Assembly: GCA_000310025.1 (NCBI GenBank)
Contig: FN649742.1
Coordinates: 1,472,100-1,536,099 of the forward strand
DNA length: 64,000 bases
Source of the DNA: Ectocarpus siliculosus
Taxonomy: Eukaryota; Sar; Phaeophyceae; Ectocarpales; Ectocarpaceae
Reading direction: 5' to 3'
Part shown: piece after piece, positions 1-64,000 of the stretch
Position numbering within the stretch: position 1 is the first letter of the stretch
Layout: each line of letters opens with the position of its first letter
Notes under the pieces: model-generated
Told to the model about the DNA's origin: nothing
What the model saw: the letters and a program-made list of their open reading frames with translations, nothing else
Database searches by the model: none
Position numbers and translations under genes: made by a program

Positions 1-78
1 GGGGTATGCGTCGAAAGCACCCACGGGACTACGGTACTGCTGCTGTAGGGTTTATTGTTTACTCAGTATCGCACGCAC

Positions 79-262
79 CGGTGACATCGTAACCCCCCCC
101 GTGCGATGAAATCCAACAACCAAATAATTTAATTCGACTATCGCACGGGGACCGGTGATATCGCAAGTACCGGCCGGTGATATCGCACCCCCGTACGATA
201 AAAAACCAAGAACCTAGTGATTTAATTCGATTGTCGCACAGGGTTCGGGGATATCGCACGGG
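79..262. repeat. Two-copy tandem repeat, about 97 bp
   Basis: Two diverged copies begin at about 79 and 176. Each starts with CCGGTGAYATCG, contains a TTTAATTCGA block and ends in a GATATCGCA-type block. No coding potential is seen. The repeat lies in the non-coding left flank, probably within the long 3' intron of IFT74. Confidence 0.6.
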
Positions 263-319
263 GGTGCGATAGCACCGATGATACCGAGCCCCGAGTGGCT
301 CCGGGACACTCACTGCGCA

Positions 320-515
320 GGAGGTACTTTTGCGGCTTATCCTTTCTTTTCGGTCCTTTTCGGGTTAACCTTTTTTTTTTGGCGCTTTCGGTTTCACGTT
401 TTTGGTATATCCTTTTCGGCTTATAACCTTTTCAGTTTCACGTTTTCGGTTTAAATTTTTCGTTTTTTTCGGTTTAATCTTTCCGGCTTAACCTTTACGG
501 CTTGACCTTTTCGGT
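320..515. repeat. T-rich minisatellite, block 1
   Basis: This is a degenerate array built from CTTTTCGGTTTCACGTTTTC-like and CGGCTTAACCTTTT-like words. The same words fill 2019-2690, so the two blocks are one satellite family on either side of the retroelement fragment at 1040-1491. Confidence 0.75.
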
Positions 516-1039
516 CCTTATGCTGTTTCTTATACACCTGGATTCCTTGCCCAAAAAGCTTCACTTTTCAGGATGGGCAAAATTCCGGCTTCTTACACGG
601 ACGGCCAGATTCTTCAGTTTTTTGGGTCGACAAAATCCAGGTTCAGCTTTTTGGGTTGCGTCCACCCGAGAAGCTTGGCAGAAATCAGGATGGTGCACAC
701 CCAGATTTTCTGACCCAAAAAAGTTCACCGCTGGTGAACCCAGACGACATAATCGGCGAGTGCGACCTGAGTTCTTGGCGTATCGCTCCCATCAAGGGCT
801 CCGAGCAACCCTACGCTGAAGGGTTTGCTGTTCTGCACGCTGGCTGTTGATGGTCGCTCGGCACGCGTGCGTTAAAAAAACATATCGCATAACGCCAAGC
901 ATGGAGACGCCGAAACAGGCCAAACCGCCACGAGACAGCAAAAAGAGCCGCTTTTTGTCAGAGAGGGGAGAACACACCGCAACTGATTTCTCGCTCCCTT
1001 AGGCCACCGGTCGAAGCCAGACCGGTCCGCTCCCTGCTT

Positions 1040-1491
1040 ATGATCTTGAGCTAGGAGTAGATTTAGGGACAGCACAAGGAATCCAATGGTGGTACCCATA
1101 AACACCAACAAGGAGTAAAATGGTTGATCTTACTAATGCTCCCATCAAGCTCCAGAAGGGAAGGGCTATAGCGACGGTTTATGCCATGAATGCTACAGAC
1201 GTGGAACGCATGACTTTGTTGGATGAAACGCGGCAAGATATATCTGTTGAACAGGCTCCTGCTAGTAACGTTCTCTCAGTAGAGAGTGCTGCCGATTTGG
1301 GATGTTCTGAGTTAAAAAAGGTTGACCTGTCGGAAGCGAATATGGGGCAGCTAACACCTCGCACAAAAGCTGAACTCATGTCTTTATTGGAGGAGTGTCT
1401 GTTTTGGCGGCTGCGCGTAGGATCTACACAAAATACTCTGATGGGCCGTGACTGCCCGGTGGTCGCGGCGCTAGGGGTATGGGGGCCATAA
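1040..1491 (+). pseudogene. Ty3/gypsy Pol fragment (protease-RT linker)
   Basis: The frame from 1120 encodes a stretch with NAPIKLQKGRAIATVY followed about 80 residues later by LTPRTKAELMSLLEEC. In Ty3/gypsy polyproteins a similar 'asparagine, K-G, IA' strand and an 'L-x-LL-E-E' helix lie between the aspartic protease and the reverse transcriptase. The frame is closed upstream by a TAA at 1099 and ends at 1491 before any RT motif, so this is a broken remnant. No LTRs or target duplications were found around it. Family assignment is from recognition of the pattern, not from a search. Confidence 0.55.
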
Positions 1492-2018
1492 ACAGGAATT
1501 GAAGTATCGGACGCTTCCCTGTTTGCCCTCAAGAGGATTCGAAGAGGCGGCGGTTATGCCGCATCTACGAAGAAGAGACAACTTCAACATGTTTCTCCGT
1601 GGCACGTTTTCGCGAACGTTGCTACCCACCCGGTGTTTACTTAACACCCCCCATGTGTACGGAAGATGATAAAGCCTGTTAAAGTGGACGCTATCACCCG
1701 TTAACATGTCTATCGCATGCCTCACTAAGTCATGCTAACATGTGATGATGGGATGATACCGTACGCTATGAGATGTACGTGTTCACGGTCGTCATTCGCA
1801 CGTAGGTCGTCAGCAAGCTGCGACACTATTTGCTTGATACCGTACAAGGAATGGATACCATCCGGGAGAGACAACGACAACAGGTAAGCGCAACCCCCCT
1901 ACATCACACTGATTCCCAGCCCCGAGGAAACGGTCTACGCACGAACTGTACTATGCTACGAAGGTCCACGCACATACCGTACTCAGCTACGAAGGTGAGA
2001 GATGTATGAGCGTTTTGT

Positions 2019-2690
2019 ATGAGCGTCTTTTTAGCTGTTTTAACACTTTTCGGTCCTTTTTGGTGTAAATGTTTCGGTTTATCCTTTTCGGTGTTACCTT
2101 TTCAGTTTCACGTTTTCGGTTTCACGTTTCGGTTTATCCTTTTCGGCTTAACCTTTTCGGTTTCACGTTTTCGGTTCAACTTTTTCGTTTTTTTCGGTTT
2201 CATCTTTTCGGTTTAACCTTCTTTTCGGTTTCGTTTAACCTTTTCGGTGTAACCTTTTCGGGTTTTTTCACGTTTTCGGCTTAACTTTTTTGGTTTTTCG
2301 GTTTAATCTTTTCGGCTGAACCTTTTCGGTGTTACCTTTTGGGCGTAACCTTTTCGGTTTCACGTTTTTCACGTTCAGTTTATCCTTTTTTCGGCTGAAC
2401 CTTTTCAGTTTCACGTTTTCGACTTAACTTGTTCGGTTTTTTCGGTTTAATCTTTTCGGCTTTGCCATTCATTTCAGTTTCGTTTAATCTTTTCGGGTGA
2501 CCCTGTTGGGCTTAAACCTTTCGGTCCTGTTCGGTGTAGTTTGATCGGTGCAACCGTTTCGGTTTCACGTTTTCGGTTTCACGTTTCGGCTTACCCTTTT
2601 CGGCTTAACTTTTTCGTTTTCTTCGGTTCATCCTTCTCGGCTTAACCTTTCGGTTTCGGTTTAATCTTTTTGGGCTTAATCAGGTATCAA
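2019..2690. repeat. T-rich minisatellite, block 2
   Basis: About 670 bp of imperfect repeats of CGGTTTCACGTTTTCGGTTT and CGGCTTAACCTTTT words, with no regular higher-order period that I can see. Short open frames here are artefacts of the repeat. It starts about 170 bp downstream of the last IFT74 exon in the window, inside the presumed next intron. Confidence 0.8.
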
Positions 2691-2865
2691 GAGCTGAGAA
2701 AAAAAAAATTACCCGTAACCGCGGATGGCGTCCGCGTCCGTTGGACCGGTATGTATGTTACAAGGCACTAAGCAAAGACCGGTCTTAAATGTGAAAAAAA
2801 ACAACCGTCCAAACTTGTCCCCCAATTGCGGGGCAGCGGCTGTAGGCTGTGCGCGGCTCGCTCAC

Positions 2866-5800
2866 CCTCATGCCGCCCTTGTCCGGGATGTGGTGCTGAG
2901 ACTCGAGGCCTGTGCTGATGTGCTCCAGGAGGCCGACGATCGTGGACCTTGCCGACCGCTGGTCGTCGAGGGCCTCCTGCTTGGTTTGGTCGAACTTCTC
3001 TATGAAGTCCGTCATCTCCTTGTCCCGCTTCTGTAGCACCTCCACCTTTTGCGTCGGTTGGTGGTTTGGTAGGTTAGTTCATGTTGATGTCTTTGTTGTA
3101 GTTCCTGCTTTCCGATAGTTGATAATAGTCGAGTTGGACGTTACTGCTGCTCCGTCCTTCCCGCTGTGAAAATTGTACGAAAGTGTTCTTCCAAATGGTA
3201 ACCCTCCGTCGTTGTTGCTACTGTCGATTCCCTTGTACTTGCCGCAGCTAGCTGCGAAAAAGGTGCTCTTATTCTACGTATTTCGGGGGGGGGGCGTTAC
3301 AAGATATCTCGTTAAGCCCCGTCACATCACATCAAGTCACACCACATCAAAACGCTCCACAGCACAGAACACCACGCTCAAGACATCACGCCAAGTCCCA
3401 ACAGTACGCTCCACGTGATGCGTCGCGCCACACCACGGCGCGGTACGCGCCCCAAAAAACAAACGAAACCACATTCATTTTGCACCACGTCAGCAGACCG
3501 TACACTCCCTTTACGACCTCAAAACACAACTCACACCACGCTATTTAGTCACCTCCAGTCCCAAGCCAGAACTTCACACCTTCCACAGCGCCAACACCAG
3601 CGCAAGCACAAAAAAACATGGGAAGAACAAATCGAAATCGAGGCACATCCGCATGATATCACATCACCTTATTCTGGGCCACGTCCCCCTTTCTGTCTGC
3701 CTTGAGGTCCGACTCGAGGTCTTCCAGCCTCTCCTTCATGCGCACTACCTCCTCGGTCGTTTCCGCGGCACGAGCGTCGAGCTGCTTCAGGCGCTCCTGG
3801 TCTGCCTTAACCTTACTCAGGAGGCGGTCGCGAGCCTTGACAAAAAACGATTTGACAGAGACGGCAACAAGCGAATCTGGTGTGGAGATTACTTTTTTGG
3901 TGGATTTGATGTGTAGTCTAATGGGTTTGTTGTTTTGTTATGAGGATGATGATTGGTTGATCCGAGTTGATTTTGGTTGAATAACCAGAGCGCGCGAGGA
4001 GGATGGCGAAGTCTACGAAAGCTCTCGCAACCAAGCGGAACCACACCAACAGAACCTGCGGTACACACCCAGCAGACCGATTACCTTGTGCACAAAGAAA
4101 AAAAACCGCAACGCGATTAATAGCACACACCACCAGTCGCACGTACGTCTTTGGGGTTCATGTTCGAAATCTCGAGGTCTTGCGAAAGGTTCTCCCGCTC
4201 CCGCCGCAGAGCCCCCACGGACTTCTCCAGCACTTGGTACTCCCCACGCAGAGCCGCCCCCCCCGCGCCCTGGGATCTGCTCTCGTGTTGCCCGATCATT
4301 GCCGACAGCCGGTCAGCTTCCGCCTGCTTCGCGGCCACTTCCGCCTGCGGAAGCGGTATAGGGGTTAGGCGACAACGGTCGTGGGGGAGGGGGGTTGAAC
4401 GAGGTGGGGGGGGAGCGCGGTGGCTTTGGGGGAGTGGGAACGGGAGCGTCGGGGGTGGGGGGGAGGCAAGTTACCAGTGCAAGTTATCAGTTTGTGTCGG
4501 CGAAGCGGGGTTCGACACGAAAAAAACCGAGGGATGTTGTTGTGAGCGACAATAATGGAACAATTGTTTGACAGCCGTACGTATCTTTAGCAGTCTTAAG
4601 ATCGATCGATGTCTAACTATGCCACAAGATGTCGCATACGCCGTTTAATCAGCACTTAAAAGATTCATCGGTGTGAGGTGAGGTGGTACCCAGTCGTTGC
4701 CCGCTCTTGGAAGCAGTGGCACCAACAGCAGCAACAGCGGGACGCTCTACCCGAGGGTTTTCTTCTCTCATTCCCCACCGCAACGTCGCTCCGGGATCCG
4801 GGATCCGGGATCACAGATTGATTCTGCCTCTCCCCCTCCCTCCCGCCCGTTGCGTGTGTTTCTGTCAGCAGCGTGCTGGCCTTGCTGTTTGGTACCGTTC
4901 CAAGACCAACACTTCAGCAGCAATCCGCATCTACCGGAAGCCAAACGAGAAGAACAATCACCCCCTCGACAAGCACCGACAACGCCGCCGCCTGGAGCAG
5001 CATTTAACCCGTTGGACGCCTGTACTTCGCCACAAAGTTGATACCTTTTCCCACCCGTACTGCTCGCCTCTTCCGAAAAGACGCAAGAATACACACCAGC
5101 TTAGAACAGTTTGTCCAGGCAGCGTTTGGTTATTCTATCCGAATCTATCCCGCGTCGCATCCAACGCCCCTTACGCACGAGGTACGGGTGTTGGGGGGTA
5201 GTTTCCGTACCTATAATAGGTGTCCGTCCCCGCACCGGCACGGCTGCGGTTGCAGTCAATCGCACCAGCGAAATAACACGACCGACCGCCGATAACCGAA
5301 GAACTAACAAACGACGTGAGACGTGTGCCACAAGAACCAGGCAATGACGACCACGACGACGACGACGACGCGCTTTCCGACGCCGAAAAACGCATTGCTG
5401 CACCCAAAGAACTAGGCAATGATGACGACAACGACAACGGGCTTTCGATGCCGAATAACGCATTACTGCACTCAAAGAACTAGGCAATGATGACGACAAC
5501 GACAACGGGCTTTCGATGCCGAATAACGCATTACTGCACCCAAAGAACTAGGCAATGATGACGACAACGACAACGGGCTTTTGACGCCGACAAAGTCGTT
5601 GCCGTACCCCACCTGGAGGTGGTTGTTTCGCTGGAGGAGGACGCGGTACTCGTGGAGCTTCTCTGGCTCCAGGGTGTTGATCTTCTCTTCCATCTATCCT
5701 CCCACGAAAAACGTTGCGTTTGTTTCGTTGTTATCAATTTGTGGGTTGCGGTGAGCCGTGGAGGTCGGCCGTGAACAGACATGGAAGGCGTTACATTTTT

Positions 5801-8800
5801 GCTTCTTGGAACGAAACGGAACGGAACGGAACGAAACGAAACGCCACGAGGGGTAAGGTTAACGAGTGGTTTGCGCGGCGTGATGGTTTGGCACATTTTG
5901 ATTTCTCGGTGATGGAGCAAAATCCTACTGCACTTACTCCCATTTGCCCAAGGGTGGAGACGGTAGGGGGGAGGGTGGGGTGGGTACTGAAGGTGTCGTT
6001 CATGTCTGCGTTTCGCCCTCAGACAAACCCTTCTCCTGCACGGTTTGTTCATGTCCCGATCTCAGGACAAAAGAGGCACTCTCTCTTCTTGTTGGTGTTC
6101 GTTGTTCCACCACTACCTTTGTCTCACCCGGCCGTGCACTGCTTCCATCTCTGCCTCCAACTCCTGTGTCTCCCGTTCGTGTTGCTGCTTGGCCAGGAAG
6201 ATCTCGTCCAGCCCTTGGGCCTCACGCCTGACGGTGCGCGCGCAGGCAAGGGAAAATGGTTGTGGGTGGGCGGCGGTTCGACCAGGCTCGGCAATCGGTA
6301 CTTGGCCGAAACTCATCCGACGGGGGGAGGGGGCAGTTCCGAGATGAATCTTTGCGGAATTGAGTACTTGGGCACTGTTGTGATTTAGCCTCCCTACCCT
6401 ACGGGTGGTGGTCGTTTCGTACAGAGTAAACCTTTCTATGCAATAACAACGCCGCCTCCGGCAAGTCCGCCAATAAACACCGCAACACTTCGCACGTTGT
6501 CCCCGTTTGCTTCGAAAGCGAGAGAAGGACAGTCCAGAAATGTCTCGCACGCCCTTGCGGACAAAGCTCCTATCTGATCCGTGAGTTTTGCCCACGCACA
6601 TGCGTGATATTGGCTGTCCCCTCAACGGTACGCACCCCGCGCTTCCGGTCCGGGCCCGGCTAGCACTGCCTAGCCACACTTAGCCACACTTAGCCACACT
6701 TTGCTACATTTAGTCGCTTAGCCATGCCTAGTCACGCGCAGCCACACTTAACCACACTTGGTCACGCGTAGCCACACTTAACGACACGTTGCAACACTTT
6801 GCGACACTTAGCCACGCCTGGTCACACATCTCCACACTTTCTCAGACATAATCACACATAGCCATACTTAGCCACACGTAGCCGCGCTTAGCCGCACTTA
6901 GCCGCACTTAGCCACACTTCGCCACACTTCGCCACACTTCACCACACTTCGCCACGCTTAGCCACGCTTCTCCACGCTTCGCCACGCTTAACCACGCTTA
7001 GCCACACTCAGTTACACTCAGCCACTACACAGCCAAACTTTGCCACACTTAAATCACATATAACCGCGCTCAGGCACACTTTGGCACACTCAGGCACACT
7101 TAGCTACACATAGCCGACACTTGTCACACTGAGCCACACGTAGTCACATTTAACCACACTTAGCCGCGCTTAGTCACATTTGGCCACTCTTAGCTACCCC
7201 TAGCCACACTAGCCACACTTAGCCACACCTATTCCGGTCTTCCAGGTCGTGTAGATACTTGGTGACCTCGCCGGGGTCCGCGGTGGTCCTAGCCTTATCC
7301 ACGGCCAGGTTGTAGTCCGCCAGAGTGCCTTCCAGCGCCTTGACATCCTGTGATACCAGAGGCGGTGCAAGACAACAGAGCACAACATTTTTTCGCGGTT
7401 CATATATGGAGAGAAAACAGGCAAATGGGCATGGTGGGGCGCGGGGGGGGGGGAAGCGATCGGATTGGTGGTGTAAGCATAACGTCTTGACAGCGGATGC
7501 TTTGCTTCTCTACCCCCTTGCCATCGGCAACTAGCTCCGTGTCCATGCCATCGTTTTTGAGGGGTCGCAAAGATGATGATGACAATAGCCCCACGGTCGT
7601 TTCTGTATGCGGATCCGCTACAGTAGGGTGCACGTCTTACCTACCCTCCGGCCCTTCCGCCTGCTGAAAAACGGGTGTAGTCGAGACCACTTCTCATCGT
7701 GTCTTTCCATCCCACGTGGGGAATGAGGTGGAAACTTCCAAAGGTCACGCTTTGATATCCTATATTTCCGTGGGATATCATGTACGCATTTGCTGACGGG
7801 GCGTATATTCTCTCGGCTGGCCATGAACACAAAAACATGAGCCCAAACGCTGAGTGCGTAGATTGGGTCAAGTGGTTCGGACTCCAACAAATTCAAACAA
7901 CTAGAAAGGGATGCTGTGAGGCACAAAAAATAACGACGAGTTCTAATAGAACATTGTCTTGTGGTGTGTTGTCTGTGAAATCAAATCAGGAGCGAAAGCA
8001 TGGTCATAGTATATTGAGTAGGGAATACCATGCTACTTACAACAGTGGCCCCAATTATGGCACAATGAACCATATGCACAAGACTGCACATCAAGACTGC
8101 ACCACCACGTCCCTAGTGCGCCTCCAGCCCAGTCTCTATCAGTGACCTGCCCCAGATCTTTGATCCAAAGGCACAATAGCTGTCATTTTTTGTCTGCAAA
8201 TAGCGTGCCTCTCGGTGTGAGTCGGGAAAAAAAGAGCCGTCGCGGTACACACGAGTGGAAACAGCTCTTGCATGCTTCTACTTGCCGACTAGACGTGAAC
8301 ATCACCATCCCGGGCGCGCGACCCAGACTCCTCTGTTCGTGTAATAGCAGTGTTTCGAAATCTTCGAGTCGAACGGTTAGGACTGACTTCGAACTCTCCC
8401 TTCACCAACCTAAGTGTCGCGCGACCGAGTCTGAGCTCAGGCTGACAGGACTGCTGCAGCTGTTCGATATTATTGCTGCCTTCGTACCAAGAACAGTTCT
8501 GACCTCTACCGAGTACCTCCTCCATTCTCCGCGCAGGTAAAGAAGCACACTTTCCGTGGCCACACACACACAAATATGCTATAGATACCAAATCAAAAAG
8601 CAAGATCTTGGTACTCGCACAACCTACACCCATGCAGCATCAACCTCGCTCACCTGCAACATCGTGTCGTACGTGCGCTCCAGGTGCCCCTGCTGCGAGA
8701 CGCTCTTCTCGTGCCGATCTATCTCGGCCTGCAGGCGCCCCAGCTCGGCGCGGACGTCGTTCATCTTGCTCCGGAGCACCCCGATGAAGAAGGACCCGTC

Positions 8801-10312
8801 TTGGACCTGCCTGCCGCCACCGCCACCGCCGCCGCCGCCGCCGCCGGCTGTTTTCATGCCCGACATTCCCTGTGTTTTTGTTTTTTATTCGCGTTTCGTT
8901 GTTTATTTTGCTTTTAGGTGGGGCAGACGTTATTTAGTAGCACTTCGACACTTTTATCAAGCATGGCACCTGGAAATGCAACAGCGGATGGATGTGGTGT
9001 ATATCCTAGCATCGGATTTGACAAGGTGCGGCGAGAGCAGCAAGGAGGAACGGAGCAGAGGGCACTCTGTGTCGCCTCTGTGTCGCCGACGGTACTTTCT
9101 GGAGATCCCGCAGAGGAAATCAACCAATAAAAATGCACCATTGGCAATGCTAACGATCAACGTGCGACGTGTCCAGTTACAGCAGCCCCCGAAGCCATCG
9201 AGGGGAACGACGCGGACAGGTGAGAGGGGCTGAATCTCAAACATTTGCCCTTCCGCGCCTCCCGCCGTGAACAACACAAAACACGACAACACCAGCGAAT
9301 CGAATTCTAAGGAGCGGCCCGCAGAACAGTCTCTCTCATTTATTTATCAGTCTGCATGTTCGAGTGGCACCGGAATTATGCCCAAAGCTCGGAAGCTACC
9401 CTAAAAATTGGTATGTGCCACAAAGTACATGGATCTGTGTATGTCATTGATGCAACACAAGGACTTGGTTCGAGGCAGGGAAGCGAATCTTATCCAGAAT
9501 CGAGAACGCCCGGGAATCCGTATCTGCACCAACTCAATCGAGACCCAGACTCTCAAGTGTCTAGACTTCCACAGACTCGAAATAAGTCCAGTACTCAGCC
9601 GGTTTTCCTCCACTCAATCACTGAAAAGACTCCACCACATCCCGTTCGACTGCTGTGGGTATATCTTGAACGGGTAGTCTTTCTATGTGTGTATTTATTT
9701 TTCCTATTACTCCTGAGAGTACTTTCCTCGCACCACAGCACCGAGTAAATGTTTTCGGCGGCACGCGTACCGTACTTCCTACTTAGACTACTGCTGTACC
9801 TGTTGTGTCACTGGGCGGTCTGTAACCTTGACCTCCTGCGACAAGGCAACCCCGTAGGCAGCTTCCCGACTTGGCCCGGCCGTGACTTGTCCTGTCCTCA
9901 TCCTGCCGGACATGGGACGCCCTCCGCGCTGCCCTGCGTTCATGTGTGTGGTTGATGGTGAGTTTTTTGTGATTCGGGTGGATGCAAAATGGATCCAACA
10001 AGAGATCCCGCATCCCAATGCATACAGAGAGGAGACCCACGGAGGAGGTGGTGAGAGAAAGAGAGAGGTGAAAGTCGGAGATGAGTTGAATAGATACGTT
10101 CCCGAAAAGAAGTCTAGATGGAGCTTGAGGTGCTCAATCCTCCTCGATGTAGCTAGGATCTTGGAGGCGTGGCACTCCGATCGCCGATCTCTCGTTGGCG
10201 ATGATGCGGCGCAACTTCCCGCGGGCATACCTGTTGCCATCCTCATCCCTGTCCCAGGAGGCTGTAGGCCTCCACCGACATAGCCCCGACTTCCCGGACG
10301 CATCGTACCCAC
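2866..10312 (-). CDS. IFT74: IFT74 homologue, intraflagellar transport complex B (3' end not in window)
   Basis: IFT74 is a coiled-coil core subunit of IFT-B that pairs with IFT81 and helps carry tubulin in cilia and flagella. Nine exons join in phase: 10231-10312, 9800-9933, 8654-8869, 7229-7347, 6128-6227, 5613-5693, 4147-4344, 3668-3835, 2866-3045, giving about 426 codons. The start is the ATG at 10312 (a second ATG is at 10303). The N-terminus is basic and rich in Gly, Arg and Pro; the family block VTDRPVTQQGMSGMKT spans exons 2-3 and is followed by a poly-Gly run and FFIGVLRSKMNDVRAEL. Later exons carry LADYNLAVDKA, GLDEIFLAKQQ, RDRLLSKVKADQ and KRDKEMTDFIEKFD, all in family order. The roughly 200 C-terminal residues expected are absent, and no candidate exon is visible at 1-2865. 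The gene therefore either continues past the left edge or is truncated. Confidence 0.93.
5339..5592. repeat. Tandem repeat, about 70 bp x 3.6, in IFT74 intron
   Basis: Units begin AGGCAATGAYGACSACRACG and end in GCACYCAAAGAACT. Copies start near 5339, 5412, 5482 and 5551, and the last is partial. The middle copies differ by only a base or two, so the array expanded recently. It lies between the exons at 4147-4344 and 5613-5693. Confidence 0.8.
5803..5845. repeat. GGAAC/GAAAC microsatellite
   Basis: A short run of about eight 5-bp units (GGAAC then GAAAC) lies in the IFT74 intron between the exons at 5613-5693 and 6128-6227. Confidence 0.7.
6662..7228. repeat. TAGCCACACT minisatellite in IFT74 intron
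   Basis: About 570 bp of tandem, slightly degenerate 10-bp units TAGCCACACT. Read on the gene strand each unit is AGTGTGGCTA. The right edge abuts the exon ending at 7229, so the exon's 5' splice site GTGTGG is the first repeat unit. Confidence 0.9.
9584..9710. repeat. Diverged dispersed repeat, copy 1
   Basis: This segment resembles 10965-11085. Both run from AGTA..CGGC..GGTTT through CACTG..AAAGACTYCAACACAT to ATATCT.GAACGG. The copies are clearly diverged. It lies in the IFT74 intron upstream of the exon at 8654-8869. Confidence 0.45.
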
Positions 10313-12897
10313 GTGCCCCTGTCCCTCTCCTTTGTGATGTATATATATATCTCTAACTTCTGTCTCATCCGTCGTTCAATCAGCGCATCCAGCCGTGCGT
10401 GGTGGTGTGGGTCTGGGGTGCGGATCTCGGATCTCGCAGAGAACAGCGGCCCCGTGTTTCATTTTCGCATGTAGGGTATCAGTGCATGGAGTAGGTGCAC
10501 GTCGTCGTGGTCCTTTGTTTTTTGTACACTGCTGTTGCCACACCCTGCAAGTCACCATCCCCCCTGGGTACGCCTGGAGAGAAGATCCCTACGACATACC
10601 TTGAACCCGGCTGCTCCCCACAGCAACGGCAGCGGTATTAACGTAACCGCAACAGCAACAGCAAAGTCAATGTGCAACCACATCTCCTGCTGACAACCTC
10701 AACGACGACAAGCAGCAGGTGTGTGCCCTTTCGACGTGGGTTCTGCGAGCAGCAGAGTTACCGAGGTGGCGAGTGTTAGAGATGATGGCGTCCACACCCT
10801 GTCTCTACGATCCAGACGCTGTAGGAACAAAGGAGCTACTGCTGTAGTTCATTGTTTCGAAAAATCGACACAGTTGCTGCCATCCTACGGAGGCGTCGGT
10901 GGTACGCACAGGTCTGCGGAGAGAACATCACTGATCCTTCAGGCTTAAACGGGCTCAAAGAAGCCCAGTATCGGCAGGTTTCTTCCCCATTCACTGCTGT
11001 AAAGACTTCAACACATCTCTCAGAATGAATATCTCGAACGGCTTGAAGTCCGTTTTTTATGTTAGACTATGTGTTCGTTGATATATGTGTACTTGTATGT
11101 ATGGCTCGTACTGTTTTGACAACAAAAACTCAGGAACGAAAACGGCGGTGCGTGGATCTGGTTCTTTAAGTATCCTTAAGCCCGTACCTGTGGATGACAG
11201 ACGAACGTAAAACAATAGCGTGTCGCCGGAAGACTCATCGTCTGCTGTTTCTGTTTCGATCGGGGAAGATATGACACACTGTACACGTGAGAGGAAGCCC
11301 GCCGATAAACCCAGCTAGTGGTGGAAGTGAAGTCATTACTGCACGGCGCGTCAGACCGTTTATGGTCTCAAAATCTTGGAAATTTATCTTCAAATGTTGT
11401 CCAACATTTGCGCGCGAATATCTGCCAGAGGAACATTTGAGTATCGCTTTTATGCGCAAAAATATCTGATCGTGTGGTTTTCTCGGAATGCATCAGAAGT
11501 GCGGCGGGAATCGTGGTCTGCTACTACCAAACGATTTGTGACATACAAACCACAAATGCGTCATGGAAACTGAATGTAACGAGCTCGCAAAGGGCTCCCG
11601 ACAACCCTTGATGCGCTGAGCTGATGCTGTTCCCGCCAATATGTGGCGATAGCGCTCCGGGCGTGCGAGAAAACATGTTCACGGTGTCAAAAAGATACCA
11701 AAACGTGCGTCAGCGCTTCCCAACGGCAAAAAGTCGGCCGCTTGAGAGGACACGTGAGTACAAAACTATCCAGCTCTGGCCCGTTAGACCATCGATTCAC
11801 GTGTTGTCTTCTTGGGTGTCTTCTCCATCAACGACTCTCATCCGGTTGCGCGCGGGTTGGCAGTGGCCGTGCTCAGTGGGCAGGGAGGCACATCGTTGTG
11901 CGCACAAAGTTGTGGACACAACGTTTTGACCTGTCTATTTTTCAATTGAATATAGAGGGCTTGTTCCTCCGTCCCAAAAAATACTTTTTCAACACATCGA
12001 CTTCACAGCGACGCGCCTCCCTGCCTCTTCAGTACGTCCACTGCTGAACCACGCACAACCGGATGAGAGCCGTTGATGGAGAAGACACCCAAGAAGACAA
12101 AACATGAATCGATGGTCTAGAGGACGAGAGCTGGATAGTTTTGTACTCACGTCTCCTCTCGAGCCGCCGACTTTTTGCCGTTCGGAAACACAAACCACGT
12201 TTTCTCCGTGCCCTCCAAACCACCCGCCTGTTTGCTTTTTGTGCACGCTTGACGAGCTCCCGCCATGTATCAGCCGGCAAAACGTTGACACCGTGACTCT
12301 AGGGTTGTCCGGATCCCTCTACAAGCTTGCTACGTTGAGTGTGCGCTGCGCAGTGGTTGGTGTTTAGGACGGAAGGGGCGGTTGGCTACTAATCTCGCCG
12401 CTTTCGGACAAGATTTTCGCGACCTGCCCCATTTCAAAATGTTTGTCGAACATTTTGTCGAACGAGCGACTTTTGCCCCATTTGAAAATCTTTGGGAATA
12501 TTTTGCCAAAGATTTTCTCCCATAAAAAGTGAAACAAGATCTTGTTCCGCAAATATTTGAAAATTTTTGACATTTTCGCAAAGATTTGGCGACCATACAC
12601 ATGGGTCTCACCTTTGTTTTACTGCGCACAAGATAGAGTTCGTTGACGTCCACGTCGTGGGAGACAAAAAAAAAACACAAATCAAGATCGTTACATAAAG
12701 TTGAGATGGTTGTGCAAGGCAAATGTGCCGTAAGAACGAGAGATGCGATGCTGCGCTGGTCCTTGGAAGTAATCTCCCCTAATCTGGTGCACGTCTGGTC
12801 GGGACATAAAAAACGCATCTTGCGTCATCTGTCCTCTACTACAATCCGTACAGGCCAACCACGACGATAAACACCAGCAGGGCCGTGTAAGGCCCCC
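10313..12897. other. Divergent intergenic region, IFT74 / EF-hand gene
   Basis: No convincing exon was found. The region holds the second copy of a diverged repeat (10965-11085), a CTACTGCTGTAG motif (10836-10847), AT-rich stretches with short hairpins such as CAAATGTTGTCCAACATTTG (11392-11411), and a large inverted repeat (11721-12182). Both flanking genes start outward from here, so their promoters should lie within it. Confidence 0.6.
11721..12182. repeat. Inverted repeat, 174-bp arms (foldback or MITE-like)
   Basis: The left arm 11721-11894 and right arm 12009-12182 are reverse complements at roughly 85-90% identity by eye, separated by 114 bp. Both arms contain GAGTACAAAACTATCCAGCT and CTTCTTGGGTGTCTTCTCCA on opposite strands. 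Open frames in the arms match each other only because of this symmetry. No clear target duplication was found. Confidence 0.8.
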
Positions 12898-14552
12898 ATG
12901 GGTAACACCTCGGCGTCCCAGAAGGACAGCTCTGCGAACGCGCCGCGGGCGGCGAAAGACCTCGACGACCTACTCCCTGCCTTGCGCGAGAGGTTCGAGG
13001 AACTCGCGGGGCTCCCGGCATCGGAAGCACCACTACCACCACCACGAGGTGCGGCAGTGGCGACAACAGCCTCGGAGGGCCACGTCCGGCAAAAGCAGCA
13101 GCAGCAGCAGCAGCAGGAGAAGGAAGAGGAGGAGTGCTTCGTCTTTTTCGACGACTGGTGGTATTTGCCGGGGCCGAGGGGTGCGGAGGTGGCGAAGAGG
13201 CTGTACGGCGTGCTGGACGCCAACGGGGACGGCAGGTTAAGCTTCGAGGTACTGCTGTTGTGCTACTGCCGTCGCGCCTTGTTGTTGCCGTAGGACCGAC
13301 TGCGTGCGAGCGCGGGAAATATTGAGGTGGTATGACGCCAAGGGGTGGCGAGCAGGGGGAAAGAGAGAGAGAGAGACAGAGAGACAGAGAGACAGAGAGA
13401 GAGTCAGAGAGAGACAGAGAGAGGCAGAGAGAGGCAGCAGACTAGAGGCAGAGACAGGCGGATCAGCACGTTTGATGCACGCCTACTGCGCAAACATCAA
13501 AGGATGATGTCAGGCAGAACGATTGGTGAGCGTTGGACGCAAGGTCGCGGTCGGTGTAGGATAACATGGATCGATCGCTTTGCCGTGTGAAACAGAGCGA
13601 TAGATTCGCAGTTCCCACGTCAGCAGTGAGTGCCAGGAAGCTGAAGAAGGACGTGTTGACAGCGCACACAAAGAGGTGTGTAAACCTTGTCTACTTCATG
13701 ATGGTGGGGAGATCCCTTCACGTTCGGCGCCCATGGACGTTTGCTTGCGTGCTAGACCTCACCGCTCACTGATAACGAACTCCGCCCCCCCCCCCGTCCC
13801 TCTATTCCGGTCTTCTCCCTTTATGTTTATATCGCCCCGTCTGCGTACCAATAATGCACCGTGTCCTGTTTTAAACCCGCTGTACCTAACCTGCGTGCCG
13901 AGGCATGCTGATGCCAAACCGCACATCCGCAGGAGTTCGCCGGCGCGGCATGTCTTCTCAAGGGCTCTCCACACCAGACCAAGCTCGAACGTAAGCTACT
14001 GTGTACTCGAGTGACGCATGCTCTTGCTGCGGCCACGAACTGGTCTGATTTCACTGCTTGTGTTTTGCGTCGAAGCGGTCGATTGGCTGAGAGTGTATAG
14101 AGCGAACCCCCCGCACTTGAGAACCAAGGGAGCGCGCGATCCAGCAAGCGAGGGGTATCTGTTGTCCAAGCTGAGACGAAATGTATGGACAAGATGCTCC
14201 GTGCCACAAAGGGAAAAATGCAACCTCTTTGTGTGACGAATCGCGGAACTCACGCCCCTCTCTCCCGTCCCACCGTTACCTCGTCTCGGTGTTGCGATTC
14301 CATTCGTGGTTTTGACGCGACGGGTCGCTGGCCAATACTAATGTCGAAACTGCTACGCACCGAAAAAGTCCTCTTCAGGATGTACGGAGACGCTAGCAGA
14401 GGCGGGCTCGTCGGTAGGGAAGGGCTGAAAGCTCTGATCCTGGACGTTATCGCTGCGTCTCCGCCGTTACTCACGCCGCCGGCGCTTGCTGTCACTGGTG
14501 GCGGCGGCGGCAGCAGCAGTGAGTCGCCGCGTTCGTCGTCTGCTTGGGCTCT

Positions 14553-14588
<36 letters not shown>

Positions 14589-16663
14589 GCAACAGCAGCA
14601 ACCGGACTTCGAGAAGGAGCTGGGGGGCATCCTTGCCAAGATGGCTGACGTAGTACTCACCGAGGTAACACGCATCGTTATCCCACTGAGCGAGTTTTAC
14701 TCCGTATGTTGTGTTGTTTATTTGTAGACCGGTCTGGTCTGGCGGCCGGGTATCCGGGCCGTGGATTGGTCGGGCCGTGGATTGGTCGGGCCGTGGATTG
14801 GTCGGGCAATTGGTTTCAGCATTTGGCGGCCTGTTGACGGGCTAAATGATGAGGCCGTTGTTGGAGCATCATAATAGGACCCGTGTCTTTTATTAAGTCG
14901 ATTTGACGGAGTGCTATCCACAGACTCGAAGCAACTTAAGGGAGCATGGGTGGAGTTGTTTGGATCTTCACATGGCTAGCTTGATTTTTTGTAAGTTTGT
15001 TGTGGGTCGTGTGCATCAAGCTGTTTTTTCGGTACAGTATTACAGTCGACGCTTGTTGAGATCGCGTGCGTTTGGCAGGCGCAGTTTCGATCGGTCGTGT
15101 AGTGTTGGCCGGTCTCTATTTGATTGGATGACGACAAGAACCAAGTTTAGTAGAGAAAGAGAGATGGGGGGAGAGAAAAAAACGCTTTACCATACCGTAC
15201 TTTCATCATTGGGACGATCTGTTATTTGTTTGGATGCATCAGAAATCAGGCGTCTTCCTACTATGAGGGGACGCACATCGACACTGGTGCTATTGTCTTT
15301 CGCGGTAGGGAAGCTCGCACGTTGTCATCTCCTTGAATTGCGGGTTCGGCAGACAGCCGACTGTGTTTTCTGTCGTTCGAGACCTTGTGTCTTGTATCAA
15401 CTCGAGCGGGAACGAGAAATGTTGGCACGCCCGAACGTTGACTACTCTTGTGCAAGTAATTGTGACGTCATGCCTTAAAATAGAACCCGAAGATAGGTTT
15501 TGTGGCCTCAGAGGCAGCGGACGGGCGCGCGAGTGACATACCTAATCTCTACCAACTTGGACGTTGCGGAATCCCCGCCCCCCCCCCCCCCACTAACACC
15601 TTCCTCTGACGTCACTTCCTCGACGTCCTGTTCCCTTGCTGTTTGCGGGGATGTCGGCAGTACGACGCGGACAACGACGGCCTGCTGACGGAGAAGGAAT
15701 GGAGGGCCTACCTCAAGGTGAGCTATGCTGCGTGCTATTACTTCAATCAAGGTAGTCGGTGGGTTTTTCGGGGATTCGGGGTGTGCTGACTCTCCCTTCA
15801 CGAATTGTGTTGATGCCAAGGGTATTGTTGTGGTAGGTTTTAAGTCTTGTCGATCTGCAATCAAGAAGTTATCATTAACGGTCGACGGCTGCATCAAGAC
15901 AGGGTGAAGACTCCTGGTCGGGGTCAATACTGACCTCGTGTGCGTGCCTCTTCATCTGTACACGTGTCCACAAATTCCCAAAATCTTGCTCTCAACTTCA
16001 ACTCTGCTGACAGTCCATACTTTTGTTCCGACGAATCTAAGATTCCGTCCAGTTCTCTCAAAGACCTGTCCAATCCCCTCAAACTCATACACCGATATAT
16101 ATACCGATCCACCTCGTAACCCTCCGATAGTTCAGATACCGTTTCAAATATTTCCCACTCTTTTCCACCTGCAGTAAATAGTATCTTTCCAAATAGTACG
16201 CGAAATTGCACTCAATTCACACCAGCCCTGTTCAACCCCCCACTTTTACCCCTAGTTACCCGTTAATAACCCAGTTCCAGGAAGAGCGGCCCGATTGCAC
16301 CACAGGATGGACTTGGGTTGCCAAGTAGCAGGCGGTTTCGGCGAGAGGGGGCGCTGGGCGTTCTCTGAAATCCATGTAGCTAAGTATCGGCCGTGAGCAG
16401 GTTCGAAAGGTGTTCAGCGATGTGCAAGCTCGAGACGTGTTGCTCTACATACGCATGTGACACCACCACGCCCTATCCCACGCAATGCATGAAACGCAAT
16501 GCATGAAACGCCATCACCTTACCCCGCCGCCCTGACACACACACCCGCGTATGTATGTGTTCGTTTTTCATTCGCCTGTGCCCCACAGCAAGAGGAGGAC
16601 TCCGTGATCGCTTTCCTCGATACCCTCAGCGATAGCGTCGGAAACTTGCTCCTGCCACCCTGA
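12898..16663 (+). CDS. EF-hand calcium-binding protein with polyQ tracts
   Basis: Five exons join in phase into about 278 residues: 12898-13248, 13933-13990, 14369-14664, 15661-15717, 16589-16663 (TGA). The N-terminus MGNTSAS fits an N-myristoylation signal, so membrane attachment is possible. The first EF loop, DANGDGRLSFEE, is split by intron 1. The second (GDASRGGLVGRE, around residues 145-156) lacks most acidic ligands and may not bind calcium. The last, DADNDGLLTEKE, is canonical. Gln runs of 8 (exon 1) and 11 plus 4 (exon 3) and a Gly/Ser linker interrupt the fold. Exon 2 (EFAGAACLLKGSPHQTKLE) supplies the helix after loop 1 and fits NCS- or CIB-type sensors. Exon 3's acceptor (AAAAAG) is weak but follows a TACTAAT branch-like site. 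The target protein is unknown. Confidence 0.82.
13357..13445. repeat. GAGACAGA microsatellite in EF-hand gene intron 1
   Basis: About 90 bp of purine-rich GAGACAGA and GAGAGAGTCAGA units lie in the first intron. The open frames through it are low-complexity artefacts. Confidence 0.85.
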
Positions 16664-19513
16664 CAACCCCATCTTGCTCTTGGGACTGTTCCCCTTGACA
16701 ACGGGGTGGCTTAGAGAAAGGTATCGCGCGTAGACAAAAGAGGTCGCTGTTTTGTTTCCGTGGCCGACTGTGTGTGGACACCACGTCGCTGTTGCACGAT
16801 AGAATCCCGCCTCCATGTGGTGTATGCTCTTTCGCACTCCACACGTAGGCCAGACGGGATTACCTTGGACGATGTGTACGGCACTGACTCGGGATAGACC
16901 GTTTCCGGGCCGCTTACCGTCGCTAGCTGTGATGTGCCAGTTAGTTGTGTCTGTCAAGTCGACCGAGCGGGGGGGGGCTGGCTTTGCGACCTCTCTCCAA
17001 CTTGGCCTGATTTTGATGCAGGTTCCCCAAAGTGAAGTCCGACCTTAAAGGATGGTCGTAGACCATAGCAGTAGACTAGTGCATAAATTGCCAACCTTGT
17101 AGAGATGACAACATATTTTTGCTAAAAGAAGGAAGAGGGTATGTATTTTGCCTTGTGATACGGGGAAGCACTGCTGTATGTGGTAGCACTTTTACATCTC
17201 GGTGCGTACCGACATGGCCTGGCCGTGCTTTAACTATGCAGACTAGAGATGGAATTGAAGAGGGCTGGACTAGGGATGGATGGATCTGCACGAATAAGGT
17301 GTTTGGCTCGAATGGAGTAGGTCTGGATACAAAGGCGACACTACAGCAGTAGAGAGGAAGGATGATTTTTGCCGAAAGAGAGGTCTCGACAATGGACTAC
17401 GGATTTGGGATATGGACTTCTGGTGCGCGCAATGCCCGGGTAGGTTTCCTTGAGGGACGAAGTAAAGCTAACGATGTAGATAACTGGCTAGGTGCTTCAG
17501 TTTCGGGTGCAGTAGTGCCAATGGGAGGTACAGGGGGAGTCTCTTGCTGTCCATTTCAACGGAATACGGAATAACCTGGAGCGGTCGGCATGAAGTACCC
17601 GGGGCAAGATAAAGTCACCCGGCAAGGAGAGAATGTCGTAGACCAGGTACTGCGAGAGAGAAGGGTTGGTACGTTACGGAGTTCACCAGGTGCTCGTGCG
17701 CTTGTAGACAAACAGAGGGGCCAGGTTCGTACACCTCTCGAATAGATTAAACATCAGCGACACCGAATTCTTCGTTTCGCGTGGGTGACACCGTTACACC
17801 TATGAACCCGTGGGTCAATGCGTCTCTCTATCAAGACAATGTTCACGAAAGGTCCGGGGGGCGGTTACATTCTGAGAGGTGATGCGAAACGCGGACGATC
17901 TGTTTCTCTCGGCGGCGGGGGGGTGTCAGCTCCAAGAAGAGGAGGGCAAAACATGCCTATGGCAAAGGGTGGCATGGTATTGACATGAGAGCTGGTAGGA
18001 GTCTAGGGGTCCTGTTGCCCTGCATCCCACGGTCATCTTCTCGACAAGGAAAAGAAAGGCAGAAACAGAACACGTTTTTCTCTTTGTCCCCTGTCTCTGC
18101 ACGCTTGTCAAACGCCACAGCTTCACCTCGCCTTCAAGCTGGTCGAGGCTGGTTTTCGCCGACAGAAAACGCAGAAAACGCGTGGAGAATTGCGCACTTA
18201 AACACGGTGGCTTGCCCCCCGAAACGGTCCTACAACCCCTCACCAAAACTCAAGAGACGCACCGACATCCCGCGGGACGAGATGATTCTTTCGAGTGGCC
18301 CGTTTTCGGAAACGCGCAAGAATCGAGGTCAGAGCCTTGCTCCTGTACAGACGCTTGTTGTCCAGTCAAGAAGCCCTGGAAATAGCTCGCCTCTGACACA
18401 GGACGCCACCAGACTAAACATGGAACAAAAAAGACAACAAGCCCAAAACAACCACGCCTGTGCGCAAGTCATCTCCATGCTGTTATCGTGCGTCTGCCTA
18501 ATGTCCCATTTACTTTCGCACGTGTTCAGGCAATTGTCGCTGGGGACACACACACAACTACAGACCAGTCGAGAGAGCACAACAAGCTGCAGGGCAACAA
18601 TGCGTAGGAACACAAAACAGTTCGAAGATTACGCGTGTGCGGGCATGTGTTGCGACAACACACGCGAGTACAGAACATTAGAGAAACACTTCATGATAGT
18701 TTACAAGATTTTAGCGGAGAATGCAAAGTCTCAGACGGGGTTGCCTATTTCCGTACCCCCCCCCCCCCCAAGTCTCGTCGAAATAATCACCGCGGCACCC
18801 CGCCGCCGCCGCCGTTGCTGAGTGATGTAGAAGCGCGGCCAACATATTACCGAGCAACATTTTCCTCTTCACACGGGCAAAAGCCAACTGACGCAACGAG
18901 CGACGTATGCCTTCGACGGACCGGACAAAATTGCACCCGTCCCCCCCCCCTTCCCGCTGCATCCCCGCACAAGAAACCAAACAATGACAAGCTTTTTCAG
19001 AACAAGACCGGTGCAGATTTCGCACGACGTGAACGATCCAACTAGGTATCCCACCTCTCAGGCACATGCGATTCAGCCCTATACCTGGCGTGCCAACCTG
19101 ATGTATTAGTCCCTTGGCATGCACAGGCTCCTACTTTTTGCCCCTAGTATTTCCTTTAGGAGACGAAGTACGGTTTCGTGGCGCTCTCAGCCAGGTGACT
19201 GCGCCAACGTAAATCGTGCCACACTTCCATGCTGGGGTGCGCCCCGCATGCAGCAAAACTCGACGACACACACCCCAGGACATGAAAATAAGCAGCACCG
19301 TGGGAAATACCGCGAACGTTGTTCTTCCTGGTCCGCGAGGACGTGCGTGACCGCATCTTTGCTAGCCCGTCATCCCGCACACACTGTCACCCCAAAGCAA
19401 ATAAAACGCGCAGGGGCTCGCCCCAGGTGGGCTGACCCCGCAAGTCAAGTCAGGCCGCCTTCCTCTCTCCACCCCCTGCCAGAGCGCTCACAAACCACAG
19501 ACCAGCTCTAGCT
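16664..19513. other. Tail-to-tail intergenic region
   Basis: No conserved exon was seen between the 3' ends of the EF-hand gene and the TPR gene. A long open frame at 17985-18821 has low-complexity Arg/Pro/Ser composition and no family resemblance. The interval holds an inverted pair of CTACTGCTGTAG-type motifs (17169 and 17341) and homopolymer C/G runs. Confidence 0.55.
17169..17352. repeat. Candidate small inverted-repeat element
   Basis: The interval starts with CACTGCTGTATG and ends with CTACAGCAGTAG, so ACTGCTGTA forms short terminal inverted repeats about 184 bp apart. The interior is non-coding. The termini are only about 9-10 bp and no target duplication is clear, so this may be chance pairing of the dispersed motif. 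Confidence 0.35.
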
Positions 19514-22500
19514 TCAGCTGGCGTTCTTCAGCTGCTGGACTACCCTGTTAAGGCGGTGCTGCATCCCGTTGGCCAGGGAAAGGTTCGCGGAGCCCACCTT
19601 GTCCTGTGGCATTGTCAACACCGTGCGGACGTCCTGCAGCGCGAAACGGTACCTGTGTTCCGTGGTGTGCGGTCAAAGTTTGCGAGAAACGGTACGGTCC
19701 CCCGTAAGGAAAGGGTTTAGTCTCCTGTATTGTTTCGTTGGCACGTTCGGGATGGCACAGCGATCGATTCCACCGCGAATCGCGCAGCGGTTCCTGCTTG
19801 CAACTATTCAACGATCATGGTGTGTGCGTGTATGGTACTAGACTTCGTAGTCTACCAATGTTGTCTTCGGGTCGGCCCATTCTCCAACAAAGAGAATGAC
19901 CCACACATACTTTCGGAATCGCTTATGACGATATTGCTTTGCTCTATATGGCCGCAATGCCCACAGCGACTGACCGGAAAACCAGTAAACATGCCGCCTT
20001 TTTCGTGTCAGTAGAGTACCCCGGTCACCGTCTACGCCCCCCCTCCTCCCCCCCCCCCNNNNNNNNNNNNNNNNNNNNNNNNNNNNNNNNNNNNNNNNNN
20101 NNNNNNNNNNNNNNNNNNNNNNNNNNNNNNNNNNNNNNNNNNNNNNNNNNNNNNNNNNNNNNNNNNNNNNNNNNNNNNNNNNNNNNNNNNNNNNNNNNNN
20201 NNNNNNNNNNNNNNNNNNNNNNNNNNNNNCTCCAATGCCTGCGCTCTCCTGACCAGCGCCTTGACGTTCTCCGGCTCTACCTCGAGCACCGCGGTGGTGT
20301 CCTCGACCGTGGCGTCGAAGTTTGACAGCTGCTTGTAGCAGGCGGAGCGGTTGCTGTAGCACTTGATGGCCAGCTCGCTCCTCTTGTCCGGGAGGCTGTC
20401 GAGGCACTCGGTGTACTTCACGATCGCGTCCTGCAGATCGACGAAAAAGAACAACAAAGCAAGAGCAACCAAGAGCAATGTCAAGCAAACGCAACGCAAG
20501 CGAAGGCGGAGCGGACAGAATCATGTCGTCAGAGCCGCAGTGAACTACCCGGAACTCGGATATTGAGAAATCACGACACCAGCGCCGTTAAGCGCTATAT
20601 CATGGGTCGTGGGCTCGATAGTACATACCCGGATGTGGTATGCACATGTGGGGTTACCGTTGGCGGAGGTATACCAGCGGCGCCCAAAATTTCGAAACCC
20701 ACGTGCGCATCGACATACCATGCACAACGGTGGCCTTGTTCGAACGTTCATACCGTCACCCGTTCGGAAGCCGACCCAACGCACTTCACCGCTCACAACC
20801 GTACCCACCGTCGCGTGCCGTCCCTGTCTCGGACTTGACACCCTCGCCCATTGCCGTTCAAACGCGAACGCCCCTTGCACATTCACCATCGCCATCATAC
20901 CCACCACCCTCACATGTCCAACGCCAAGAAACACCCGCGTCGAACAACGCCATGGTAAGCAAAAAACTTGAAAAAACTCCTCTTATCATACACAAACACA
21001 CCTCGAAGGAAGCCTTCCTGTAAAAGTCGTCCCCCTTCTCCTTCAGCAGCGCCGTGGAGCTGAGGCCTGATTTCCGAGATCGTTCCGCGGCCTCGAACTT
21101 GGGCTTGGCGCGGTCTTGCACGGCCTGCAAGTCCTTGTTCCCGGCGTCCAGGCGCATACCCGCTTCGACCGCCTTCATCGCGGCACCGTAGTCTCCGGCC
21201 TTGAGCTGGGCCTCTGCCTGGGCGACAAACTGGGAAACCTGCGGTGTTCCGACGTGGCATGGACGACAATCCCGACGGGCGGGCGAGGACGGGGACGAGA
21301 ATTTAGTAATCTGCACCGCTTGGCATCAGGCGTATGTCCGCCGGCTGCTGTCAAGCCTGCTGCAGTAGGGTGGGACTGACAGAATCTCGGGATAAGGCTG
21401 AAGGGGTGTGTGGCGTTAGAGGCATCAGTTGGACAGAGTGGTGCACACCCGGTAGGCCGCGAAATGCAGATAATCCGCTAGGTATTTTACTCTCACGCAG
21501 CCTAATCTAAACCGAGGGGTTCCGTGTCTACGACGTCACACTACTGCTGTGTAAAAGTTTTACCCTTACTGCATGCCAATACACTTGCGTCCTTCAAGAC
21601 CTGCAGTCGCAAAATCACTTCCTCCAACCGGTTCGTCGCGTGCGTTCGCAAGCACGACGCTCAGCACCGGGTACTAGATACGGGATACCCTCTGGGGAGG
21701 GGGGAGGGGGGGATACCCTCGACAGAGAATCACCCAAGCAGGCTGTAAAGAACAAGATGTGTGCTCCCATCTTGCGCCAGTCCTTTCGGAATGAAACGAC
21801 ACAAACGGCCGCAGATGCAGCGGACGGGCCTATGGCAGCGGACACTTCGTTCGAAAGCAGGGTCTTCAAGGCCCTCGTAAACCAGCCAATCGGGAAAACT
21901 CGCGGCAAAATTAACAGCAAGCTCCACGGCAGTCATCAGTCCACACTCCACACGCATGTCTCGCTACCTTTTCCCCTCGGATAAGCTCGTCGATCTCCTT
22001 CAGGTTCTTCTTAAGATCGGCGTTGCGTGGCTCCACGCACAAGCCCCGCTGTCATCCAAAAACCGTGAAGCACACGAAGACCCGGTCCAATCGGCCGCGA
22101 GCAAGCCCAGATGAGGGTGTCGCACAACAGGGGAGGGCGGGAAATTGGCGTGAGAGTAGCTTACACTAAAGGCAACGAAAAGCTACTTGTCAACACATAA
22201 TTTCGAACTATTTCCATGTCATTGTCGTGTCAGAGAGAGCGCGGGCGCTTCGCCGCAGCCCATCGGCACTATTGATTATGCCGTCCTGCCTGAGGGCTGA
22301 AGAAGCAAACGCTACAAGCCTACAGCTCAAGTGCCGCAACAAAACAACAGAGAACACCAAGAAAAAACGGCGTCGCCTCCAATCGTCGGTTCAACAGAGC
22401 GACGAGCAGTGCTGCTGTGACCCCCAGAGGACGGGACGAACAACTTAAGTGGTACCGACGAAAACATACCGAGGGGCGACGATGGGGGGCACGACACCTA

Positions 22501-25330
22501 GCCAAACGCATACGTTGGGGGGTACGGTGCGAGCCATGGTACAGCAACAGCTCCTGACGGTCGTTCTACGGCGTAAGGCAAGCAAACAGGTTCTCTCTTG
22601 CCTTGATGACGTCAGCAGCAGCGTCCAACTCGTTCAGGTTCTTCTTCGCCGTCGCCAACCGGAAGTATCCTGGGAGGGGAGAATAGAGGCGCGTTGTTGG
22701 TCTTGTCAAACGCAAAGAAAGGTCGGCAGAGGGAAGGCAGACACAGTTCACGGAATACCCGCACTCGACCCCTGACGCATCGAAGGGGCTTGGGAGGGGA
22801 AGAGACGACATGGGGTGCGGGCAAGCGAAGGGCTGATGCGTTTTACGCACCCACAAATCATACTACATAACGAGATAAACAGGCAAGGATTGGGAGAGCC
22901 CTTTGTGTGTAGCCCCGAGATGTTTTCCCATGTTTCGTGCTACACATCACCCACGAAAGAATGGTGCCAGCAACGCAATGTCATGGTGGGTTCGACTGCA
23001 GCTTTGAAATCGGCTGCACGACAAACGCCTGGAAGTTGCCCAAACAGAACACCCCCCAATACTGCCACAAACATCTCCCACAAGGCGGGGAACCAGGCTA
23101 CTAGCCCGTTCCGACAACTCGTACATCTGCTTCACTGAGAGCGAGCGAAGTTGCCGGTTGTGCCAAGAAAGCAGGATATGGGCACGTTCGCGCTGACAAC
23201 CCCCTCGCGGGTGTAGGCAAGTATACGAGATGAGGCCGCCCCCAACAAAGCGGTAGGTTCCCAAAAACAAGGCGTTGGCAATCCTACCCTTCCGGCACGC
23301 CCCAAACAACGGGGCCGACTGGCCACGACGCGCAAGCTAATGTCTCACCGACTGCATCACAAATTGAACAGCCCGCTTGTCGCGGAATGACGGTGAAAAC
23401 AAAAGCACACATCAACCACGGAATTTGCTGTTTGGCAGACGAGTGTTCCTCCGAGTAGAAAGACAGGAAATATGCGTACCAGCAGTGTTGACAATTGATG
23501 GTGTCGCGGTGTGTATAGCGGGTCGTTCAATCCAACAGCGACAGGGAGGCGGAGCTTCATCGCCGTCCACGCAACAAACTCTCGCTGCGTACACGTTCGA
23601 AACTTGTGCCGTGGTGCCACGAGCGAGCTCGTACAACACATTCGTGCTCTCTTTTGGATGCACAGCAGCAGCGCGCACCTTTTACGAAGTTCTTGTTGAC
23701 CTTGATGCATTCCGCCGCATCGTGCGCCGCCTCCTCCCACTCCATCAGTCCCGCGTAAGAAGCGCTTAAAGAGGGAAAACATTGACCCATGACGCAAATC
23801 GAAACGACAACGTTCAAGTACTAAGTTAGTGGGTGGGGTGGGCTACAGGGTGGGAGGTGCGGAGGAATCGACCACACGAAGCTCTGTCAGCCCTAGCTTC
23901 TTTTTTTTTCTACCCTACGACTGGGCTACGTCGAATATCGAATTCAGGACACAAGTTATACCGTATCTCATCCCGATCTAACAGAGAGATTTATGCCTGC
24001 CTGGTACACGCTTGGCTGCAACATAAAACTGAGGACGGAGGATCGTTTGAAAACCCGCAGGAGGGGAGGGGGCGCTCCATTTACCCGGAGACACTTAAAA
24101 ACCAACAGACAGGCAGCGACCATGACGGAGCCGCTTGTCCATCAGGTCATACGCAACTGTAGCGTGCGAAAGACACGCTTCTCTAGCAGGGGCGAGGGCT
24201 ACATGAATGACGAGGTGCGTGGATATCCCACGTTGCCGACAGCAATGGCGTTCGCCCGTTGTGGGAGGTGCATGGCCGCGTGTCACCCGCAAACACAGCA
24301 GCCAGTATTTCGCTGTTTTAGCAAATCAGGCTACAACAGAGTGACATTTGTTCCTGCGGCAGCGTTTGCGTCAAGATCGACAACACTCTCACGCAACACA
24401 TGCACGTTGGACCCACGGCATCCTCGCCGTGGTTTCACCCATAGAGCGCGCGCCCGAGTTTCTAAAAAATGCAGAGAGAAACACAGCAAGACTGCTTTGT
24501 AGTCTACCCCTTCGAGATGGCCATGACTCGGGGTGTTGTATCATACTGGACGCATAGCACAAATGCATACTCTGTACCCAAGTCAAATCTATCCAATCGC
24601 AAAGACACGAAAGATACGTGCCGCTTTTTACAGCAGGTCCATGAACACTTGCTGTTTGCTGCACGGCGGTGACTGGAAACACATCGAGCCAGACGGGGTG
24701 TCCTTTCCGCCTGTTCTGAGACCAGACCCCACCCATACAAAGATCCCGCAAGCTATATACTGTAGATATGCACAACTGGATCACCCATATGTACACCGTC
24801 GCAAACTATCTGTGTTCTGGTGATCTGTACCTTCGGTTGGACCAGTAGGTGTGGTTGTTCGGGTCAGCAGCGATGGCGTCAGTGTACTTTGCGATCGCAT
24901 TGCGGTAGTCCCCGTTCTTGAAGAACCCGTTCCCTGCGCTGCAAAGCCGGACGTCGGGAGGATAGGGACAACATGACCATCATCAAGGGGGCAAACCCAA
25001 CAACATCACGCCAAGAAAGAGAAGACAAGCCGGCAGCGGAGGGAACGAAGAATGAGCAGGCGGGCGGCGCGCGGAACAGCGCGCGAGAGAAAACTGCTGG
25101 AAAAGAAGGGAGAGAGAGCGCGCGGCGGGAGGTTATTGTGTGGTGGGAAAAGATATACCACCACCACCGGGGTTGCAAACCCTCGGCACAACACGATCGC
25201 GTCGCCTACTCGTTATTATTTACCAGCCCGCATAGGCCAAGGATCATAGCTGCCCAAAGTCATTCCCTAGGTGGGGGTGGCGGTAACCACGTACTCACGC
25301 CTTGTGGGCCTCAGCCGTCGCGTTCGGCAT
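19514..25330 (-). CDS. Sti1/Hop-like TPR co-chaperone (interrupted by an assembly gap)
   Basis: Exons: 25299-25330 (start MPNATAEAHKA), 24831-24938, 23679-23764, 22602-22669, 21968-22048, 21002-21238, 20230-20430 (runs into the gap), and 19514-19652 (TGA). That is about 317 residues plus gap-hidden sequence. The first TPR block has GNGFFKNGDYRNAIAKYTDA, WSNRSASYAGLMEW and VKGYFRLATAKKNLNELDA, with the Asn, Asn, Lys and Arg positions of a carboxylate clamp that grips EEVD tails of Hsp70/Hsp90. A second block begins VSQFVAQAEAQLKAGDYGAA and includes KEKGDDFYRKASFEDAIVKY and IKCYSNRSACYKQLSNF. All phases agree. The intron after 22602 appears to start with GC (AAG|GCAAGA). No DP/STI1 domains are visible, so it may be a shorter relative rather than true Hop. 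The role is inferred from the fold. Confidence 0.82.
20059..20229. other. Assembly gap (171 N)
   Basis: A run of 171 N follows a C homopolymer at 20048-20058. It removes the end of one TPR exon and possibly another exon of the TPR gene. Confidence 0.99.
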
Positions 25331-27194
25331 ATTTGCTCCTTTCTTCTGTGGAAGATTAACCGTCCGGGTGCTGCTTCGCACTGGTGTGCGTGCTCGTAGA
25401 ACGCAGGTCAGATTCCCAACGTCTCCGTGAATTGCAAGAGATTGGCGGTGGCTGTTGATTCTCAGGGACTCGTGGGAGAGGGCGTGGAAGCTTGCTTGAT
25501 GCACAGACGTGGATGGTGAGAGGAGATTTGATTTTGCTTGCTTGGTTTTTTCTCGAACAATCCAAAGCTCGGGGGGATACGCGTGATCCACCCCCCCCTT
25601 CCAATTATTTATCTCACTTGTTGTGCCCCCCCCGCCGCGAAATGGATCGCGCACGCCACGCGTCATCACAGCTGTTCGGCGCGTGTTCCGGGTCTAATTT
25701 ATCATTGCGGCAGATGTGTAGCAACGAGGTCTTTCACAATGATATATGTCTTTGCGCCTCGATACTGACCTTCGTGCTAATACACTGCCGTGGGTTGCAT
25801 GAGATACAACCACACCCGCTCGGTACTTTCGAATTTTCGAATTTTCGAATTTTCAAACAAAGCTCTGGTCTCGCGATGTACCAGTACTCTGTACAGTAGC
25901 AGACGAGGATCCTTCTGCCCTTATCGAATGGTGCATGTACGTTCTCAAAGCTTTCGATGTGAACGGCTCCAACGTCTCCGTTCGGCGCCGTCGCTGCTTT
26001 TGGTGCAGAGTATATACAAGCTTTGAAAATCGATCCAGCGGGAGCGTGGTATCTTATGCAACCCACGGGCCGTGGGTATATCTTCTGCCAAAATAGAGGT
26101 TCCCTCGATAGATCCACCCTTCCTTGGAAACCGAGAGGAACATCAACTACGAGCACATTTCTTTGAAGAGAGCACATCAAGCCACGGAGAGCCTTGTCCG
26201 CAATTGATTGATCCGTAGCAAGTTCTTGCAGTTGACGGCCCTGAACGTGCAGGCAGGAAAGCCCAGGGCTGGAATGAAGTTCACTCCGTCCCTACATCAT
26301 ATCTTCTCACCTACCCCGCGACGCAAAACATCAAGCAAGCGGAGTCAGGGGCACTATTGTTGGTGAGCCCACAACGGGCTGCACAGCGGCTAAGGATAAC
26401 GATGGCGATGGACCAACTGAGATGCGTTGGGGACAGAATCCAAGGTGGTTGTGCGCGTAAAAGTCAGATTTGAAGTATCGAATTTACCTAATGCGTGGTA
26501 TGAGAGATACGCGAGCCTCCACAACAAATAAGTTCCGGCGAACGACCGAGACACAATTTTTGCCCCAACATCAAACCATCCAATCTGACCGTCGCTCGCA
26601 GGTACAGACTTACTTTCCCTGTGCAGTTGCGACCCGGCTTCACACAAAAAAATTCCTTTCTGCGATGCATGCCTGGGTTTGTCCGCGACAAGGACTCAAA
26701 GAGCATCCATTCCTGTCAGTTGTGTGTTGTTGTTGTCTTCACACTAAAAACCGTTCCGATTTCTGTACCCAGTACCTTCATCTGTCCGTACTGATCTAAC
26801 ACTTGACGTGGTCGATTCCCGTGGTCATAGGCTAACCTACCTTAAAGAAGGTAAACTCAAATGATATGGACCCGAAGGTAGTCGAACACAAAGACGGGAG
26901 TGAGTCTTGTTGTGCACTCACACAGACACAAGAGCTTTTATAACCAGTCCCACGTCCAAAGGTTGCGAGGATACCACAGATCACGGGGGCGACCCCATGG
27001 ACGCAGCTGTGAACCCTGGACATGTTCGTAAAAATGACGAGCTATCAAATAATCGCCAACCGCACCGCTTCGCCTTCAGGTGATAGCGTTCTCTCCCATC
27101 ACGCTGAGCGATCAACACCAGGCAAGACTCCCTTGACGACAACAACAACACGATGCTCCACCTACTACCAAACGCCAAACCAAAGCGCCTGTAT
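25331..27194. other. Spacer between TPR gene start and CLN3 end
   Basis: No convincing exon is present. It should contain the TPR gene's promoter near 25331-25780 and the CLN3 3' UTR near 27194. A MITE-like inverted-repeat element occupies 25788-26068. Confidence 0.5.
25788..26068. mobile_element. MITE-like element, copy A
   Basis: The termini are inverted: the left end CCGTGGGTTGCATGAGATAC pairs with the right end GTATCTTATGCAACCCACGG (one mismatch). The similarity continues inward to a TTTTCAAA..AAGCT / AGCTTTGAAAATCGATC block. That internal block also ends the arms of the element at 36911-37126, so the two look related. It has no coding capacity. A target duplication is not clear. Confidence 0.6.
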
Positions 27195-30100
27195 TCAGCA
27201 CGATGCCCACGCCCCGGGAATGCCATTCTTCTTGTACACGCAGGCCTGGACGAACGTTCCAAAAATGTCGGAAAACATCACCCCGAACGAGTCCCCCACG
27301 GAAGCCGCCGCTAGAGCGAGCTCCTTCAGCTCGGGGGGCACCGCCTCCGCCACTAATCTGAAGGCGTTGACGTACCCCAGCCCTCCCACGAGCCCCACCC
27401 CGAAGCACAGGAACAGGAGACCGTACCCGTACCAGAACTTCTCCACGGCGACGAGGTAAAAGAAGAGCAGCATCAACACCTGCGTCAGGAAAAGGACAGC
27501 AGCAGTGGGGTACATAGAACGAAGGGTACGAATGAGAGCATTGACACCGCCTTCGGGGTTCCAAATGACAGACCCCAGATTCACGGACGACAGAGCTCCT
27601 GACAGAGTGCGACCACCACCACCCTTTGCTAAAAGCATATGGTATCTCAACACAGGTGTACATGGTAAGGTCTGACACCTAGTTGCTTCTTCCATTCACA
27701 CCTTTTACACGAGTAACCCGTCATTCGGTCGCGACCTGTCTGCCCCAACCTGCTCCCCCTTCTCAAAGAAGATCGACAACAAACAACCAAAAATCCTGTG
27801 TGTCTGTCTACCCGCCGTACTGATCTCCATCTGCAAAAAAAAACAAAACAGCAAAATCAGCCAGCCAAGTCTTTATATACCTGAGCCGCCGGTAGGGACC
27901 ACAGCATCAGCGGCGAGAGGCGGACCAACATCCCCGACGAGCGAGACACGAAGACGCCCCCCTGGTAGCACCAGTTGGCGTACTCGTAGAACCGCTCCCG
28001 GGCGGCCATCGAAGAGACCGGAAACCCGATGGCGCTCCACGTGCCCGTTTGCATCGTGTACTATATAAGTGTTTGGTAATTGTCGCGGGCGCGCGCGTGT
28101 GTGTGCGGGAAAAAATGTGTCGTTCGGTTGTTTGTTGGGGTTGCGGCAGGGGAAGGCGGGATAATATATGAGGGTATGGTAAGGGGCGTGCTGAGTGAGG
28201 AGACAAGTCGGTAGATTTGAGGTATCGCAAGCGTCTTGCTCGACTCCGAGGCTGGGTGAACATGCTGCTGAAAACACGTGGAAATTTGTGCATAAGCGCA
28301 AGGTTTTGACGTGCGGTCGACTGCGTCAAAGCCACATGACCGCAGCGTAAAAACTGGTAGTCGTTTAACAACTTCGTTTTCGTCAAAAAAAAGTGGACGC
28401 TACATCGATAATGTGCAAAACATTAATAACATCATACACATTGCAAAACACAAATAGAAGGAGACAAGCAGAGAATCATTGCTCGCATGCTGTGGTGTAC
28501 AAGGTCAGCGGAACGCCCCCAGGTGAAGCAGGTTACTATCTGCGCCGACTAACAACCATGCAAACACGAGCGAATAATGCCTCAAATGAACCAATGACCT
28601 TCATGTATCGCCCTCACCTCTGCAAAATAAACAAGCATCAGAGGCACCGTGAAGCGCCAGAGGGAGATGGTGAAACACATCCGCTGTCCCACCGTCATCT
28701 CTGGCGCACGAACCGACCCGGTCGGCACCAGTTCCACGTCCAACGCCCCCCCACCCCTTCCCTCTCCCAACCCCCATCCCCCATCTTCGTCCCTGCCTCC
28801 TTGTTCGCTGTTGCTGGAGAACAACTCCGCGCCCCTCCCACCGCTTGGACCGTTAAGCGACGGGCTGGGCGAGGGTGATCGCTGCGAGGATGGAATCGGC
28901 GAGTAAGTACCAGGAGCAGCAGCCCTGTTGCCTCCGCGCGTCTGTAAGCTGCTGCTACCGTTCCGAAGCGTGCCGCTGCGTGGAGCGGACAGGAGCTTGA
29001 AGTAGGCGTACAAAAACACCAAGCCCAAAAGGTTGGCCATCATGAGCGTGGCGCGGAACGAAAGCCCGAGAACGAACGTCAAGGCGAAGACCCAGGCGTA
29101 GCCGAAGATTCCCGCGAAACCGGTGCCGCTCGACCAGGCCGTCAAGGCCCGCGGCGTGTCGTAGAAGGACGCAAGCGCGAGGAAGGACGACTCGCCTAGA
29201 CCCGCCTGGAGGGACGAAAAGCAGACCCCTAGCAGCTGGACCCTTGTGGATCCCCCGTACCCGACCGTGACCAGTGACAGCACCAGCAGCATGGTGCACG
29301 CCCACACTCGCGCGCTGTACGGCACGAGGTGAAACCTGGTACAAGTACATGCACGTTCGTTGGCGTCAGGCTTCTCCAGGCTCTAGTGAAGGCTAGGAAC
29401 GGGAGGCACGCAAGTGGCGGGGCTACTGCCGAGCAGTACGGCGAGCGGGATGCACCTTGTCGGCTAGGAAAGAGGTAAGATGGGGAGATTTCTTTCGTGG
29501 TACACACAGCAGTGCAGAGAAATACCGGAGTAGATGGCATTCAAGGCGCGCGTAACGGCAAGATGCTTTGCGTTTGATGCGGTATGGGAGAAAGAACAAA
29601 GTAAATATTCGGCGTTTGCCTTCCTCCTGTGTGACCCCGGCTGGTGCGTGAAGCTTTTACCGAAATATTTATACCGGTGTCCAGCATAGATGGGACGAAC
29701 ACATGAAGACAACACTGCTATGGGTACAAAACATCATCTATACCTGGCACCCACAGAAATGCAGAGAAATTCCCCTTGACACAATGGACCGAACTATAAG
29801 TACTATCCCCGCGCTGGACACTGTGACAAACAGCAACATTGCGAGATGGACCATACCGAGGGAGTCGTGTAGAGCTTGTAGGGACGACGTGCGTAGTAGG
29901 AAACTAAAATAAAACGCTGCAGGTTAGCACCTTTGTGTGTGGTGTGTGGTGACTCGTAGCATGCAGGTTTACTGTGGTACGAAGTAGGCTCGTTTCAGGG
30001 GCTGTTTGGACCTTATCCCCGCTTTCTCGTGTGTTGGCGTTAAGATGCGGCGTAATTAGCTATTCTCCGAGATGACGTATGTATGTGTTCGCATGAAGTT

Positions 30101-33100
30101 GGCTCTGAGTCGACCCCACGAGTTCAGAGAAGAGAGAGCTCCCGGGCAAGGGTAAAGGTCAAGTGGGCATGTGTTGAGTACCAGTTCGGTTGCAGAGATC
30201 TAGGCGGAGCTTGAGTTTGGCATGTGTGAGCGGGGATAGGTTAACAGCAACAGCAGTGTTGGTATGCATGCAGCTGGGTTGAGTGCAGCAGCCGCCGAGA
30301 GACGAATCAACAACAAGTTTCCCTCAACAGCTATCTGTCCGTTCCCTTCCTCGACGACACATCCGTAAAGTCTATCAAGCATCCATAAGAGACAAGAACC
30401 TCGAACCTAGCGCAAAACCCTGGTAGTGCAGAGCCGCACTGCTCTGCATTTGATTGGGTAATTGGGTCATCAACAGAACCCGAAGACCAAGTATCACATT
30501 GATTGGATAGTCCAAGTATCACATTGGGCGTGTCGGCGGCTTGTTTCTTCCCTGGGTGCGAGATCCGTTGCGTTGTTGGTTGTTTTCGGCTTTTGGTTTG
30601 AAGTACCGCTGTACCTGGTAGTCTCTTGCGTCTGCGTCATGGCCATGTGTACTCGAAATTCGGTTGTTTCCGGCTGTGCGACTTGTCGCGTGCCAGTCTC
30701 TCGTTCTGGTAGGCCCTTTTCCTTGGGCACGCCCATTGCCCGTCTCTCTCCTCCCTCTCCTACCGAATCTCCTGGGATTGGCCCGTCCGGGTCGTCACGG
30801 GGGATTCACCCATCTTGCCGGTTGCAGTACGACTCTTCGCCACGTGCGTCGTCTCCACGCGTCACCCCGCTGCTGCACAGCTCGGTGCTGTCGCCGCAGC
30901 CCGTCCTGCTGCCATGCGCGGTGCTCGCGAGGAGATTGATACCGCCCTCTCCATACGAGGACGTGTATCCGCTGGCGTTCGGGCCGTTCCGCGATCCGAT
31001 ACCGAGATGGTAGGTGAGACACCCTTCTTGCTCTGGGAAATAGGACGTCGACACCAAGAGTTTCCGCCTCTTGGTGACGGAATCGTCGGAACCTTGCAGT
31101 GGTGGGGGCGGGCGGAAACCGTCGCTACCGCCGTCCGACGCGTCTGGTGATTTCCGACCTTTCTAGTGCTGAGAGGGGCGGAGAACCGTCCACTGTAGTT
31201 CTCGACCTACTTTGTCGGACAGTAGTAAAACACCGGCGAAAGCTACCAGTTTGTGTAGCTCCGAAACCCGAGCCGACTCCGAAACCCGAGCCGACTCCGA
31301 AACCCGAGCCGACTCCGAGTCCGACAGACCGAGTGCACAGTACGAGGTTGAGTGTAATTAGCTTAGCCGAACAGGTCTTGTGTCCTGGAGTCGTAGGCGA
31401 TAGAGACGAGGGAGCTGTCCGCTTGATCCGTGGAATCCCAGCTTGCCCTCCTACGAAGAATTCTGCGGCTCAAAACCGGCCTGAACACCGATCCGAAACC
31501 GAACTCCGATCCGAACGTAGTATAGACAAACACGGGAAGCGGGGTGCCACGAGAAAACCGGCGTTAGAGCCAGCGCCGGCGGTTGTGAGCCCATCTCCCC
31601 GGGGTAGTTACTGCGGAGCGAGCGGCCACCGCGTTGACGAGGCTTCCAGTGATTGCCGCAATACCCACTAATCGGTTGGGCGACAACGGAGTAGAAGAAG
31701 AGAAGAGTTGTTCCCCGCCGTCGGCTTCCCCGTTGGCCGATCTTGTAGATAGTGAAGCAGGCATCGCCACACCAGCGGCCGTGTCTACATCTAGTACACC
31801 GGCATCGCTATCCGCCCGCCCCATTCTATCCGATCGGGCGAGTATACATCTAATCTCATCCGCAGGGGCGGTACGAAAAAAATAACAACGATGGCCGAAC
31901 AAAGAAACACAAGAAAACAAAAACAAAATCCGTGGTGGGCCCAGCCACTTCCAGTTATTGATGGCCAAGGTGTGTGAGGGGTTGGAGCGTGTGCAGTTGT
32001 ATCTGGATGATATCGTGGTGCACTCAAAATTTGCAGCAGAGCATGTAGTGCATTTCGAGTAATTGTTGGAACGGTTGCGCATCCCCAATCTGAAACTCGC
32101 TCCCAAGCAAGCGAAAGTGGGTGCCGCCGACGTGGAAATTTTGGGGTATTTCATCACACTAACTGGCCTCGCGCCTGGGTGTGGTAAGGCTGCGGCGATG
32201 AGCTTGTGCCTATGAATAAGAACCAGCTGCGTTCCCTGTTGGGCAGTTTTTCGTATCTCCGCAAGTTTATTCCTAACTTGGCCACTCGAGTGCGGGGTCT
32301 CAACGAGATGCTAAGAAAGAGACAAGGAATTTCGGTTTACGACTCAACACGAAGAAACCACTAGAGCGATTCCCAAACAGTTGATGAGCACGACAGCGTT
32401 GGCGTTCCCCGACTATGAGGATGAATCGGGGCCGAACCGCCTCATAGAGGGTGACCTAGAAGTGTACTTTGTGGGTGCTGCAAATTGCCTGTCCCCTCTC
32501 TTGGACTTGCAATTGCCGCCTTGCTCCCACGAGGATTTGGGGTCGTTTATGGAGCCCGTAGATCCGTTGACCACCGCTGAGGTCGCGCAGAACCAGTGGA
32601 ATCTGGCTGTCCGATCCCGTCAACGCGGCGTCAGTACCGTCAGGTATCAGGCGCCGCGGGTCCTCGCTATTAACCCGTCTCCCGCCCCTAGTTCCGCTCC
32701 CGTTTCCCATCGTATTTTCAGTGGTCAGTTTCAATCAGGTGTTCTGCTGCACGCGTGCTCGGCAGCTCCGGCTACGCCGGTGCTGCCGGTCTCCACCCGC
32801 TCCGCGGGGTCGTGCCTCGGGCAGCTCGTGTCCGAGCGAACCGTCGTCCTTCCTGGAAGATTCGAAAACGGGCGGGGGTACCTAAGCCCGCCGCTGCCAC
32901 CGCTGTGCCTGCTAGCGGCGGTGCTTCGGCCGCATGACCGGCGCGTCGTGCCACCGCCCGGGGTCCGACACCGCCGTCCCGGACGGGCCCACGGAGGACA
33001 CACCGGCTCCTAGCGTGCTAGCGGGGCCGGTCGCCGTCACCGGCGCCCGAGAACGCCCCACAGCCGACCCCGTGGTGGTCGGGGCGCGCTTTGGAGGAGG

Positions 33101-35803
33101 TTGCGTCGCGGTGGTCGGGGAGCGCTGTGGAGGAGAGCGCTGTGGAGGAGGGCTTTTCATGGTGGTGGCGAGGGCGAGACCGCAAGTCGAGGATTTTTCA
33201 GGGTGAAGGCGGAGAGCACTTCGGAGGCTGGCGGATTGTTTTTTTTCGCGACGGGAGGAGAAAGCGAGACGAACAACATCGCCACATTTTTTTTTTTTTT
33301 CTGTTTCTGCGTGATGTGTGTTCCGGATTTTTTGTCTTTGGTGTTGCCTTCTGATGCCGATGATGTTTTTTTTTCCGGTGTGGTGTGTCGGTTGTTGTTG
33401 TTTGACTCTGGTGTCTTGGTAGCGACGTGCCGTCCTTTTTCGGGAGGATGGGGGGGAGAGGTACAGGCCATTCAAAAATAGCCTGTGTTCGGTAGAAACT
33501 GCGTTTTTACTGGAAACATTGGTGGGCTGTCCCGCCTCGAGGGGTTCTGGTCAAATGTTGGTTTGTTGGTACCGTGGTCAATGCGGGTGCGAATGTCCGT
33601 AAGTGTTTGCGTTCTCAAAGGGAAGGTCGGTGCGATTTAAATCTAGGATAGGGGGTCAATGTCCCGTTGTGGTTCCACCGATGTCGGGCAGGAAGATTTG
33701 AAGCTCTTTTTCAACGCGATGATATCGTTCTCACGGTGTTCATTCTTCGGTGAACTTTGGAGTCCCAGGGTAGGCAATACAGCAAGGTTCGTTGGCTTTT
33801 ATTTTCCCCGAAGACCGCCCAAGGTCTGCTCTCCTGTAATATTCCGCAAGGAAGCTGAAGCTGAAAATGTGCTGTGTCTTTGTCAAAGTGCTGTTGTCCT
33901 TGTCAAGTGCTGTGTCTATGTTTGTCCTTGTCAATGTGCTGTGTATATGTGAAAAATTCAGCTTCAGCTTCAACCTTGCGTTGGGAGAGTGCGCGTATAT
34001 CAGACACGCGTGGGGAGAAAATTGGTCAAAGGATCGTTGATGTATGTGTCTCGGGTGGATTTCATAGCTTCATAAAGCTGGGGTGTGATCACAAAATAAC
34101 ATGAAGCGATTGATTTAGTTGTTGGGAGTCCTCTTGGGGGTCGGTGTGCACCGTCGGGTAGCGCCAATTTCAACAGTCCAATGTCCGATTGAGGGGGGGT
34201 CACAGGGGTTCGTTGCCGCCTTTCTGAGGGGTGAGTACGGCGTCTTTCTTACCGGGGACATGCTTTCTTTCAGTAGCATTCATAGTGATCAGGTATTAAC
34301 AAGTGAGGTTAAAGGTTGTTGGACCGGGATTTTTGGGGGTTGGTGCCGGTTGTCGTTTCCAAAACACGGCAGCGCGGCACGGGGTAAAATGGATTCTTGA
34401 CGGCAGACGGTAGGATGATGAAGAATTTTCTTGGAATTCGTGTATGGTAGTTTGTGTGGGGGTACTTGGGCCCAAGGGGATGGAATGCTGAGGGTTTGGG
34501 TCGGGAGTGTAAACGAGTTCCCGCTTAGAATGGAGCGAATTCCATGGGGTTTTGAATATTGCTGTCTTGCCACGGCGGTCGAGACGGATAAATGTTGACG
34601 TTAGGAATTTTGTTGAACATTTAGCGCTGATGCAAGCGAGACTATACTAGTCTCAGTATGGAAATAGTACTGGACGCCGGTTTCTCGTGGGGAATTCACT
34701 ATGTTTTGGATTGCTTTTTGGAGATATAGAATATTTCCCAATATGCCAAAAAGCAGTGTGGGGGAATGTGGTACGAAGTAGGCTCGTTTCAGGGGCTGTT
34801 TGGACCTTATCCCCGCTTTCTCGTGTGTTGGCGTTAAGATGCGGCGTAATTAGCTATTCTCCGAGATGACGTATGTATGTGTTCGCATGAAGTTGGCTCT
34901 GAGTCGACCCCACGAGTTCAGAGAAGAGAGAGCTCCCGGGCAAGGGTAAAGGTCAAGTGGGCATGTGTTGAGTACCAGTTCGGTTGCAGAGATCTAGGCG
35001 GAGCTTGAGTTTGGCATGTGTGAGCGGGGATAGGTTAACAGCAACAGCAGTGTTGGTATGCATGCAGCTGGGTTGAGTGCAGCAGCCGCCGAGAGACGAA
35101 TCAACAACAAGTTTCCCTCAACAGCTATCTGTCCGTTCCCTTCCTCGACGACACATCCGTAAAGTCTATCAAGCATCCATAAGAGACAAGAACCTCGAAC
35201 CTAGCGCAAAACCCTGGTAGTGCAGAGCCGCACTGCTCTGCATTTGATTGGGTAATTGGGTCATCAACAGAACCCGAAGACCAAGTATCACATTGATTGG
35301 ATAGTCCAAGTATCACATTACTGCTGTATGGATGTGGTGGGTCCCAGGTACAGTAGTAGTCTACAGAAGAAGAGGTTGGCTGTTACAGCAGTTCAAGTAC
35401 TACAGCAGTCTCCGCAGTGGTGTTGATTGTATTCGTGTGCAGGTTGGAGGGTATGCAAAACTCACCAATATGGCGCCGTCACCTTGATGACCATCGTCGG
35501 GGCAACATCGGCGAAGAACACTACCCCGACCGCGTCTGGAGCAATTTCCTTGGCGACCGCCATCATGATCACATAAGACGAGTTGTTGATCAGCCCCAAG
35601 AGCCAGAATGCGGCGTCATTCCGAAGCCTTGTCCTTCGCCGCCTCCGTGCTTCGATAGCATTCTCGTCGCCGCGATGGTGGACTAGGAGAGCCGCACCAA
35701 TGCTTTCCTTTCTGTCCGTGAACGGAGGAATGCCCGTAGTGTTGTTGTTGTCGTCGTCGTCGTTGTTGTTCGTCTGTTCACGAGGGGCGCCGCGTTGGGT
35801 CAT
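27195..35803 (-). CDS. CLN3: CLN3 (battenin) homologue, lysosomal/vacuolar membrane protein
   Basis: Four exons join in phase into 506 residues: 35466-35803, 28618-29335, 27881-28060, 27195-27479 (TGA). CLN3 proteins are multi-pass membrane proteins of lysosomes or vacuoles, linked to pH and lysosomal homeostasis and distantly related to MFS and nucleoside transporters. Family blocks in order: FWLLGLINNSSYVIMM (exon 1), a GLGESSFLALASFY helix followed by AWSSGTGFAGIFGY at about residues 179-190 (human has a WSSGTGGAG equivalent), MLVYFAE at the exon 2/3 junction, YQGGVFVSRSSG, and GLGYVNAFRLVAEAV with ELALAAASVGDSFG at the C-terminus. A Ser/Pro/Gly-rich loop of about 100 residues (225-325) is longer than in animal CLN3. 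Intron 1 is 6.1 kb because the LTR element 29973-35317 sits in it; without the insert it would be about 0.8 kb. Confidence 0.93.
29973..30523 (+). repeat. 5' LTR (551 bp)
   Basis: Starts TGTGGTACGAAG and ends AGTCCAAGTATCACA. No difference from the 3' LTR was found by line-by-line reading. The offset between copies is a constant 4794 bp, so there are no indels. Confidence 0.93.
30525..30542 (+). promoter_or_regulatory. Putative primer-binding site
   Basis: TGGGCGTGTCGGCGGC starts one base after the 5' LTR. A PBS normally begins TGG, complementary to a tRNA 3' CCA end. Which tRNA it matches was not determined. Confidence 0.5.
31099..31671 (+). CDS. Gag-like open frame in LTR element (uncertain)
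   Basis: A 190-residue frame lies where Gag should be. Three perfect 18-bp repeats at 31263-31316 encode PKPEPT three times. The rest is basic and Pro/Ser-rich. No capsid motif or zinc knuckle was found and other frames nearby are also open, so coding status is doubtful. Confidence 0.25.
   Translation: MVGAGGNRRYRRPTRLVISDLSSAERGGEPSTVVLDLLCRTVVKHRRKLPVCVAPKPEPTPKPEPTPKPEPTPSPTDRVHSTRLSVISLAEQVLCPGVVGDRDEGAVRLIRGIPACPPTKNSAAQNRPEHRSETELRSERSIDKHGKRGATRKPALEPAPAVVSPSPRGSYCGASGHRVDEASSDCRNTH
31928..32440 (+). pseudogene. Decayed Ty3/gypsy reverse transcriptase / RNase H start
   Basis: The frame through 31961 reads GPSHFQLLMAKVCEGLE, then the catalytic YLDDIVVHSK (31994-32023), an in-frame TAA at 32060-32062, and then LKLAPKQAKVGAADVEILGY. 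After a frameshift near 32205 it continues as NQLRSLLGSFSYLRKFIPNL, the connection region of gypsy RT. A second frameshift leads to TTALAFPDYEDE, the start of RNase H. One stop and two shifts make this copy unable to encode a working polymerase. The RT fingers and integrase are missing. Confidence 0.8.
33850..33978. repeat. Hairpin with TGCTGTGT repeats inside LTR element
   Basis: GAAGCTGAAGCTGAA near 33853 pairs with TTCAGCTTCAGCTTC near 33957. Between them lie four short repeats of the TGCTGTGTC..TTGTCAA type. Confidence 0.6.
34760..34766 (+). promoter_or_regulatory. Putative polypurine tract
   Basis: GGGGGAA lies immediately before the TG of the 3' LTR, the usual position for priming plus-strand synthesis. 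The tract is short. Confidence 0.55.
34767..35317 (+). repeat. 3' LTR (551 bp)
   Basis: Apparently identical to the 5' LTR. It is followed directly by TTACTGCTGTA, whose first four bases are the second copy of the target duplication. Confidence 0.93.
35319..35412. repeat. Cluster of TACTGCTGTA / TACAGCAGT motifs
   Basis: Within about 95 bp are TACTGCTGTA (35319-35328), GGTACAGTAGTAG (35347-35359), TACAGCAGT (35384-35392) and TACAGCAGT (35401-35409), in opposite orientations. The cluster sits between the LTR element and CLN3 exon 1. Confidence 0.7.
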
Positions 35804-36910
35804 CGGCCAGCTCTGCAGGCCTGTTGTAATCTCGCCGCGTCGAAAGTTCCTTCAACTTTTCCCAAGTGCTGCGCTCGAAGCGTGCGCTGAAGTATTTCGT
35901 GCTGTTAACCACGCTCGACCACGTGCAGCAACGGCTGGTGTTCAAATTTGTAGGCACGCGCAACGTGGTGACACCAAACTTCAGAGCCAACGGCGGTGGG
36001 TTTGATGGGTTGCAAGTTGCAAGGTCAAAGGTTGGTTGTGGAAGTGATCGTGAGTGATCGTTTGGGGGGCCTGTTTTACGATTCACGGAACCCCCACGAC
36101 GAGGAGCCCAAAGATGTGCCGAGTTGTGTATAGGTACACCTCGCACATCTTGACATGGTTGCGGCAGGCAGTGTGTGGACGTGCGGACAAGCCAAGCTGC
36201 GGATATAGATGAAACCCATAGAGCATGAATCTTCGTCCCAAGGTGTGGAGGTTTTGGGCGTCGTCGCCCCAGAACGGTAACACACACATGAGAGCGGCCG
36301 GGTTACGCCTCTAGACCAAAGATATTCCCGCAGAGATCTGACATTTTCAGAAGATCTTTTCACAACTCACCACCAGGACCAGGCCGTACACAAGTAAGTA
36401 CAACATTCCTGAGATGTGTTAGCTTGCAAATGAGGGCCAATTAGAAATAGGATGGTTTCCCACAGTATGTCACTGCACCCGCTTCCACGGCAGGCAGACG
36501 ATCATGTCAAAGAAAGCGCGATATCCTCCTCGTTCACCCTTCCGCAGTTCGCCCTGCCGCAGTGCCTGGATTTGAACCAAGCCCGGCAGCCACCGAATAC
36601 CACGACATCGGACAGCCCATGGGTGATCAAGTCAAAGCTGGTATCGCTCCAGACGAGCTCCTGTTTCTACCTACCAGTGCCAGGTGCTATATTTATATAT
36701 TTACGAGCACTGCACTCTACAGCGTCCTTCTTCTGTTCTGTTATTCATCGGCCAGCAGCAGAACAAGCTGAGAGGCTCTCGCGGATTTCCATTTGTTCTT
36801 TCGTCGCATGAATCCCGCTTTACGCTATGTTCTCTTGCACGATGCCGTTGTTTGTCCGTGCATTGAATCGGTAATGCATCGGCTACATGCCTATCTATGC
36901 GACTAGACTA

Positions 36911-37126
36911 CCGTATATGACACAAGATAACACACCCCCTGGACCGATTTTCAAAGCTCGATTACTCCACGACGAAGAGGATGCATAAATGAAACAATAC
37001 GTTTTCGAACAGCTCTCGACGAGACGGTTCCAACGCCGCCGTTTTCGGCGCTGTGACTCTTCCTGCTGTTGAGAAATCGAGCTTTGAAAATCGGCCAAGG
37101 GGTGTGTTATCTTGTGTCATATACGG
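36911..37126. mobile_element. MITE with TA target duplication, copy B
   Basis: A 216-bp element with terminal inverted repeats of about 55 bp. The left end CCGTATATGACACAAGATAA and the reverse complement of the right end agree, apart from a few mismatches, through GATTTTCAAAGCTCGATT. TA flanks both sides (36909-36910, 37127-37128), the target duplication typical of Tc1/mariner-type MITEs. It has no coding capacity. The inner end of the arm resembles that of the element at 25788-26068. Confidence 0.88.
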
Positions 37127-37636
37127 TATGCAATTATGTACCCAATCACTTGGGTAGCAGCTGCAAGATATGTGCATGGTGTACTGCCTGTGCTACAAGA
37201 GAAAGAACACCGTTCGAACCGCTGAGTCGAAGCAGCGTCTTGCACACCAGTAGCGGCATCCATTTCCTCCATTGCAAACGAAAACGGCAAACCGATGGAA
37301 CCACGAACAATTGTCCTTGCTACGTCGATACGCACGTGATACAGAGGCGTATCAATTCCCAACCCGAGGCGGGACGATCTTTTCTCGGCCTTACGCCGGC
37401 GACAAGACATGGTGTCTGGGCGGGATAAACGCAGGCGCCGCCGAGTGAGTCGGTGTCTTCTCCGTCATTGTAGCTTCAGATTGTGCCCTCACGACCGAGT
37501 AGTATTCTTATCAACAAGCTAGCGAAAAAACACAGCAGAGGGAGTCGCTGGCACGTACAAACGATTGATTGAATGCCGGCACTATATTCTGCAGAGTAGC
37601 TTGCGAGCCTGTGACCAGGTTTAAGTTCAATGAAGA

Positions 37637-37927
37637 CTATCCAGCAGTAGGCTGCCCGAATACTCTGGGCAACTCGCTCGACCCTTGCACGCATGACAGG
37701 TGACCGAAAGTCGACGGAGCGAGGAGGTGCTCGCCGGGATGTTCTTCCGCACTGATCGGGACTCCCGCGCCTGTCAAGCCGGCCATCAACAGCTCAATAC
37801 AAGCGGCTGTCTTGCCCTCTTGCGTGTTGGCGGTCCAACACCTGCCGTTCAGCACCTTCGTTCGTCTCCGGAGATTGGATTTGGACAGGCACTGGGTTTG
37901 AATGGGGATGACAGAAGTGAACTGGAA
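37637..37927 (-). pseudogene. DEAD-box helicase-like fragment
   Basis: The minus-strand frame between stops reads PIQTQC followed by WTANTQEGKTAACIELLMAG. This resembles a helicase Q motif (PxxIQ) followed by motif I (AxTGxGKT), with TGSGKT changed to TQEGKT. No other helicase motif is nearby and the frame closes after about 95 residues. It may be a retro-copied or exon fragment, or chance resemblance. Confidence 0.3.
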
Positions 37928-38060
37928 TCAGGTGGACACTGTAGACACCGAACAAAGACGGGCCAAAGGAGGGGGTGGGTTGTATTTAGCGCAGTGTTGA
38001 GAGAAGCGAGGATAGGGATGCATCACTTCCCCCGCCAAGAAAAACAATTGTACAACTTCT

Positions 38061-38061
<1 letters not shown>

Positions 38062-38092
<31 letters not shown>

Positions 38093-38393
38093 TTCTTCAC
38101 TTCAAATCAGCGCTCACAGCACTAGTGCCGTTTATTCCGACCCGTGGTCACACAGAAGAGTCCCTATCTACCCTCCCCTCTTGCGGTACTTTGCCTACGA
38201 TTTTTAATGCGAGAAGAGTTCAGCACTCTCTTCCCTCTGTGTACACACGAACTAGCGCTATCCACTCGGCCAGGAGCGGAGGCGAGAGAAAAACTCACTT
38301 TGCAAGAAAAGCTCGCTTACGCCGGGATTCGAACCCCTGACCTGACCTCTAGAAGGTTTCGAGGTTACCAACTAGACCACCGGTTACAGGGTA
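38062..38393 (-). mobile_element. tRNA-derived SINE, copy 1
   Basis: Read on the minus strand it starts with a tRNA-like head, GGTGGTCTAGTTGGTAACC (box A), has GGGGTTCGAATCCCGGCG (box B), a unique body, and ends in A30 (T-run at 38062-38091). The body matches copies at 46313-46630 and 57682-58002. Open frames in all three copies come from this shared body and are not genes. Confidence 0.9.
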
Positions 38394-38631
38394 GCGAGGG
38401 TCACAACCCGGGCCCGGAGTGTCGCGCGTGCCAAAGTGGGAAACATCGTGTTGGGAATCCCACCATCGGTTGGTGTGCTCGGATGTGTCTTTGCCCTCAT
38501 CGTACGCGGAGTAGAGGTACATGGCCGAGCTGGCTGTTTCGGTCGCTCCCCAGTACGCTGCATGACGTTGCTTCATGTGATACTTCTGCTCTGACGAGCC
38601 CCTTCCATCTGCCCTACCTTAGGCATTTCAG

Positions 38632-39381
38632 AATGGGGTTCCGGCGACGACAGCGATACAGCTGCGTTCGAGGCGCTTCTACAGAGAGAGGCTCGAGCTA
38701 CACGGAGGCATCACGACCGGAGTGCCAGTCTTTCTTCGTCCCCCGCCTCTTCGCCGTTGGCCCGCTGCTCACTCGGCGATACACCACGGGCTTCTCTTCA
38801 ACCCAAAAACAAACGATGTCCTGTGTCGGCTGTTCGAAGGTGAGCGGGCCAGCCGTGAAGAACCGCACAATAACCGGGGACCATCCACAGCGGCCGAATT
38901 TGTTGCCGTTCCTGCTCAATACCGAGAGCCATACGTGGTTGCATTCGCCTTCTGCACTTACCGAGAAATCCTTTCTCCCCAACACTTTCCACATGTTTGC
39001 GTGCACACGTTTCCACGACTCTCGAGCACGCCCCCCAAAGCGAGGCTTGCCGAGACCAGCACAGAGCCTAAAGCTCGTCCGGCGTTGGAATCCCAGAACT
39101 CTACACCAGTGGCCATCCCCGAACAAATACCTACACCATTGACCCTCCCAAAGGAGGTTGCGCTGGAAGACCCGATGCCCGAGACGCCTCCGGCTCGGGT
39201 TGACCCATCGACCGACACGCAAGAATACCAGCAGCGCGCCGCGGCCACACCGAGGTGCGGCCGTAGCAATGATCGTTGGCTGACTTCAAAATGGCGGGTG
39301 GCGTATGAGTTTTTCTCATCAGATATGCCTATGTCGCGGTTTCGTCGGAGCAGGAAGGCCAGATCGATTTGGTGGTGGTAG
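38632..39381 (+). CDS. Possible upstream exon(s) of the 40132 gene; no known family
   Basis: An acceptor-like TTTCAG precedes a frame open for about 249 codons. It includes LELHGGITTGVPVFLRPPPL, NPKTNDVLCRLFEG, REPYVVAFAFCTYREILSP and then a Pro/Glu-rich tail (PEQIPTPLTLPKEVALEDPM). A consensus donor, GAAG|GTGAGC, occurs at 38840, so part of the frame may be intron. A second plus frame is also open across here, which weakens the case. The sequence looks more protein-like than its shadows, but I recognise no family. It could join the downstream gene through a donor at CCGAG|GTGCGG near 39254. Confidence 0.35.
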   Translation, partial: NGVPATTAIQLRSRRFYRERLELHGGITTGVPVFLRPPPLRRWPAAHSAIHHGLLFNPKTNDVLCRLFEGERASREEPHNNRGPSTAAEFVAVPAQYREPYVVAFAFCTYREILSPQHFPHVCVHTFPRLSSTPPKARLAETSTEPKARPALESQNSTPVAIPEQIPTPLTLPKEVALEDPMPETPPARVDPSTDTQEYQQRAAATPRCGRSNDRWLTSKWRVAYEFFSSDMPMSRFRRSRKARSIWWW

Positions 39382-40131
39382 TCCTGGTCATGGCATTCTC
39401 GTGCAGGCATTGTCGTCATCGACAGTTCTACAGGGAACTACTGTGGCGATGTTTCCTTGGCTTTTCGCGATGAACGATGTTTGTTTTGTCGTAGTAGAGG
39501 TCTTACGCTGAGTTCTGCTTCTTGTTGCGGCACCCAACCCTTTCACAGAAAAAAAACCGGCAACACCGAGACACGGAGCGAGGGGGTACAATGCAGCGGC
39601 CCTCCGGTCGACCAGGGAGTACAGGTGGGGTTGAAGCCAAGTTCACGGATAGTTTCTGGGATGTCTTCATGTGTCGAAGTGTTCTTCTGGTCTTGCTCCA
39701 ACAGTCTATGCACGCGTACCCTCTGAGTTCTTCGTACCAGTTTCGCTCCCGGTCAAACTTTCGTCTGCCGGATGTTGTGTAGACAGGACCATGATAAACT
39801 TCACATCCTCTAACGTCCCGAACAAAACCATTTCGAGGGCATCATGGCCAATACGCCCTTTTGGGCTCCTCCAACCGCATCCAACATAAAAGTCCGAAAA
39901 CAGAATCCAGATACGCTCTCCAATTAATTCCAGAATATGCATTCTGCGGGTGTGTCTCGCGGTGAGGAATCTAGACCCGGCCTGCTCAACACCACTCTTT
40001 GCCAGCACACACCCAACTCCAACCCCGCGCCCGACTCCCAGACTTCGGCGCTCAGGCTACCGAGGAAAAGCGGTGCCTCGACACACCGCACCATTCACCC
40101 GAGGCCACTCTCCCCTACCAAGAGTTCCGTC

Positions 40132-43100
40132 ATGAGCTCGCCAGAGGCTCAAGTCAACCAATATGGCGAAGAGACCTACAGAGAAAAGGCTTCCCGTGGT
40201 TTGAGCACGCCCGCAGGGGGGGCACACGAGCCTGCGCGGGTAGGGATAGCGCTAGAAAGGGAAGCACACATACACGTTAGAGTAGGCCTTGAGGGAGTGC
40301 GCGACGCGGACCGAGGACAACAAAGGGCGATCTGGAGTGTCGCTAACGGAGGAGACCCCGGTGGTGAGCAAACTTCGATATGCAATCGTTTCATACACAG
40401 GCCGCGTCCCCCCCGCGTGTTAACATCGGCATCGAAAAAGAGTCTAAGTCGTTGAAGCACGCACAGAACTTTGCGGCATTTTGCCTTGTGACTTGTATTC
40501 GCCGTTTCAGAGCATTCAGGCAATGGGGGAAAAGAGTTTTGAGGTTTCGTTGCTCCGGCACCTCGGCTATTCGAGAAAGTAGACAATACCAACAACCAAT
40601 GCCACCAAATCACCCAACAAACAACCACAAACTAATACGTCGGCCTGCGTTGTTTTTCTGGGGTGGAGCGCGAGTCGTGCAACCCTTCACCCCGTCTCTG
40701 ACGTCCCCAAATGTGCACACTCTGTTCTCGCAGCGCCTGGACCCGTGATGATGCTTCCCCTAGAGTTAGGCCACGATCGGCGGAACGATGCATCCAATCG
40801 AACCGTGAGGCGGTTTCTGAAGGTTATCGACTTTACGGAGAAGCCCCACGAGGTTGGTGACAGAGACACAGTCGCGTCAATTCCGCAGGTGAGCTTGTCT
40901 TGCCACTGGGTCATAGAGGCAACCAGGCAAGTTTGGTGGAGTATTGGGCGGCCGACCAGAATGTGTAAAGTCCTGCCGACGATGCCAAGTGTGCAAAGGT
41001 ATGCACGCGTGATCCAATCTGGAAGACTCGTGAAGAACAACTCACTTGCTATTAATAACGCGTGCAGAACAGCATTTGTTGCTGTTGCCTTGGGTAAGGT
41101 AGAGGACTGACAACAACGGGGGCTAATTAGATCCTGACCCCTGTTTTATCATTTCGCGGGGAGTATACATCTCCCCGCATCTTCTAGAAGGAATCATTCT
41201 CTTCTATGTTCCGCCTACACATGCATCTACAGTAAATACTATAACAAATGGTCGGATACGCGAGTGAGTTTGTTTCCTTTTACAGTCAAAACTGCAGCAC
41301 GGGTGAATTGGCCATAGTTTTAGTAGGTCCCACACACAACAACAGAACAACTAACAATCCCACAGGCGGTGCTCACGTATTGATGTACGCTGCTGTGACA
41401 ACAGCACCCGCGCACATCCATGATTTCGAAACCGTGTTGACGCGGAGAAAAACCCTAACCCCTCTTCAACAACCCCTCCTACGCTATGCCGTGCTTCATT
41501 GTCGTCAGTCCGAGCACACTACGTCGCCAGTACATGTTCAGGGGGACGTGGACAACGGTGTAGTTGATCCCATACTCATGGATCACCGCGATAGCAGAGA
41601 TAAATCGGAGAGGCGGGGGCAGGGGCGCACGGGACGTTTGGATCCCTTATGGGAGAGTCTTGGGTCGTTGGGCGAGCGATTGGCTGTGGTGGGCGGCCGT
41701 TTCGACCAGCTCGATCAGGAAATTTGTCACGATCGAGAGGTAAGCTCTACCCACCAGTTTCCACCGTTCGGTGAATCATGTTGGAAATAATCGAGGTCTT
41801 GGAAAACATTCTCAGCTCGTCGGGAAAGGATTTTGTAGTTAACTTATTCAGCAATCGAAACCTCCTTCGACAATCACGCTGGTTCGAGCCAACTAAATAC
41901 GAGTGGAAATAGGGCGTTGCTCGCCCGATCCTTCCTGAATCCTGTCATGGTGCTCTGGCTATCGCGGTTGTACTTTCGCCCACCCACACGTGGGTGATAC
42001 TCCGCTTTGTGGTATAGGTGATCGAAGGCTATCAGAGAGAAGCTCAGGAAGAAGCGGAACTTGCCGCGAGAGACCTATTGGACATCCGGACACGAAGATC
42101 GTTGCCCCCCAGCCGTACTACAGGCTACATACCTCAGGTGAAACCGCCTCACACACTTTTCGTGGGGTACGACTGACTAAGACACTTTTCGTGGGGTACG
42201 ACTGCGGGGTTGGATGCAACGAACGCGCGAAACTTCGGCCGGACAAATCAGTAGGTCGTTTGACAACAGTGGAGTAGCGTTGGCTGACGCAAGAAGCAAA
42301 TACGTAGCACCGTCGCAGGTACCACACGGATATCTCGCGAGAAAAAACAGTTAATGATTAAGACTTCAACTCGGAGTCCACGTTCCGAGCCCAGATCCAT
42401 GTCAAGTAGGTAAGTATTATAACATTGAATCCACTGTAGGGGGGAAACCGAATGCGTTTGGTCTGTTACCAACAACAGGTTCCTCTGTGGAGGTCTCGGA
42501 CGGGCGCTACAGACCTTGCCCTGGACACTAACTCCTTGCAGATAGAAACAACATCGCGCTCGACCAAACAGAGCCCGCTCTCCTCCTTTGGCTTCAAGAG
42601 CTGCGGTAGCGACGACGGTGGCAAAAACGACTTCGGTTCTGAGGATGCCACCCTCGAGGCCCACCGAGAGCTCCGTGAAGCCAGGTGAGCAGGCGCTAAT
42701 AGTGTTGCATGAAGGATCCGCAGCGATAAAATCTACTTGTCTGTTCCCCAGGGAAAGCGCACACGGACATAGTATCTGTCGGTCCCGGGGCGTCGATGTC
42801 GATGAGCGAAGCCGATACAGGCCGAGTGCGCGTTGCCCGACATACCGGTACGCCACATGTGTTGGGTGCTTGTCACATGGTTTTCGCGACGCGATGCACT
42901 CGACCACCAAATTACGGTTGTTCCGAACGCTCAATCGCCCGGTCAAAAACACAAGGTTGGCAGTAAGTAGCCTTTACTCGACACCTTATCTCTACCCTCC
43001 GAACCCACAGGGCGATACTGCAATCCATCGAGGAAGAGCTGAAACCCAACGTGGCGACTACCAAGCTAGTCTTGCCACCCAGAACGACGCTATGCACCGA

Positions 43101-43631
43101 GCCTGCTCTATCCACCCCCTGCACCAAGAACACTTGCAACAAACAACCCCGACACCCGAGATGCCGGGAAGAGGAGCAGGCAGCCGGGCGACTAGCCGGG
43201 CGACATAAAATATGTTTTGCAAGAAACAGTTACGGCAGTCGGAGATCTAAGGAATCCAGAGCGCAAGGGAGAAGCGTAGGCACTGTTGTCGCACATTTCC
43301 CCACCGCTGTTGCAGTCGCGAAGTCGAAAGCGCGAATAAGGAAGGCGACCAGGAGGGCTTGGGAGTAATGACAACGTGGTCAACTTCCTTCCTTCAAGGC
43401 GATGACTTTTGTCGTTGTGGTGACGAGCCCGTAAGTAAGACGCGGCGTCGCCTGTTGAATTCTACTAAACGAAGGCAGACTTCCCTCATGACCAGGGTGA
43501 GTAGTTGGGCATGTTATGCATGTGGGCGGCTTCCGTGTCTGCACGCGTGGAGCCAGGGGCAGGCGGACCCGCTTGGTTTGGTAGCACTCCGCAAGCAGTC
43601 TTCGGGGCGAGTAGCACACCCCCTTGGGTAA
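40132..43631 (+). CDS. Unrecognised multi-exon protein with coiled-coil segment
   Basis: Exons that join in phase: 40132-40363, 40734-40888, 41509-41739, 42018-42137, 42479-42684, 43011 onward. A further exon at 43317-43430 ends at a perfect GTAAGT, and the last runs to a stop at 43629-43631. The end of the exon at 43011 and its junction to 43317 are unresolved. Visible segments include RRFLKVIDFTEKPHEVGDRD (exon 2), LGERLAVVGGRFDQLDQEI plus QREAQEEAELAARDLLDI (exons 3-4, likely helical coiled coil), a Ser/Lys-rich stretch (exon 5), and a Cys-rich tail with FCRCGDEP and CYACGRLPCLH that might bind metal. Five consecutive junctions in agreeing phase argue for a real gene. The ATG at 40132 may not be the start, since the frame is open upstream. 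No function can be given. Confidence 0.55.
42153..42204. repeat. 23-bp direct repeat, two copies
   Basis: ACACTTTTCGTGGGGTACGACTG occurs at 42153-42175 and 42182-42204, just after the 5' splice site of exon 4 of the unrecognised gene. Confidence 0.85.
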
Positions 43632-43699
43632 CTTAACAAATCATGCGAGAGGGAGACGGTCGAAAGGCATTCTTAACGTTTCCTCCGCCACCGCCCGCC

Positions 43700-46600
43700 T
43701 TATCTTCGAAGCCTTTCGCGCACACCGGACCCTTCTTCTGTTCCCTCCTCACTCGCCGGGGACCACGGTAGGTCGCCCGTGAAGAGCTCAGTCTCGCACC
43801 ACCCCAACAGTTCGGACATTTCCGGACACACCATGCTATATGGTGGCGTTCTGTGGAAAGGGTCCCGGGCATGTCGTTTTTGCACTAAAGTGCCGCCAAC
43901 GGCGCAGCCATACGGGTCCGATCGGTATGGCTCTAGTGCCGACGTTCGTTCGCCCTCGGCAGCGGCAGCGTGGTCAAACCGCCCCTCGGGGTGTAATCCC
44001 ACGTATCGGAACGCCTCCGGCGGGAACCGCAGGGAAGGCATGTGCAGATGTTCAAAGCGGTCCTCCTTGAAGTCGAACCCCACCACAGTGATCTTCGTGG
44101 GGTAGTCGCCAGTGATTTCTTTGAACCTTTGGATGTTGCCGGCAGGGGAACGGAGGGCAATAGATAAGAAGGTCGCAAAGTGATCAAATTGCGACGATGG
44201 GATGAAAAAGCTGCCTCCTCTTGGTTGCTGTATACATTAGCCGAAATACCGACGTCCACATGGGGCGTTTGGAGGTGTTGATTTTCGTTGCTGTTGTGTC
44301 TTCTTCCTGGTAACCCCCGATTGCGTCAAGGATACTTGTAAATCATTCAAACATCTGAGCGACATTTTTCGCCCACTTCGCGCACGCACTCGGGTTCAGA
44401 ACAGATCGCACCAAAGAAACAGCAACAAGCGGTCCCATGTGTGGCGGCATCCGCAGGCTCTATTCATCACACCCGACCAGGTTCTCCATATCTTTCGCCT
44501 ATCGTTCGCGCCAATCCCCCGCCCGCTCCTTCTGTACGGAGCATACACCAAACAGAACACCTGCATATGGAAAACAACACGTTTTCGAAGGAGTCTCGTG
44601 CAAAGTCCTCGGTCGAAGCTCTCGCCCTCAAGTCCGGCTTGCCCCACCAGTCGTAGTGGTCCGCGACGAAGAAATATGACTCTCCCTCGCTCTTCGGTCC
44701 CGCGGGTCCTCTTGTCTTGCCACCTTGTAGCAGCACCAACACCGGAGCGGGAAGCAGGACCCAGAACGCATCGAACACGAGGTAGGTGAACGACGGGAAC
44801 ACGTCAGGGCGCAAAACGCACGCGTAGTTAAACACACGTCGTTGTGCTAAGATGGAAGCAGAAATCAGCCGGAGGAAAACCACAACGGAGTGCGCACCGC
44901 CAGACCTCAACTCAGTACTTTTGTCGTCGGCGTCGTCCGTGAGTAGCCACGCGGGCTTCGCTCGTCATTCATTCGCGTACCACGACGAGTGCGCCACAGA
45001 AAAAGAGAACCGTTCACGACGCCACATTTCCGGGGGGGGGGGCGTCGCCGGTGAAGGACTCACCCGAGAAAAGGAGCAGCGCGTTCTCGTCAGCATCCAG
45101 CGCGTCCAAGCCACCCTGTATGTGCCCCACTAGCGCACGGGGGACGTCCTTCCCCTTCTGATAGTCTAGCAAGAACCAATCGCCGTCTCTGCTGTCCGCG
45201 CCCTCCAGCGATTCTGTTACCGTTACCCCGTGGCACGGCACCATTATGAGATGCGTCAGCTCTTTCGATGCTTGGCTGTCCACGAAGACCACTCGCGGCC
45301 CAACGTGGAAGCTGCAATTTTGTGGTGAGGAGGGGCATTTTACAGCGGCGGTTGGGAACGGGCAGGCACGCGAGGTAGTGGGCTGGGGCGTTGACTTGAC
45401 AGCTTGTGATGTAGGAGCCACTACTGGTGTTCGACGTGACTACAGCAGTAGTGGTTGCGCTGTACTCGTGCGACAACCATGGTGAATTGGAGAGAGTGGT
45501 GAACCACGTGGTCCATCTAAAGAGAGCACCACCTGTAGCTTGTGGACTATCGTAGACCCCAGCAATCACAAAGATTCACGCGCTTGAGTTTTCTTGAAGG
45601 CTCGATTACCAGTGGCCTTGCGGCGGTGTCATTTTCGCTCCATGACACTTTCACGCTGAGAGGAACAAACGATAGTGCTACAGTACTATAGTTGCCATAT
45701 CGGCGTCGTAAACGCCTTCACCCGCTTGTGTGGGTGGGTAAGTAAAGAGGGCTGTATTCGCCCCACCTCCCCCGTCTCGCGGAAACCGGCTTTCGGTGAA
45801 AAATTATGTAAATCTGGAACTAGGTAGAGGGTGCCTGCATGTCTCGGTGTGCTGGTGCCAGCAGAGATGACGGTTTCGTGTGGAACTGTGGTTGAAAATT
45901 ATGGGCGGGAGTCCTAATGATATGTTTGGATTCCAAGATCAATAGCTCCCAGGGATGGCGCTGAGAAGAGGGTACTTGACATCAACAGGGTATGCGCTAG
46001 AATTCTAGTCTACTGCTGTTCGCGACGTGATGCCATTATAAAGCAGGACGGGGGAAAAGTTGGACGCCATACTCGGAGAGACAGCCAAGCGCTCGCGGCG
46101 TCGGAACAACAGAATAGGAGAAGTTTCAATCTCTAGAGCAACACAGGTTGGTCGTACAGGTGTCATTGGCAGCCTCCAGGATAGCCCTACTTGTAAATTG
46201 AGGGCCCAGTGAGACATGGAAGGTCTGAGACTACTGCGGCATGTTCACACGCTCCACTTACCCCACGCTTACTCCCAAGTACCGGCGTTGTGAGAAATTC
46301 GTCCACCTGTGTGTTTTTATTTCATTTTATTTTTCTTCACTTCTAATCAGCGCTCACAGCACTAGTGCCGTTTACTCCAACCCGTGGTCACACAGAAGAG
46401 CCCCTCTCTACCCTCCCCTCCTGCGGTGCTTTGCCTTCGATTTTTAATGCGAGAAGAGTTCAGCACTCTCTTCCCTCTGTGTACACACGAACTAGCGCTA
46501 TCCACTAGGCCAGGAGCGGAAGCGAGAGAAAAACTCACTTTGCAAGAAAAGCTCGCTTACGCCGGGATTCGAACCCCTGACCTGGCCTCTAAAAGGTTTC

Positions 46601-48772
46601 GAGGATACCAACTAGACCACCGGGGCGACCGTGTATGGTAGCTGTGGAGTGGCAGCGTAGAAGCTTCGTACTTCGCTCACTACATACAGATAGCGCCTGT
46701 GCCTCTAATTCTGGCGGGGGTTAGGGTTCTTAGCTTTCCTCTCGTGGGCTACACATGACCGCTGTAAAGATACGTGTAGGGTTCTTCACCGGGCTCACAA
46801 ATGGTGTTCGAGTTCCTAGATTTCGAATTTTTCAAGGCAATATCAATTTCTTAAGGGGTCGAAAGAACAAGTGGTTTTCACGCTGGCTCTTTGTTCATAC
46901 TTAAATCCAATACAAAGAAAGAAACAACCTTACCGCTGGGGTTAGCTGTTGCGTTCTACTGTCATCAGTAGAGGACACCATTGTCACGGCAGCAGAACGG
47001 GCACTCAAATACAAAGATCCGGTCGTCCTTGCGGTAGACCGGGGAGGGCTAGGGTATGTCTCAAAGATACCTGAATCAAATGCGGAGCCTCCTCATGGCT
47101 CCGCACAACTCGTGTTTAGACCCTCAACACGTCCAAACTCAAGAAGAGGAACCTATGCTAATTGCTAAGAACGCACCACTTGTGATCACCAACGACTTTG
47201 AGTCGATGTACCTCGATAGATCTTACCATAATTGCTGTTGAATCAGTTAGGTATAGGTCAGGTCGTTGGTAGCTTGCATAGCTAGCGTTCCGAGTCGTTC
47301 ATTAATTATAGGTAGATTTGGGTCACCCTATAGCTAGGTCACCCCCGAACTAACTTGAACCTTAGCCAGTAGACGTAAGGCTATACGATAGGTAAACTAC
47401 CTTAGATACGTAGCTGTAACACTGCTGCGACACCGTGAGGAGGACTCGTGCGTGCTGGCACGTTCAGGTTTGCTGTACTGGAGCTGAAATATCGAAGGTC
47501 GCAGCAGCCTCTGAAAACAGCCCTAAATCTTCGTCGGAACCAAGCGGAATGCAACATTTGTCAGCAGTAGCTAGTGGCATCAGTTACTCTGTAAGCCCGC
47601 AGTTCAGGAGATTGGGGCCAGTGGCGGCGAGTACAAGCAGTAGAAGACGCTGGGTGTCGGTCTAATTTGTGGAGATTTGCGGAGATAGGCCACTGTTTAC
47701 TACGGCCCTCGATATTTCAGCTCCAGCAGCAAACCTGAATGTACCAGCACACACAACGCCTCTTCATGGTTTCCTCTACTGATGACAGAAGAACGCAACA
47801 GCAAACTCGCAACACCGACCTTATTTGAGCGCCTGACTTGAATTTAGAATTATGTGAATTTTTATCTTGATTTCAAACGAGGCGTGTGGAGGTAGACGCG
47901 CGAAAGATATGTTTTGACCAGCCTCTACTGCCGCCCTGTGCGAGAATCGCCAGTTTCCGTTTTCGCGATGCCTTCGGACGGGTCCTGTGTGTCTGCTGTG
48001 CATTTCTGGTGCTCTTGCGTTTGTTTTCAAAATTAGTCAACATCAAAATTCTTTGTCTGCCATCCCTTAACTACCAATAGGAGGTCTATTTAGGGTATGT
48101 TCGTGACTCTTTAGGTCTAACCGGATGTTGAAGGCTAGGCTCGCACCTTGGATGAGACGCACACCATGGCCGATCCAACTCAACCCAACCCTAACCCTTT
48201 CACCCTAACCTACGGTTGCGCCTCGTTCTCGGAATGCGGAATGGCGAGGGCGCTGGAGACGGCTAAGGCCAACGCCCGACAAACCAGAGGGCGTGAAACC
48301 GCGTAGATGCGGTCCTGTAGATAAGAAGGGTCCTAACCGTGAAAACTACTGGCCCAGAGGTTGGGCGCTATTTGTACACAACAGCAGTGCTACAGAGTCG
48401 ACTGAATTTTCAGCATAATCTTGGATGCACGCGAAACAACCCAAACGTTGCTATGCATACGTGACACATCAAAAGACAGACGTCACAGCCCGGTTTGCAG
48501 CACATACACAACAACAGCGCATTTCTTGCGTACCTCTCGGTAGCAGCAGCAGTTCTGCAGCGATCTCGAGTAAGAGCAAGGCTAACCAAGAGCCCCAGAA
48601 TCGCCGCCGCTTGCAAGAGAACCACGATAGCAGCCAAGGTCAAACGAGGCATCGTGGGACGACACAACGCTGCCGTCGTCTTTGAGTTGGCAAGATCGGT
48701 GCCGCCCGCCTCCAGGTCAACCAGGCTTGGCTTTGAAGCATACATGGGCTCTACCCTGCGAGAGTAGGTCAT
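43700..48772 (-). CDS. DUF218 family membrane-anchored protein
   Basis: Four exons join in phase into 358 residues: 48534-48772, 45064-45311, 44561-44723, 43700-44126 (TAA). A single membrane segment (PRLTLAAIVVLLQAAAILGL, about residues 33-60) suggests a signal anchor. The DUF218 (YdcF/SanA-type) core follows: THLIMVPCHGVTV (about 99-111), WFLLDYQKGKDVPRALVGHI, LLLFSGGKTRGPAGPKSEGE, EDFARDSFENVLFSICRF, ITVVGFDFKEDRFEHLHMPS, DPYGCAVGGTLVQKRHARDP and a final FTGDLPW. These match the long eukaryotic form in order. The biochemical activity of the family is unknown. The start could instead be the ATG at 48847. Intron 1 is 3.2 kb and holds a SINE and a nested inverted-repeat element. Confidence 0.88.
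46313..46630 (-). mobile_element. tRNA-derived SINE, copy 2
   Basis: Same family as 38062-38393, in intron 1 of the DUF218 gene. Read on the minus strand, the head GTCGCCCCGGTGGTCTAGTT is fuller than in copy 1. The A-rich tail (T-rich at 46313-46338) is impure. Confidence 0.88.
46941..47806. mobile_element. Inverted-repeat element with an insertion in its left arm
   Basis: The right arm 47709-47806 is one block. Its reverse complement matches two separated pieces on the left: 46941-46983 (GTTGCGTTCTACTGTCATCA) and about 47430-47500 (GTTCAGGTTTGCTG..CTGGAGCTGAAATATCGA). About 450 bp therefore interrupts the left arm, with similar ACACCRT words at the two break points. It is non-coding and lies in DUF218 intron 1. 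Confidence 0.65.
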
Positions 48773-49894
48773 GTTCGTCTTTCCCTCGTTCCTCAGCAGC
48801 CGTCGCAGGCCTTCTGGTGCAGCAACCCGCTGATGCTGCCGCTGCATTCAAGGGCCTGAGCGTGAATTGCATTTACTAACCACGAAGCATCGTCTCTGAT
48901 ACTGCCCCTTCTGCAGCCTCTACCAGATATGGCTTCCCCCCGAGCACACAACACCAGCACAACGCACGGAAGAGTTCTGTACTCGTGTGCACGGAGTAGG
49001 GAGTGGCGACGACAGACGACAGGGGATTTTAGTCGCGCCGCTTTTTCCACGGGACTGTCACGACGTCCCGCGAGCCGCGAGGTGATGAGGTGATCAGGGA
49101 TCAGGGTTATGTTCAGATTTTGGGTCTATACTGCTGCTATCTATGGTACTGCTGTAGCTCGTTCAAGTTTGGCAGCGCAGTCGGTCGCCTACGGTCGCCT
49201 CGGCAGCTTGTTCGGTAGGGCAACCTCACTGCGATGCTGCAATGACGGCTTGGCTAGGAGGTGGAATTCCCACGAAGCTGTTTTTTTTTCCCCCGCGCAT
49301 CAGAACCAACCCATCAAACCGACGGCAGTCGCGCTGCTTCGTGGGCACCTTCAACCCATGAGTACCAGGCCTATTACTCAAAAGCTAACGCTTGCAATCC
49401 AGTTGTCCTGTGAGGCCCCGGATCGCAGCTTCTCTAGGAGAAAAGTGAAAAGGCAAGACCACGTTACATAAAGGATGTGTGGGATGCGCCAGAATCTGCA
49501 AGCAAAAGCGATGGTTGAGAAGAAGAGACGCGGACCGCACGGAAATATTTTTTGCAGAACCTCGACACTTTGCTAGCGAGAGGGGAGCAGGATCGAGATG
49601 GAGGAAGGAAGAGGGCCATGAATTCAAATGTTCAGCTCCACAGCCAACAGCACGACGGCACTACTAGTGCGTACTGGCAAGCTGTTGTTGACGATCACGG
49701 TTTGGAACCTTCTTGGAATATTCTTCACGGCCTGTGCAATGGCCCGACCGATCACGATCATTGGCAGCCGGTGCCCGTTGGAGAAGATGTAGAGGTCGTA
49801 TGCATACGATCGTACCCACCACGGCGATACACCCTGCCGACACCATAACTCCCGACTCATGGTTAGAGGGCCGCACACGACTCCAGCACGAGCG
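48773..49894. other. Divergent intergenic region, DUF218 / beta-helix gene
   Basis: No gene was recognised. It carries two copies of the dispersed motif (TACTGCTGCT at 49129 and TACTGCTGTAG at 49147-49157). Promoters of both flanking genes should lie here. Confidence 0.5.
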
Positions 49895-52800
49895 ATGAGC
49901 ACGGTTCTCAAAACATGCGTGTCGCTCTTGAGCATCGTTGGGTTGGCCAAGTCTCAGTCATCATGTTCAGAGGGGATCACAACCCTAAATGTGTCAACAA
50001 CGGCTGAAGCCTTGGAACTAAGCGACTCGCTCAACAACTGTGCTGGATCAGGCGAGTTCGAGGTCAATTGGAGCGGGAACGTGCTGCTTTCACAGACTAT
50101 CACAGTTCAAAATAGGACCGCGCTCACGGTGAGAGGAGTTGGTGCCGAAGCAGCTGTAATCGATGGGGGTGATGCTATTAGCCTCTTCCACGTCTTCAAC
50201 GGGTCAGTGCTCATGCTCGACGGGGTGTCGCTCATTGGAGGCAGCGGTGTCGAAAGCGGCGGGGTGGGACTTTGCTGCTCATCCACTCTGCTTGCTGCCA
50301 ACAGCTCTTTCGTCGGCAACTCAAGTCCTGAGGGAGGTGCGAAGAACTGCTTCGTTCGGAGTGCTACAGCAGTAATTCGATTTTGTGTCATTTGCGCCTC
50401 AAAAGTTGGTCTCTTTGCTTCCTTAGAAAATGTCGAGATAATGCTATGCATTCTAGAGGAGTCAAGAGGGAATGTGTTGAAAGACTTTGCAGTGAGTGGA
50501 GAAGGGAAACGTGCTCGATACTCCGCGAAGAGGTTTATCTTACAAACTGGAAAATCATATGGTGGATGGACTTTGGAGAATAGTTGGGTGGGGGAAAGGG
50601 ATGCTCCGGGATTGTGTCTCGCCCCCCGCTTCAAAACGTCTACGCCGCAGTAGTGAATACCACCGTCTACAAGTAGATGCCAGATTCTACCTTGCAACTG
50701 TACTGCTGTTTGAACACGCGAATAGCCTAAGCACATATATGTGTGGATGAAAACAGTTTTCGGGAGGAGATATTGTCAGATCCGTCCGTAGCTTTTCCAG
50801 ACATGCGATGTGGACCTGGGCAAATGCAACCCTACACATCGTATTGAATACCGTGTAGTGTGAGTTTAATGGTCATTCCTGCCTGACGTATGATGACACT
50901 GCCGTGTACAGAGTATTGGTTTAGGCCCATGATGGAGTTGATAGTGTCAAGTAGACTTCCTGACGTGAACTGAACGCCAGCAAACCGAGTTGTGAAACAC
51001 CAAAACAGCAATTCGGCGTGCTGCGCTCCAACTCTTGCCGACGCAAGAGGCAACGCACTACGGCCCCTCCCGGTGATCGCAGTACGGCATATATGCTTAA
51101 CCATGTTCACAGAGGGGGACAGCGGGAACGAGCTACGGAGGTGGGGACTACAACATGATAGAGGTAGCCGACAGCTCTTGAAACCCGGAAAGGCCAATCT
51201 AGTTTCCGAAGACGCATCAAACACCGCCTCGAGCGGGAAAACTCTACTTCTTTCTCGTTGCCGATATCCTTAACCCCCTTAAGGTAGTGAGATTGTGTTG
51301 CGCATGGCCGCGAAAGCCAAACTCGTAAGTGCCGAGTTTGTGAAGCAATTGCAGCATTCCTTCTTGTTGTGGACGCACTCCGCCACAAATAGAACACCAA
51401 CGATTGCATTTTTTTCGGGCGCAGGTGCCATCACCTCTCGCGGCAGCACCATCTACATCGGAGGGAACACGACCTTCGCTAACAACACGTCAGGATCGGA
51501 CGGAGGTGAGAAATCTGCTCGAGACCCTTGCGTGTAGTCCAGCATCGCATGACGCCAGAGACGGCGTGGTGTGAGCGTCTTCGCGCAAGTTGGCGGTGTC
51601 AACTTATTCCACGATAGACCCTTTGGCATCACTCCGGCCAGCAGCACCAAACCAGAGGACAACGTGCAGCGGAATCAAAAACAGAGGCAATGAAATCGAC
51701 TGGCGGGCACTCGTTTGCGGGATGTGAAATCATGCTAGTGTTTTGGTATGTTGTGTACCAGATCCAAATATACTCAGCCTGACCGGTAAACATTGGTTGG
51801 ATTTTACCGTATCAAACGAACGCATCGACAGCATGTGACCAACATCCATGAGACCTGGTGCATCCAGGCGTGCGAGGTTGTTGACGGTGCTGACAGTTTT
51901 TTGGCGTTCGCAGAACCCGACACGTCTGCCTGTCTTCACCGCAAAGGAACAAAATTTCATGGCGAGAAGCTAGCCAATAATGTAATCCAGATAAGTGCCT
52001 CCGCTCGGGAAGAAATACAGGTTGGTATTTAACTTGGTGGCCAACAGAACTGGCCCTCAGTCAAGGTATATTTCGTTAAGAAACAGAGGCTCAAATTTTC
52101 ACGAAAAACATGAATATAGGGTTAAGAAACACGGTTTCAGTGGTGGATCCTAGACTACACTATGTATGACAACCTGTGCTCGACACAGTCGCGATGAAAT
52201 ATTAGTCTAAGCCCCGACCCGGTTTTGACGTTTCTTATCTCCGGGCCCGTACTGTATCAGTCCAGAGCCCCCCGCCGACAGTAGGAAACGGGAGGTACTG
52301 TAGATCCCTTTGCTTCATTCGGAAGCCGAGTCACGACCTGAATGCAGGGACTGGAGACGGAACGCTACTACTACAAATGCAACATAAATCCAGAGAGAGA
52401 AGAAGCTATCTTTGCACCTCGACCAAGCCGGGGAGGAGAGTTCATCGCAGATTTTGCCGACCAGGTCAATCACACTCTGCCCTGGAGGTGTGAGGAGGGA
52501 CTTAGATCATCCATCCAACTAAGAAATGAAGCACAGCAGTTAGTCGCCCTCACCATGCAATTCAAATCGTGGCATCCCAGTGCAACTGGTTGGTAACCTC
52601 GTAAGCTTCTAACGTTTCCACATGTGAGTTCGAATCTCGGCGCAGTCGCACGAAGCGGATTTTTTTCTGACGTGATGATGCAAACACTTTGGTGGATAGC
52701 GATCAGTTGGTGTATGGAGAGCAAGAATTCGATTTGACGGTCGACGTGTGAGGAACGGCTGAATCGTTCTCGCGAAGAAAATGCGGGTTAAGCATCGCCC

Positions 52801-55800
52801 TCAAGGAAAGCGAACTTCGTGGCCTTTCTACCGGCTGATTCGTCCAGAACCGCGCCGAAAGGCGGTACACTCCACGTCCATCCAGACTGCATGGGATGAC
52901 AACAACATTTACTTTTGGAGTACGCCCCATCATGAAAAGTGTCGCCACTGGTATGTATCGATAGCGAAACACACGTGGACAACACAAATGAGCCCTTCAG
53001 GTGGGGGCTTCAACACCGCAACGCTAGCCAACAGCTCCTGGAACTCCAAACAGTCGTCGTTCTTTGAACTCTGGAAGACACGTACGAAAGGCCATCTCGA
53101 GCTGAAAACCGTCTGGCTCACGTCGTAACGGACGCGTAAAGCAGCGACGATGTAGCCACGAAAGCATCCTCACCGTGGACACAACCGTGCAACTGAAACA
53201 TCCCGTTAAATGGACCTACATTCCCCGATATCTCGAATATTGTGGGACGCAGGTGCTATCAACTCGTACTACAGCCACTTCATCAGCATCGAGGGTGAAA
53301 CGACCTTCGCTCACAACACTGCAGAACGTGATGGAGGTGAGGAATCATGTATGCCTAGGCACAATCCAGTAGTGGCCATGAAGAGTATCCTCAAAGCCGT
53401 TGCTGGACCATCCTCAAAACAAACCCGGCGTTCCTTCTGTCTTCTGGGCTGTTCACCGCTTTGGTGGAAACTCAATAATGGAAGCACTTCCAGGAGGTTG
53501 GATGGAAGCACTGGTCGGTGGTGGAAGCTTCCATTACATCCATGGAAGCTTCCATGACGTGCATCGAAGCTGTCACCAAAACAAATTCACAGACAGCGTA
53601 GTTTTTGCAAGTAGCGTGGAAGTCGCGGAAGCCATCGGCTACGCTTTCATGAAAATCTTGGAAAGAGTTTCCATGGAAGTGATGGAAGCGTTCATGGAGG
53701 TGGTGAACCAATCCCTTTGTGTTGTTATCCCAGGAACTCCTCACGTCAGTATGCTGCGATAACTCTTACAGCGGCGTTGGCTTGGACGTCCCACCTGGGG
53801 TCACACGGGAGACCACTCAGACATTTTAAGCACAATCATCCTCTATGCAACAAGCACGAGTCACAAAGAACTTTATCTTTACAATCGGATTCCACTTCTT
53901 TCAGTTTTTCTTTCTTCAGGCCGAGTTACACTTTCCGATTGTTCGACAGCTTCTTGGAATGGTGACGGGGGGAAAACAAAAATGGGGTCACTAAAAACAC
54001 AACGAAAACCTCACCATCGACAATATGGATGGACCACGTGTGCAACGGCCGTCCACGTTAGAAGAACCCATGCACACAACCATCCATATTGGAATGCTGT
54101 GTTTGCGGTCTTTGTTCGGGTGCAGGCGCGATCCTCATATGGGGGACTAGCCTTATCATCGAAGGCGATACTGCCCTTGCCATCGAAGGCGATACTACCT
54201 TCACCAGCAATTCTGCGCAAGGGGAAGGAGGTGAGATAGATGTGTTGCGTAGGTGCGATCCGGCAATTGTGCGGATTGGCGTGCATGTCTCGATCAAGTA
54301 GGCGGTGGAAAAAGGTATTCTAGGTCAAGGGTTTATAACCACGGCACCACGTGGAAGAACAGCGATGAACGCCTTGCATTCTTAAGCACGTTAAAACTGC
54401 GCACATTGGTCCAGGTCCACGTAGGCCTGTGTCGATGGCCTCACCAAGTAGCATGGTATATTTTCTTGAAAGCGTTGTTGTCCTTTCCGACAGTACCATG
54501 CGGTATATTTTTGCTCGGTCTTTTGTCCTTGCATTCGGCGCAGATACGGTGGTTGGTGGTGGAATCATCGTGTGGAAATTCCGTCCTATGCTTTGAGACC
54601 ACGCTGTTCTCAGCCACATCTCTGAGGCATCGGTTGTCGCTGGTGACTTGTGTGCGGTGGCACTTCCCACCACATCTGTACAAGTAACTGCGACACATGA
54701 CGTACGTTGACCACACACTTTCGATCTGGTGCTTGTTTGCAAGCATCGCAGTAAATGTACATGCCCATCACATCGTTGTGAACTCTGTTGCGCGTGACGC
54801 AGAAGTCGTGTGTTGCAAACCGAGTATTCAGTCAGTATGGGGCGCTGGTGGGTAGATGGGGGAGGGTGGGGTGTTCGAGGTGTTGTCTCTCGCGGCCCTT
54901 GTCTCCGAGATGCGGAGTACCTTCTTGCGTGCAGGACCCTAGCCCAGGCTTCGATGTTTGCCAAGGCACGTGAAACAAGCCATCCTACGTCGCCGGGGGT
55001 CCCGGAGGCAACCGTAGTGCATGGCGCAGAGCCGGAAAACGTACGCACCACCACCGCAGACTCTCCCATTCCAGATGAGGCACGTTGACCCGCGAAATTA
55101 AACATGCAGCAAATGTGCATCAGCGCAACGCAACCTATCCTTTTTAGGCATCTACCACGTTACACTGAACTTCGCGACAAATCGAATGCCGTGTTCTTTC
55201 ATTTTCGGGCGCAGGTGCTATCCACTCCAGATACGGCCATGCCATCATCATCGAGGGCGAGACAACCTTCGAGGACAATACCGCAACAGAGGGTGGAGGT
55301 GAGACAGAAAGCACGCGAAGGCGCAATGTCAGCAGTGCCCCTTACGGGTGAATCTCATGGCGATTGTGCTACTGCTGGACTGTCGTTGTGCGAGGTAACT
55401 CCTTGAACCTATCTGCGTGTCGCGCAGAGACTGTCCCAGTCAAGCTCACGTGGGCCCTAGGACTGCGTGGCTCATGCAGTGGAGCCTCCAACTTCTGAGC
55501 AACAGTTTCATGATAAGTCAGTGCGCAGATTGAATCTAACTCCCAGGTTCGATGGCGTTGTTGTGATTTTTTTCGCGTGTTTTTTTCCCTCGAGAAAAGG
55601 CACACCATGAAACTGGGCGCAAAGTCCTTGTTCGTAGCATGTATTTGTCCCACGCGACTTGGAGACCAAAATCCAACAACTTTAGAGTGCTCATGGCGGA
55701 GACCGAATGCACTTGCGCCTCGAGCCTATCAGAAGCCTACCTCGCACATCTTGCGGCATGAACAAACTCCCCCACACAAAGAATCTGGCCGAGGGTGCTA

Positions 55801-58800
55801 TCGTACCTGGGATACCCTCGAGGAATCGAGGATCCAGTCCGGGCAGCACGGGCACCCGCTTGCCGCGAAGAATATTGCGAACAGCCCCTGGGACACAGAC
55901 AAAATAAAGTCGATCGAGGTTGCGAAGCACAGCACAGACAGTCTCGAAATGGAACTATTTGTTCGTTTTAATGCTTTGGAGCAGCGTGATTGTATACTGC
56001 GGGGCTGTAAGAGCTCTAGGACAGTATCTTCACGCGCTGTAGGTTGTCCCGCTCAGCGCGGCATATTCGATGTGTGTGTTTCCGTCCGGTTACATAGGAA
56101 CGTTCTGATGTACAATGTTGTAGTCCGCAGCATCCCGCCATGTGAAGCTACACTCAGACATCGCTCTCGTGCCGTGTGCGTTCAATTTTGGGCGCAGGTG
56201 CTTTGAGCACAATTGACGATGGCAGAATCACCATCGAGGGCGAAACGACCTTCGCTCATAATACTGCAGGTTTTGGAGGTGAGACAAAGTCGACGGAAAC
56301 GCACCCTCCACCGTTGACCATTCCGATGGAGGGTATGTGGACATGGTTGCTGACCACCCTCGTGAAAGACGCATTTTTCAATTCTTGAGAACAACGAGGA
56401 AAACCCTCAACAGGCGAGTCAAGCTCACGAAAGCCGTCCTGTCACAATGTTTACGGCAATGGGCAGTATGCCCAACGCTGTATCGACGAGAATGAATCCG
56501 AGACTCAAGGGAGAAACGCTGTCACACAGTACACCACAACAGTGTGTGTTTGCGATGAACTTCCGAAGATACATATTTTCGTCACAACCAAAGGGTAAGG
56601 GTCCCATCACTACCCGTTTGGGCCGTCCTTGATTGTAGACGTAGACAACGTCAAAATCGTCTGGAAACAAGCACTTTAGAGCCGCCACTTGCAGCCTCGG
56701 GATCAATGAGAGGAAAGCAAGAGGCTGGTTATCGGGGATCAATATGAACCAGTTTAGTCTTTCGGATATCAAGGAGAACAGGTGTTTCGGAAAGCTTACC
56801 TTAGAAAACTGAGGGCAGACGAGCTCCTGAACGGCTTCTTCGCACTCTAAACATAGTCTAGGACGTTATTAGGCGCAACAACGGCGCCCATAGCAAGAAG
56901 AACGGCAAAAGATACTAGGTTCGAACAGTAACATATTTGTATTCCAGCATAAAAGAGAGGTTTTGGATAGCGTTTCAGACACCAGGTTATCGTGAAAAGG
57001 GGGCGTTGAGAGATATAATCCTCTTCTACATTACCCCCTCCCCCCCCCGCGCCAAGTGGAGGCGAATTGGGCAAACAAGAAGAGGGGTAGACAACCCACG
57101 GAGTGGGTCAAGGTTGTAGATGACGTATGGAAGGGAATCAAAATCGACGAAGTTGAAACGCTGGAAACGGAAGGTCTAGAGGGGTACAAGAAGAAGATAC
57201 CTGTTGCTTTTGCCAAGAGAGAAGAACAGAATCTATGACAAGAAACCAAGGGTAAGGAGGGTCTGGAAGTGTACGGAATGTTGAAAGAAGGAATAGGGTT
57301 CAAGGATTACCTGCAGGGACAAAGCTTAAGGTCAAATTCAGGACCGCGGACATTGGCCTCCGAGAACGTTGACGAAGATGTCGGAAGTTTGACGATGACG
57401 ACGACAAGTTCAAATGTAATTGCGTCTCCGAGTGCGAAGACCGGATTCATGTAGTTGCGGAGTGTTCGTTGTACAAGAAGGAGAGGGAAGTGTACATGAC
57501 TGAGCTGGGAAAAGTAGAAGGAAGGTACAGGGAGATGTTTGAGGCATGGGATAGCCAGGAGAAGACGATAGTTGTACTCGGGCATAGGGAGTGGGTTGAG
57601 AAGGCGAGAAGTGACACCGATAGGATAGATATGTAGACTAGGGAAGACATTTTTGAGCCACCTTTGGCGAAGGAAGGAACGATTTTTTTTCTTGTCTTCG
57701 CTTCGAATCAGCGCTCACAGCACTAGTGCCGTTTATTCCAACCCGTGGTCACACAGAAGGGCCCCTCTCTACCCTCCCCTCCTGCGGTACGTTGCCTTCG
57801 GTTTTTAATGCGAGAAGAGTTCAGCACTCTCTTCCCTCTGTGTACACGTGTACACACGAACTAGCGCTATCCACTAGGCCAGGAGCGGCGGAAGCGAGAG
57901 AAACACTCACTTTGCCAGAAAATCTCGCCTACGCCGGGATTCGAACCCTTGACCTGACCTCTAGCAGGTTTCGAGGATACCAACTAGACCACCGGGGCGA
58001 CCGGTTGTTGGCCATCGGTGATCGGTCGTGTGGGAACAATGCTCCGTCCTCTCGCGTGGTCGATGGTAGAACCGCTAAGGCATGCAAAACATAAGAGTAC
58101 CCCCCCCCCCCCCCAGTTTAGGAGTTCTATTTTGTGTCTGCTAGAGAATAACAAGGCTTAACGGGGTAACCGGTGCTCGACCGACTGGGGGCGCGGCGGG
58201 TCGATGCTCTTCTTCAAACTCTTCTAAGCGTTGTTTTTCGTTGTTGCACCCGTCAGTAGAAGTCCCACAAATTCGATGGTTTTTTTTTTGTTCCCCACCA
58301 CTTACAGGCGGGAGGCGGAGTTGAACCTGTGAAAATTGCCACCAGAATCAGGCATCTTACCGCGTCGTTCAAAGAAAGAAGGAATCAATCGCCTTTGAGA
58401 GACATTGGGTAGAGGTGGCCCTTTTTCACAGGCCGTCTACGTAGAATTGTTTATTTTATGTATGCCAGAGGCGTGTAGAAGAGACAGGGTCGTTCTTCGC
58501 CGTCGACGGAATTTTCGTACGGGGGTTGCCAACAACACTGCCTGGCTAGATACACACGAGACATCGTCCTGTGGGTCTCTTCGTAGCTATGTGTAATGGG
58601 TTTGAGCCCGTGATTCTCTCTCTTGATTTTCTTGGGCGCCGGTATTTCCCGTTCTGTCTACCGTTTGTGCCTAGAACCCAGGTATTTTACCGTTTTTCTT
58701 CCTCTCCTCCCGCTCTCCTTGTGTCTTCGCTCTCCCCGCTCCAACGCACCCCGCCACCTGACTCTGTATTATGCCACCTGTTTCGTACTAACTTTGTCAC

Positions 58801-61800
58801 CAACTGCCTTCTCTGAACTTCGCTGCACCCGAGACCCAACCAAGCGTGTGTGTTTATTGATCGCCGAACGCATTCCGTTGGACAAACACGTTCGTTGAAA
58901 TCATCGATGCACACAGGACACGCATAGCGGTTTCGCTATTGCCGAGGCTTCCCATCACCCATCCATGTACTCGTGATGCCGCGGCTGAGAGGCCGTGTTG
59001 TAGCCACACGTTACATAACTGTCGAAACTATTTTGTGCGCCGCGGTACGTTGTTGCGTCCCTTCCCCAAGGTGCGGTTTACTTGAGCAATTCCAGCCTGA
59101 GCGTCAACGGCACGGCGGAATGGACCAGCAATGCGGTCTTTCCGAACACCTCTGCTACTGAAGAAGGCACTGATGGAGGTGATACGTTTCCCTATTGTCC
59201 GTTTGGTTGGATTTGTGTCAACACCATTGATCGGGCATGTCATGTAGTAGCACGGCATCGTGGAGCAGGGCGGGACGCTCGCTTGGGTGCCGCATGTGGC
59301 GAGCGCTATTTTCCGCTCCCAAAGAGCTATTCTATCCTTCTATGTAAAGACAATCTCCTCGGTGAATGTCGCTCCTTTCAGCCTCCGCATGGAACCAGAC
59401 TCATTGCATTACAGCAGTGCCTCCATTTCTTTGTTTCTCTTGATTACATTCTACATTGATCTTGCATCCACGGATGGGTCCTTGTATTTTTTTTTGTGAT
59501 ATCGCACAAGTCCGGAGTGCAAGGAGGAAACGGAGAGAGCGCCAGGAAACACTACTTGAGCAGTTCTTCCGTTCTCAACGAACCCGATATGTTCCGGTCT
59601 GCGAGAACATTTTGTTTTTTGCTTTCAGGCATCCACTCGCTCAATTAAGTTCCGGTGCAGGTAGGTTCCCCAACAGCCACCTTGGTCACCCTTAAGTCAT
59701 GTTACTGATACATAGAGAGAACGTCGAAATGCAAAGCCGGGGGACTTTCACGTCATTCCCGGGGCAATGCTACCTATGACCAGCCTTGCCGAATACGGAA
59801 GTGTGCGCTGAAATCTGCTGACGGAGGAAACATGATGATCTATTACGCGGCATGCGCCAAACTTTGCGCGTTTGGCAAAAATGGAAAACGCCGACGAACT
59901 GGCGGAGCGCACGAGAAGTCCTACGTTGTTGTTGGATGGAGAACATAAACTTTGCACCTACCCCTCCATAGGTCACCTTGCGTCGAGATATTTTCTTGCT
60001 GTATCTGACCTGGTCGACAAATCCTCCCTGTTACTATTTGTGCCACGGCGGGTTCGAATCCGGGGCAATCATGCTGCTTGCTGTTTGGCAGGTGCGCTGT
60101 ATTTGACCGAAGGGTCGGACGTCGTCATGGATGACGTCAACGCGTCGTTCACGAACAATTCTGCATTCGCGAACGGAGGTAAGATCTGGAATGCAAGGGG
60201 TTTGACGCTCCGCGCTCACACGTCAGTTTTCGATTCTTGCTGCTGAAGTGGCAACAATCACGCCCTCGACATTTGTCCTCCTCTAACCGATGTTTAGCCA
60301 CTACAATTCCCCTAAAGAAGCAACTCCTTTTTAGTTTCTGCTGCATTGGTTTCTCAGTGGTCGTGAGTCACCGGGACCCCGAGACGTGTTTCCTAAGAAA
60401 AACATACACGTAGAAGCACCTGTAGGTCCTGGAACAATAGTCTAGTTCACCAGGTTGCAGTAGTCCAGAAACAACACAGACCGCAAGGGTATTGAGCAAA
60501 GGAAGCCCCCAAACAATAGCAAAGACGCCAGTCGTCGTTGCGACGAGAAAGAAAACTGACGAGCAAAAAGGGTACACGGTGTGCGATAGACAGCTACGAC
60601 AATGACACATTGTCTATCGTCATGACACCCTCACACCCTTGTGAAGGTTTACTACAGGGATGCGTCACCATTTTTAATCAAGAACCTGCTTGAAAAGATC
60701 GAACTTAAATACTCAGTAAAGCGTCGCTGCTGGGCTATCCTGTAGGGGAAATAGAAATCGAGCCTTGAGCAACATAAGAGGTTCTTGAGGCATCTTCTTG
60801 TTGACCCCTGGTACCATTTTCCGCGCAACCTCTCATCACATCTGTCAACAAAATCTGTACTTGAACAGAGCAGAAATCGCCCCTCCTGGGTACACCAAGC
60901 GAGACAGACACATGTGGTGTAATGGCAACATCTAACCTTCGATTCTCCGTATGCGTGCGTTTCTTTTTTCGAGCAAGCTTGTTTGAGAGTCATCTTGCGA
61001 GACCCGCTCTTGTTCCTAACCATGCACGCAGTTGTATGATTTTCTACACGGCAAAGTGCCGGTGCAGCCTTCTCGGCTTTTCTTAAAGCCTCTTCAATCT
61101 CCCTCCAGCGGTGACTTACTTACGCTGTTTGTCTTGCCGGACCGCAAACGCAGGGGCCATAGCAGCGGCGGACGGCTCTTCTTTGACCATCATCGGCCCA
61201 ATATCGTTTGTAAACAACACAGCGGAGGGCAACGGAGGTAAGGACTCACCCGGCAGTTGCATCGACACTGCCATGGGGCGAGAGAGACAAAGAGCTAAAC
61301 GAGAGTGAAGAGGCAATGTTTGTTATCTTTTGTAGACAAGCGTTACTCCTGACATGTATGCTTTTCCGAAGAGTTATAACAAGAAATATGGCGAGGGCAA
61401 CTGGATTGGGACGTTAGGAGTGTGAGCGGGCACGACAATCAGTTTTGCAAATCGAAACTCTTCACCCAGACGCTGTAGTTCGCCGGTCGGTGACGATACA
61501 TAATAAGTTTCATGCCATGGGCATGTTCCAAGTATAGACTGTACATATTTAAGCACTAACTTCTATTGCGAAATGTATCTCTGTCTTGCCGTATGAAACT
61601 GCTCGTTCGTTCGATTGGCAAGGCGCCGTCGCCATGTTCGAGTCGGTGATCGCAACAGGACACGGGATAACCTTCACCGGCAACGAGGCCAACACGGGAG
61701 CAGGGGGAGGGATATATTCGTCTGTGTCTACTGCCTCTATCAACGGTTCAGTTTTCACGGCAAACCAGGCGGTCTGGGGCGGAGGTCGGTGCCAGTTTAT

Positions 61801-63498
61801 CTCTGGGAAATACACTACACATGTACAGATAGATAGTCTGAATAGGGCCCTGATGTTTGTCTCTACGAGGGTGGCGATGAAAAACGAAGAACGAACTGTG
61901 TTCAAAATAACCTTGAAAGATGGCAGACAGAAGATCTACGTCTTCGTTGCTGCAAGCGCCATATTCTCCTGCAACAACAGCAGTGAGGGATACGCCGTTA
62001 CGGGTGCGAAGACGGCTAAGACAACGCCCATGCGTTGAAAACGGCGCGGCGGTGCATCATCGATAAAAAAAGTGTTTGGGCGTCATTTCGCGATCAAGAT
62101 AGCTTGTACTTGCTCGACGTAGTCGTGACGGAATAACCAGTCGGTTTATGAGGTGGTGTCCTCGTCAGCAGGCGTACGTTGGACACCTCACTAAAGACGT
62201 CTACCCGCTACGCTACGTGCTTTTGTTGGACGCTAAACAAAACGGTGATCAGGCATGGCTCTGTTTTCATCAGGCTCGGTTTGGAATGTAGAATCTCCAG
62301 ACGACTCGGGACCCGCAAACACGACCACGTGTGTCTTCGAACGGAACAGCGCCGAAGACGGCGGTGCCATTTACAGCGCCGCAGGCTACGACATAATCAG
62401 CGATTCATGGTTCGAGGACAACATAGCAGGTAAGAAACCGAGCACAAGATCGAGTGGTACATCCTCGCATTAAGAAGAAACAAAAATGGTTCAAGCTCAG
62501 CTGGTCCTCAACATAGAAGCAGTTTAGTTCTTGGAGAGAGACGAACGAACGAAGGAACAGAGGCTGGCCGAGAAACTACATGCGTTTTTTCACCGACAGA
62601 GCTCCAGACACACGTTGTAGATGATTGTCGGTGTAGTTTACCTCGAGGCATGCCACGTAAGCTCTTGGGGTGCTCCGTGGCTCACGCTGACTTGGGTGCC
62701 TCTTCCCCATGTGCCAAGAAGATACAAAAGAAACGCATATATCCTACAGCGTCAGTGCGCAGTAGGTTAAGAATGTTTTAACTCCGTACAGCACTTTGCC
62801 CCGCCGTGAATAAAATAACCTCTTTCTGTGACTAGCAGCCCGAGGAATAATCCGTTGTTTCCTTTTCGCTGTGAAACGCACGCACGAGCTGTACAAGAAT
62901 TACGCGGAAACGAGGGGGTGACGCTGGTCGTGGTTTCAGCTGTTGTTTCACAGATTAAACGAAGCCGAAAGCCTGCGTGCGTCCAAGAACAATGGCGACG
63001 AAGCGAACATGAACTACCTCTCAAGTACCACGCCGCACTGCTCACCTAACCCTTTCCGTCTGTTCCTGGTAATAAATCGACGCAACCAATTGTACCTGTG
63101 TTGCATATGGCAGTTGGATCGCGCGGGGCATACCTCCATTCCGGCCTCCTGGTTAGCTTGGCCGACACCACCTTCGTCGGAAACAGAGCCGGTGCCGCTG
63201 GGCTGGCTGTTGCAAGCCTCGGGATCATGGAGAATGTTACCGACACTACCTTCGAGTCCAACACATATTATTGCCAGTCTGGGCAGTATGGCTACGACAT
63301 CAGCGCGGATGAAGACGAGGTAAATGAAAGTTACCGAGGAACCGACTCTTTACCCAGGCCAGCATACCTTATTTTGTGCTTTCGTCGAGCACACGTGTTT
63401 ATTTTGCAGCAAAAAGCACTCGATGTGAATATTTTCGGCAGGAAACAATCTTAATCTTTCTCGACATTGTAGTCCTGTGGGCAGTATTCACAGCACGG
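49895..63498 (+). CDS. Secreted modular beta-helix protein with PMP-type GGA(I/V)/FxxN repeats (continues to right edge)
   Basis: Exons: 49895-50336, 51425-51505, 53253-53336, 54126-54230, 55215-55298, 56198-56278, 59071-59178, 60092-60178, 61154-61237, 61623-61784, 62274-62429, 63114-63319, and probably 63473-63498 and beyond. The first exon gives a signal peptide (MSTVLKTCVSLLSIVGLAKS) and the start of a right-handed parallel beta-helix, with several N-x-S/T sites. Exons 2 to 9 each encode one 27-36 residue repeat: GAITSRGSTIYIGGNTTFAN is typical. GGA(I/V/L) is rebuilt across each phase-1 junction and FxxN sits mid-repeat, the signature of chlamydial polymorphic membrane proteins and of similar proteins in brown algae. 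Exons 10-12 hold longer modules; exon 12 ends in a Cys-containing acidic stretch. A likely cell-surface or wall protein. No catalytic residues of pectin lyases were identified. An ATG at 49859 is an alternative start. Confidence 0.85.
52582..52662 (+). repeat. tRNA-like (SINE head) fragment
   Basis: It has a box A-like GGTTGGTAACC and box B-like GAGTTCGAATCTC at tRNA spacing. The T-arm has mismatches and no acceptor stem closes, so it is not a functional tRNA gene. It is probably a SINE remnant in an intron of the beta-helix gene. Confidence 0.5.
53470..53705. repeat. GGAAGC/TTCCAT-rich intronic repeat
   Basis: Many interspersed GGAAGC and the near-palindrome TGGAAGCTTCCAT lie in the intron after the module exon 53253-53336. 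It can fold into short hairpins. Confidence 0.65.
57050..57637 (+). pseudogene. LINE (non-LTR retrotransposon) 3' fragment
   Basis: Plus-strand frames encode NKKRGRQPTEWVKVVDDVW and, in another frame, a CNCVSECEDRIHVVAECSLY motif followed by KKEREVYMTELGK and a stop at 57635. A Cys-His motif of this CxC...H..C form near 'ECxLYxxER' is typical of the C-terminal end of LINE reverse transcriptases. The frame breaks and missing RT show a 5'-truncated dead copy. It lies in the 2.8-kb intron before the module exon at 59071. Confidence 0.6.
57682..58002 (-). mobile_element. tRNA-derived SINE, copy 3
   Basis: Same family as copies 1 and 2, with an 8-base tail (T-run 57683-57690). It starts about 45 bp after the LINE fragment's stop codon. 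A small duplication, GTGTACACGTGTACAC, is private to this copy. Confidence 0.9.
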
Positions 63499-63960
63499 GT
63501 AAAGTTGTGGAAATCACTCGACCTGTGATTTCGCAGCCGTTCTTGCTGCTGTCTTTCGCCTTGCTAGCCATGCCCGTCAGGGATTGAACGTTAAGTGCAC
63601 TAACGCCCCGCCTCGCTCGCGTCCCCGCTTGACAGGTTTCCGGAACCTGTCGATTCGACGAAGTCTGTACAGGCTGCGCTGTCTCATGTGCAGAGATACC
63701 GGAGAGTGTAGTCGTCGCCAACGACGCCTTCGTGCCCATGTGTGAAACGGTGCGTATGTCTAACCAACGCGGCGGGCGCCGTAAGAGTCGCAAGGCGTGG
63801 TTCCATCGAAAGGAGGGCGAGATTTACGTGTTTTTACCCACTGCAGCTATTACCACCTTCGTACGCCTTGTCAATGCCGATGGAATTAGCGCTCCCAGCG
63901 GATAGCTCTCGACAAAGACTCCCCTCAGTCAACTACCGGGTGAGGGCCGGGTAGAGGCCC
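63473..63960 (+). CDS. Probable further 3' exons of the beta-helix gene (unresolved)
   Basis: After the exon ending 63319 there is a possible 26-nt exon (63473-63498, donor GTAAAG). Two later acceptors, at 63693 and 63847, open frames such as PESVVVANDAFVPMCET. Phases cannot be fixed with the sequence available before the right edge. Confidence 0.3.
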
Positions 63961-64000
63961 TTCCCCGTTCAATTTGACCATCCGTCCAAGTGGTTAGTGT

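Follow-up and report, generated by a model that had tools for sequence, protein, structure and literature searches.

Brown-algal LRR-ROCO genes, reportedly the subject of an earlier study by Zambounis et al. in 2012, are the closest precedent for the gene described here. Like it, they carry one structural repeat per exon with a single intron phase, and their repeats can be gained or lost in frame. Teng et al. (2024; PMC11378527) report alternative splicing of the one-repeat exons in these genes, together with intense shuffling and diversifying selection. One-repeat-per-exon layouts in brown algae have been linked to candidate immune receptors, and active diversity systems have been proposed for both LRR-ROCO and NB-ARC-TPR genes. 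The latter genes, reportedly the subject of Teng et al. (2023), also have repeat exons in brown-algal receptor candidates, but their repeat is a TPR and is accompanied by an NB-ARC domain.

The coil repeat GGA[I/V/L]...FxxN of our gene is held in common with the chlamydial polymorphic membrane proteins (Pmp; PF02415 / TIGR01376). Those proteins are bacterial and intron-less, and an autotransporter barrel at the C-terminus is their defining feature, whereas the gene described here ends in a multi-transmembrane segment. No paper describing a one-coil-per-exon layout for a beta-helix gene was found in searches of open-licence PMC papers.

The window analyzed is a stretch of 64,000 nucleotides from Ectocarpus siliculosus (contig FN649742.1). 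It contains a predicted gene of the ROCO-type layout, in which every repeat occupies a symmetric exon to itself and the phase is constant; the gene differs from the LRR-ROCO genes in its repeat (beta-helix instead of LRR), its intron phase (1 instead of 2), its exon length (mostly 78 to 90 nt instead of 72 nt), and the rest of the protein, which is a probable membrane-anchored ectodomain and not a GTPase; Pfam detected neither the LRR nor the ROC-COR GTPase domains above cut-off. It is likely that this is a surface beta-helix gene whose one-coil exons arose in part by old tandem duplication and now form a stable array.

Exon architecture and predicted protein

In the predicted splicing, 17 exons were joined into a single open frame of 1,107 amino acids (Table 1). 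The initial annotation had let the gene stretch end at 63319, but from the length of this frame the gene continues to approximately extended coordinate 66792, outside the window. The eight consecutive one-coil exons that had been described between 51425 and 61237 were borne out: exons 2 to 9 each encode one Pmp-type GGA[I/V/L]...FxxN coil, all eight are bounded by an AG acceptor and a GT donor, and each has a length that is a multiple of 3. Introns 1 to 11 are in phase 1 throughout. The introns had been placed between the two Gly codons of the coil; the cut lies instead inside the second of them, after its first base (GGA G^GT GCN). Since lengths are multiples of 3, the phase is constant, and a Gly codon is restored at introns 1 to 10 (intron 11 restores a Val codon), the proposed in-frame exchangeability of the coil exons held up. 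The 1-1 symmetric run reaches beyond the eight exons originally listed and comprises exons 2 to 11, the last two of which have about two coils apiece. In exon 4, which exceeds its 84-nt neighbors by 21 nt, there is a tandem repeat with a period of 24. The donor decamer GGAGGTGAGA, a pattern picked only after the exons had been seen, occurred four times in the window, each time closing one of exons 2, 4, 5, and 6, which is more often than chance would predict (0.15 expected). Scanning the window for Rfam families and tRNAs found nothing.

Table 1. Predicted exons of the beta-helix gene, in window coordinates unless marked as extended
Feature	Coordinates	Strand	Length (nt)	Phase	Content
Exon 1	49895..50336	+		ends in phase 1	start codon; signal-peptide-like N-terminus (by eye); beta-helix N-cap; first coil(s)
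Exon 2	51425..51505	+	81	1-1	single coil GAITSRG...TTFANNTSGSDG
Exon 3	53253..53336	+	84	1-1	single coil
Exon 4	54126..54230	+	105	1-1	single coil; internal tandem repeat 54151-54196
Exon 5	55215..55298	+	84	1-1	single coil; upstream intron flank aligns with flanks of exons 2, 4, and 6
Exon 6	56198..56278	+	81	1-1	single coil; upstream flank alignable to the exon 5 flank for about 55 nt
Exon 7	59071..59178	+	108	1-1	single coil with longer tail; AAG acceptor
Exon 8	60092..60178	+	87	1-1	single coil
Exon 9	61154..61237	+	84	1-1	single coil
Exon 10	61623..61784	+	162	1-1	two coils; AAG acceptor; related stretches in C9, C21
Exon 11	62274..62429	+	156	1-1	about two coils; related stretches in C9, C21, C14
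Exon 12	63114..63319	+		1 in, 0 out	last beta-helix coils; related stretches in C9, C21, C14, C5b, C5c
Exon 13	63636..63749	+			Cys-rich segment
Exons 14-17	extended coordinates 64091-64265, 64822-64908, 65278-65447, 65695-66792	+			Cys-rich and multi-transmembrane parts; contig C17

The spliced protein matched PF02415 at 1.2e-29 (eight stretches; 99.5 bits against a cut-off of 20.6) and TIGR01376 at 9.8e-32 (nine stretches; 107.3 bits against a cut-off of 15), which places it above the curated cut-offs for the Pmp repeat. PF02415 was the sole family above its cut-off in Pfam scans of both protein halves; in these scans autotransporter families were absent up to an E of 1, and the protein is not classed with the chlamydial Pmp autotransporters. 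Its C-terminal part is Cys-rich and then contains about eight hydrophobic segments in a simple hydropathy scan, a multi-transmembrane C-terminus to which no Pfam family above cut-off corresponded. Because of these segments, the protein is probably membrane-anchored, whereas it had been supposed to be secreted. Membership in the repeat family predicts a right-handed beta-helix. A fold model of exon 1 alone, made with no alignment, was of low confidence (pLDDT 40). Among solved structures, the repeat part had a single weak match (E 7e-4), and the transmembrane part had one at E 0.1.

Split and uninterrupted paralogues

The same coil-exon intron position was found again in six other genes, paralogues with the one-coil-per-exon layout, which brings the split genes to seven. 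The 52 curated coil exons of these genes (51 listed and one added afterwards) had lengths divisible by 3 in 52 of 52 cases, partly by construction, because this pattern was already expected when the paralogue exons were curated; in 49 of the 51 listed, the final bases are a Gly codon followed by G. Genome-wide, the coil-exon pattern had 172 matches versus 155 in a reversed control, so that the raw count is uninformative; among the matches listed, there were clusters on C5, C9, C14, C17, and C21. C21 has a stop inside the stretches that match exons 13 and 16, and C5b has one in a stretch matching exon 17, at which the C5b exon is further divided. Some split paralogues (C21, C5b) may be pseudogenes.

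Twelve other paralogues examined have their coils in long uninterrupted frames, the main frames (C155, C201, C351, and others) encoding 438 to 1,420 amino acids. They resemble the split genes in their related N-cap, coils, Cys-rich part, and multi-transmembrane C-terminus, and tblastn detected homologues of the exon 1 N-cap in both groups; they differ in the long open frames and in the near-identical coils, marks of fresh repeat expansion, that were found in 3 of 11. The six split genes counted have 7 to 9 coils, versus 8 to 38 coil segments in eleven uninterrupted genes. In C-terminal trees, which included five of the seven split genes, the two groups parted with 95 to 100% support, and the separation, at 100% to begin with, was kept after a more distant gene was added. 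The N-cap tree was poorly resolved and did not keep the split genes together. A more distant relative on C6, which has an N-cap and three weak coil matches in one open frame, was placed between the two clades.

If the uninterrupted paralogues were retrocopies without introns, the split layout would be the ancestral gene structure. The length of the uninterrupted arrays and the fresh expansion of three of eleven fit such an origin. In 12 of 13 uninterrupted-type genes (C474 counted in, C25 without an exon 16 match, and the gap taken from match spacing), however, 165 to 568 bases separate the stretches matching exons 16 and 17. A gap is thus kept at the site of an intron in the window gene, one that retroposition of the whole gene would have eliminated; we rejected whole-gene retroposition and regard this account as very improbable. 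Partial conversion by cDNA is possible.

Duplication traces, turnover, and selection

For the exon pairs 2-5, 4-5, and 5-6 of the window gene, the upstream intron flanks aligned with scores over all 967 cross-gene controls; a global comparison of 50-nt flanks did not separate exons 2 to 6 from controls. Old traces of tandem exon duplication are indicated in exons 2 to 6. A doubtful alternative is that every coil of a once-continuous array gained its own intron in parallel, with the GGA-GGT codons supplying an AG^GT proto-splice site, so that the pattern would reflect a sequence-level target and not exon duplication. The nearly invariant Gly codon plus G at the exon ends accords with such a target, as does the C6 relative, which has a single open frame and falls between the clades, so that the uninterrupted state may be ancestral. 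An all-against-all comparison of 44 introns, which also favors separate insertions, produced matches with lengths from 24 to 370 nt, mostly dispersed repeats; therefore, no common intron element was found among the 44, and an introner-like intron family was rejected. Very old intron insertions are a possible origin of the split layout. However, the common intron flanks of exons 2 to 6 need duplication of exon and intron together, and some eight insertions per gene at homologous sites would be costly. For the other genes, parallel insertion is compatible with the duplication that we favor for the window gene.

According to the initial annotation, unequal crossing-over could shuffle the coil exons and splicing could skip them, which would give many surface variants. 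Such an active diversity system would be served by the symmetric phase-1 exons with their Gly-restoring junctions, by the duplication traces in exons 2 to 6, by a coil number that ranges from 7 to 9 across paralogues, and by the precedent of alternative splicing in the ROCO genes. However, no within-gene coil pair among 157 from the seven split genes (two-coil exons left out) reached at least 80% DNA identity, so that recent duplicates, as expected from unequal crossing-over or exon turnover, were not seen. In the duplicate pair C5a/C5c, six matched exons are colinear, and omega is 0.21 over 197 codons; this pair is under purifying selection. (Two further C5a exons fall opposite an assembly gap in C5c.) Within window exons 2 to 6, all ten exon pairs had an omega below 1 (0.21 to 0.78), and selection for diversity is therefore not indicated. 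The recent shuffling and diversifying selection reported for ROCO genes were accordingly not found in this one genome. The suggested comparison of exon number among paralogues was run and gave a near-constant 7 to 9. We consider an active diversity system unlikely. The earlier interpretation as a whole is partly supported: the modular layout stands, the idea of variability is weak for the split arrays, and these look old and stable, not fast-changing.

The favored explanation, an old and now stable array, can be put as follows. The window gene would encode an adhesin- or receptor-like protein of the cell surface, with an ectodomain formed by a right-handed beta-helix of Pmp-type coils and, as its anchor, a stalk rich in Cys together with some eight membrane segments. 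In one clade of the family an intron is predicted where the coils meet (GGA G^GT, phase 1), so that symmetric exons of one coil each make up the array, with fixed N-cap and C-cap exons on either side. Growth of the array in the window gene would have come, in part at least, from old tandem duplications that copied entire exons along with their intron flanks (exons 2 to 6); the coils would afterwards have diverged under purifying selection, with little change in array length. The layout would permit exon gain, loss, or skipping in frame, but a stable ligand- or matrix-binding surface is favored over an active generator of diversity.

A probably membrane-anchored beta-helix family with this split layout and an uninterrupted sister clade in the same genome bears on whether such layouts generate variants or stabilize repeats. 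Tentatively, the family might represent a third, extracellular class of exon-modular recognition proteins in brown algae, built on the beta-helix and not on LRR or TPR, in which case one repeat per exon would be convergent in three unrelated folds. Introns between the repeats might halt homogenization and freeze the array, with variation by splicing still open, and the split and unsplit sister clades would then be a natural experiment. The difference in turnover between the two clades is weak: 0 of 7 versus 3 of 11 genes showed fresh expansion (Fisher P 0.25), the Levene test gave P 0.08 on raw and 0.04 on log values, and a permutation test gave P 0.008.

Exon organization of the window gene and its split paralogues

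Re-derivation of the splice sites recovered the eight consecutive exons with one coil each that the initial annotation had described in the window gene, and all eight had an AG acceptor, a GT donor, and a length divisible by three. The window spans positions 1472100 to 1536099 of contig C17. Completed with flanking sequence of that contig, the full gene model comprised 17 exons in a single open frame of 1,107 amino acids; introns 1 to 11 were in phase 1, as were 13 of the 16 introns overall. The earlier placement of each intron between two Gly codons had to be corrected: the coil-exon junction was GGA G^GT GCN, with the second Gly codon split by the intron, and the codon rebuilt on splicing was Gly at introns 1 to 10 and Val at intron 11. 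Exons 10 and 11 were likewise symmetric, with about two coils apiece. The coils were identified by their matches to PF02415 (99.5 bits; cutoff, 20.6) and TIGR01376 (107.3 bits; cutoff, 15).

Two further features were seen within the array. Exon 4, which was 21 nt longer than its 84-nt neighbors, carried a period-24 tandem repeat that resembles a slippage-like event within a coil exon. Intron 6 was the longest coil intron, shared a fragment with introns of the paralogues C5c and C9, and contained a stretch that looked retrotransposon-like by eye and included stops.

Coordinates of features of the window gene
Feature	Position in the window	Remark
Window gene	49895 onward	exons 14 to 17 lie beyond the window
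Eight single-coil exons	51425-61237	splice sites re-derived
Tandem repeat in exon 4	54151-54196	period 24
Intron 6	56279-59070	longest coil intron
Retrotransposon-like stretch in intron 6	~57360-57640	read by eye

In the genome searched (189 Mb, 492 contigs), a coil profile built from 30 coil exons and run against the fetched paralogues revealed the one-coil-per-exon layout in six further genes, C14, C21, C9, C5a, C5b, and C5c (named after their contigs). The seven split genes contributed 52 curated coil exons, all of lengths divisible by three, including two with two coils (C5a.4 and C5c.4); one C9 coil that lacked a clear acceptor was kept outside this set. Among the 51 exons first listed, all had an AG acceptor, 50 had a GT donor and 1 had a GC donor, and in 49 the last complete codon was Gly, followed by a single G. 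The 52nd exon, added later, had a GC donor. Because these exons were curated with the expected pattern in mind, more independent support came from the coil matches of the split genes, which fell in separate open frames, each holding one coil match or two at most.

Where it matched exons 13 and 16, C21 contained a stop, and so did one C5b match to exon 17, a region in which the C5b exon was further divided; no stop occurred in the matches examined in the remaining split genes (for C5a, one match only). Some split paralogues, C21 among them, may be pseudogenes. In C5b and C5c, the transmembrane exon 17 was cut into several matches; the C-terminal part of this subgroup therefore has additional introns.

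Growth, coil number, and constraint of the coil array

In the window gene, which probably encodes a surface protein, the array is likely to have grown at least in part by old tandem duplication of coil exons and to have since remained stable under purifying selection, a reading in which our confidence is slightly reduced by the stops that C21 and C5b contain. When 80 nt of upstream intron flank were compared, window exon pairs 2-5, 4-5, and 5-6 scored 36, 30, and 42, respectively, among 28 window pairs tested, versus an upstream maximum of 27 among 967 cross-gene control pairs, and the downstream flanks of pair 3-5 scored 30 versus a control maximum of 29. We read these local scores as exon and flank having been duplicated together. 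A global 50-nt flank comparison did not separate the window gene (0.60 to 0.77) from the controls (mean, 0.62; maximum, 0.81). In the local comparison, the other split genes had 0 or 1 pair each above the 99% point.

Twelve examined paralogues had coil matches in one frame (two in C24 and C25): C155, C201, C2, C36, C8, C24, C14b, C13, C11, C351, C16, and C25. Three genes were set aside: C474, with coils across overlapping frames; C33, with weak matches; and C455, which was coilless and had a 6.4-kb assembly gap and an in-frame stop in its transmembrane part. C455 was the nearest C-terminal relative (71%), its gap adjoins the coilless upstream part, and it would be either a pseudogene or an incomplete assembly. 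C351 had a very long open frame (1,420 amino acids; 1,339 in the fetched piece) with some identical coils and is a fresh intronless coil expansion.

Within the seven split genes, mean DNA identity between coils was 0.53 to 0.58 (shuffled, 0.49), and 0 of 157 coil pairs reached 80% (two-coil exons excluded). Segments for the same comparison were obtained from 11 of the 12 uninterrupted genes (all except C24); pairs at ≥80% made up 153 of 210 in C155, 47 of 91 in C201, and 20 of 703 in C351, and none were found in the other eight. The difference in homogenized genes, 0 of 7 split versus 3 of 11 uninterrupted, was not significant (Fisher P = 0.25). Coil numbers were 8 in the window gene, 7 in C14, 7 in C21 (with a short gap inside the array), 9 in C9 (including the coil without a clear acceptor), 9 in C5a (coils, not exons), and 8 in C5b, with C5c excluded for its gap; the eleven uninterrupted genes had 8 to 38 segments, counted by a different method. 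The spread of coil number in split versus uninterrupted genes gave a permutation P of 0.008 and Levene values of 0.08 (raw) and 0.04 (log).

Six exons of the inverted pair C5a and C5c matched in the same order, with an omega of 0.21 over 197 codons; two C5a exons face a 1,396-base gap in C5c, so that their absence there need not reflect loss. Ten pairs among window exons 2 to 6 had omega values of 0.21 to 0.78. With low within-gene identity, this colinearity, and omega below 1, the split coil arrays look old and constrained, and the absence of coil pairs at ≥80% together with these omega values runs against the earlier proposal that this layout could give rise to many surface variants. The dS of the two-coil exon 4 of C5a and C5c was 0.21, versus 0.9 to 1.5 in exons 1, 2, 3, and 5, which suggests that gene conversion has acted locally on this inverted pair.

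Protein type and relationships within the family

The C-terminal part beyond the window contained a Cys-rich stretch and, in a hydropathy scan, about eight hydrophobic segments; a Pfam scan of this part gave no family above the cutoff. Because of these segments and an N terminus that was signal peptide-like by eye, the protein is best read as membrane anchored rather than as the secreted protein that had been supposed. The C-terminal query had 76 matches in the genome, and the family is therefore large.

A C-terminal tree of 19 genes separated the window gene, C14, C21, C5b, C5c, and C455 from the 12 uninterrupted genes and C474, together 13 genes of the uninterrupted type, with 100% branch support; C9 (assembly gap at exons 16 and 17) and C5a (C-terminal exons not fetched) were not included. 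When a more distant gene, C6, was added, support was 100/100 for the split branch and 97.3/95 for the uninterrupted branch. The N-cap tree was poorly resolved and did not recover the split clade. Because C6 has an N-cap and three weak coil matches (6.6 to 12.3 bits) in a single open frame, the ancestral state leans towards uninterrupted. Origin of the uninterrupted genes as whole-gene retrocopies is unlikely, since their matches to exons 16 and 17 lay 165 to 568 bases apart, as if the intron had been kept, in 12 of 13 genes (C25 had no exon 16 match).

Comparison with other repeat families

A polymorphic outer membrane protein unigene is named in a Saccharina transcriptome, in a passage silent on gene structure (PMC10573767). 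In brown-algal ROCO genes, which have the one-repeat-per-exon layout in common with the split genes, each LRR occupies its own 72-bp phase-2 exon, and the passages cited report shuffling, diversifying selection, and alternative splicing (PMC11378527). The split genes differ from them in fold, phase, and location and, on present evidence, in tempo. Among the open-license PMC papers searched, none described one coil per exon for a family of Pmp or beta-helix proteins. Consistent with a brown alga, the EsV-1-7 cysteine motif family (PF19114), which is greatly expanded in brown algae, had at least 150 matches in the genome (150 of 880 candidates scored), many of them in tandem within single frames.
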